From positions 1 to 35,099 of IMG/VR virus record IMGVR_UViG_3300049855_000192: a stretch of 35,099 nucleotides of DNA, one strand, 5' to 3'. Every line of letters starts with the position of its first letter. Within the stretch, counting starts at the first letter, position 1. This document shows, piece by piece, positions 1 to 35,099 of this stretch. The position numbers and the translations under genes are program-made. The notes beneath the pieces are model-generated. The model worked only from the letters and a program-made list of their open reading frames with translations. It did no database searches and was not told the DNA's origin. The DNA comes from a virus.

Positions 1-1
1 C

Positions 2-730
2 ACCCGCGCCGCCACCGACGCCGCCACCGACGCCACCCGCGACGCCAGCAACTTGCCGACGGGAAATCCTGTAGCCACCTATCTCGCCCATGTCGTCGCA
101 GGGACCTGGAAGCAGCGAAACGGCGGTAACCACTGGTATGGATGGGTCGGCTACCTGGAGTTTTTCCGGCACGTGGCGAAGCTCCAGGTCGATTACTCCA
201 AATGGTCTCACTACGCCGCCGCCGCAGTCGCCGGCCCGCGCTACATGCACCCCAAATTCACGGTCGTTTCCGACAGATTCGAGCTTGTCAAGCGCGACGC
301 TGCGAACCTGCCGCATTGCGAGACGGGCCCGTCCCATCGCTGGCGTGACGGCGTCGAGCTGTATTACTGGCACGGCACGCGCGTTCCTGCTGACTGGATC
401 AACAATCGCGCGACGCTCGACCCTCGGATCGCTCTGACCTGGGAGAACATCGAGCAACGCAGAGCGGCCGCAGAAATCATCGGCTGGTCACGAGTGATCG
501 AGCAGTTGTCGCCGACCGTGATCGATGCCGATCCCGACCCGGAGATCGGCACTCTGCTAGAGGTAGATTTGCCAGACGCTGGCGAGTGCCGATTTCTCAA
601 GGTGCGCTGCGGCACCGGTCGCGATTTCGTTCTGCCTGTCCCGCCAGAGCTGACGACGGCGCTGGAGGCGAACGCTTGGACGTACGACGTTGACCCTGTG
701 GTGATTCGCTCACTGGAGGCTAGGACATGA
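2..730 (+). CDS. DUF6745-like protein, 5' end outside window
   Basis: The reading frame is open to the window edge, so only the C-terminal part (about 242 residues) is present. The first visible residues are an Ala/Thr/Asp repeat (ATDAATDATRDA) followed by about 220 globular residues. Two stretches match what I remember of the DUF6745 family: 'GPSHRWRDGVELYYWHGTRV' followed by a PADWI-like segment, and near the end 'FLKVRCGTGRDFVLPVPPEL' followed by TALEANAWTY. The family has no known function; it is common in large GC-rich bacterial genomes and some phages. A TTG at 53 could be read as a start, but the low-complexity frame continues upstream and no ribosome binding site precedes it. The stop overlaps the next start as ATGA. 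Family assignment is from recalled motifs, not from a search. Confidence 0.65.
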   Translation, partial: TRAATDAATDATRDASNLPTGNPVATYLAHVVAGTWKQRNGGNHWYGWVGYLEFFRHVAKLQVDYSKWSHYAAAAVAGPRYMHPKFTVVSDRFELVKRDAANLPHCETGPSHRWRDGVELYYWHGTRVPADWINNRATLDPRIALTWENIEQRRAAAEIIGWSRVIEQLSPTVIDADPDPEIGTLLEVDLPDAGECRFLKVRCGTGRDFVLPVPPELTTALEANAWTYDVDPVVIRSLEART

Positions 731-1068
731 GCCAAGAGGTTGACGGGACCTATGATGTTTACCAAGAGCAGCTACGGTGCGCAGCGAAGCCCCACCGTTG
801 CTCGGCCTGCAGGGAGCCGATAGCCCGTGGGCACCGGTACTATGTGGTCACCTGGGTCTACGACCACACAGCAGGGGGCGTGAAGCGCTGCCTCAGGTGC
901 CAGGCCATCCACAAGCACCTACGAACGCTTGGGGATTACGACCTATGGCCAGACGAGCGGCTGAACTGCGGTGAGGAATACACGCAACACTGGGGCGTAG
1001 AGCCGCCTGCTGAGATCGCAGCGCTGGCTTTCGTGAGCGGTGCGGATTTGCAGGGATTGGAGAATTGA
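727..1068 (+). CDS. Small Cys-rich (probable zinc-binding) phage protein
   Basis: A 113-residue protein with a CxxC pair at about residue 25 (RCSACREPI) and a second pair at about residue 55 (RCLRCQAIHKH), an arrangement typical of a treble-clef or rubredoxin-like zinc site. Between the pairs is 'ARGHRYYVVTWVYDH', the beta-hairpin pattern seen in many small phage proteins that start with a Cys-x-x-Cys 'C..C.E.I..G..Y' motif. The start ATG overlaps the upstream stop (ATGA) and a GGAGG lies about 10 bases upstream, so it is translationally coupled to the gene before it. No enzymatic residues are visible; the role is unknown, possibly DNA or protein binding in early infection. Confidence 0.7.
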   Translation: MSQEVDGTYDVYQEQLRCAAKPHRCSACREPIARGHRYYVVTWVYDHTAGGVKRCLRCQAIHKHLRTLGDYDLWPDERLNCGEEYTQHWGVEPPAEIAALAFVSGADLQGLEN

Positions 1069-1070
1069 GA

Positions 1071-1379
1071 ATGACCGATCTAACGCTGGAAGAACTGACC
1101 GAGCTAGAGCAAATACTCGGCCCGAGCTTGCGGCTAACGGCTGCTTGTTCGATGGCGCGTGAGCTGCTGAGTCTGCGCGCCGCGCAGCAGTCGGCCGAGT
1201 CCGCGGCGGGTGGGTGGATTGCTGCGACCGCCCGCTTACCAGAGCCCAACGTATACGTGCTGGCATGGGAGCCCTCGGTCGGTTACGTGCTCTCTGAGCT
1301 GGCGGACTTTGCCGAAGAGCCGACGGTCACCCACTGGCGCCCACTGCCCGCCGCGCCGGGTGAAGGGACGGGGACGTGA
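1071..1379 (+). CDS. DUF551 domain protein
   Basis: A 102-residue protein whose C-terminal half carries the DUF551 signature: 'GGWIAATARLPEPNVYVLAW' then, after a short variable part, 'VTHWRPLPAAP'. The pattern W-I-x-x-x-x-x-LP ... V-x-V-L-x-W ... VTHWxPLP is that of the phage-associated DUF551 family, whose function is unknown. The N-terminal half (residues 1-45) is helical and charged. I choose ATG at 1071 instead of the in-frame TTG at 1065 because GGAG at 1059-1062 is 8 bases before 1071 and only 2 before 1065. The gene ends in a GTGA overlap with the next small gene. Confidence 0.8.
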   Translation: MTDLTLEELTELEQILGPSLRLTAACSMARELLSLRAAQQSAESAAGGWIAATARLPEPNVYVLAWEPSVGYVLSELADFAEEPTVTHWRPLPAAPGEGTGT

Positions 1380-1522
1380 GACGAAGAAATCTGTACCGCG
1401 GCAACCTGTGCCCACTTTGCGGTCTCCAATGCGTGCCATGCGTCGATAACCTAGGGTGCAAATACATGGGGTGTCCGCGTTGTGTGATCGCCCACCCCAA
1501 GGACCCGACCGATGGCAAGTAG
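1376..1522 (+). CDS. 48-aa Cys-rich mini-protein
   Basis: A GTG start overlaps the stop of the DUF551 gene (GTGA) and the frame runs 48 codons to TAG at 1520-1522. The peptide has seven cysteines: CPLC at residues 12-15, CVPC at 19-22, then GCKYMGCPRC at 27-36, which looks like one or two zinc knuckles. The stop lies inside the next coding region, whose ATG is at 1512, so there is an 11-base overlap. The spacing and coupling match the genes on either side, and the cysteine pattern would not be expected from a random frame. Function unknown. Confidence 0.65.
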   Translation: MRRRNLYRGNLCPLCGLQCVPCVDNLGCKYMGCPRCVIAHPKDPTDGK

Positions 1523-2306
1523 GCCAGAGCCAAGCGCAGCCACCAAGCGACGTGTCCCCAACCCGCCGGGACCGAGGCATGCGCAGGAGGAAGGCCCCGG
1601 CCTTTCGTACTGGGTAATCGAGGACACGCGGCAAGCTCAACCGACGTATCTAGCCAACCGCGGCACCGAGACGTGGACAACCAACATCCACAATGCTGAG
1701 CGTTATGAGCAGCAGGGGCACGCTGAGGACGATATCGCTTTGATTGACATCGTCGATGACTATCCGAGCCAGCATATCGTCTCGCGTGAGCACATCGACG
1801 TGCCCCCGGTCGCGGAGAAACAGGGGGCTCCTTCGGGAGTGGTGACGCACGACCGCATGCGCGACGTTGCCAACAATCAAGGGCAGACATTTTTGGGTGC
1901 GCTGATTCATGAGTACGTGGCCCAACAGGAGCAAGCCTCCCGCGACGCCGAAGCGCTGCGCAAGCAGCTTGCTGACCACATCCAAGCCAACGAACAGCTG
2001 TTGGATGCGAACAAATCGCTGGCTTCCTCACGCAACGAGCATCAAGACAACTACATCTACCAACTGAACCGGGCTGATGCTGCCGAGCGGAAAACGCATC
2101 GTGGCCAACGAACTGGAGCGCGCCAAATGAGCCGACTCGACGACCTCGAGGAGATGGCCCGCTCGGCTTACCCGCTGGGGTCCACGCTGCTCCAACTGAT
2201 CGCGGTGATTCGGGCGGCGGAAGACGTGCGCAATCGTCATCGCGGCGAGCCTGAGGAATGGGGCGACTTCGATGAGGCTCTGGAAAACCTGGAGCGCGCC
2301 GAATGA
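1512..2306 (+). CDS. Coiled-coil protein; probably two genes fused by a frameshift
   Basis: As written the frame gives 264 residues. Residues 1-30 are basic and Pro-rich; residues about 35-115 hold a globular part starting SYWVIED; residues about 130-195 are a heptad-rich coiled coil (EQASRDAEALRKQLADHIQA). After residue 193 the reading turns to an odd basic stretch (KTHRGQRTGARQ) and then 'MSRLDDLEEMARS'. If one A of the AAAA run at 2091-2094 is removed, the frame instead ends AERKRIVANELERAK followed by TGA at 2128-2130, overlapping an ATG at 2127 in the same ATGA style as every neighbour. I therefore read this as gene A (about 1512-2130) plus gene B (2127-2306), joined by an inserted base, a sequencing error or a recoding site. 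No function recognised. Confidence 0.5.
   Translation: MASRPEPSAATKRRVPNPPGPRHAQEEGPGLSYWVIEDTRQAQPTYLANRGTETWTTNIHNAERYEQQGHAEDDIALIDIVDDYPSQHIVSREHIDVPPVAEKQGAPSGVVTHDRMRDVANNQGQTFLGALIHEYVAQQEQASRDAEALRKQLADHIQANEQLLDANKSLASSRNEHQDNYIYQLNRADAAERKTHRGQRTGARQMSRLDDLEEMARSAYPLGSTLLQLIAVIRAAEDVRNRHRGEPEEWGDFDEALENLERAE
2113..2130 (+). repeat. Repeated translational-coupling block, copy 1
   Basis: CTGGAGCGCGCC followed by AAATGA. The same 18 bases recur at 2289-2306 with one difference (G for A at position 13). Each copy encodes the last codons of one gene (LERAK or LERAE plus stop), holds the GGAG ribosome binding site of the next gene, and overlaps its start as ATGA. Confidence 0.6.
2127..2306 (+). 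CDS. 59-aa hypothetical protein (alternative to the fused reading)
   Basis: This in-frame start gives a 59-residue acidic, helical protein beginning MSRLDDLEEMARSAYPLG and ending ALENLERAE. It has its own ribosome binding site (GGAG at 2115-2118, 8 bases before ATG), and the ATG overlaps the TGA that the upstream gene would use if the AAAA run were one base shorter. It is coupled to the next gene by another ATGA. The central part (STLLQLIAVIRAAEDVRNRH) is an amphipathic helix. Function unknown. It is listed separately because it is likely the true unit even if the longer frame is also reported. Confidence 0.5.
   Translation: MSRLDDLEEMARSAYPLGSTLLQLIAVIRAAEDVRNRHRGEPEEWGDFDEALENLERAE
2289..2306 (+). 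repeat. Repeated translational-coupling block, copy 2
   Basis: Second copy of the block at 2113-2130 (17 of 18 bases identical). It ends the coding region that stops at 2306 and supplies GGAG at 2291-2294, 8 bases before the ATG at 2303. Here the reading of the block as a gene end is not in doubt, which supports reading the first copy as a gene end too. Confidence 0.6.
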
Positions 2307-2494
2307 AAATCCACCCAGTTCACACCTGCCCGACGTGCGGATCCCATTTCATCATGCAGCAGACGGACCAGCAGAAGGCCGACGCGCAGGCGCTAGCGGA
2401 CGTTCGGACGCTGGAAGTGCAAGGCCAACGCGGTGGAGTCAGTGCCTCAAAATCCAGGCGACGGCGACAAGGGCGGCGAAGGCCGCTAGGATGA
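2303..2494 (+). CDS. 63-aa hypothetical protein with CPTCG knuckle
   Basis: A 63-residue basic protein starting MKIHPVHTCPTCGSHFIMQQ. It has one CxxC and a following His (CPTCGSHF), a half zinc-finger, then a helical segment and an Arg-rich tail (SKSRRRRQGRRRPLG). The ATG overlaps the stop of the preceding gene (ATGA) and uses GGAG at 2291-2294. Its last 56 bases overlap, tail to tail, the end of the minus-strand gene at 2439-2717, so this is the end of the rightward gene cluster. The Arg-rich tail could be an artefact of running into that gene. Function unknown. Confidence 0.5.
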   Translation: MKIHPVHTCPTCGSHFIMQQTDQQKADAQALADVRTLEVQGQRGGVSASKSRRRRQGRRRPLG

Positions 2495-2717
2495 CGGTTA
2501 CCCAGGGCGACCGAGCCTTGATTTTGACGCCCTCGCGGCCGACCGTGACCTCAGAGACGCTGTCGTACTCGGCACGGTAGGGCTGGCTGCCTGGAGTCTG
2601 GCTCACTGGATTGCGCGCGTCGTCGAGCGCTTTTTGCGTAAGCCGATTGTGTTTCGCGTATTTCTCACGCAATCGGTCCGCGTACGCCGGTCCCTCTTTG
2701 TGGCTGCCGTTGCTCAC
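2439..2717 (-). CDS. 92-aa protein with C-terminal membrane anchor
   Basis: The first 68 residues are hydrophilic (YADRLREKYAKHNRLTQKAL...), and the end is one clear transmembrane helix, 'PWVTVILAAFAALVAVAWIL', followed only by RH. This is a tail-anchored design. It is translationally coupled (ATGA) to the coiled-coil gene upstream and is the last minus-strand gene of the late region, past the lysis cassette, so a role at the cell envelope or in lysis timing is possible. It is not a classical holin (one segment, at the C-terminus) nor an Rz-type spanin (those anchor at the N-terminus). Function not assigned. Confidence 0.6.
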   Translation of the reverse strand: MSNGSHKEGPAYADRLREKYAKHNRLTQKALDDARNPVSQTPGSQPYRAEYDSVSEVTVGREGVKIKARSPWVTVILAAFAALVAVAWILRH

Positions 2718-2983
2718 CTGGCAGCCCGCAATTTCTCTCGCACCTCAGAGCGCAGAGTATTCGTCTCGCGCACGTAGTCTCTAAATAGCGCAATCATGCG
2801 CCCCACCTCATCGGACAGCTCACCAAGCTTGAGCTGGATTTCTGCCTGGCCCTCGCGAAGCGCCACAAGCTCGGCGGCGGCAGTCTCGAGGCTGGCCGCC
2901 ATCTCCGTGTGAGCCTCGACACTGCGGGCTAGGTCCTCGCCAAGCTCGGCGAGGTGGCTTTGGATGCTCTCGACCGGTGTCAT
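2714..2983 (-). CDS. Small coiled-coil protein
   Basis: An 89-residue, almost wholly helical protein with heptads from about residue 5 to 80 ('HLAELGEDLARSVEAHTEMA', 'LETAAAELVALREGQAEIQL'). I choose ATG at 2983 because a GGAG lies about 7 bases upstream; a longer reading from a non-ATG start at 3019 would run through the hairpin before the HNH gene. It overlaps the next gene by ATGA, so the two probably form a unit, a coiled-coil partner and a tail-anchored membrane protein. No signal peptide. Function unknown. Confidence 0.6.
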   Translation of the reverse strand: MTPVESIQSHLAELGEDLARSVEAHTEMAASLETAAAELVALREGQAEIQLKLGELSDEVGRMIALFRDYVRETNTLRSEVREKLRAAR

Positions 2984-3002
2984 GCTACACTCCGATCTAA
3001 GC

Positions 3003-3031
3003 GACCCCGCGACGCGCAAACGTCCGGGGTC
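3003..3031. other. Inverted repeat between divergent genes
   Basis: GACCCCG at 3003-3009 is a perfect inverted copy of CGGGGTC at 3025-3031, with a 15-base loop. It lies in the 68-base gap between the minus-strand coiled-coil gene and the plus-strand HNH gene. There is no T-run, so a simple intrinsic terminator is unlikely. It could be an operator, a structure that hides the HNH ribosome binding site, or a mark of the insertion boundary. Confidence 0.4.
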
Positions 3032-3051
3032 AGGCCCAAGAGAGGTGACTC

Positions 3052-3528
3052 ATGGACGAAAAAGTAATCGCACGTTTTTGGAACAAGGTCGAGCGACGTG
3101 GATCCGACGAGTGCTGGGAGTGGACGGCGTACGTCAATACCAACGGGTACGGGAGCTTCAACGCTGGCGAGCGCTGGTACAGGTCCCACCGATTTGCTTA
3201 CATCTCCGTCCACGGAGACCCTGGACATCTTCATGTTTGCCATCGGTGCGATAACAGGAAGTGCTGCAACCCGGCTCACCTGTTTGCAGGTTCTCGCGCC
3301 GAGAACATGCGAGACATGAAAGACAAGGGGCGCGCAGTTGGTCTTTTTCGGCTTTGCCCGCCGCGAGGATCCAAAAACGTCATGGCCAAACTTGTCGAGG
3401 CGGATGCGCTGGAAATACGAAGGCGGATAGCCAATGGAGAAAGCCGGCGAAGTATCGCGATCAGCTTCCATGTGCACAAAGACACTATCAGGCTGATAGC
3501 TACCGGAAAAACATGGCGGCATGTCTGA
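3052..3528 (+). CDS. HNH homing endonuclease (HNH_3 type)
   Basis: A 158-residue protein with the compact HNH_3 fold of free-standing phage homing endonucleases: 'CWEWTAYVNTNGYGSF' at 21-36, 'HRFAY' at 46-50, the metal and catalytic core 'HVCHRCDNRKCCNPAHL' at 61-77, and 'SRAENMRDMKDKGR' at 81-94. Residues about 113-155 form a helix-turn-helix-like DNA-reading tail (ALEIRRRIANGESRRSIAIS). It would nick or cut a recognition site and drive spread of its own gene. A good ribosome binding site (AGAGAGGTGA) precedes the ATG. It lies on the plus strand, against the otherwise continuous leftward late operon, between the lysin and two small genes, as expected of an invading gene. Confidence 0.9.
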   Translation: MDEKVIARFWNKVERRGSDECWEWTAYVNTNGYGSFNAGERWYRSHRFAYISVHGDPGHLHVCHRCDNRKCCNPAHLFAGSRAENMRDMKDKGRAVGLFRLCPPRGSKNVMAKLVEADALEIRRRIANGESRRSIAISFHVHKDTIRLIATGKTWRHV

Positions 3529-3545
3529 CATCGCCTCAGCCGGAG

Positions 3546-4244
3546 TCATGGCTCCCTCATCTGCTCCCGTCGTTCCTGTCGTGCCCATTCGAGCGGGTCG
3601 GCTAGGTCCATGGCGAGCACTGCCGCCGTGTGTAGCAGCCTGTCCGCGTCGGGAGCCACGGAGGCAATCGCCGCTGCGTGCAGCACCTGCTCGGCCTGCT
3701 CATCCCGCAGTGGCTCCGTGTCCCGGTCGGGCCTGTCGAGCAGGCGCATGTACTCCACAAACAGCGACTGCACCGCGCGACGGTAGGGCGCTTCATCGGC
3801 CGTAAAATAGCCGGCGTTCTTGAGCGCGTGAACGAACAGCGCCGGATCTCCACTCTCCGCCGCGTGCCAGCTGCTCGAGTACCGGGCGCGCTTGGCCAGG
3901 AATCGCAGGTAGTCCATGGCGCCCGTGTCCAGGTCCATGAACGCTCGGAAATTGGTCTGCGGGTGCGGCGGGTCGAACCACTCGAGCTTGCCGCCGATGA
4001 CCTCGTCGCATCTGAATTGGCAATAGAGGTATTCGTAGCTCTCGCTGGCCTTGACGTTGCCCAGATTGAACCGGTGCATGCTGCGCCACCTGCCGCTCTC
4101 CAGGGCGCTCTGAGCCGTCAGCACCGCGACATGGGCATTGCTCGGGGTGCGACCCAAAAGCGTCTCTAGCCCGCTCCTGATAGACCGCACGACGGCAACC
4201 GGGGCAGCCGGCGTGAGCAGGTCAGGAACGAGCGTCGCCCTCAC
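3546..4244 (-). CDS. Endolysin, glucosaminidase/lysozyme-like
   Basis: A 232-residue protein with one hydrolase domain. 'VLTAQSALESGRW' (about 41-53, Glu49 as candidate acid) followed by 'RFNLGNVKAS' (58-67) is the glucosaminidase/FlgJ-type pattern (ALESGW...NLFGIKA). Later come 'NFRAFMDLDTGAMDYLRFL' and 'ALKNAGYFTADEAPYRRAV', the usual second half of such domains. It should cleave the glycan strands of peptidoglycan at lysis. There is no signal peptide, so it needs a holin, and a holin-like gene lies two genes upstream. I choose GTG at 4244, which overlaps the stop of the lipoprotein gene; a longer frame to 4403 would lie over that gene. The last 60 residues are a helical tail of unknown use. 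Confidence 0.75.
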   Translation of the reverse strand: MRATLVPDLLTPAAPVAVVRSIRSGLETLLGRTPSNAHVAVLTAQSALESGRWRSMHRFNLGNVKASESYEYLYCQFRCDEVIGGKLEWFDPPHPQTNFRAFMDLDTGAMDYLRFLAKRARYSSSWHAAESGDPALFVHALKNAGYFTADEAPYRRAVQSLFVEYMRLLDRPDRDTEPLRDEQAEQVLHAAAIASVAPDADRLLHTAAVLAMDLADPLEWARQERREQMREP

Positions 4245-4447
4245 TTGGCGCACCCATGGAGAACGCCCTGACACCATTCGTCCATGCCCGGCTCCCGCTC
4301 GATGCTCCGGTCGCTCTGGAGCACCAGGCACGCGGCCCGCGCTGAGTCTAGCGCCGTCTGAATGGCGATGTCCCGGCGCTGCTCGGCCGTCGTCGTTGAG
4401 CACGCGCTAAGGCCCAGCAGAGCAAGAGCCAGCGCCACACGATTCAC
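4241..4447 (-). CDS. Small lipoprotein, possible outer-membrane spanin-like protein
   Basis: 68 residues beginning MNRVALALALLGLSACSTTT: a basic N-terminus, a hydrophobic core and a clean lipobox (LSAC), so Cys16 should be lipidated after signal peptidase II cleavage. The mature part is about 53 residues, helical and charged, with three further cysteines. The GTG start overlaps the stop of the holin-like gene and its own stop overlaps the lysin start (GTGA at both). A small lipoprotein inside a lysis cassette is most often the outer-membrane spanin (Rz1-like), but no inner-membrane partner is evident next to it and Rz1 proteins are usually Pro-rich, so the role is an inference. Confidence 0.7.
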   Translation of the reverse strand: MNRVALALALLGLSACSTTTAEQRRDIAIQTALDSARAACLVLQSDRSIEREPGMDEWCQGVLHGCAK

Positions 4448-4620
4448 GAGTCCGCCTTGCCTAGCGTCAGGCCAAGCCCAGCCAGGCCGATGCCGACATT
4501 TCGCAGGCCGTCCGCGTACTGCGGCGCGAACACGCTCACGATTGCCGTGGCGATTCCGAGCAGGAGCGATACGTTGCGGGCGGTGTTTTTCGAGACGGGG
4601 CCGGTGGGGATTCTGATCAT
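4444..4620 (-). CDS. 58-aa holin-like protein
   Basis: Starts MIRIPTGPVSKNTARNVSLL and has two hydrophobic segments, about 17-33 (NVSLLLGIATAIVSVFA) and 41-54 (NVGIGLAGLGLTLG), separated by a short polar loop (PQYADGLR): the pattern of a small two-helix holin. The ATG at 4620 has a good ribosome binding site (AAGGA, 5 bases upstream). The stop overlaps the start of the lipoprotein gene (GTGA). Position directly before the lipoprotein and lysin supports a role in making the membrane holes that let the signal-less lysin out. The family is not identified; the call rests on size, topology and context. Confidence 0.65.
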   Translation of the reverse strand: MIRIPTGPVSKNTARNVSLLLGIATAIVSVFAPQYADGLRNVGIGLAGLGLTLGKADS

Positions 4621-4629
4621 GGGGTTCCT

Positions 4630-6123
4630 TCAGAGATTGGCGATCGCCGCCGAGATGATCGGCGCCTTGATGGTTTGCGCGGTCAGTGTGGTGGTATGGA
4701 AGTCGCCCGGTACGCCGCTGCTCCAGTAGACGCCATCCCGGAACGTTCCCGGGATGATCGTGGGGCTCGCAACGGTGTCGGCAACCTCGACGACAACTAG
4801 GTCCGACGCGGCTCGTGCACGGATTCCCGCATTAAATGCCAGTCTCTCTGTCTCCTGCGGCCCGGTGTAGTTGCCACGACACTGCGTCATAATGGCCAAT
4901 TTGTAGCCAGTGGCGCGCGCCAGTCCGATCAGCACGTCCAGCCCAAACGATGCATCGGTGAGCATGCTCGATGCGCTTGCTCCTCCAACTAGGTCGTTAG
5001 TTCCGATGTCGATCAGGTATATTTGCTTGAGCGAAAAATCTGTGTTGGTTACCGTCACGAACGATGGGGCGACGCCGGTACCAGTGGGATACTGCGCCGT
5101 GATTCCGCCCGCGCCTAGCAACGTGTCGCCGCCACTCGCCTTGTTGATTCGGCGGTTCTGAAAGCCCGTCGTCGTGACGTAGTTGAGGTAAGGAAGGTCT
5201 CCGCCGCCGCTGCCGTTGCCGGCCATCTTGGAGTCGCCATCGCCAACAACGCGCTTGTCCTCGCCCGCTGGCGGGTTTTTGAGCCCTGGCAGGCTGTCCC
5301 ACGCTGCCCAGCCGTTGACCATGTTTCGCAGTGCTAGCCGCTGCGCCAGCGTGAATGAACCGCTAGCGAACGCGAGCCAATGCCAATCAAAGTTTCCCGC
5401 CGTGGTCGCTGCTACGTCGCGGCCCACTTGCATGCCAGTGCTGGTGCTCGTGCCAGCGTTCCCAGTCGCGTAAAAAAACTTCTCTCGAACGTAGTCGGTG
5501 CCGCCATTCCACTGACCCATAACCAGGATCCACTCGTTAATCGGAGCGTTCGCGCCAGCGATGCTAACCACCGCGCCACCCGTGAAAATGCCTAGATTGT
5601 TCGTAGGCGCGTAAAACACCTGGATGTTGCTGGCGCCGAGAGAAGCCAGGTAGCGCATGCTGCTAACGTACGTCGTCGGCCGCATTAGCATCGCGAAGAA
5701 ATGCGTGCCTGGCCGGTTGAACGATGCGTTCTGCAGCACGGTGTCTGACGTGCGCGTGTGCTTGATGTAGCCCATACCCGGCAATAGGCCGTCATTCGCA
5801 ATGGTCGTGCTCGGGGACGGTTCGGCGAACGCCGGTCGCACAGCCCCGCCTGCATTGGTCAGCGTGTACCCGTTGGGCCCAGAGTCCACCATGCTATTGA
5901 CCAGCCCCGTACCGGCGTCGTAGCTCAGATTTGCTGGAAGCGCTCGGTACTCGGCCAGAACGGTGTTACCGCCGCTGGCTGCGATTGATGCGAAGGTAGC
6001 TGCCGCAGCGCCCCCCGCCGCAATGCGGCCACGGTTCATGCGTGGGTCCGCTTGTCGTGAAAATGTCATGTCGTCACCACACCCAACGGCAACCAGACCA
6101 GCGAGCAGGGAACGGCGCAGCAC
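4630..6123 (-). CDS. SGNH/GDSL hydrolase with LamG-like N-terminal half
   Basis: 497 residues. The C-terminal half is an SGNH hydrolase: 'VVGDGDSKMAGNG' with Ser298 (block I), a Gly in 'INKASGGDTL' (block II), 'IDIGTNDL' with Asn376 (block III) and 'PGDFHTTTL' with Asp474/His476 (block V; the usual spacing is D-x-x-H, here D-x-H). Residues about 60-275 look like a LamG/concanavalin-type beta sandwich. Such phage proteins usually deacetylate or de-esterify surface sugars. The GTG start at 6123 gives an N-terminus like a lipoprotein signal (MLRRSLLAGLVAVGC), though the lipobox is imperfect; ATGs at residues 19 and 29 are alternatives. It lies between virion genes and lysis genes. Confidence 0.75.
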   Translation of the reverse strand: MLRRSLLAGLVAVGCGDDMTFSRQADPRMNRGRIAAGGAAAATFASIAASGGNTVLAEYRALPANLSYDAGTGLVNSMVDSGPNGYTLTNAGGAVRPAFAEPSPSTTIANDGLLPGMGYIKHTRTSDTVLQNASFNRPGTHFFAMLMRPTTYVSSMRYLASLGASNIQVFYAPTNNLGIFTGGAVVSIAGANAPINEWILVMGQWNGGTDYVREKFFYATGNAGTSTSTGMQVGRDVAATTAGNFDWHWLAFASGSFTLAQRLALRNMVNGWAAWDSLPGLKNPPAGEDKRVVGDGDSKMAGNGSGGGDLPYLNYVTTTGFQNRRINKASGGDTLLGAGGITAQYPTGTGVAPSFVTVTNTDFSLKQIYLIDIGTNDLVGGASASSMLTDASFGLDVLIGLARATGYKLAIMTQCRGNYTGPQETERLAFNAGIRARAASDLVVVEVADTVASPTIIPGTFRDGVYWSSGVPGDFHTTTLTAQTIKAPIISAAIANL

Positions 6124-6124
6124 A

Positions 6125-6565
6125 TCAGGGTCCCGTGATTCCTACAGTTCCATCGGCCAGAGTCATCTTGACTGACTGCGAAGCTGTCCCGCCGATGCGA
6201 GCGAAGTACACTCGGCCACCAGAAGGTGGATGGGGGACCCTCACCGACACGACCTGCTCAGCCGGAAACGGTCCTTCCCCTTGGGTAGCCGCTCTTGCGC
6301 CCGCACTGGTAGCAGCAGTTGCTACCGGGACAGCTGCTCCCGAGTTGAACGTGAAGAAGTAGGTCATCGTGCTGCCGGTTGGCAGGAGGCGAACCCACCT
6401 ACCGTGGGCCTCCGTCGGGATGACGTTCAGCTCCCCCGTAGTCGTCAGGGTGAAGTTCCCAAGGACATTCGTGTTAGCTACCCCGTCTCCGTAGCAAGCC
6501 GCCACGTCCGCCGCTGCCGACTGCGGCTCTGCAATTAGTTGGGTGATTCCGCCTGATGCTGCCAT
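6125..6565 (-). CDS. Hypothetical virion protein
   Basis: A 146-residue, mostly beta, Ala/Thr/Gly-rich protein (GNFTLTTTGELNVIPTEAHG, 'RWVRLLPTGSTMTYFFTF'). No signal peptide, membrane segment or catalytic motif. It sits one base downstream of the largest ejection-type protein and ends two bases before the start of the SGNH hydrolase, so it is probably a structural or tail-surface protein made late. Related sandwich-like proteins often decorate fibres or capsids, but I do not recognise the family. Confidence 0.55.
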   Translation of the reverse strand: MAASGGITQLIAEPQSAAADVAACYGDGVANTNVLGNFTLTTTGELNVIPTEAHGRWVRLLPTGSTMTYFFTFNSGAAVPVATAATSAGARAATQGEGPFPAEQVVSVRVPHPPSGGRVYFARIGGTASQSVKMTLADGTVGITGP

Positions 6566-6566
6566 G

Positions 6567-9092
6567 TTACTTACCTGTCCGTTGAAATTCGTCCTCTAAA
6601 AGACGCTTGATGATAGCCCGAGCGACGGCCGATTCCTCTTCCGTCAGAGGGTCTCCGGTGTCTTTTTCATGCCTGGTGGCTGCGCCTACGAATCGAGCCG
6701 GCTGCCCACCTTGGAGGTTCATGGCTTTCCAGTTTGGGACAGACTTGTCCAAGAACCGGTCCACCACGTCCTCCAGTGCCCTGCTTGCTTCCATCTTCGG
6801 TAGGCCTCCGCCGAGATTCTTCATGGCCGGCACTAGGCGGAGTAGATTGTTGGCCCTTAGGTAGGTGCCGCCACTGCCACTGATGCCGTTGACCGCTCGA
6901 CCCAGGTACTGTTTCCAGTTCCGAGTGGCCCGAAGCTGTTTGAGCGCCAAAAGCTTCTCTCCACTGTCCCCGCCGCCTCTAGCTGCTACGTCGCGGAATT
7001 GCTCAAAACGGACAGCATTCTCCGGGTTGACAGAACTCGCAATTCTGCCAACGAACACATCCCTTTCCCCAGGGCCAAACGCGGCCTTAGGCGGCAGGCT
7101 TTCGGCTAGCGCCTGAGCGGATTCCGCGTCTGGCGCCTTAGCCATCCTCAGCGGCTCGCCCTTCAACTCCTGAGGCAAGCCCATTGATGCGTTCTCTGTC
7201 TTGTAGATCGCCTTCGCTCTCTCCTCAGCCTTTTTAATGCCCGAATACCCATCAACCAGCTTCACCTTCCCAGACTTGTCTCGGATGGCGAAGTTGTCTA
7301 CTGCGGTAGCGTCTTCAGGTAGGTGAAACTCGTCTCGGAGTTCCAGAAGCACGTTCTTTACCGCCAGGTAGGTCTTGTCGGGCTCTTTGCCTGACTTAGC
7401 GATGCGCTCAATCTCGTCGATGTCAGCATCCAACTGCGCCGGAGTGATCTGGCGCCTGGCCTGTAGCCGCCGGCCGATTGCGCGAATCTCATTCGATCTC
7501 CCCCCGCCAGCCAGGTCACTGATGTCTCCACCAATTGCTAGGATTTTTCTGGCAGCGTCAGCCGTTCCTACGGCCTTGGGAGCCATGGAAATCGAGCCGT
7601 TGATAATGGCCGGCTCAACCATCTGCTCCCTTGCCCGCGCTGTCTCTTCCAGTGCCCCACGGTGTGCGGCTTCCTGCTCCAGAAGACGCTGAGAAGCCAA
7701 CGGGTCGGCCAGTTCATTAGCGAGCACAATGTCAGCTTCCTGCCCTTTAGCGGCAGCGTTAGACAGCCGATCCGAAATGTTTTTAGGGACACGCACGTTC
7801 CCAAGCGGCCCCATCTTAAGACCGGCGTCCTCCCCACGAAGAAGTACCTCCTGAGCGTTGCCTCCAGCCAGCGCCCTGGCGCCCTTTTGCATGGCTCCAC
7901 CAATGGCATGCCCAACAGCGCCAGCGCCTCCGCCCATGAGGGCAGCCTTCATTGTCTCAATCGGGTCAATCACGCCGTAGAGCCGCTTAGCTGCCTCCAC
8001 AGCAGAGTCTCCAGCATCCAAAGCATCGGCAGCCGCCTGAGCGATTGAGCGCGCCTGGCTGTCTACGCCCGACGTGATTGCCCCAGCTCCCATACTGGCC
8101 CCGAGCCGCCCTAGAGCCGACTCGCCCAGTACCCCGCCCAGCACCTTTGCTGAGCCCCTAGCAATCATCTCCGGGGCACCCACTGCGGCGCCGGCAAGCT
8201 GCCCAACAGTGTCAGCCGTGGGGTTACGGAGCCGCTGTTTCCTGTTCGACTCGGCAAGCTTGGGGTTGATGGCCCGCTGGAGTGGGTCAAGGTGACCAAG
8301 GGTCGCTGACTGTCCAAGCCCGCTCACAGCGGCTCCACCGGCATCCAGTGCCTTGGACATTGCCTTCTCTCCAGGGGAGAGCTTGCTAGTGAACTCGAGG
8401 CGGTAGATCGGCTTCCCCTCACGGATGGCGTTGGCCCTGGCTGCCTGCCAAGCAGCGTCGCGGTAGGCCTTGAACGCATCACTGCCAGCCAGCTCGCTGT
8501 CGCTGAGGGTGCTGGGGTCCAGGGCCTTGTTGCCGTAGTCCTCGATACCCTTCACCTTCGGCGTCCGGTGGGAGTTCGGCGATGCTGGCTCGGCCTCTGG
8601 CCCGTTCACCCCGTAGGGATGCTGTAGCTCCTTGGATACCCTCGCGGCGAGTGAGCCGCCTTCCCTCAGAGCGCCGCGAAAGTCCTCCAGGGTAGGCTCA
8701 TGCCAGTGACTGGTAGCGTTGTTGCCGCCCGAGGAGATAGCCGCTCCCAGTCCGCCGATGGGGTCCAGAGAGGGCTTTGGTGGAGGCTCATACTCGGGCG
8801 GGTCGCCGAACACCTTCAGATTGGAGGCGTTGTTCAGCGTGTCATCTTTGGTGGTCTGGCGGATTCGCTTGACCAGTTCCTCTTTGACCGGATCGACCTG
8901 CGCCGATGACCGGTACTCGTGGTGGCTTAGCGCCTGGTTGTACTCAGCCTGGGACTTCTCGTAGTCGGCAATCTTCGCCATCCTCCCAGCGCGCAACTCT
9001 GGCGCTAGGTTCGGGTCACCCAGAGAAGCTTTCGCCTTTTGGTACTTCCTCTCGTCGTACTCTGGCGCTGGAGAGTAAGTAGGCTCGCTCAC
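6567..9092 (-). CDS. Large internal virion / DNA ejection protein
   Basis: 841 residues, third and largest of three large genes in the place where P22-like phages keep their ejection proteins. Residues 1-270 are hydrophilic; then come Gly/Ala-rich, weakly hydrophobic segments without charges (about 295-345, 'TVGQLAGAAVGAPEMIARG', 'ASMGAGAITSGV'; and about 385-415, 'AALMGGGAGAVGHAIGGAMQ') that could insert in a membrane; the rest is charged and helical. That design suits a protein ejected from the virion to help DNA cross the envelope. No lysozyme or protease motif is visible. GTG start at 9092 overlaps the upstream stop. The role is inferred from position and composition. Confidence 0.6.
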   Translation of the reverse strand: MSEPTYSPAPEYDERKYQKAKASLGDPNLAPELRAGRMAKIADYEKSQAEYNQALSHHEYRSSAQVDPVKEELVKRIRQTTKDDTLNNASNLKVFGDPPEYEPPPKPSLDPIGGLGAAISSGGNNATSHWHEPTLEDFRGALREGGSLAARVSKELQHPYGVNGPEAEPASPNSHRTPKVKGIEDYGNKALDPSTLSDSELAGSDAFKAYRDAAWQAARANAIREGKPIYRLEFTSKLSPGEKAMSKALDAGGAAVSGLGQSATLGHLDPLQRAINPKLAESNRKQRLRNPTADTVGQLAGAAVGAPEMIARGSAKVLGGVLGESALGRLGASMGAGAITSGVDSQARSIAQAAADALDAGDSAVEAAKRLYGVIDPIETMKAALMGGGAGAVGHAIGGAMQKGARALAGGNAQEVLLRGEDAGLKMGPLGNVRVPKNISDRLSNAAAKGQEADIVLANELADPLASQRLLEQEAAHRGALEETARAREQMVEPAIINGSISMAPKAVGTADAARKILAIGGDISDLAGGGRSNEIRAIGRRLQARRQITPAQLDADIDEIERIAKSGKEPDKTYLAVKNVLLELRDEFHLPEDATAVDNFAIRDKSGKVKLVDGYSGIKKAEERAKAIYKTENASMGLPQELKGEPLRMAKAPDAESAQALAESLPPKAAFGPGERDVFVGRIASSVNPENAVRFEQFRDVAARGGGDSGEKLLALKQLRATRNWKQYLGRAVNGISGSGGTYLRANNLLRLVPAMKNLGGGLPKMEASRALEDVVDRFLDKSVPNWKAMNLQGGQPARFVGAATRHEKDTGDPLTEEESAVARAIIKRLLEDEFQRTGK

Positions 9093-10624
9093 TGGTCCAG
9101 TTCCGGGTCATAGCCGTTAGGGCTGGCTCCTGCGTTGTCCCGCCGAATGGTCTTCCCCAGAGCGGTTTTCCTTCTCTGAAGTATCGGGGCGTCAACCTTG
9201 CCCTCATTCTGCGCCGCATATGCCTCTTCTAGGTCAGATGCTACCTCGTCACGGGTGACCGAGTTGATCCGTCGCTGCTCAGCGATGACCATCTTGATCT
9301 TCTTCATGTACTCAGCGTCCACAGCCCCACCGCCGAGACGAGACAGGTAGTTGGTTAGTCCCGTGATCATGCCGTCCAGTTGGTCGTACCTCGCGCGCTC
9401 TCGCTCGCTAACCGTTGCTCCAGAACGCGACTGCACCAGCACGTCCACGGCATTGCGCTGAAGCGCTGGGTCGGGGGAGTTTGCAAGCGCCTCGGCTTGA
9501 GCCAGAAGCCGGTCACTCTCGTTGAGTTTACCAACGGCCCCTCGGCTCTCCGTGATGTAGCCCTTGATGCTCTCAGCTCGGTCTTCCTTAGGTCCCAGGG
9601 CTTGGAACTTGCCAGGCGCCCCACCACCGCCGCCTCCCAAGTGAGCCTTGGCGCCAATCTGCTTCAGGTCCAGCTTATTGAACCCGCCAGTCTCTTCCTT
9701 GAACTGGTTGGCAGCAAAGTCGATGGCCTGCTTCGTCGAGATACCCTCAACGCTCATCAGGTTACTGGCCGTCTCCTGGGCGCGCTTAGCCGCCTGAGCG
9801 ATCCGGGGGTCACTGTGCTGGGTGTACGGCTCGAACACTGCCCCCACCATGGGGCCGTAGCTGCCTTTGCCTCCGGGCACGTCCTCGTACAGCTTCTTCC
9901 CACCTTTGGAGATGACGTTCGGGAGATGCTGGGTAGCTAGGCGAGGCAGCGGCTCCTGCCCGCCGATGTCCTCCTGAGCTGCTGCCTTGAACGCAGGGTC
10001 GTCAACGTCACCAAGGTCCTCAGGCTCATCTGGCGACTGAGGCAGGAGCTTCTTGTACTCCTCGGTCGTCTTTCCGTTCTGCTCATAGCGCCCAGGGGAT
10101 GACTGCGATCCGTCGATGAGCTGCTTCTCGAAGTCTCCCTGCGAGAGGTCGGGCTCTTCGGGCCCAGCCGGTTCATTCAGCTCCTCATCACGAGCCGGTG
10201 CTACATCTGGCAAAGGGCCTCCCAGGCTTGAGCCGTTGAAGGCCCTGAGGTTCGGCACCTTCGACGCAGGCGTGGCAGGGCCACCCTCCTGCACATCCAT
10301 CCCAAAGCGCTTCAGCTTCTGAATGGACTGGCCGATAGCTACGTCGTCCTTCCGTTTGACGGCGTCCTGGTACTCGGCAAGCAGGCCTTCGACCTCCGCC
10401 TTGTCGTCCTTGGAGAACCGATGGGCCTGGTCGTCCTGCTGGACCTTCAGGAAGGCATCACTGCGCTTGGCGTTCTGCTGCTCAAGCTCATAGCTCCGGT
10501 CATTCTCCAGGTTATGCCTGTCGTCCAGGCGACGATTGCGCCGCTGGGCGATGATCTCGTCCACCCCAGAGAGGTCGAGCGGCTTGGAGCTGGGAGGAGT
10601 CAGGAAGGCGCTGAAGGGGTTCAT
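9089..10624 (-). CDS. Internal virion / ejection-type protein
   Basis: 511 residues, hydrophilic and highly helical, with a coiled coil at about 20-110 (NRRLDDRHNLENDRSYELEQ), a Pro/Glu-rich linker at about 115-230, a Gly run (GGGGGG, about 330) and a helical C-terminal domain ('RGAVGKLNESDRLLAQAEAL', 'ARYDQLDGMITGLTNYLSRL'). That last part resembles domains I have seen in internal virion proteins of podovirus-like phages. It overlaps both neighbours by ATGA/GTGA, so the three ejection-type proteins are made in one coupled series. No enzyme motif. Confidence 0.55.
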   Translation of the reverse strand: MNPFSAFLTPPSSKPLDLSGVDEIIAQRRNRRLDDRHNLENDRSYELEQQNAKRSDAFLKVQQDDQAHRFSKDDKAEVEGLLAEYQDAVKRKDDVAIGQSIQKLKRFGMDVQEGGPATPASKVPNLRAFNGSSLGGPLPDVAPARDEELNEPAGPEEPDLSQGDFEKQLIDGSQSSPGRYEQNGKTTEEYKKLLPQSPDEPEDLGDVDDPAFKAAAQEDIGGQEPLPRLATQHLPNVISKGGKKLYEDVPGGKGSYGPMVGAVFEPYTQHSDPRIAQAAKRAQETASNLMSVEGISTKQAIDFAANQFKEETGGFNKLDLKQIGAKAHLGGGGGGAPGKFQALGPKEDRAESIKGYITESRGAVGKLNESDRLLAQAEALANSPDPALQRNAVDVLVQSRSGATVSERERARYDQLDGMITGLTNYLSRLGGGAVDAEYMKKIKMVIAEQRRINSVTRDEVASDLEEAYAAQNEGKVDAPILQRRKTALGKTIRRDNAGASPNGYDPELDQ

Positions 10625-11706
10625 GTCCAGTTCCCATCCTCACGGGCCTTGCGGTCCTTTCGGTCCTTCCAGTCCTCGTAACCTTTCACCCCGCCCGTGA
10701 TAAGGTTGAGGGTGTCTTGGGCGTTCTTGCCCTCGTTTGTCAGCGTCGCGTTGCCCTCAGCCACCCCGCCAGAGGAAGCGTCTCCCTCTATCGCAGTGTC
10801 GTCTGAAAGCAGACTTCCCAGGTGTCTGCGGATGATGTCCGCCAACCGATCCCCGCTCGTTGTTTCGTTGTTGACGTAGTTCTGGAACCTGGTGTTCTTG
10901 AAATTCTCGGCTGAATTAGCAGCGTCCTGGCCGGCGTTGGTGCGGTCGAGTCCAAGCTTCTCCGCATCGATTCCCAGCTTAGACAGCAGCTCCACCCACT
11001 GTCTCTGCTGGTCGCCCATCGTGTTGTTTTGCGTATCGGCACCGGACGCGAGGTTGCCGCCTAGCCCCTCCCATGCCCGCTGCTCTGCCAAGCGCTGGAG
11101 GTTGTACTGGGCCTCATTCTTGGCTTTGTCAGCCTCAAGGTCGGTGATGCCACGGGAAACCTGGTCGTTCGCAGCCGAAGACCCATAGGCCCCCCGGGCA
11201 GCCATGATCCGGTTGATGTTCTCCGTCGAGCGCTTCTCGGCGTTGTCGTACCAGGCGGCGAGTCCAGGGTCTGACGCGATGTCAGGCATGTGCCCCTGAA
11301 AATGGTTGAACCAGTCGTTCTGCCGGTTGTTTACCTGGACCCTGTTGTTCGGGTCCTGGAACTGCGCCAGGAGACCAAGGTTGTTCACCTCACCCGACCC
11401 GGGAGTGTTGTAGACCCCTTTGTTGTCCTCCCAGTTCTGCTGGCCGGGACCCATAACCGTCATGTCCACCCCCTCCATCTGGGGCTGGTCTTGGCCGGTC
11501 GTGATGCCTCCGGTTGTATACGTGCCTAGGACACGGTTAGCGTCGCTCGCTGCTGTCCCAGGGTGGGCAGTATCTACAGGTGGCGCTAATTTCCCACCCG
11601 TATTTGTGATGGGCTTCTGCGCTTTGGGGCCACCGCCGATGAACGGGTCGATTACCGTGTCCCCGACCTCCGAGAAGGTATTGAGTAAATCGTCTCCCCA
11701 GCCCAT
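10621..11706 (-). CDS. Internal virion / ejection-type protein
   Basis: 361 residues starting MGWGDDLLNTFSEVGDTVID. I choose ATG at 11706 because it overlaps the upstream stop as TAATG; a longer frame to 11772 would lie within the upstream gene. The first 120 residues are Gly/Pro/Thr-rich; residues about 130-260 hold the recognisable part, 'PGLAAWYDNAEKRSTENINR' and 'AARGAYGSSAANDQVSRGIT', a motif common in podovirus virion proteins that are usually labelled internal or ejection proteins. The end is charged and helical (GYEDWKDRKDRKAREDG). Role inferred from this motif and position. Confidence 0.6.
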   Translation of the reverse strand: MGWGDDLLNTFSEVGDTVIDPFIGGGPKAQKPITNTGGKLAPPVDTAHPGTAASDANRVLGTYTTGGITTGQDQPQMEGVDMTVMGPGQQNWEDNKGVYNTPGSGEVNNLGLLAQFQDPNNRVQVNNRQNDWFNHFQGHMPDIASDPGLAAWYDNAEKRSTENINRIMAARGAYGSSAANDQVSRGITDLEADKAKNEAQYNLQRLAEQRAWEGLGGNLASGADTQNNTMGDQQRQWVELLSKLGIDAEKLGLDRTNAGQDAANSAENFKNTRFQNYVNNETTSGDRLADIIRRHLGSLLSDDTAIEGDASSGGVAEGNATLTNEGKNAQDTLNLITGGVKGYEDWKDRKDRKAREDGNWT

Positions 11707-12167
11707 TAGAAACGGTTCCCCTTGAAGGCGTTGTACTTGTCGGAGCCAATAGCGTTCGGCTCCGATCCCCATACGTCTAGGCCGGTGTTCTGGTCAGTCT
11801 TCCGGTTAGCTGCCGTGTCCCAGGTCAGCCCCATACCAGGATGGTAAGCCCACTGTGGAGGAGGCGGCGGGGCCTTTGGGCCAAGGAACCCCTCCAGAAA
11901 CCCCGCCGGGTGCCCAGCCACCACATCCCTCACGCCAGGATCAGACACAATCCCAGCCAAGATGCTCTCTTTGCTCCTGGGGGCAGAAGGGCTTTGAGCA
12001 GACCAGCCTCCTGGCTCAGCGACCATCGGGTCCACAGGGTAAGTCACCCCTGAACCCGTGCCTGCGCCAGTGGCAGCAACAAACGGATCGCCTGCTCCAA
12101 TCAAGTCGTTCTTCTTCACGAAGTTCTCAGCCCCGTGGAGAAGCTTGCCCAAAAATCCCAGGTTCAT
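11706..12167 (-). CDS. Small Gly/Pro-rich virion-type protein
   Basis: 153 residues starting MNLGFLGKLLHGAENFVKKN, an amphipathic helix with a hydrophobic face, then a Gly/Pro/Ala-rich part with a PPPP run (about 112-118, GPKAPPPPPQWAYH). It is the last of four small proteins that begin with a short Gly-rich or hydrophobic helix and precede the large ejection proteins. In P22-like genomes this position holds small ejected or tail-tip proteins. No known domain. Confidence 0.55.
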   Translation of the reverse strand: MNLGFLGKLLHGAENFVKKNDLIGAGDPFVAATGAGTGSGVTYPVDPMVAEPGGWSAQSPSAPRSKESILAGIVSDPGVRDVVAGHPAGFLEGFLGPKAPPPPPQWAYHPGMGLTWDTAANRKTDQNTGLDVWGSEPNAIGSDKYNAFKGNRF

Positions 12168-12170
12168 GAG

Positions 12171-12527
12171 TTACCTCTGTGGAGGACGACCACCACCAAT
12201 GCCAAAGCCTGTTGGGCTCATGGGGCTTTGCAGGCCACCCGGCGCTGGGTTGTAGCTCACCCCAGACTGAGGCTGCTGCGCAAAGTTCACGCCTGGAGGA
12301 GGTGGAGGGCCACCGGGTCCACCGGGGCCACCTGGACCACCGGGAGGGGCCTGGTCACCGCCAGTGATACCCAGAGCCTTGCCAAGCCCCAACGGGTCAG
12401 GGAGGCCACCAAGCAGGCCGCTAAGGAAGCCGCCGCCTTTGCCGCCCGAGCCACCACTGAAGATGCCCAGGGGGTCCAAGAGACTGCCGCCACCACCGCC
12501 GCCACCGCCGCCTAGAATGCTACCCAT
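12171..12527 (-). CDS. Gly-rich low-complexity protein
   Basis: 118 residues starting MGSILGGGGGGGGGSLLDPL, with further Gly/Pro runs (GGPGGPGGPGGPPPPPG). I choose ATG at 12527, which has an AGAGG ribosome binding site 6 bases upstream; a longer start at 12548 lacks one and lies inside the upstream gene. The composition is low complexity, with no domain. It shares the Leu-Gly-Gly-Gly N-terminal style with the 87-residue protein at 12754-13017, so both may be membrane-active virion peptides, but this is a guess. Confidence 0.5.
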   Translation of the reverse strand: MGSILGGGGGGGGGSLLDPLGIFSGGSGGKGGGFLSGLLGGLPDPLGLGKALGITGGDQAPPGGPGGPGGPGGPPPPPGVNFAQQPQSGVSYNPAPGGLQSPMSPTGFGIGGGRPPQR

Positions 12528-12753
12528 TGAAACCTCTGATTCCGCCACCGGTAGGGCCCGGCATGCCTGTAAATGGACTCACTGAACTGCCGCTGAAATT
12601 GCGGCTTTGATCTGGTCGGTTGTTCTCAGCCAAGATCTGGCCAAGCGACGGGGGAGCCGGAGTGGATGGACCCTTGTCGTCCTTGTCGTCCTTGCTGCCC
12701 ATCATTCCCATGATGCCAGTCACGATTGGAATTGCTGCTGCCATGAATCCCAT
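12520..12753 (-). CDS. 77-aa protein with hydrophobic N-terminus
   Basis: Starts MGFMAAAIPIVTGIMGMMGS, one hydrophobic helix of about 20 residues, followed by a charged DDKDDKG cluster and a Pro/Ser/Gly-rich tail. This could be a membrane peptide or a virion protein that inserts in the host membrane upon ejection. The ATG follows directly after the TGA of the upstream gene (TGAATG) and its stop overlaps the next gene by 8 bases. Not recognised. Confidence 0.5.
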   Translation of the reverse strand: MGFMAAAIPIVTGIMGMMGSKDDKDDKGPSTPAPPSLGQILAENNRPDQSRNFSGSSVSPFTGMPGPTGGGIRGFNG

Positions 12754-13017
12754 TCAGTACCTGTTCTTTCCCATAGGGAACATGTCCTGTACGTAGCCAC
12801 GGCCCTCAGTCTTCTTGTGGCCACCATACCCTGTCTCTAGGGCGTTGTTCATACCCTGGTAGGCTGCCATTTCCTGGTTCCCTGCGTTGAGATGGGCTTG
12901 TGCCAGCTCTGGACGGTAGCGCTGCATGTCTGCCCTGGCTTGACGCAAGGCCTCTAGCTGCGCTTCTTGACCAGGTGATGACCCTCCGCCAAGTAATCCT
13001 GAAAACAGACTTCCCAT
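12754..13017 (-). CDS. 87-aa virion-type protein
   Basis: Starts MGSLFSGLLGGGSSPGQEAQ, then a long amphipathic helix (LEALRQARADMQRYRPELAQ) and a Gly/Lys-rich end. The pattern of a short hydrophobic Gly-rich head and a coiled body suits a minor virion or ejection protein. It lies three bases after the stop of the gp10-like gene, where P22 has its tail needle gene; it is much too short for a needle. Not recognised. Confidence 0.5.
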   Translation of the reverse strand: MGSLFSGLLGGGSSPGQEAQLEALRQARADMQRYRPELAQAHLNAGNQEMAAYQGMNNALETGYGGHKKTEGRGYVQDMFPMGKNRY

Positions 13018-13020
13018 TGG

Positions 13021-14448
13021 TTACTCCAGAACTTCAAAGTCTTCGCTTGCAGACACCAGCACCAGCTCGTCGGTGCCGGTGAACTCGAAACGCCACTGCC
13101 TGCGGCGGTAGGTGCCGAGCGAGTTGAACTCTAGCACGGGATGGGTATCTCCTGACCCACCCAAATCAATCGGCAGGCCGGGTTCCCATGGTCCCGGCTG
13201 GTCCCGGTAGGAAAGCCACGCCTGCGGGCCTGTGGCGCCTGTGGTCTGTCCTCTGCGGAAGACCAGTCTGACTGACTGGCAGTGCTTCTTCCGGTCGGTT
13301 CCACGTGAAACGTAGCCGGTTTCGATGTGAGCCCGGATGGGCTCCCCAAGGTCGGTCAGGGCGTCGGACGAAAGCTCGGCGATATGCCCGTCCACCGTCC
13401 CCACGACGTTCACGTTCGTGTCCTGCCGCAGGTGATGGCTCAGGACAGTGAAGGGCGTGTAGTTGGATGTGGCAGGGTCCCAGCCTCCCCACTGGCCCCA
13501 GCCTGAGCCGTCCTGGAAGACGAAGGTCCTGCCATCGGTCGGGAAGGTCCAGACCAAGGCATCCACGTTACCTGAGAGTACTCGGTATCCGTAGCAGTCC
13601 GCATAGGTCCCGATGCCGTCTAGCGTCTTGGCGATGGGCTCTGAGATGTCCTTGTAGGTGCGCCCGTCGGAGATTTGGATGCGCTTGAACTGGTCTAACC
13701 AGCCGTACGCCTGGTCCCTCTTGATGACCGAATACGCGGCCCCACACCCAATTTCCCTAGTAGCCTCTGGTAGGTAGACCGTGTTCGGGTCGGGACCCCA
13801 GACCTGCACCGTCCCCTGACCAAAAGCAAATATGTTGTTAGTGTTTTCGGCAATTGCAAGTACGGCATCGGGGCGAGCTTCAGCCGTGATGTATCCGGCA
13901 GGCGGAGCGAAGGTCCAGTTCTCAGCTCCGGAGTAATCCGTGTTCCCAAGGAACGTGTCTGAGTACCGAATAGCTGTCCTGTTGACCAGCAAGTCATTCG
14001 CCAGGAGGCGCGAAGCGTGGGCGATGACGTGGGATCCGAAGGGCGGGGAACCCCCGAGCACGTCACAAGTCCGGCCGGCTCGAACGTACTTGAGTATCTC
14101 CCTGCCACCAGCGATGGCGACTATCATCTCCGTCTGAGCAAAGATGGGCCTGAGGGTGCCTGGCAGGGAGTTCTGTACTACCCGGGTTACGCCTCCAGCC
14201 ACCTCGTACAGCACTCGCCCTGGACCAGCTGACATGGCCAGGAGCATCCCGTCATCGGTACAGAACAGTCCCTCTATGCCCACCGAGTTCACCACGGTCT
14301 CCGGCGCTTCCGAATAGGCGCGGATACCAGGGCGACGGGTCACAGCCCCAGCGGGGTCAACGACCACGTTCATGGACATGACGCCAGCGCCGGCCAACGG
14401 CTCGATGCCGGAAGCTTGCTGGTTGGTGAAGGGGATGGGTTGAGCCAA
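13021..14448 (-). CDS. P22 gp10-like packaged-DNA stabilisation / tail hub protein
   Basis: 475 residues, the length of P22 gp10. The features I recognise are 'RRPGIRAYSE' near the start, 'ANDLLVNRTAIRYSDTFLGN' then ENWTFAPPAGYI, 'AENTNNIFAFGQGTVQVWG', 'EIGCGAAYSVIKRDQAYGWL', and a beta-rich propeller-like body. Gp10 forms the second ring of the short tail, closes the portal channel after packaging and carries the spikes. Context fits: the gp4-like adaptor and the tailspike-like protein are immediately upstream. The start is TTG at 14448, preceded by GGGAG; the upstream stop TAA is directly adjacent. Confidence 0.85.
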   Translation of the reverse strand: MAQPIPFTNQQASGIEPLAGAGVMSMNVVVDPAGAVTRRPGIRAYSEAPETVVNSVGIEGLFCTDDGMLLAMSAGPGRVLYEVAGGVTRVVQNSLPGTLRPIFAQTEMIVAIAGGREILKYVRAGRTCDVLGGSPPFGSHVIAHASRLLANDLLVNRTAIRYSDTFLGNTDYSGAENWTFAPPAGYITAEARPDAVLAIAENTNNIFAFGQGTVQVWGPDPNTVYLPEATREIGCGAAYSVIKRDQAYGWLDQFKRIQISDGRTYKDISEPIAKTLDGIGTYADCYGYRVLSGNVDALVWTFPTDGRTFVFQDGSGWGQWGGWDPATSNYTPFTVLSHHLRQDTNVNVVGTVDGHIAELSSDALTDLGEPIRAHIETGYVSRGTDRKKHCQSVRLVFRRGQTTGATGPQAWLSYRDQPGPWEPGLPIDLGGSGDTHPVLEFNSLGTYRRRQWRFEFTGTDELVLVSASEDFEVLE

Positions 14449-16062
14449 TTAGCTCCCAACCTTCACGTTGAAGGCAATCCACGCAGCGGACCCGCCATAT
14501 GTCCCGACGTAAAACTCCATGAATAGCGTCTCTCCGGCAAGTAGACTGCGTGTCGGCGTGCCGGTAATCTGAGAACCCACCGGGGTTAGCGTGGCCCAGT
14601 TTCCGCCGCTACCATTGGCGATGCGGATTGTAAGCCTCTGTCCATAGAAAAGTTTCGTTGGCATCGTCACGGTGGGCAGAGTCCCAGTGGACTCGTAGTC
14701 CCAGTAACGATACCCGTCCGGAATGGTAACGGCCGTTGATGAGCCAGTCAGTTGGACATAGTTGGTCAGCTCTATCTGGCTCTCCTTGCCCATGAGACCG
14801 CTAACCATTGTCCACCGGGGCGAAGCTGAGTGCGTGTCGTTCCCTAGCTCAACGAGCTTAGAGTTCCCGGTGACCAAGAAAACGGCCGTGAAGTTCTGGG
14901 TAGTCCAAAGGAACTCACACCCGGTCACTGTGCTTTCAGTGGTACTTTCTACCGCGTAACGCGAGCCTGCCGCCGACGTGACAGAAGTGATGTCAAACCT
15001 GGTTGACTGAACGATTAGCCTGCCTCCGGATGCCCCAGCAGCAATCGACTTCAGCATTGACCCCGCATAGGCGGTAGCGGTCGTTGCGATGATAGAGCTT
15101 TCTATCGCACAGAATGTATTCGCTGACAGGCTCAGAGCGGAAAGTGAGCCTCCGTTGATCGCTAGGTGAGAGTTCAGGATGCGTAGTTTGCTGACTCCTG
15201 TGGTCAGGACGCAGTAGCCAGTGGCGTTGGAGTTTCCGCCCAGCCAGCATCGGTCAATGACCAGATTGGTGGCGACCGTTGCATTGAGCATCGTGCCGGT
15301 GTTCACCTGGGACGCTTGGATAGTCATCCCGCAGATCCAGACAGGCGTGGTGCCCAGTGTCCCAGTGGACCACGTAAATGCGCTGGCGTTGCTCGCTGAG
15401 TTGATGGTGACGATGGACCCCACGCCCACCCCCAGCATGCTCACATTGTGAGCCCACTCAATCGCCGTGGTGGTTAGGTAGGTTCCCTTGGGGAAGAATA
15501 CAATGCCGCCGCCGGCTGCCACAGCTGCTGCCAGTGCCGCTGTGATTGCCGCCTGGTCATTGGTCACGCCGTCTCCCACGGCTCCGTAGGCCGGGCTCTT
15601 GACGTTGTAGACGAGCCCACTCAGCGACCCGAATGCATTCGTTAGTGTGGTGGCCGACCCAGCAATGAGCACCTTCCAGTCGATGGCCCCGGAGTTCGTC
15701 TTCCACAGGTCCAGGACGGCTTGGAGGGTGGTGGGCTCACTGGCGCCAGAAGCAGCCGTAACGTAGTCAACGCCCGTGAACGACTGGCTCATGACCTCCA
15801 CGTTTGGAGCCTCGGAACCGGCCACAAACTGAGCCACCGAGGTCCCGTCGGAGTTCTTCACCACCACATCCACGAGCTGGTTCACGTAGACGATGGCCTC
15901 GCCGTACGAACCAAGGTTCACGTCCGCGCCAGAGCTGTTCGAGCTGGAGGCTTCGAAGTCGTCATAGAGCGTTGCCCGGGTGGAAGACCCGCGAACGTAA
16001 ATCTGTGCCGTCCCGTTGGGGGCAGCGGCGAAGCCTGAGGCAAGGGCTGAGACTAGGTGCAT
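14449..16062 (-). CDS. Tailspike-like protein with pectate-lyase (beta-helix) domain
   Basis: 537 residues. The N-terminal 130 residues look like a virion-attachment part (PNGTAQIYVRGSSTRATLYD). Then comes the start of a right-handed beta-helix of the Pectate_lyase_3 type: 'SPAYGAVGDGVTNDQAAITA' and 'GGGIVFFPKGTYLTTTAIEW'. The helix runs to about 430 and a small beta domain closes the protein. Such proteins bind and often cut host surface polysaccharide. I cannot name catalytic residues, so an inactive scaffold is possible. It sits between the gp10-like gene and a second beta-helix gene, close to where a P22-type tailspike is bound. Confidence 0.7.
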   Translation of the reverse strand: MHLVSALASGFAAAPNGTAQIYVRGSSTRATLYDDFEASSSNSSGADVNLGSYGEAIVYVNQLVDVVVKNSDGTSVAQFVAGSEAPNVEVMSQSFTGVDYVTAASGASEPTTLQAVLDLWKTNSGAIDWKVLIAGSATTLTNAFGSLSGLVYNVKSPAYGAVGDGVTNDQAAITAALAAAVAAGGGIVFFPKGTYLTTTAIEWAHNVSMLGVGVGSIVTINSASNASAFTWSTGTLGTTPVWICGMTIQASQVNTGTMLNATVATNLVIDRCWLGGNSNATGYCVLTTGVSKLRILNSHLAINGGSLSALSLSANTFCAIESSIIATTATAYAGSMLKSIAAGASGGRLIVQSTRFDITSVTSAAGSRYAVESTTESTVTGCEFLWTTQNFTAVFLVTGNSKLVELGNDTHSASPRWTMVSGLMGKESQIELTNYVQLTGSSTAVTIPDGYRYWDYESTGTLPTVTMPTKLFYGQRLTIRIANGSGGNWATLTPVGSQITGTPTRSLLAGETLFMEFYVGTYGGSAAWIAFNVKVGS

Positions 16063-16063
16063 G

Positions 16064-16876
16064 TCACCACTCCACTCGGCTTCCGCCAGTTGTAGTTTCC
16101 ACGTTAACCCGCCCCACGGTTGACGTGTTGAGCTTCATGTCAGCCCCTAGCAGCAGGGAGATGCCGTTGCCTCGGATGCGAGTAATAGCCGCCGCAGAGC
16201 CGTCGAAGGCAAAGTAGTTGGAGAACCCTACCGTGCCGGCCGACAGGACCAGCCCGTCGAGTTCTAGGTCCGCAATAGCCGCCGTTACCTTCACCGCCGA
16301 CTCCGGTTGAGCCGAAGTGAGGGTGGCCGTAGAGATGAAGGTCGTGTTCCGCAGACGCGCACGGTCGGCTCCCGAGGCCAGCGTGAGAGCCGCCGCCGTG
16401 TCGTTGCCTGAGCACTCGACATAGCAGCCATCCATGACGAAGTCCGTCTGGTTGCAGGTAATGCGGGTGGTGTTGTTGGCCAGCGACGATGTGGGGATCT
16501 TGATGTTCCTCAGCTCCACGTTCGCCGCCGTGATGGTGAACAAGCTCCCCACGAAGTTGCAGATGAAGGTCACGGACGGGACGCCAGCAACCGACCCCTC
16601 GCCTACAATGGCAAGCTTCTTTGAGACTGTGATGGTCGCTACCCGGGTCTCCGTGTGAGCGCCCAGCAGCACCACCACATCGTTGTCGGATGCGTTCGTG
16701 ATGGCCTGCGCCAGGGTCGCCAAGGGCTTCTCACGGTTGCGGCCCGCTGGGCTAGCAGCGTCAGTGCCCGTGGTGCTCTGGACATACCAGACCACGCCTG
16801 AGACGTAGAGCGGAGAGCAGGTTGCCCAAACATCTCCCGTCGAACCGCCTGCCCCATTGGGATAAATGTTCGGCAT
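16064..16876 (-). CDS. Beta-helix virion protein, paralogue of the one at 17892-18851
   Basis: 270 residues. After a short head (MPNIYPNGAGGSTGDVWATC) the protein follows a right-handed beta-helix pattern: 'WYVQSTTGTDAASP', 'DVVVLLGAHTET', 'KLAIVGEGS', 'FTITAANVELRNIKI', 'DFVMDGCYVECSGND'. The same order of motifs occurs in the protein at 17892-18851, so the two are related. No catalytic residues are seen. Placed between the gp4-like adaptor and the tailspike-like gene (TAATG overlap with the former), it is probably a surface appendage of head or tail. Confidence 0.6.
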   Translation of the reverse strand: MPNIYPNGAGGSTGDVWATCSPLYVSGVVWYVQSTTGTDAASPAGRNREKPLATLAQAITNASDNDVVVLLGAHTETRVATITVSKKLAIVGEGSVAGVPSVTFICNFVGSLFTITAANVELRNIKIPTSSLANNTTRITCNQTDFVMDGCYVECSGNDTAAALTLASGADRARLRNTTFISTATLTSAQPESAVKVTAAIADLELDGLVLSAGTVGFSNYFAFDGSAAAITRIRGNGISLLLGADMKLNTSTVGRVNVETTTGGSRVEW

Positions 16877-17598
16877 TACCTTCTACTCCATCCAGTGCTG
16901 TGCCCAATCACGAGACGGGCTGGTGTCTTCTGGGCAGCGTATGACTTGCAGGCTTCCAGCTTCTGCCGAGCAATCGTTCCGAAGTACTGCACCCGCCCCA
17001 TGTTGAGCGAGTTCGCCATGGCTACCTGATGCGTCATCTCCCATTCGATGTACTGGGAGAAGAAGCGCTCCAGGTCCATCGTGTTCGATGAGTTGTTCGA
17101 GTCTGCCGCCAGTCGGTGAACCTGGAAGCGAATCGTCCCAGCATTTGCTGCGTCAGGGATAGGCCACAGTCGGACCTCCAGAGGTGACTCCGCCCTGTGC
17201 GAGTAGTAGGTTAGCGGCCTACCAGTGGCGTCCTTCGCCGGCTGAAGCTGCCACTCCTCCCGACTGATCGGGACTAGGGCTATCTCACCCGAGGCTTGGG
17301 TGATGTCCGTCTCGCTGGGGTCGATGAACATCGCTACACCGACCACGTCGAGCACGTCTGCCGGCATGGTGTACTGCCATGTCCCGGCCACCAGGGTAAC
17401 GGTCTGGAACTCTACAGCCCTGGCCCTCAGCCCCTCAGCCTGTAGCCCGTCAATGATACTGCCTAGCGTATCCCTGGCAAAGGACAGCTGAGCTTCTGAC
17501 AGGGCCTGGGCCTCGTTGCGGAGCCCGGCCTTCTGATAGGCACGCAGGCAAATCTTGCCGATGTCCATCTCCCGCGTTCTGGTGGTGGCGATGGTCAT
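16876..17598 (-). CDS. P22 gp4-like head-to-tail adaptor
   Basis: 240 residues with the features of the P22 tail accessory factor gp4 family: helical N-terminus (GKICLRAYQKAGLRNEAQAL), 'QLSFARDTLGSIIDGLQAEG', 'TLVAGTWQYTMPADVLDVVG', then a middle segment with 'LTYYSHRAESPLEVRLWPIP' and a helical C-terminus ('RVQYFGTIARQKLEACKSY'). Gp4 docks under the portal as the first tail ring; P22 gp4 is also reported to have muralytic activity, for which I see no evidence here. It is longer than P22 gp4 (about 166 residues) but similar to related adaptors. ATGA overlap with the upstream zinc-finger gene. Confidence 0.8.
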   Translation of the reverse strand: MTIATTRTREMDIGKICLRAYQKAGLRNEAQALSEAQLSFARDTLGSIIDGLQAEGLRARAVEFQTVTLVAGTWQYTMPADVLDVVGVAMFIDPSETDITQASGEIALVPISREEWQLQPAKDATGRPLTYYSHRAESPLEVRLWPIPDAANAGTIRFQVHRLAADSNNSSNTMDLERFFSQYIEWEMTHQVAMANSLNMGRVQYFGTIARQKLEACKSYAAQKTPARLVIGHSTGWSRR

Positions 17599-17858
17599 CC
17601 AATCGGCTCAGCCGTGTCCTTGTCGTAGCGTCCACCAATGACCCGCTGGGTCTTCTTGTCCCGTGCGCTAGCCTTGGCGCTGGCCACGTTGGCTCGCGTC
17701 AGGGTGACAGCATCACGACCCTTGCCCTCCTGGGGACAAGTCCACAGGCCGGCAGCGTCGCGATACAGCTCACGCGAATCCCAGCGCGTACCGCAGTAGT
17801 CGCACAGGTACCTGGCGGTCTCGCCAGCACGGATTTTCCGTCCACCTGTTCTCGCCAT
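17595..17858 (-). CDS. Small zinc-ribbon-like protein
   Basis: 87 residues, basic, with 'YLCDYCGTRWDSRELYRD' followed by 'GLWTCPQEGKGRD': a CxxC pair and a third Cys, with no obvious fourth ligand. The last 35 residues are a charged helix (ASAKASARDKKTQRVIGG). Similar short Cys-containing proteins occur between head and adaptor genes in other phages, but I do not know their role. It overlaps the adaptor start by ATGA. Confidence 0.6.
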   Translation of the reverse strand: MARTGGRKIRAGETARYLCDYCGTRWDSRELYRDAAGLWTCPQEGKGRDAVTLTRANVASAKASARDKKTQRVIGGRYDKDTAEPIG

Positions 17859-17891
17859 GGCCGTTCGCTTTCGCGCGCCCAGAGGGCGCTA

Positions 17892-18851
17892 TCAGGTATC
17901 CGCTGCTGGGACGAGCAGACCAGAGGTCCGCAAATCGTTGCTGGAGTAGTTCTCGAAGAACCGGACCAGGGTAGAGGCGCCGGTCGTAATGCCGGTAACG
18001 TTCGCCGTATGGGCGCCCGTGCTCAGGACAGCGATCCGGTTGTCGGCGCAGACGCCGGTAACCGCAACGTTGTCGTACACGATGCATGCCACAGAAACCG
18101 CCGTGCTGTTCAGCATCAGGTTTCTGGCAACACGAGTGTCCAGAGCGGCAGTTGTGAAGTGAACAAGGCCGTTCGTGGTGGTCGTGGCGAACGCCATCTC
18201 GTTGTCTTCGATGCGAATACCCTGATTCGTCGAGACAACCTTGACGCCGTCCGTCGCTACACCAGCAGCTACGCCTCGGAGCAGGTTGCCGACTAACTCA
18301 AAGCGAGTCGCACCTACGCCAACCTCCAGAGCGATGGTGGCCAAGTTGGCCGCGCCGCTGGAAACCTCGATGTCGCAGCCGTAGATGCCACAGTCGGCAC
18401 CGGTAACGTTGATGGCCTTGACCACCCCGTTGGCACCTTCGAGCCGAAGACGAAGACCTTGGATGGTCACGTCAGCAACAGAGAGCGCCCACTGAGCGGC
18501 CGTAGCCGTCCAGCGAAACACCGGCATGTTGCTGCCGCGTCCGAAGCCCATGATGCGAGTCCCGGCAACCAGTCCGGAAAGCATCGTAGCGTCGGTCACG
18601 GACTCCGTGTGGCCAGGAAGCACCACAACGGTATCACCCAGGCCCGCTCTGGCTCGGGCCACGCCGGCAGCCAGGGTGCTGACGAGGTTGCTGTTGAGGA
18701 AAGGGTCGTCGCCAATCTGAACGCCCGTGGAGCGAACGTAGGCCGCAATGCGTGAGCCCGGGGGCAGCAGGGCAAGCCCAAAGGGGGTCTTCATGCCGGC
18801 GCCGGCCGCGACCATCGGAACGTCAGCTGCGTAGGGAGATGCGTATGCCAT
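17892..18851 (-). CDS. Beta-helix capsid/tail appendage, paralogue of the one at 16064-16876
   Basis: 319 residues directly after the major capsid gene. After a head (MAYASPYAADVPMVAAGAGM) it has 'AAYVRSTGVQIGDDPF', 'GDTVVVLPGHTESVTDA', 'RIMGFGRGSN', 'WALSVADVTIQGLRLRL', 'DCGIYGCDIEVSSGAAN' and several further turns, a clear right-handed beta-helix. Motif order matches the protein at 16064-16876. No active-site residues are visible, so a structural trimeric appendage, possibly a head decoration given its position next to the capsid gene, is more likely than an enzyme. Confidence 0.6.
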   Translation of the reverse strand: MAYASPYAADVPMVAAGAGMKTPFGLALLPPGSRIAAYVRSTGVQIGDDPFLNSNLVSTLAAGVARARAGLGDTVVVLPGHTESVTDATMLSGLVAGTRIMGFGRGSNMPVFRWTATAAQWALSVADVTIQGLRLRLEGANGVVKAINVTGADCGIYGCDIEVSSGAANLATIALEVGVGATRFELVGNLLRGVAAGVATDGVKVVSTNQGIRIEDNEMAFATTTTNGLVHFTTAALDTRVARNLMLNSTAVSVACIVYDNVAVTGVCADNRIAVLSTGAHTANVTGITTGASTLVRFFENYSSNDLRTSGLLVPAADT

Positions 18852-18857
18852 GAGACC

Positions 18858-19766
18858 TCAGGCGTTGGAGTAGAAGAAGCCGCGTGGGTCGGACCAACCA
18901 CGGGCCCAGCGAGCGCTGATGGAGTACTTCATCGTCTCATTGTCGTTCTCCACCCAGGAGTTCGACTTCGGACGGCGACGCCACTTCGCTTGGATGCCGT
19001 TGTCGGCGTTCGTGATGATGCCCCAGCTCGTGGTCGTGTTCGACCAGTACTTCACGGAGACAGGGGTGATGTTCAAGTCCTTGAGGACGTTGATCTCAGC
19101 AAAGTTCCCCGGCTCTGGAGCCATGCTGGAGCCCAGGATACCTCCCCAGACGCCCCACTGCTCAGTCGGGTGGACAATCTTCCGTGCCTCAAATCCCTCA
19201 ATAAGCCCGTCGTGTCCCGGGATTTTCTTGAGCAGACTGATGGCCGTAATGAGCGCAATCCGGCTCGGTGCCAACGGGGTGGCAAGGGTGTTCGACCACG
19301 TCCCGCCGTTGGGCAGCGTATGACTGGCCGATGCCAGCGGAACGCCATCGCCACCAGTGTAGGCGGCGTTCTGGGCACGGATGAGGATGTTCGTGTTGTC
19401 GATGTCGAACGTCTTGTAAATCGCTCGGTCGAGGCGCTTTGCGAGGCGCAGCGTCTCGGGATACTTGTTGTCCTCCATCGCTTCGTCGGTGACGACGAGC
19501 TTCAGGGCAAACTTCGAGGGCGTGTATCGAGTCAGGTAACCCTCGCGGATTGACCCGGTGCCGATTTCCGTACCTTCGCCGGTTTCGTTGGCGAGGCCCG
19601 GGCCACCCATTTCCAGGTCGTCCGTGTAGGCCTCATCCATCGAGCCGATTTTCATCCAATTCTTGCAGACCAGAGACGACTCGTTCGCTGAGAGATTGTC
19701 GTCCACAATCGTGTCAAGAGTCTCCTTGAAGGAGCTGAAGATGTCTGAGCTAAAGATCGTTTGCAT
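18858..19766 (-). CDS. Major capsid protein
   Basis: 302 residues. Key stretches are 'KETLDTIVDDNLSANESSLV', 'ETGEGTEIGTGSIREGYLTR', 'YTPSKFALKLVVTDEAMEDN', 'RLAKRLDRAIYKTFDIDNTN' and 'PLASASHTLPNGGTWSN'. The pattern of a long helix (the E-loop region and spine), followed by a glycine-rich 'G..L....H' segment, is that of Mu gpT-like and related HK97-fold capsid proteins. Position after scaffold and two decoration-type genes and before the tail adaptor supports this. No protease or cleavage signal is visible, in line with the presence of a separate scaffold. Seven bases separate it from the upstream gene. Confidence 0.8.
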   Translation of the reverse strand: MQTIFSSDIFSSFKETLDTIVDDNLSANESSLVCKNWMKIGSMDEAYTDDLEMGGPGLANETGEGTEIGTGSIREGYLTRYTPSKFALKLVVTDEAMEDNKYPETLRLAKRLDRAIYKTFDIDNTNILIRAQNAAYTGGDGVPLASASHTLPNGGTWSNTLATPLAPSRIALITAISLLKKIPGHDGLIEGFEARKIVHPTEQWGVWGGILGSSMAPEPGNFAEINVLKDLNITPVSVKYWSNTTTSWGIITNADNGIQAKWRRRPKSNSWVENDNETMKYSISARWARGWSDPRGFFYSNA

Positions 19767-19772
19767 GGTTCC

Positions 19773-20426
19773 TCAGATACCCTGGATGGCGTTGTCGGAC
19801 GCGATGGAGCCGTTGCTGATGACCAGCAATTCAACGTTTGCCCCAGAAAAGTCAACGTTCGGGGGAGAAGGCTGAACGCCCACAATCTTCCAGGGGAAGG
19901 TGTTGGTCGTGTTGACCGTGGCAATGTCCAGCTTCGGCTTCGCTCGCGTGCCGCCCGCCGCGCCAGTGTTGACGAACCGGCAGTTTGCCCCGATGGCCGT
20001 CTCGTACGTCGCCTGGGTGGTGAACGTCACGATGTCATCCACCTGGATGGCCCAGATGGCGGTATCGGCCGGGATGTAGTAGAGGCGCGACTGGCGGGAA
20101 ATGTTGGTTCCCCAGGCCAAGTCGGACGGGATGCCGGGGCCAGCAGCGGTCATGACGCCCTTCACGGTGTCGTAGTACTGCTTGATGCCGCAACAGATGC
20201 CCAGAATCGTAGTTGAGTCGGTGCCTTCCGATCCGATTGCCAAGGTAACGGAGCCGTCATTCACCTGGAGAAGAGGATCACCGGCTCCCAGGAAGACGTT
20301 CTGAGCGCCAGCGTTCACGTCAAACGACGCAGCCGTGGCAGTCCAGGCCTCACGAATGGTGGGGTTGGCACCACCGTGACGTGACCGGTAGTACCGGAAA
20401 CCATAACGCTCTGCATTGTCAGCCAT
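19773..20426 (-). CDS. Capsid-associated (decoration-type) protein
   Basis: 217 residues, beta-rich, directly before the capsid gene. It has 'FLGAGDPLLQVNDGSVTLAI', 'ILGICCGIKQYYDTVKG', 'YYIPADTAIWAIQVDDIVTF' and a final 'WKIVGVQPSPPNVDFSGANV'. I remember this motif order (GDP...DG...L..GVxxGxxQY...D...VDFSGANV) from conserved phage proteins encoded next to the capsid gene and usually labelled structural. A head decoration or minor capsid role is likely. TGATG overlap with the upstream gene. Confidence 0.6.
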   Translation of the reverse strand: MADNAERYGFRYYRSRHGGANPTIREAWTATAASFDVNAGAQNVFLGAGDPLLQVNDGSVTLAIGSEGTDSTTILGICCGIKQYYDTVKGVMTAAGPGIPSDLAWGTNISRQSRLYYIPADTAIWAIQVDDIVTFTTQATYETAIGANCRFVNTGAAGGTRAKPKLDIATVNTTNTFPWKIVGVQPSPPNVDFSGANVELLVISNGSIASDNAIQGI

Positions 20427-20920
20427 CAGTCTGCTCCCGTGTCGGCCATGGCGATTGAGCCACGCTCGGCTTGAAGGTCGAAATATTCCCCGCCTTGGGC
20501 GGAGCGGAATGCGATGTTGCGAGACAGCTCTGCGATACTCTTCTTGGAGTTGCGCATCTTCTGCTCAACGAGGTCCGCGTGAGCCTGGCCGCCTTGGCCA
20601 TCAACGCCGTTCTCCTCGATCTCCACTGCTCTCTCATGCGAGATGAACATCAGGATGTGGCCCATGGCCTCGATGTACTGGCCGGGCTCCAGGATTTTGC
20701 CGACTCGCGGCTTCACGCCACCCTTGACGAACTGCACAGGCTCGTAGCCCATGGCGTCACGGTAGTAGTCCACACCCATCTCAGCGGCGGCCTTGTAGAC
20801 CCAGACGTACTTCTTCTCCGGGTCCTGATTGACCAGGTCGAAGTAGGGGGAACCCGAGTTGACGGGTTTTGACTTGGGGTCCTTGCGGACGGCTACAGGG
20901 CTCTTCTTCGCTGCAGGCAT
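20426..20920 (-). CDS. Hypothetical protein before capsid genes
   Basis: 164 residues starting MPAAKKSPVAVRKDPKSKPV. The basic head is followed by a mixed fold ('FDLVNQDPEKKYVWVYKAAA', 'VKPRVGKILEPGQYIEAMGH') and a helical C-terminal half ('ADLVEQKMRNSKKSIAELSR'). I choose ATG at 20920 because it has a GGAG ribosome binding site 6 bases upstream; the longer start at 20944 runs into the intergenic region. Probably a morphogenesis or minor head protein by position. I know the 'KKYVWVYKAAAEMGVDYYRD' type sequence from other phages only as uncharacterised protein. Confidence 0.6.
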   Translation of the reverse strand: MPAAKKSPVAVRKDPKSKPVNSGSPYFDLVNQDPEKKYVWVYKAAAEMGVDYYRDAMGYEPVQFVKGGVKPRVGKILEPGQYIEAMGHILMFISHERAVEIEENGVDGQGGQAHADLVEQKMRNSKKSIAELSRNIAFRSAQGGEYFDLQAERGSIAMADTGAD

Positions 20921-21069
20921 GAGTCTCCACTTTGCCAGTTGCAACTTGGCGCGGTTTCCCCGGGAGACTCAGGCCTACAGGTGGGGGCCCTGCGACCGTC
21001 AGGCTTACTCTCCCCGGCGAGAGAGCAACCGGATTCGAGGAGGGTACATTTTGACCCACCCCCAGTCAA
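20921..21069 (-). promoter_or_regulatory. Longest gap in the late region, with a promoter candidate
   Basis: This 149-base stretch without a gene lies between the scaffold gene and the capsid genes, while most other junctions in the region overlap or are only a few bases long. On the minus strand TTGACT (21069-21064) is followed after 17 bases by TACCCT (21046-21041): a good -35 box and a weak -10 box that keeps the three most conserved positions. There is a small hairpin (CTCTC, GCCGGG loop, GAGAG) further on without a T-run. A start here would raise output of capsid over scaffold. It overlaps the 26-base repeat at 21038-21063. Confidence 0.35.
21038..21063 (+). repeat. 26-base repeat shared with 34264-34289 (inverted orientation)
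   Basis: Plus strand here and minus strand at 34289-34264 agree at 22 of 26 bases; the core GGGTAC(A/C)TTTTGACC continuing CACCCC is 21 bases with one difference. This copy is intergenic, the other lies inside a coding region. Both carry the TGACCCA half-site that also makes the palindrome at 34341-34358. Confidence 0.6.
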
Positions 21070-21966
21070 CTACTTTCTGACTGCCCTCTTCTCTGCCGCC
21101 CGCTTGCCGGGTCCGTTGGCCCACTTCTGGTACGCCTGCTCGGCCGGGAGCCCATCGTACATGGCACGAGCCATCTTCCGTTCCATGGATCCCATCTTCA
21201 CGATGCCTACACCGGCTTCCCCGCCCGAAGACTGGGCTGAGATGCCAGATAGGCGCCTCTGGGTGGCTACGTCTGGCTGATTGGCCCGGCGTGGCTTCTT
21301 GCCAAACTTCACCCTAGCCTCGTCCAGAATCTTCTCCGCCAGTTCCCGGGTGTCAGCTTTACCCTCGCCGTGGACAGCAGCGCTCCACTGAGCGATTGCC
21401 CAGTTCCAGGCGCCCTGGTCACCGGTCACATCGGCGTGCTCTTGTAGGAAGGCGTTCAGGGCCACCTTGCGAGTGATCTCCTGCTCGTTCACCCGAGGAG
21501 TGTTGGCGTTGACGATGGTGGCAATCCGCGCCGTCTCAATCTCCTCTGCCCTTCGCTCGAACTCCTTCTGCTGTGGGCCGTTACGGTCGTACCCAGGGCG
21601 CGAAGCAATAGCCTCGTACTCTGCGTGTAGGCGACTCTTGGCCTCTGAGATTTGCTGCAAGCGCTGGGCTAGCGGGTCAGGCTGGCGCTGCTGCGATTGC
21701 GGGTTGTACAGCTGCCGCTGGTGTGACTGTCGAGCCTCAGCCGCCTCAGCACGGGCCTGCTCTGCTGCTCGCTCAGCACGAGTTGTCCGTTCCTCCAGCT
21801 CACGGAAGCGGTTGCGCTTCTTCTCCTGGCGAGACGGCCCCTCTTGGACCTTCACCTCAATGTCGGCGTTCTTGTCTACCGGCTCTTGCGGCAGCTCCGG
21901 TTTGTCTTCGGGCTCGTCGTCTAGCTCTGGGCCCTTCTTGTCTTCCAGGTCTTCATTGTCAGCCAT
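21070..21966 (-). CDS. Scaffolding-like protein
   Basis: 298 residues, nearly all helical and charged. The first 45 are very acidic (DNEDLEDKKGPELDDEPEDK), residues about 45-165 are coiled coil (ELEERTTRAERAAEQARAEA), and the last 30 are strongly basic (WANGPGKRAAEKRAVRK). That layout and the position between portal and capsid are typical of P22-type scaffolding proteins, which are about 300 residues long (P22 gp8 303) and direct procapsid assembly through a basic C-terminal helix-turn-helix. Sequence similarity is not obvious by eye, as is usual for this family. TGATG overlap with the upstream gene. Confidence 0.7.
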   Translation of the reverse strand: MADNEDLEDKKGPELDDEPEDKPELPQEPVDKNADIEVKVQEGPSRQEKKRNRFRELEERTTRAERAAEQARAEAAEARQSHQRQLYNPQSQQRQPDPLAQRLQQISEAKSRLHAEYEAIASRPGYDRNGPQQKEFERRAEEIETARIATIVNANTPRVNEQEITRKVALNAFLQEHADVTGDQGAWNWAIAQWSAAVHGEGKADTRELAEKILDEARVKFGKKPRRANQPDVATQRRLSGISAQSSGGEAGVGIVKMGSMERKMARAMYDGLPAEQAYQKWANGPGKRAAEKRAVRK

Positions 21967-22565
21967 CAGCCATCCTCCGTTTCAACAGCAGCAGGTTTCC
22001 ACGTCTTCCCATTTTCATCGCAGTAGAAGTGCTCCTCCACGCCGTCATCGTTCATCCGGGAGATGATGCGACAGGCGCGTGATCGGATGTTCTTCGACAG
22101 TTCCTCCGAGCCAAAGACGTAGCGGGCCTGAATCATCACCAGTGACGACTCCTTGCCCGCAATCATTGGCAAGCGCATCCGAAGAGGCGCTAGCTGATAG
22201 AAGAAGATGGTGTGGCCCACATCACACCCGTGGGAGCGAAGTTGGTCCAGAGCCGTAAGGCCGGCGGACACGATGACTCCCTTGGGAGCCTCTGTCAGCT
22301 CACGCTTCAGGACAGCATCCGTCTTGACAATGACACCAGTGCCGTAGGTCTTGGACGATTCAATGGGCACAGGCCACAAGAGCACCTGGTCAAACATCGG
22401 CTGGGAGTCCCATGCCGCGTTGGGAATGCCGTGCTTGATGCGCTTTGCCTCCAGCAGCTTCGGAAGCCCCAGCTCCCCAGGACCTGCGAAGTTTGCTCGA
22501 ATCTCCGCCTCTTGCTCAAGCTCTCGCTCACGTCGGATCTTGTCTACGTCAATCGCTAGTTCCAC
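21966..22565 (-). CDS. GroES-like beta-barrel candidate
   Basis: 199 residues. Residues about 1-45 are a helical extension; about 56-152 follow the order of a co-chaperonin barrel: 'MFDQVLLWPVPIES' (compare the GroES 'hDRVIVKR' strand), 'YGTGVIVKTDA' (compare GGIVL), 'EAPKGVIVSAG' (compare 'STRGEVLAVG'), 'DVGHTIFFYQ' (compare VGDIVIF), then 'SSLVMIQARYVFG' (compare EEVLIMSESDILA). The last 45 residues are extra and include 'HFYCDENGKTWKP'. Phages such as T4 (gp31) carry their own GroES to fold a capsid protein. The start is GTG with GGAGG 7 bases upstream. The fold is inferred from motif order by eye; an unrelated beta-barrel structural protein is the main alternative. Confidence 0.4.
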   Translation of the reverse strand: MELAIDVDKIRRERELEQEAEIRANFAGPGELGLPKLLEAKRIKHGIPNAAWDSQPMFDQVLLWPVPIESSKTYGTGVIVKTDAVLKRELTEAPKGVIVSAGLTALDQLRSHGCDVGHTIFFYQLAPLRMRLPMIAGKESSLVMIQARYVFGSEELSKNIRSRACRIISRMNDDGVEEHFYCDENGKTWKPAAVETEDG

Positions 22566-22749
22566 GCTCAGCCTCCATGTCGGTGATGATTTCGTTCAGT
22601 TGGTTCAGTGAGCCCCAAGCGGCCCGGATGTTGGGGTCAGGCGACTTCGATGCCGCCCCTATCAAGTAGTCAATGGCCGCCGCCCTCTTCCCCCTGAGGA
22701 CCTTCAAGAACGCTCGCGCGCCGTCCTCGTCCATCCATGTTTCGCTCAC
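22549..22749 (-). CDS. 66-aa hypothetical protein
   Basis: A helical, mildly acidic protein (ARAFLKVLRGKRAAAIDYLI, 'IRAAWGSLNQLNEIITDMEA') with no Cys pairs or membrane segment. GTG at 22749 overlaps the portal stop and the gene end overlaps the next start by 17 bases, so it is coupled on both sides. The pattern 'FLKVLRGKRAAAIDYLIGA...SPDPNIRAAWGSLNQLNEII' looks like a small helical hairpin and is similar in style to many short phage proteins next to the portal. Function unknown. Confidence 0.6.
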   Translation of the reverse strand: MSETWMDEDGARAFLKVLRGKRAAAIDYLIGAASKSPDPNIRAAWGSLNQLNEIITDMEAERGTSD

Positions 22750-25010
22750 GACGGAGGCCCGCTAGGCATGGGCATCGGATGGGGCCCATGCGGCATGCCT
22801 GGGTGGGGAGGACCGGGAGGACCGGGCGGGTGAGCGCCTGGAGGAACCGGTTGACCACCAGGTCCTGGAGGTGGCCCCTGTGGTGCCGGCACGGGGAACG
22901 CCGGCAAGGGCGGAGGGGCTTGCCCTAGAACTTGAACCAGGTCGTAGCGCCCTCGTGCGATGAGGGCTTGCTTCAGAGCTGTGTAGCCGAACAGGGCGTT
23001 CATGGTGAGCGGCGGGATCTGAAGCCACATCTTCACAATCTCGTCCGCCTCCTCGATCTTCTGAGCCTGGGTGGCGAACCTCAAATCAGCTCGAAGGGTG
23101 AAGCGGTAGCCCTTTTCATAGATGGCCCGCCCAATCTTCAGCTCCTCGTACTTCTGGCTCTCGACGTTCAAGAGCCGGACAGTCTCCTCCTCGGGCAGGA
23201 ACACGGAGTTCAGGTAGGCATTGTTCTTGCCAACCTGCACAACCACATCCACGTACTTGCCCGCCACGACGGAGAGTTGCTTGGAGGCTTGCTCGATGCG
23301 CCCCATCAAGCCCTTCGCCGTTTCTCCAGACTTCCCAGCTTCGCCGGAGAGCACATTGGGGCTCTGAATGGAGGTCTGTGCCGTCGTCATGCACATCTCC
23401 ACAATCTCCTTCAGCTGAGGGCTGGCTGGCCCAGGGGTGAGCGGAAGGATGTGGTTCTTCAGGTCCTGACCCACGGCGCCCTTGGCCTTGTGGATCGCCC
23501 CGGGAGAGATGCTCAGGTCTCCGTCTTCAAACTCCAGACCGGACGTGATGTACCCAGGGCAGTTGTTGAGCGTAGCCGTGTCGGTGAACTGTGAGAGCGC
23601 TACGTTCGCAGCCCGGTTCAGGTCGGCCTGGATGCTGCCGTATGAGAGCCCCAGGTTCCCTTGGAGCGGCTCGATGCACACGCCGTGGACGAACAGATGG
23701 ACCGGCTCCCGACGAATGGGATCCGGCTCGATACTCATCGGGTCCGGCATCTCGCCCGTCTCCGGGTCCGGCTGCAAGTGCTCTAGCATCCAATTGGGCG
23801 GCATCGGCGCCTGGGGCGGCGGAGGGAGCTGCGCCCGTAGAGCGTTTGCGTGGTCGCCGCCCTCCTGTCCATTCAGGATACCTGCCTGGATACCGTCGGC
23901 TATTTGCCCAACGGTGCCTTCAATCTGCTGCTCGGCGGCCTGATGCTGGGCCATCATCTCACCGTGCATCATCATGGCCTGGCCAAAGGCTTCCTTCTCT
24001 GCCTGCTGGCTAGCGTACCGCTCCTTGTCCTGCCAGTTGGCACGCTCGTGAATCATCAGACTCAGGATGCACTTGGAATGCTCGTCCTGAATCACCTGAC
24101 ACCAGCGATCCTTGTCCTGGTTGGGCAGACGTAGCCACCCCTCGTACCAGAGCAGGGTGTAGGGGGCCGTCTCGCCGCCCAGCTTCTTGTCGCTATCCGA
24201 AGTCTCGGGCTCGATGCCCTGCGTCTCGGCCACAGCCTCAGCCAGTGGCGAATCGGGATGGTCATCCCACGACGGGGTGGTCTTCTTCAGCACCTTGTCC
24301 ACGTCCGTCCAGTCACCCCGGCGAGCTTCCAACTGGTGCCGATAGAGCCGCAGAATCTTCGTGTAGTGTGGGCAGTCGGAGAAGTCCGGCATCGTCGTCA
24401 CATGCATGAACGGCGTGACGAAGTTGTCGCACGTCAGGACCTCGTGACGGTTCATCCGTGTCTCTTGGTCGTAGTACGAGTGAATCACCACGTCGCCGTG
24501 GGCGAAGAACGCCAGCACGCCACGGTGACCAATCTGCCTCTTGAAGTCCGGTATCTGCTCGCTGAACTGCCAGTTCATGTGCCGGGTGACAAAGCTGGCC
24601 ACGTTCTCGTCGTCCATGCCGATAGGCGTGGCCACTAGGATTGTCTGCCAGTCCCCGAAGACCTCACCCGTTAGCCGGTAGGCCAGGCGAGAGAGGTTCT
24701 CCAGCATTAGCGGCACGTGCGGGTTGGACGAGTCCTTGAAGGCCCCAGTCTTCGGAGGCAGGTCGCCAGCGAAGATTTTCCAGTCGGCCTTCCTGCGGGC
24801 TCGATAGCTCTCCGAAGCATCCCAGTCTGAACGATAGTCAGAGTCCACCTTCTCCGAGATGCGCTTCAGGTACTTCTTGCCCTGCTTGGACTTCTGAAAC
24901 TCCACGACCAGGTTCAGCGAGTCCTCGTCGTACTGAGGAACCATGTCCTCGGGCTTCTCTTCGTCCTTCACATCAACGTCAATGGTCGTGTCTTCGTCTG
25001 AATAGTCCAT
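22746..25010 (-). CDS. Portal protein
   Basis: 754 residues, close to P22 gp1 (725). The N-terminal part has 'YRARRKADWKIFAGDLPPKT', then 'NPHVPLMLENLSRLAYRLTG', 'HRGVLAFFAHGDVVIHSYYD' and, later, 'GNLGLSYGSIQADLNRAANV' and 'SPNVLSGEAGKSGETAKGLM', the latter typical of portal wing/stem regions of large podovirus portals. It forms the 12-subunit channel for DNA packaging and the base of the tail. The last 55 residues are a Pro/Gly-rich tail (GPPPGPGGQPVPPGAHPPGP), unlike P22, whose C-terminal barrel is helical. Location between terminase and scaffold agrees. Start ATG at 25010. Confidence 0.85.
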   Translation of the reverse strand: MDYSDEDTTIDVDVKDEEKPEDMVPQYDEDSLNLVVEFQKSKQGKKYLKRISEKVDSDYRSDWDASESYRARRKADWKIFAGDLPPKTGAFKDSSNPHVPLMLENLSRLAYRLTGEVFGDWQTILVATPIGMDDENVASFVTRHMNWQFSEQIPDFKRQIGHRGVLAFFAHGDVVIHSYYDQETRMNRHEVLTCDNFVTPFMHVTTMPDFSDCPHYTKILRLYRHQLEARRGDWTDVDKVLKKTTPSWDDHPDSPLAEAVAETQGIEPETSDSDKKLGGETAPYTLLWYEGWLRLPNQDKDRWCQVIQDEHSKCILSLMIHERANWQDKERYASQQAEKEAFGQAMMMHGEMMAQHQAAEQQIEGTVGQIADGIQAGILNGQEGGDHANALRAQLPPPPQAPMPPNWMLEHLQPDPETGEMPDPMSIEPDPIRREPVHLFVHGVCIEPLQGNLGLSYGSIQADLNRAANVALSQFTDTATLNNCPGYITSGLEFEDGDLSISPGAIHKAKGAVGQDLKNHILPLTPGPASPQLKEIVEMCMTTAQTSIQSPNVLSGEAGKSGETAKGLMGRIEQASKQLSVVAGKYVDVVVQVGKNNAYLNSVFLPEEETVRLLNVESQKYEELKIGRAIYEKGYRFTLRADLRFATQAQKIEEADEIVKMWLQIPPLTMNALFGYTALKQALIARGRYDLVQVLGQAPPPLPAFPVPAPQGPPPGPGGQPVPPGAHPPGPPGPPHPGMPHGPHPMPMPSGPPS

Positions 25011-25012
25011 GA

Positions 25013-25621
25013 TTATCTTCCAATTCTAGACTGGTTCGCCAACCGAATCAGATATTCCGCAAACAACAGAGGAGATTCGGCGGCCTCCCGACTGCTCAGT
25101 GTGGGCTTATTCCGTAGCTTTCCGCGTTTATCTTGGTGGCCAACCTGGTGCGTGCCTGGATTTCTTGCCCAGAGCGCCTCTTCCGGCCTGGCATGTCCGC
25201 AATAAAACAACCACGTCGCTTTCCTGGCGCGATGGCCGTAAGCCGACTGCCATACCTCACAAACCCATTCCCTTCCTCCGCAATGCGCCCATCCGATTGT
25301 TTTTGGTGTAGGTATGCCATGCGCAGCGAAAGCCATGCTGCCAGCCGGGTGTTCCAAAACCCCACCACATCTGCGCACAGAAGAAAGGGCCGCGGCAAAG
25401 CAACCAGAATCATTGCCCGGGCGATTGTGCTCACCACCCCAACGGGAAAAATTAGCAATCCCCAGTTTACCCCACCGTTGACAAGGAGGATGCGCAACAA
25501 CCGCAGCGTCACCACAAAAAAGCCTCGCATCCCGCTTCTCATCCCAGCAATTCTCGACACCAAGCAGGGCCGGGTATGGGCCAAGCGGATCAATAAATAG
25601 TGCTACCACACCTGTCATCAT
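25013..25621 (-). CDS. C5-cytosine-methyltransferase-like phage protein
   Basis: 202 residues. 'VVAHPPCQRWGKLG' (42-55, Cys47) matches the catalytic PCQ loop (motif IV) of DNA cytosine-C5 methyltransferases, and 'GGVLEHPAG' (86-94) takes the place of motif VI (ENV). The N-terminal SAM-binding motif (FxGxG) is missing or degenerate. This short PPC...LEHP family is, as far as I know, widespread in phages without proven activity. Start ATG at 25621 overlaps the terminase stop (ATGA). It lies between terminase and portal, so it is co-expressed with packaging. It could methylate DNA with help, act on nucleotides, or be inactive. Confidence 0.6.
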   Translation of the reverse strand: MMTGVVALFIDPLGPYPALLGVENCWDEKRDARLFCGDAAVVAHPPCQRWGKLGIANFSRWGGEHNRPGNDSGCFAAALSSVRRCGGVLEHPAGSMAFAAHGIPTPKTIGWAHCGGREWVCEVWQSAYGHRARKATWLFYCGHARPEEALWARNPGTHQVGHQDKRGKLRNKPTLSSREAAESPLLFAEYLIRLANQSRIGR

Positions 25622-27123
25622 CGCCCGGTACCGTAACCCCAATTACCTTTATCCGCCGGACGCTTATCCGGGAAGTCGTCGTCGTCCTCATCCTTCTCAG
25701 ACCAACCAAGGCCCTCTTTGCCGTGGGAAGCGTAAGCACACGAATACAGAACGCTGTCGAATGGATGGTCGTCGTTCCCGTCTGCCGGCTCCTCGGAGTT
25801 CTTGTCCGATGTTTGAATCGCCGGCAGAAGAGTCAGAATCTCTTGGCATGTGTTGAAGAACACAATGCCGGGGGTCGTGGTGCCACCATCGTGGTCCTTG
25901 AGCCGGGAGGTCAGCAGCTCGGCATTGCGCAACCTGGAGCGCTTGTCGGCCTTCACCCAGTACACGCCCTTGTCAGCCATCGCCTGGGCCTTGGACTTCC
26001 CCGTATCTCCGCGCTGCTCCCAGAGCTGGGTGTCCGCAGGGCCGGTGAGCCGAGAAGTCCGGCCCTTGCCCCATCCCAAGCCCTGCTCCACCTGGATGAT
26101 GGCCTCAGCGACCTCCTCATCAGTCATCCCCTGAAACTTCATCTCCCGAACGCAGAAGATGTTCCCATCGTCGTCCATGGCCCACCAATGGACGCAGCCG
26201 GGGAGCTTGAAGCCCCAGTCCATGCTTCTCCACTTGGGCCAGTCGTCTGGTATGTCGAACGGGGCTGTGATGTGTAGCGACTCGTTCCACTCCTCAGCGA
26301 AGAAGCTGCCGGCCGTGATGTACCAGTCTCCCCGGAGAAGCGCTTGCCTGATGTGCGGCTTCGACTTCTGAAGCTGAAGCTCGTAGTCCCTCCGGAACTG
26401 CGGGTTGGGGTTGTCTGACAGCTTTGCCGGCAAGTAGATGTAGGTCCACTTCTCGAAGGTCCCGTCGTCCATCGGGATGCTCTTCTTCAGCGTGACGTTC
26501 CCATTGGGGGCCGGCTTCACAAATCGGTCACGCACCCAGTTGGTGTTCTTGACGCTGAAGTTCTCACCCTTGCGCTTTGACATGAGCGGGTTGCTCATGG
26601 AGCGGATCTTGAGCATCTTCCTCAGGACCGGGTCTGACGAACGTAGACGGGTGTTGATTTGGTCGTACTGTTCCTCTTGGAACTGAATCAGCTCGTCATA
26701 GGCAATATGCGTAAACTCGAAACTGAGGTAGTTTTCCCAGTCGTTGTCATCGTGGCAGTGGGCGAACTGTACCAGGTACCCGGATTTGAACGTGAACGTC
26801 ATCTTGTTCTCGTTCCACTTCACCGCCGGGTCGATAGCGTTGAAAATTCTGTGAGCGCGCTTGATGGTCGGCTCTAACATCGGCCTCGTGCGCCGAAGAT
26901 GGAGCGCCCAGCCCGTCGATGACCCCCATGGGATGTGGAACGGGTTGTTGGGGTTCATGCACCGCTCGTGCTCTACGTAGACCTGCTCCACGGGGTCCAT
27001 CAGAAGCACCAATGACTTACCAGGGCCCGCCGAACCTGCTCCCAAAGCCTCGTTGTGCTTCAGCCGGTGAAACTTGCTGCCCCACGCACTTGGGGCGTAC
27101 AGGTTGGGGACCTCGACGCTCAT
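25618..27123 (-). CDS. Terminase large subunit
   Basis: 501 residues with all hallmarks. Walker A 'GSAGPGKS' (30-37), Walker B 'HIAYDE' (139-144, Asp143 and catalytic Glu144), and the RNase H-type nuclease with 'SMDWGF' (Asp302), 'GPADTQLW' (Asp364) and 'DHPFDSVLYSC' (Asp452/Asp456). It is the motor that cuts concatemers and pumps DNA through the portal. The C-terminal 40 residues are acidic and flexible. No small subunit lies directly upstream, where a methyltransferase and a glycosyltransferase are found instead; the start ATG overlaps the methyltransferase stop. Confidence 0.95.
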   Translation of the reverse strand: MSVEVPNLYAPSAWGSKFHRLKHNEALGAGSAGPGKSLVLLMDPVEQVYVEHERCMNPNNPFHIPWGSSTGWALHLRRTRPMLEPTIKRAHRIFNAIDPAVKWNENKMTFTFKSGYLVQFAHCHDDNDWENYLSFEFTHIAYDELIQFQEEQYDQINTRLRSSDPVLRKMLKIRSMSNPLMSKRKGENFSVKNTNWVRDRFVKPAPNGNVTLKKSIPMDDGTFEKWTYIYLPAKLSDNPNPQFRRDYELQLQKSKPHIRQALLRGDWYITAGSFFAEEWNESLHITAPFDIPDDWPKWRSMDWGFKLPGCVHWWAMDDDGNIFCVREMKFQGMTDEEVAEAIIQVEQGLGWGKGRTSRLTGPADTQLWEQRGDTGKSKAQAMADKGVYWVKADKRSRLRNAELLTSRLKDHDGGTTTPGIVFFNTCQEILTLLPAIQTSDKNSEEPADGNDDHPFDSVLYSCAYASHGKEGLGWSEKDEDDDDFPDKRPADKGNWGYGTGR

Positions 27124-27701
27124 TTCTTCAAAGACTTCAGCGTGGCCTGAAAGTCAAACGCCACGTTCCACATGTTGTTGAACCGCTCGCCCTGTACCTC
27201 AACGTGACGCGCTCCTTCACTAGTAGGCATCGTTCGCCCAACGTTGATTTCAAAGTCACACTTCACTGGGTAGTGATTGAGCTTGATGTCCGGGTGCTCT
27301 CGCCAATTCTTGCACAGATAGAGCATCGTCTCCTGAGGAATGAACCTCCGGTGCGTAGGGTCCTGAAACGCCCGGGATGTTTGGAGGCACGGCCAGTCAA
27401 CTCGGAAAGTCCCTCCCGGGGTTAGCACTCGGAATGCTTCGTCAAAGAACCACAGCAGCATGTCCTGGCCGTCCCTCTCGGTCATCGGGATGTGCTCTAT
27501 GAAGTGAGAACAGCGTAGCCTCTCGCAACTGTTGTCTTTCAAAGGCCACGGCTGAAGCAGATCCCATTTGTGCTTTGCCTCGGGAGCCCAAAGGTCCACG
27601 CCCTCGTAGCCGTCCGCTGGTACCTGCCCGCAAGCGAGGTCAAGAGATAGCAGCTTCTTCTCGACGTGTAGCTTCGGCTTCTTGCGTGTCTTTGGCTTCA
27701 T
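27120..27701 (-). CDS. Class I SAM-dependent methyltransferase
   Basis: 193 residues. 'LLSLDLACGQ' (18-27) is motif I, the SAM-binding glycine loop; 'GYEGVDLW' follows with the acidic residue of motif II; 'WDLLQPWPLKDNSCERLRCS' then 'HFIEHIP' and 'EAFRVLTPGGTFRVDWP' complete a Methyltransf_11 pattern. The substrate is not visible; such genes next to glycosyltransferases often alter sugars, small molecules or proteins. The N-terminus is very basic (MKPKTRKKPKLHVEKK). It overlaps terminase by ATGA and the glycosyltransferase by TGATG. Confidence 0.8.
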   Translation of the reverse strand: MKPKTRKKPKLHVEKKLLSLDLACGQVPADGYEGVDLWAPEAKHKWDLLQPWPLKDNSCERLRCSHFIEHIPMTERDGQDMLLWFFDEAFRVLTPGGTFRVDWPCLQTSRAFQDPTHRRFIPQETMLYLCKNWREHPDIKLNHYPVKCDFEINVGRTMPTSEGARHVEVQGERFNNMWNVAFDFQATLKSLKK

Positions 27702-28408
27702 CAGTACACAACTCCAGTGTTCACGTCCAGGTGACCAACACGTACCCTCATGTCCACAGCGAACCGCTTCCCTGCTCTCTTGGCCCTCTCACAGAAGTAA
27801 AGGTCCTGCGTGAACGCCTTCGCCCCCTCACCATGAGTCCAATCTGCGAACGACACGAACCACGGCGCCTCAATCTGCCGGAATAGCTCCATCCTGTAGA
27901 GCGAGCACCCCATGGCGATACCGTTCACCTCCATCACGCTCTGGTCGCTCAGCGCCTGGCGAATGTCACGAGGCCGAAAGTCCAGGACCCCCGTCGCTGC
28001 GTACTCTGCCGGGTCCCCGTAGGCCATGGGCATGTTGATCTCACCCTTCGTGAAGTAGATTCCCGACACTGCGTCAAACGGGCCAGTCTCAATGCTCTCA
28101 AGCAGGCGGATATGTGCGTCGGGTGGCTGGAGGTTGTCGTCCTCCAGGGTCATAACGTACTTCCACTTGGAAAGCTCCGGGTGCGCAAGAACCATCTTGA
28201 TGGTGTCGGTGTACGCGCGCCCAACTTCGTCTCCAGCTGCGTAGATGATAGTTTTCTTCTGGTTCATCGGGGACACCATCCCCTGGAGAGAAGAAACAAC
28301 CCTGTGGTGGATCATCCCGCGAGTGGGGATGATGACCACGGTGCTTGAGTCCCTGTAGGTGGACCCCTGTATGTTCTTGATACGGTCGTATCCGAGGCCC
28401 TCGCTCAT
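27701..28408 (-). CDS. Glycosyltransferase-like protein (GT-A/GT2 type)
   Basis: 235 residues starting MSEGLGYDRIKNIQGSTYRD. 'SSTVVIIPTRGMIHHRVVSS' opens like a GT2 nucleotide-sugar fold, and 'YVMTLEDDNLQPPDAH' gives the acidic DxD-like metal site (EDD). 'GPFDAVSGIYFTKGEINMPM' and 'NGIAMGCSLYRMELFRQIEA', then 'FTQDLYFCERAKRAGKRFAV', are the usual later motifs (G.G...R...F, ED..FC..A...G). It should transfer a sugar. I choose ATG at 28408, which overlaps the fibre gene stop (ATGA); a longer frame to 28660 lies inside that gene. It may glycosylate the fibre or another virion protein made next to it. Confidence 0.75.
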   Translation of the reverse strand: MSEGLGYDRIKNIQGSTYRDSSTVVIIPTRGMIHHRVVSSLQGMVSPMNQKKTIIYAAGDEVGRAYTDTIKMVLAHPELSKWKYVMTLEDDNLQPPDAHIRLLESIETGPFDAVSGIYFTKGEINMPMAYGDPAEYAATGVLDFRPRDIRQALSDQSVMEVNGIAMGCSLYRMELFRQIEAPWFVSFADWTHGEGAKAFTQDLYFCERAKRAGKRFAVDMRVRVGHLDVNTGVVY

Positions 28409-30567
28409 ACCGTTGCCCCGTTCAGCTGGAAGTATGGAATCTTGTGCTGGTTCGCAGCTGAACCGGCGTGAATTTGTGAGAAAGCCACGCTTGCAGGGGC
28501 GCCAGAGGTTGTGGCTGTGTAGACTCCCTGCCCCAGAAGCATTTGGTTTGTGCTGTTGGTAGCAGCAAGGAAATTCCCCGAGAACTGCTGGGATAGACCC
28601 GACAAGTAAACGTTGCTTCCTGTCCACCAGTTTGCGTTGACCGTGCTGCTCCTGCTCCAAACACCGATCCAGTAATCCCCTCCTGTGAGGGTCGTCTGCC
28701 CGAAGCTCGCCGTCACGGCCCTAATGCCATTGAGAACGCTGGTGCTGTCCCCGCTCGTGTTGGTCCAAGCAAAACTCGTGGAACCAGAGAACATCAATGA
28801 CAACGTAGAGACGTTCTTCGTGTAGATTCCGAAGCCCATAGACAACGAGCCGCCATGGGAACTGTTCGATGACGAGCTGACAGTAAATGACGCAAACTGC
28901 CTCATCTGGGTGGCCACTACTCGCCCATCCACCAGAAACGGAGCGAATATCAGTGATGCGTTACCATGCTGACTCGTTGCCGAAGCCGCAGGCTTGTACG
29001 GCTCCCACGTCACGCTGTGCAACGGTCCGTCGGCGCTGATCGTAATCGTGGCGGAGCTAGCCCCTCCAGTTGACTGGGATAGAGTGATGTTGTTGCCTCC
29101 AGCAAACACCAGCCGGTTTGAAACCAGTCCCGTGCTGCCTGACGTGTTGCCACCTGAAGAAACGCCGGCTGATAGGCTCGGCGTGGTAACAGATGCCGTT
29201 ACCGTGGAGCCGTTAAGGCCAAACGATACTCCGTTGCTGTTTGAGAACACAGCCTGGCCAAGGGCCACGCTGGTCGTCCCTGCGCTGATGCTTCCGGCTA
29301 CGCCGCCTCCGGCGATGGATGCGTTCACAACGATTACGCCAGAGTTGTCCGTGTCAGCCGACAGAGACCACGACACACCGTTGCTGTTGCGGAACATCAA
29401 GGCGCCAGCGTTCGTGCCTGAGTAGTTGGCAGCATTTGACCAGCTACCAATGGCGAACGGACGCACACCCATGGAAATGGAGATAACGCTGGCAGCGGTA
29501 GATGCCTTCATCAGAAACCGCTGACCCTCACCAGACATGCCTGTCAAGTTTTGATGACTGGCGCTTATCTGAAAGAAGTTCAGCTGCGACCCTAGGACAG
29601 ACCCAAAGTCTGACTCGTTGTTGTCGGAGATGCTGAACTTCATGGCGCTCAGGCCATTGTGGGATCCTGTGATGGTCTGGCCGTTGGCCCCAAAGCTGAT
29701 GCCATTCGAGTTTGAAAATACTGCTTCATTGTTGGTGACGCGAGTGGTTCCAGCGCTGATGCTCTTGATGCCGTCCACAGACGCCGTCATGCGCGTTGAG
29801 CCACTCATGCCGAACGTGACGCCGTTCGAGTTACTGAAAACCACAGTGCCACTAGTGGCAGTCTGTGTGCCTCCAGCTAGAGCCACCGCTCCTGGAACAG
29901 TAGGAACCGTATAGGAGCCGGTGACTGTTCCAGCGTTCATTCCAAATGCAAGGCCGTTGCTATTGGAAAATACCACCTGTCCCAAAGTCGCACTGGTGGT
30001 GCCGGCGCTAATGCTCCCGGCGGCAGGGATGGCCGGCACCGTGTAGCTAGCAGTGATGGTCTGCCCGTTGGCTCCAAAACTGATGCCGTTAACATTGGAG
30101 AACGATACCTCCCCAGTCGTGACCCTAGTAGTCCCTGCGAAGATGCTCTGAATGCCTGGCTGCGTGCTCTGGGCGAAGCTTGCGGAGCCCGTGATAGTCG
30201 AACCGTTGAGCCCAAAGCTCAGGTTGTTCGAGTTGCTGAATACCACCTGTCCTAGCGCAACGCTGGCTGTCCCCGCAGAGACGGTTCCGCCTCCGCCTCC
30301 AGCCGCCACGCTAGCCGTCAGCGTCTGCCCATTGAGCCCGAAGCTGACCCCGTTGGCGTTCGAGAACGAAACGGTCCCAGAAGACGCCAGTGAAGTGCCA
30401 GCCGACAGGGCCACGCCGCCAAGGACACTCAGGCTGCTAATCAGTTCGTTGAAGCCAGCTCGAAGCTTCTTGACCACCGGGACAAGCTCCCGGTTGATGA
30501 GAACCTCTGTGGGCCCCTTCTCCTCAAGGTTCCGGTCGGACAGACGCTGGTTGATGGGGTTAACCAC
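28405..30567 (-). CDS. Repeat-built fibre-like virion protein
   Basis: 720 residues. A helical head (1-50, 'NRELVPVVKKLRAGFNELIS') is followed by about eight imperfect repeats at about 56-460 with the pattern SAGT-x(6-8)-VVFSNSNGVSFG-x-NG-x-TITAS; one repeat is split by a 110-residue insert (310-420). The C-terminal part (about 500-720, 'YKPAASATSQHGNASLIFAP' onward) is a different beta domain and is probably the trimeric tip that binds receptor or capsid. Start is GTG at 30567 with AGAGG upstream. It lies near the start of the structural region, far from the tail genes, and just before the glycosyltransferase. Confidence 0.75.
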   Translation of the reverse strand: MVNPINQRLSDRNLEEKGPTEVLINRELVPVVKKLRAGFNELISSLSVLGGVALSAGTSLASSGTVSFSNANGVSFGLNGQTLTASVAAGGGGGTVSAGTASVALGQVVFSNSNNLSFGLNGSTITGSASFAQSTQPGIQSIFAGTTRVTTGEVSFSNVNGISFGANGQTITASYTVPAIPAAGSISAGTTSATLGQVVFSNSNGLAFGMNAGTVTGSYTVPTVPGAVALAGGTQTATSGTVVFSNSNGVTFGMSGSTRMTASVDGIKSISAGTTRVTNNEAVFSNSNGISFGANGQTITGSHNGLSAMKFSISDNNESDFGSVLGSQLNFFQISASHQNLTGMSGEGQRFLMKASTAASVISISMGVRPFAIGSWSNAANYSGTNAGALMFRNSNGVSWSLSADTDNSGVIVVNASIAGGGVAGSISAGTTSVALGQAVFSNSNGVSFGLNGSTVTASVTTPSLSAGVSSGGNTSGSTGLVSNRLVFAGGNNITLSQSTGGASSATITISADGPLHSVTWEPYKPAASATSQHGNASLIFAPFLVDGRVVATQMRQFASFTVSSSSNSSHGGSLSMGFGIYTKNVSTLSLMFSGSTSFAWTNTSGDSTSVLNGIRAVTASFGQTTLTGGDYWIGVWSRSSTVNANWWTGSNVYLSGLSQQFSGNFLAATNSTNQMLLGQGVYTATTSGAPASVAFSQIHAGSAANQHKIPYFQLNGATV
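29188..30402 (-). repeat. Tandem coding repeats of the fibre-like protein
   Basis: This part encodes residues about 56-460 of the 720-residue protein. At protein level the unit is about 38-44 residues, built on FSNSNGVSFGLNGSTVTAS. At DNA level the units drift, which points to old duplication, not fresh expansion. Variable repeat number through recombination is possible. Confidence 0.7.
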
Positions 30568-30958
30568 CGGTTACCTCTTTCAGTGCCTTCATGATGGCCA
30601 GGAACAGCTTGTCACGGATTCCGCCAACGTCGGGGCCGTCCTCCATAAACCGGATGCGCTCCTTCTCCTTGACGTTGATCCACTCCTCCTTTGCCTCGAA
30701 CCTCTCCCCGAGCACAGAGCAGAGCGCCCGGTCGGCCACGAACGCTATCTTTGCCGCCTGGTGAGCCGATACAGGGTATGTCTGCTTGTCCTCAAGCCAC
30801 TTGCCCGATTCCTTAGTCAGGTCAACCAGTAGCTCCTGCATAGGACGGTCGAGGCGGAGCATGTCCACACCGTTCCTCTTCACGAGGTAGGCGCGTTGTC
30901 CGTCCTCGCGTGAGCGGTAGTAGCTTCGCTCGGATGGCTTGGGGTCCCAGTCTATCAC
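30560..30958 (-). CDS. 132-aa hypothetical protein
   Basis: Starts MIDWDPKPSERSYYRSREDG. A mixed alpha/beta protein with no Cys pair or membrane helix; 'YPVSAHQAAKIAFVADRALC' and 'DGPDVGGIRDKLFLAIMKAL' are the most distinctive stretches. GTG start overlaps the upstream stop (GTGA) and the stop overlaps the fibre start by 8 bases. By position it is an early-late or virion-morphogenesis protein. Not recognised. Confidence 0.6.
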   Translation of the reverse strand: MIDWDPKPSERSYYRSREDGQRAYLVKRNGVDMLRLDRPMQELLVDLTKESGKWLEDKQTYPVSAHQAAKIAFVADRALCSVLGERFEAKEEWINVKEKERIRFMEDGPDVGGIRDKLFLAIMKALKEVTGG

Positions 30959-31242
30959 CAGTCCATCCTAACCTGCCTCGGGTCTTCCTTGCGAGGACCG
31001 TGAGACTGGGGGGGTGCCTGGTGGCCGGCTGGATACCATTGCTTGTTGGTACAGCGGAACTCCGACCGTAGATTCCCAAGGGCAATGTCGAAATCCATGC
31101 CTATTCCTGGGTGAACGACGCTCCCGTGCCACTCCTTGGTCACCTCCCAGAGCTTTTGGGTGGTGATGCCAGGCTTGAAGCGAATCATCTCCCTGAGCAG
31201 GAACTCGACGGAGGGCTGCTTCATGATTTCCAGCTTATTCAT
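30955..31242 (-). CDS. Possible winged-helix DNA-binding protein
   Basis: 95 residues. 'EFLLREMIRFKPGITTQKLW' (13-32) and 'DFDIALGNLRSEFRCTNKQW' (50-69) read like helix 1 to helix 3 and the wing of a small winged-helix domain; the rest (HQAPPQSHGPRKEDP) is disordered and basic. If right, it could be a regulator or a DNA-recognition part of packaging. The fold call is by eye and weak. ATG at 31242 with its first codons overlapping the upstream stop by 8 bases. Confidence 0.5.
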   Translation of the reverse strand: MNKLEIMKQPSVEFLLREMIRFKPGITTQKLWEVTKEWHGSVVHPGIGMDFDIALGNLRSEFRCTNKQWYPAGHQAPPQSHGPRKEDPRQVRMDW

Positions 31243-31666
31243 GCGCTATCTCCTTCTCCTCGAACACCGGCATCGGCTCGGTGATGGAAACGACGGTCAC
31301 GTTCAGGCTGCGGTTTCCGTTTCCTTCCATCGCCCGAGCCTTTTGCATGCCTACGAACACTCCCTGAGCCAGCTTGAACGCTATCGGGGCTTCCTTGGAC
31401 GACATCATCGCCGCCTGGGCGATGCGCTTTCGTCGTCCAAGTTCCGCCGTCTTCTTCATGCGCTCGTCATCGCTCTCGCAGTTGTCCAGCTCCTCAAGCC
31501 ACTCCGCCGGCATCTCCTTGGACTCATAGTCCCAGTCGAATGCGTGCTTGATTCCCGCGTAGAGAATCTCCGTAGCCTCCTGGTAGACTTCGTTTTCCAG
31601 GGCCTTCAGCCCGCGTTCAACGCGGACCAATTCCGACGGCTTTCGCTTGAAGATGCTGTCGCTCAT
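31235..31666 (-). CDS. Hypothetical protein, candidate small terminase subunit
   Basis: 143 residues, helical and acidic/basic mixed ('ELVRVERGLKALENEVYQEA', 'DERMKKTAELGRRKRIAQAA') with a beta-prone end ('SLNVTVVSITEPMPVFEEKE'). Small terminases are often helical oligomers of this size with a short beta tail. No other gene in this part of the window is a better candidate, and the large subunit has no partner next to it. A clear N-terminal helix-turn-helix is not visible, so this is only a candidate. It could equally be an unrelated phage protein. Confidence 0.45.
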   Translation of the reverse strand: MSDSIFKRKPSELVRVERGLKALENEVYQEATEILYAGIKHAFDWDYESKEMPAEWLEELDNCESDDERMKKTAELGRRKRIAQAAMMSSKEAPIAFKLAQGVFVGMQKARAMEGNGNRSLNVTVVSITEPMPVFEEKEIAHE

Positions 31667-31687
31667 GCCTGAAGTGTAGCCGGAGGA

Positions 31688-32209
31688 CTAGCCGCCTGCT
31701 CCTCCAAGCACCGAAGCGTAAACTCCAAGATGCTCTTCTGCGTCTCCAGCGGGAGCCCGCTCAGTAGGCGCTGAATCCTTGCGGCGACGAGAATGTTTGC
31801 GGGCAGCGAACGGTTTTTCATGTTTCTCCAGGTTTCCAAATGAGCAAGTCATCACCTGGGCGGAGTATCCGAACAGGCCATGCTTCTCCAAGATTCGCTT
31901 GATTCCATTGTGACGGACCACCACCTGGGGGATTTTCCCAAAGATCCGGCACATGTGAATACATTCACCCACAAGGAGGTCCACCGCCTCGTAACGCTGC
32001 CGGAGTGATGCTGTCTCGTTGGTCAGGAGATGCTCAAAAAACAGGAACATGCCTGACGAGTCGTACACCATCACCCCGGCGACCAGGTCTTGACCTTCTG
32101 CCACCATCACAGCAAGCCTGGATGGCCAGGGCTCGTAGCCGAGCTTCCGGTCCTTTGCCAGTTCTTGGTACTTGCTGAGCCAGTCAGCCGTGGCAGATAC
32201 TAGACGCAT
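31688..32209 (-). CDS. GNAT-like acyltransferase fold protein
   Basis: 173 residues. 'LAVMVAEGQDLVAGVMVYDS' followed by 'FLFFEHLLTNETASLRQRYE' then 'AVDLLVGECIHMCRIFGKIP' and 'RHNGIKRILEKHGLFGYSAQ' follow the strand-strand-helix-strand-helix order of GNAT N-acetyltransferases of the phage type; the acetyl-CoA loop (Q/R-x-x-G-x-G/A) is not clear. The last 35 residues are basic then acidic and low complexity. Many phages carry such a protein near the terminase genes; substrates are not known. Confidence 0.5.
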   Translation of the reverse strand: MRLVSATADWLSKYQELAKDRKLGYEPWPSRLAVMVAEGQDLVAGVMVYDSSGMFLFFEHLLTNETASLRQRYEAVDLLVGECIHMCRIFGKIPQVVVRHNGIKRILEKHGLFGYSAQVMTCSFGNLEKHEKPFAARKHSRRRKDSAPTERAPAGDAEEHLGVYASVLGGAGG

Positions 32210-32505
32210 GGCTTGGCGCTGCCGTCCGCTCCATCTGCGACGTTACTTAGGCCTCGGGGAGGCAGGACTTCGTCGATTGTTCGAAAGGGCAGGCCTTGGA
32301 GACCTCTTCGGTACTCCATGGCTTTCGCGGTCAGACGCCAAACGGCTTCTCCGCTATCATTTCGTAATGTTGGCAGAGAAGAAGCCAACCCGGTGGCGAA
32401 AGAACTCACGCTACCAGGCGAACCGTGGCAAAGAGCCCCAAGTTCGGCCTCTAGCTCGGCGTGTAACCGAGCGATTCCGGATTGGTCAGAAGTTGATGTC
32501 ATCAT
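32200..32505 (-). CDS. 101-aa hypothetical protein
   Basis: Starts MMTSTSDQSGIARLHAELEA. Mostly helical, with 'SGEAVWRLTAKAMEYRRGLQ' and 'GLPFRTIDEVLPPRGL' as distinctive parts. I choose the ATG pair at 32505/32502, which has AGCCTGGGGAAG just upstream; a longer frame to 32553 would lie inside the SSB-tip gene without a better site. It ends 10 bases into the next gene. Its direct linkage to the small protein with an SSB-like tip suggests they work in one unit, but nothing in the sequence names a function. Confidence 0.5.
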   Translation of the reverse strand: MMTSTSDQSGIARLHAELEAELGALCHGSPGSVSSFATGLASSLPTLRNDSGEAVWRLTAKAMEYRRGLQGLPFRTIDEVLPPRGLSNVADGADGSAKPCV

Positions 32506-32713
32506 CTTCCCCAGGCTGACGTTCGGCTTGCTTCGGACGCGCGCCGTCCTCATCTGGCGGGAAGATCATAATCTCACGGCCCAGCGGGAGAGCGTCGAGC
32601 ATCACGGACATGCCCCCACGTTCCCTGGGAAATGCGGCACCGATGTTGGTCCAGTACGTCTTGCCCGTTTTTTCGTCCTTGCGAGGCACGCAAACGCGAT
32701 GAGGTTTCGCCAT
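32486..32713 (-). CDS. 75-aa protein with SSB-type acidic C-terminal tip
   Basis: The body (1-55) is a small beta-rich domain: 'KDEKTGKTYWTNIGAAFPRE' and 'MLDALPLGREIMIFPPDEDG'. The end is 'EDDDINF', very close to the tip of bacterial single-stranded DNA-binding protein (DDDIPF in E. coli), the peptide that docks onto RecO, PriA, exonuclease I and other partners. The start is firm: ATG at 32713 with AAGGAGAT 6 bases upstream, the best ribosome binding site of this region. It may be a minimal single-stranded DNA-binding protein or a mimic of the SSB tip. The body is too short for a classical OB fold of SSB size. Confidence 0.6.
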   Translation of the reverse strand: MAKPHRVCVPRKDEKTGKTYWTNIGAAFPRERGGMSVMLDALPLGREIMIFPPDEDGARPKQAERQPGEDDDINF

Positions 32714-32844
32714 TCAATCTCCTTCGAATATCGACCACAACACAGCCGTAGCAATTGAAGTCAGGGCCTACCGTAAGGCCGCACATCAAGCATCTCGGCT
32801 CCATGAGTCACGCTTGGCACCATGCCACAACGTGCCATCCGTGT

Positions 32845-33027
32845 CTACTTAACTGAGCCTTCAAGCTCCTTGTCTTCTCTCTTTTTCAACTCATCCAGGG
32901 GCACCCACTGCTCACCGTTGAGCGTGGCGACTAGGACACGGGGGCGCTTGCGCCCTTCACTGCGCGGGAGCTTCAAAAGCACTGCGGCTGTGCCATCAGC
33001 GAGCACCACGGGGTCACCGATGTCCAT
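32845..33027 (-). CDS. 60-aa SH3-like small protein
   Basis: Starts MDIGDPVVLADGTAAVLLKL and continues to 'RPRVLVATLNGEQWVPLDEL', a five-strand pattern (GDxVxLxDGxxAxVL...VLVxxxxGEQxWVxxxEL) like small SH3/KOW-type barrels; the last 15 residues are charged (KKREDKELEGSVK). I choose ATG at 33027, which overlaps the upstream gene's end by 14 bases; the longer frame to 33180 lies fully within that gene. It closes the chain of tiny coupled genes. Function unknown. Confidence 0.55.
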   Translation of the reverse strand: MDIGDPVVLADGTAAVLLKLPRSEGRKRPRVLVATLNGEQWVPLDELKKREDKELEGSVK

Positions 33028-33202
33028 CGATGTCTTTCCAGTGTGTGGGGTACACGATGTGTCCCGTGGTCTCAGAGATCCAGATGTCGTGTCCGGACGT
33101 GACGAGTGAGGCCTTGTCTTTCCAGTCTGGGATGTTCTCGTCCTTGACCCAGACAGTCTCTCCTCTCTCAGGAGGGTCAATCACGCGCCTCCACCCGGTC
33201 AC
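33014..33202 (-). CDS. 62-aa small protein
   Basis: Starts MTGWRRVIDPPERGETVWVK. Beta-prone (RGETVWVKDENIPDWKDKAS, 'HDIWISETTGHIVYPTHWKD') with a Trp/His-rich end. The GTG at 33202 overlaps the upstream stop (GTGA) and GGGAG lies 8 bases before it, so I prefer it to GTG at 33223, which lies inside the previous gene. The last 14 bases overlap the SH3-like gene. No family recognised. Confidence 0.55.
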   Translation of the reverse strand: MTGWRRVIDPPERGETVWVKDENIPDWKDKASLVTSGHDIWISETTGHIVYPTHWKDIDGHR

Positions 33203-33339
33203 GGCTTGGCTCCCAGATCGCACCCTTCACACTTGCAGTCGTCAGGGTGAACCTTGTCGATGTACCAGAACAGTGAGATGGCACGGAACGTCCTGGCCCT
33301 CACGCGGAAGCTCTTAGGGAACCTGTCTAGGTAGCTCAT
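33199..33339 (-). CDS. 46-aa mini-protein with CxCxxC motif
   Basis: Starts MSYLDRFPKSFRVRARTFRA and ends 'HPDDCKCEGCDLGAKP'. The first 33 residues form a basic amphipathic helix with an aromatic patch (ISLFWYIDKV), and the end has a CxCxxC cluster that could bind a metal. Both ends overlap neighbours: ATGA with the gene before and GTGA with the gene after. AAGG lies about 8 bases upstream of the ATG. Conserved coupling on both sides is the main reason to call it. Confidence 0.55.
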   Translation of the reverse strand: MSYLDRFPKSFRVRARTFRAISLFWYIDKVHPDDCKCEGCDLGAKP

Positions 33340-33515
33340 GCTGGCCTTTCCACCTTTTCAACCCTCGTACAGCACCACTCCTCCAGCCGAACATCGGAGA
33401 TCATCTCCTGTCGAGAAAGCTCGTTGGCCATGGGACGGGCGTGCTCCATGGGCAGCGGGCCGACCCTACGCGGCACCCCGCCGGAGACATACGACACAAA
33501 CGCCACAGTGGTCAT
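33336..33515 (-). CDS. 59-aa mini-protein
   Basis: Starts MTTVAFVSYVSGGVPRRVGP, then 'PMEHARPMANELSRQEMISD' and an end with a Trp-Cys-Cys (EEWCCTRVEKVERPA). The start overlaps the zinc-ribbon stop and its stop overlaps the 46-aa gene, both as ATGA. No domain recognised. Its reality rests on the exact stop/start overlaps and unbroken frame. Confidence 0.55.
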   Translation of the reverse strand: MTTVAFVSYVSGGVPRRVGPLPMEHARPMANELSRQEMISDVRLEEWCCTRVEKVERPA

Positions 33516-33688
33516 TGCACCCTGTGGGAGACGACAGACCTAGTCCTCTCCATAGCTTGCCCCCAGAGAGGCCCAACCCAGAGCATTTCCCAGGTACAGC
33601 CCGAGCACTTGCCAACTGGCAGTTTCACCAGGTGAGCTGCGCCACACCTGGGGCAAAATTGTACCTTCCCGTCTCCGGTGACGTTCAT
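33512..33688 (-). CDS. 58-aa zinc-ribbon protein
   Basis: Starts MNVTGDGKVQFCPRCGAAHL, with a second pair in 'GKCSGCTWEML': CPRC-x14-CSGC, a standard zinc ribbon. Beyond that the end is 'QAMERTRSVVSHRVQ'. I choose ATG at 33688, which overlaps the lysozyme stop as ATGA and has GAGAGG upstream; the longer frame to 33883 lies inside the lysozyme gene. It may be a transcription-associated or DNA-binding ribbon, but no partner is evident. Confidence 0.65.
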   Translation of the reverse strand: MNVTGDGKVQFCPRCGAAHLVKLPVGKCSGCTWEMLWVGPLWGQAMERTRSVVSHRVQ

Positions 33689-34149
33689 TTGAGCCTCTCG
33701 TAGGTAGAAATTCGAGCCTGTAGCCCAGGCCACGACGAATCGCCGCACCTTCGGCCGGCGTAGGCGTTGAGGGTGCCCTGTAGCCAGGGGACTCCGGACC
33801 TCGCACAGGTCCAGTAGGCGCGCTTGAGCTGCTCGGAGGCCAGCTTGGCTTGAAGCTCTAGGTCGCCGTCCTGTTTGGACCACTGCTCCCGGTTCAGGGC
33901 GTTGGCGTGTATCTGCCAGAGGCCCCGAGCCTTGCCCCGGTCACACTCCAGCGGCTTACACCGGCCGTCGGCGATCCTCTGGGAGAGCCGCGACTCATTC
34001 TCGGCGACCGCCAGCAGCAGCCGCGACCACTCGTGAGGGCTTCTAGGGGAATGAGCTGCCTCCCCCGTAACAGCCTCGGCCAGCCGTTCGGTATCCACGG
34101 TGCCTTGGCGTTGTCCGATGAGCAGCAGCAGCGCGGTCAGTAGTTTCAT
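33685..34149 (-). CDS. Lytic transglycosylase (SLT-like) with N-terminal hydrophobic signal
   Basis: 154 residues. 'MKLLTALLLLIGQ' is a short hydrophobic N-terminus (signal or anchor). Then 'LLLAVAENESRLSQRI' (44-59; the Glu-Ser at 52-53 is the usual catalytic pair of SLT lysozymes), 'RGKARGLWQIHANA' (71-84, compare G-L-x-Q-I/M) and 'GTLNAYAGRRCG' (125-136, compare AYNAG). Four Cys, at 64, 69, 115 and 135, could form disulfides outside the cytoplasm. It should cut peptidoglycan glycan strands. Because it lies far from the main lysis genes, it may act at entry, or serve as a second or early lysin; the 30-aa membrane peptide before it overlaps its start (ATGA). Confidence 0.75.
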   Translation of the reverse strand: MKLLTALLLLIGQRQGTVDTERLAEAVTGEAAHSPRSPHEWSRLLLAVAENESRLSQRIADGRCKPLECDRGKARGLWQIHANALNREQWSKQDGDLELQAKLASEQLKRAYWTCARSGVPWLQGTLNAYAGRRCGDSSWPGLQARISTYERLK

Positions 34150-34238
34150 GGGTTCGTCCAGTACACGACAGAGATCAGCATCCCAAGCGACAGTGCCAGG
34201 ATTAAAGCCCAGGCAGCCTCCAGGTCGTAGTCAGTCAC
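34146..34238 (-). CDS. 30-aa single-pass membrane peptide
   Basis: The peptide MTDYDLEAAWALILALSLGM continues LISVVYWTNP: one transmembrane helix of about 20 residues with an acidic N-terminus. GTG at 34238 overlaps the upstream stop (GTGA) and uses GGGAGG about 7 bases upstream; the stop overlaps the lysozyme start (ATGA). Such a tiny membrane peptide directly before a lysozyme could be a pinholin-like or accessory lysis peptide, or one that helps the hydrophobic lysozyme N-terminus leave the membrane. No homologue known to me. Confidence 0.55.
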   Translation of the reverse strand: MTDYDLEAAWALILALSLGMLISVVYWTNP

Positions 34239-34537
34239 GGCGGGTCCTCCCAGTCGTCCTTGCGGGGTGGGTCAAAAGGTACCCCCTCCTTTTTCCTATA
34301 AAATTCGACCTTGCCTACATCAGCGTCGGGGTCGTACCCCTGGGTCAGATTTGACCCATCCACAGACACCGGGTGAACCCCGACCTTCTTCTGAGCAGCT
34401 AATAGGGCAGCGCGTGCTCTATCGGCTCGGGACTCCCCTTCTTCCAAGACGCGGGCGAGCTTTTGGCGACGGGCCAGGATGACCTCCGCCTCCTCCAGCG
34501 TCAGGCCGTGGGCGTCAGCGAACTCCTGGGAGGTCAC
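34235..34537 (-). CDS. 100-aa coiled-coil protein
   Basis: Starts MTSQEFADAHGLTLEEAEVI, then a charged coiled coil (RQKLARVLEEGESRADRARA) and a flexible Pro/Asp-rich end (FDPPRKDDWEDPP). The beginning (ADAHGLTLEEAEVIL) could be a degenerate helix-turn-helix. GTG at 34537 overlaps the upstream stop (GTGA). The second half of the gene carries both the 26-base repeat and the TGGGTCA palindrome, so its DNA may have a second job. Function unknown. Confidence 0.6.
   Translation of the reverse strand: MTSQEFADAHGLTLEEAEVILARRQKLARVLEEGESRADRARAALLAAQKKVGVHPVSVDGSNLTQGYDPDADVGKVEFYRKKEGVPFDPPRKDDWEDPP
34264..34289 (-). repeat. 26-base repeat shared with 21038-21063
   Basis: Minus strand here matches plus strand at 21038-21063 at 22 of 26 bases. 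This copy codes for EGVPFDPP-type residues of the 100-aa protein. Directly beside it on the plus strand is an AT-rich patch (TATAAAAT at 34297-34304), unusual in this GC-rich window. Confidence 0.6.
34341..34358. promoter_or_regulatory. Operator-like palindrome TGGGTCA-GATT-TGACCCA
   Basis: A perfect 7-base inverted repeat with a 4-base centre, 52 bases from the 26-base repeat. The same TGGGTCA half-site occurs in both copies of that repeat, next to a GTACCC in each case and here (GTACCCC just to the left). It looks like a dimeric protein binding site, though it lies within a coding region. Confidence 0.4.
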
Positions 34538-34812
34538 TTTTCACCCCTAACCCAGTCAGCAGCCTTAGCTCGCGCCTCGTCGGCGGTTTTGCCTGTAAAC
34601 TTTGGCCTCCCTGGTCGTGGTCCACTTGTAAACACGGTCCACTCACCCAGGGCGTTGAGGAAACAGTCCCAACGGCCACCCTCATCCAACGTCCTCACAT
34701 CAGCTAGGGCCCTCAAGGCGTCACGTAGTTCGTCGGTGCCACTGGGTTCTGAAAAGCTACCCTGCTCAGTGGCGTGGTCCAGCAGGTTTTCGAGTGCCTC
34801 GTCAGTATCCAT
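34534..34812 (-). CDS. 92-aa hypothetical protein
   Basis: Acidic N-terminal half (MDTDEALENLLDHATEQGSF, 'DELRDALRALADVRTLDEGG') and a beta-alpha C-terminal half ('FLNALGEWTVFTSGPRPGRP', 'FTGKTADEARAKAADWVRGE'). The C-terminal part has the look of the small 'tGkT.dEAr..AA.w' domain found in many phage and bacterial proteins of unknown use, related in style to HicB-like or Phage-ABA-like folds. ATG at 34812 overlaps the end of the regulator by 11 bases. Confidence 0.6.
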   Translation of the reverse strand: MDTDEALENLLDHATEQGSFSEPSGTDELRDALRALADVRTLDEGGRWDCFLNALGEWTVFTSGPRPGRPKFTGKTADEARAKAADWVRGEK

Positions 34813-34981
34813 CTGCCCCGTCCTTCTGCCCCTGGGCGATAGGCTCGTGGTCTTGCAGCAGGTAGAAGGCCCGCTTCAGCACAGCGTTGACCTTCATGTC
34901 CTTTGCAGAAGCATACGTATGAAGCTGGTCTACAAAAACCTCGCTAAAGTTGAGGGTTACCTTCCTGTCTTTATGGGACAT
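34802..34981 (-). CDS. Ribbon-helix-helix regulator
   Basis: 59 residues starting MSHKDRKVTLNFSEVFVDQL. 'RKVTLNFSEVFVDQLHTYAS' is the DNA-contacting strand and helix A of an Arc/CopG-type ribbon-helix-helix; 'KDMKVNAVLKRAFYLLQ' is helix B. The end is charged and flexible. I choose ATG at 34981; a longer frame to 35020 would run through the likely operator. It is the first gene of the long leftward unit and so well placed to control it, or to repress itself. Two similar GCAATT-type sites lie just upstream. Confidence 0.65.
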   Translation of the reverse strand: MSHKDRKVTLNFSEVFVDQLHTYASAKDMKVNAVLKRAFYLLQDHEPIAQGQKDGADGY

Positions 34982-35016
34982 GCTGTAAGCGTACCGAAGA
35001 TGGGGGTAAGATGCAA

Positions 35017-35046
35017 GCAATTTGCCGAATGGGATACAGCAATTGC
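35017..35046 (-). promoter_or_regulatory. Two GCAATTTGC / GCAATTGC sites upstream of the regulator
   Basis: GCAATTTGC at 35017-35025 and the perfect palindrome GCAATTGC at 35039-35046 are about 21 bases apart centre to centre, two helical turns, so a dimeric regulator could bind both on one face. They lie 36-65 bases upstream of the ribbon-helix-helix ATG. I do not see a convincing -35/-10 pair here. The rest of 34982-35099 shows nothing else I can support. Confidence 0.35.
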
Positions 35047-35099
35047 AAACCTGGTCCCTGAGTTCAGTATTTTGGTGGGGTGGTGCCCGCCCCCTGACC

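Follow-up and report, generated by a model that had tools for sequence, protein, structure and literature searches.

According to PMC10666635, overlaps of 4 bases are by far the commonest short junction and the genes joined in this way are tightly coupled, and among the longer overlaps those of 8, 11 and 14 bases belong to the commoner phase. The pairs treated there as coupled by termination-reinitiation carry ATGA or GTGA overlaps of 4 bases, as does the chain of small genes analyzed here; that coupling, however, concerns gene pairs, whereas our chain has nine successive junctions, at which coupling would be predicted. Chains of 8-10 ORFs joined by exactly 4 bases are likewise present in other small-gene arrays of tailed phages (e.g., loci L013, L018, L080 and L128). 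Compared with these arrays, the window (the whole stretch of DNA that was analyzed, a viral record 35,099 bases long) has a gene content of its own, and relatives of three of its products, p100, p59 and p60, were found only in two contigs, L005 and L006.

The window carries packaging and tail genes of phage type on its minus strand, among them the gene for the terminase large subunit (25618-27123) and that for a putative portal protein (22746-25010), which was recognized by a weak match to phrog_1216 (E 1e-5). Head-closure and tail-spike-like proteins are also encoded, and an endolysin-like gene is located at 3546-4403 (Glucosaminidase PF01832, E 2.3e-8; phrog_3513, endolysin). The terminase was less than 60% identical to every one of the 842 matching phage records, and the putative portal protein matched none of 50,697 phage records; hence, this lineage appears to be poorly sampled. 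The DNA of the chain region found nothing in the phage records, and a terminase profile search of genome contigs was also negative, so that no host or prophage was found. Searches with the terminase, a 173-aa protein and p60 yielded few relatives; only L006 covers the whole chain, and L005 covers only its last part. An Rfam search of the window returned a single chance-level match, distant from the chain.

Layout and coding evidence of the chain

A preliminary description of this region had reported a chain of seven tiny genes with stop/start overlaps. The seven ORFs, of 30, 154, 58, 59, 46, 62 and 60 codons, were indeed present in that order on the minus strand, and the overlaps between them were as claimed, five of 4 bases (ATGA or GTGA) and one of 14 bases. 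Six of the sizes (30, 46, 58, 59, 60 and 62) fit this description, but the remaining member encodes 154 aa and is not tiny. The seven ORFs are linked as reported, but the chain extends beyond them: three further ORFs of 100, 92 and 59 aa lie upstream and are joined on by overlaps of 4, 4 and 11 bases, which makes ten ORFs in all. All nine junctions among the ten ORFs, which are on the same strand, are therefore overlaps, seven of exactly 4 bases, one of 11 and one of 14.

The coding potential of each ORF was scored by codon log-odds, with eleven long genes of the window as the training set and P being relative to non-coding frames. The first ORF of the chain (59 aa, 34802-34981, minus strand) had a score of 0 of 5000, taken with one extra codon, and overlaps by 11 bases the 92-aa ORF p92 (34534-34812, minus strand; P 0.0224), which in turn overlaps the next ORF by 4 bases. 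Then follow, all on the minus strand, p100 (100 aa, 34235-34537; 0 of 5000), p30 (30 aa, GTG start, 34146-34238; P 0.0014), p154 (154 aa, ATG start, 33685-34149; P 0.0010), p58 (58 aa, ATG start, 33512-33688; P 0.30), p59 (59 aa, ATG start, 33336-33515; P 0.093), the CxxC-containing p46 (46 aa, ATG start, 33199-33339; P 0.0206), p62 (62 aa, GTG start, 33014-33202; P 0.0044) and p60 (60 aa, ATG start, 32845-33027; P 0.0136), with which the chain ends. Codon support was only modest for p92, p46 and p60. The first ORF resembles ribbon-helix-helix proteins by eye only, and family searches with it (one of them with a 60-codon version) gave no match. The weakest-supported gene of the chain is p58. 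Its support comes mainly from the 4-base overlaps at both of its ends, to which a candidate zinc ribbon can be added: p58 is possibly a four-cysteine zinc ribbon (CPRCG...CSGC), for which the matches were sub-threshold. A weak codon score does not disprove a gene, because p59, whose score is also weak, has a homologue in L006.

The layout was then compared with 200 first-order Markov sequences per setting, which had the dinucleotide make-up of the window. When ORFs of at least 30 aa were joined by overlaps of exactly 4 bases, the longest chain contained 8 ORFs in the window and 6, reached once, in the 200 simulated sequences; with overlaps of 1-14 bases allowed, the values were 10 in the window and at most 7, reached in 2 of the 200. 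Since no simulation produced the whole chain, its layout is not attributable to chance. On the opposite strand of the window, the longest chains were of 2 (exactly 4 bases) and 5 ORFs (1-14 bases). Another chain of ten ORFs, joined by overlaps of 1-14 bases, spans 31964 to 25013 and runs through the packaging genes. In a rough gene call of the whole window, 21 of the 41 same-strand junctions overlapped, 10 of them by 4 bases, and these counts are too low, because the caller missed p58 and p59 and began p62 late. Overlapping junctions thus seem to be the house style of this genome. Exact 4-base chains of at least 8 ORFs were also found in 13 of the 256 other strands of the fetched viral loci (three of the 13 being copies of one chain, with nine duplicate or window-derived loci excluded beforehand). 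The layout of the chain is common in such viruses and is ordinary as a kind. The proposal that small, easily missed genes are arranged here in an operon with stop/start overlaps was supported.

Backbone and cargo genes in two related contigs

The gene order in L006 consists of a 65-aa helix-turn-helix protein, ORFs of 52 and 59 aa, the homologue of p100, ORFs of 107 aa (with a hydrophobic C-terminus) and 67 aa, and the homologues of p59, p60 and p75, the last of which is the next gene downstream of the chain in the window. The p100 homologue (L006 977-1306) showed 47% identity (E 5.6e-16) and that of p59 (L006 1857-2030) 51% identity over 47 residues (E 7.4e-12), and p60 had homologues in both contigs (L005 108-284, 60%; L006 2027-2203, 57%). 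When p60 was searched for in three more distant relatives, nothing was found. The substitutions between p59 and its L006 homologue were distributed 20/14/29 over the three codon positions, and an excess at the third position was observed in 7 of the 7 pairs examined for p100, p59, p60 and p75. By these comparisons p100, p59 and p60, and likewise p75 after the chain, were shown to be conserved protein genes, and the clear homologues in a related contig bear out the earlier assignment of p59 and p60 as genes. The backbone genes p100, p59 and p60 add three families of small conserved phage proteins, from a lineage whose putative portal is unmatched in 50,697 phage records.

The situation was different for the other members, which we term cargo. 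No counterpart of p30, p154, p58, p46 or p62 was detected in L006 by tblastn at an E limit of 0.5, and unrelated small genes are located there where the window has its cargo genes. In a shuffled-alignment comparison of the cargo with L006, 2 of 42 pairs exceeded a z of 2.5, both of them short and unconvincing. Our searches found no homologue of p30, p46 or p62, and the best tblastn match of p92 in the fetched loci had an E of 0.7. The order of the chain, which had been called strict, is therefore kept for the shared genes p100, p59, p60 and p75, but its content is not. The exchange of cargo is drawn from two comparisons and could partly be a matter of gain or loss.

The junctions of the backbone genes were examined in the same contigs. 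In both the window and L006, p100 has overlaps of 4 bases at its two ends with unrelated neighbours, which in L006 are the 59-aa ORF before it and the 107-aa ORF after it. The L006 homologue of p59 is preceded by the 67-aa ORF with a 4-base overlap, and p60 follows directly after p59 with GTGA. In L005, a different gene occupies the place of p62 and ends 14 bases inside p60, exactly as in the window. Both p62 and this L005 gene, which are unrelated and have the 14-base overlap in common, end in '...GHR', because the first bases of p60 are conserved. The start of each backbone gene holds the stop of the gene upstream (TTGA/GTGA for p100, ATGA/GTGA for p59 and, for p60, a TGA at its bases 12-14). 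We tentatively suggest, as a possibility about which we have more doubt than confidence, that the overlap junctions might serve as docking sites at which unrelated cargo is swapped between fixed backbone genes without losing the coupling. The clearest trace of this reading is the 14-base overlap with which p62 and the unrelated L005 gene both run into p60. As an arrangement the chain is common, and what the two comparisons add is how small cargo genes may be swapped within a probably coupled operon.

Proposed translational coupling and alternative readings of the chain

The Shine-Dalgarno-like energies at the starts of the chain were compared with those at 1000 ATG/GTG triplets taken at any site of the same strand, which had a median of -3.5 kcal/mol. 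The strongest match of the chain was that of p30 (-10.2 kcal/mol), followed by p92 (-8.4), p46 (-7.2), and p100 and p62 (-6.5 each); the starts of p58 (-5.8), p59 (-3.9), p60 (-3.3) and p154 (-3.0) were weaker. Some genes of the chain probably start independently and others rely on the preceding gene. In addition, a gap of 30 bases and an overlap of 20 bases each occur once in the L006 series, which indicates that the coupling is not uniform. A search for a promoter at the proposed operon start gave no match, and the predicted terminators were not above chance.

We consider it likely that the region is an accessory operon from a tailed phage, that its genes are coupled in translation and that its cargo is exchangeable. 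The polycistronic operon would start near 34981 and proceed leftwards through the ten mostly small ORFs, and ribosomes that end one gene would reinitiate at the start that overlaps it, the genes being translated jointly in this way. Those of p154, p59 and p60, the starts that show little Shine-Dalgarno sequence, would rely most on reinitiation. At each junction the overlapping letters would be part of the start that belongs to the downstream gene (ATGA or GTGA; for p60, the TGA at its bases 12-14), and hence a new gene could be inserted upstream and still end within that start, the cargo being swapped and the coupling retained. The functions of the cargo appear to be mixed, one gene probably encoding a peptidoglycan-cleaving transglycosylase, and we found no evidence of the cargo acting as one set.

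This reading takes the ORFs as translated, and part of the chain, p58 above all and perhaps p46 or p92, could instead be untranslated, with frames that GC-rich DNA leaves open by chance. For DNA of this composition, the probability that one given frame stays open over 57 codons is 0.13, the codon score of p58 is typical of non-coding frames, and homologues were not found for p58, p46 or p92. Nevertheless, these open frames also meet stop/start overlaps at both ends, within a chain that the simulations never reached as a whole, and p59, which is likewise weak in codon use, is shown to be real by its homologue; we regard untranslated members as unlikely. The preliminary description had proposed a possible set of host-takeover peptides made in fixed ratio, that is, small proteins that would jointly disable host functions. 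Small, poorly conserved genes of phages often take such roles, and p60, the member earlier described as SH3-like, lends itself to this proposal. An SH3-like barrel is indeed predicted for p60: its AlphaFold2 model (pLDDT 79.6) has four strands at least three residues long, compared with about five strands in a small barrel of this kind, and resembles the SH3-like small barrels of the Tudor, KOW and CAP-Gly types. Its best structural matches were Tudor, KOW and RNA-polymerase-binding barrels, including domains of Mfd and CarD. Domains of this type in Mfd and CarD bind RNA polymerase. These matches, however, are at the level of fold class only, with a Foldseek E of 0.037 or worse and a best Z of 7.7 over ~50 residues, which falls short of what the tool counts as a clear match, and the p60 sequence matched no SH3-like barrel family, so that p60 is predicted to be a small SH3-like barrel as a fold class and nothing more specific. 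Moreover, no chain member had a family match to known takeover proteins, inhibitors or toxins, the gene content differs between related phages, and one member, p154, looks like a transglycosylase. The PADLOC anti-phage defence models, when run against the ten chain ORFs, returned only AbiEi with the first, 59-aa ORF (E 0.038), which falls short of the model. One fixed ratio is also spoken against by the Shine-Dalgarno energies, since these vary widely and some starts have strong ribosome-binding sequences of their own. A takeover set thus appears quite improbable.

A narrower reading would confine a common function to p30 and p154, as a small wall-piercing unit of a membrane peptide and a transglycosylase for lysis or entry, with the rest of the chain unrelated to it. 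The two genes adjoin with a 4-base overlap, and p30 probably has one membrane span (best 19-residue Kyte-Doolittle mean 2.17). Residues 39-113 of p154 matched the Transglycosylase SLT family PF01464 (E 3.9e-4), with a score of 20.4 bits that is 0.9 below the curated cut-off of 21.3, and p154 contains ES...GLWQ, which we take to be the motif of SLT transglycosylases; hence, p154 is probably a lytic transglycosylase of this type. In lambda and P22 the lysis genes also lie just before the terminase genes. This pairing is weakened, however, by the separate endolysin-like gene at 3546-4403, which lies beside small hydrophobic ORFs, by the SLT score below the cut-off, and by the absence of a p154 relative from this region of L006. 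Compared with the members of PF01464, p154 is short and had no close relative: searches of viral contigs, phages, the ten related records and genome contigs found nothing. Its single-sequence model was all helical and too poor for use (pLDDT 49.7), and among PDB sequences the sole hit was a designed helical barrel (E 0.029), which was not accepted as a match. We consider such a unit very unlikely, and the coupled operon with exchangeable cargo remains the reading that we favour.

The region downstream of the chain and other features of the window

Shortly after the stop of p60, a 12-base sequence, CACGTTGTGGCA, is located at 32823-32834 on the minus strand; L005 and L006 have it unchanged at the corresponding position, and the window contains one exact copy. 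The next gene, p75 (32486-32713, minus strand), lies 131 bases from the chain and has its own ribosome-binding site, with a Shine-Dalgarno energy of -8.8 kcal/mol. It matched phrog_18187 (E 1.3e-4), is 60% identical in L005 and L006, where the order is kept, and had matches in 39 viral loci, and none in the phage records. A minus-strand ORF, p117 (32200-32553), was considered as the next gene and set aside, as its codon score is non-coding-like and the conserved frame is on the opposite strand. That antisense ORF (MAWRCRPLHLRRYLGLG..., 32208-32519, plus strand) lies in the gap that separates p75 from the gene for the 173-aa protein, and the start codons of this gene and of the antisense ORF are both within one CATG. 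Its first ~70 codons are conserved at the corresponding site of both L005 and L006, and the differences from L006 were distributed 29/16/48 by codon position. No Pfam match was found for it, and an antisense ORF of L093 was ruled out as a relative (z -0.1).

A structured RNA was observed at 20918-21036 on the minus strand, directly before a 164-aa gene (20426-20920), and it is conserved in L003, L004, L005 and L091. In the five sequences, 9 of 35 pairs were changed on both sides, a number that 0 of 500 shuffles reached, although the pair count leans towards the structure, because the prediction came from this alignment as well; all six slid controls were lower. The GAGTCTCC/GGAGACTC stem ends at the ATG. 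The RNA had no Rfam match, and a model built from the five sequences, including the window, recovered no copy but that of the window from the 17 sources searched, the other four sequences being outside these sources. The antisense gene and this RNA are possibly more interesting than the chain.

An inverted repeat, GGGTCANNNNTGACCC, is present as exact copies in the window (34342-34357), in L006 (302-317) and in L091 (6843-6858), and with 2 mismatches at 34269-34284 and 21042-21057 of the window. Copies with no more than 2 mismatches numbered 7 in the window versus 1.85 expected, and 1 of 100 shuffles had as many. A role of these repeats as operators of the operon was set aside, the window's exact copy being inside p100.

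Other differences from the relatives were observed among the packaging genes. A 209-aa protein is encoded between terminase and portal (25013-25642; phrog_12600, E 1.5e-52). It matched 515 viral contigs, and most of the 80 that were kept were without this terminase; it is absent between the terminase and portal matches of L003, L004, L005 and L091, where the gap is ~15-55 bases. The segment 27120-30567, between a 132-aa gene and the terminase, encodes a 720-aa protein together with proteins of 319 and 193 aa (glycosyltransferase-/methyltransferase-like). In L004, L005 and L006, the matches to the 132-aa gene and the terminase are only ~265-470 bases apart, and this segment is likely an exchanged block. 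Finally, the terminase ORF of L006 (5152-7563) encodes 803 aa and the window version 501 aa. Two weak matches at residues 448-760 of the L006 protein, to Hint (E 3.5e-5) and to intein splicing (E 7.5e-5), were each below the cut-off, and the L006 terminase probably contains an intein that is absent from the version of the window.
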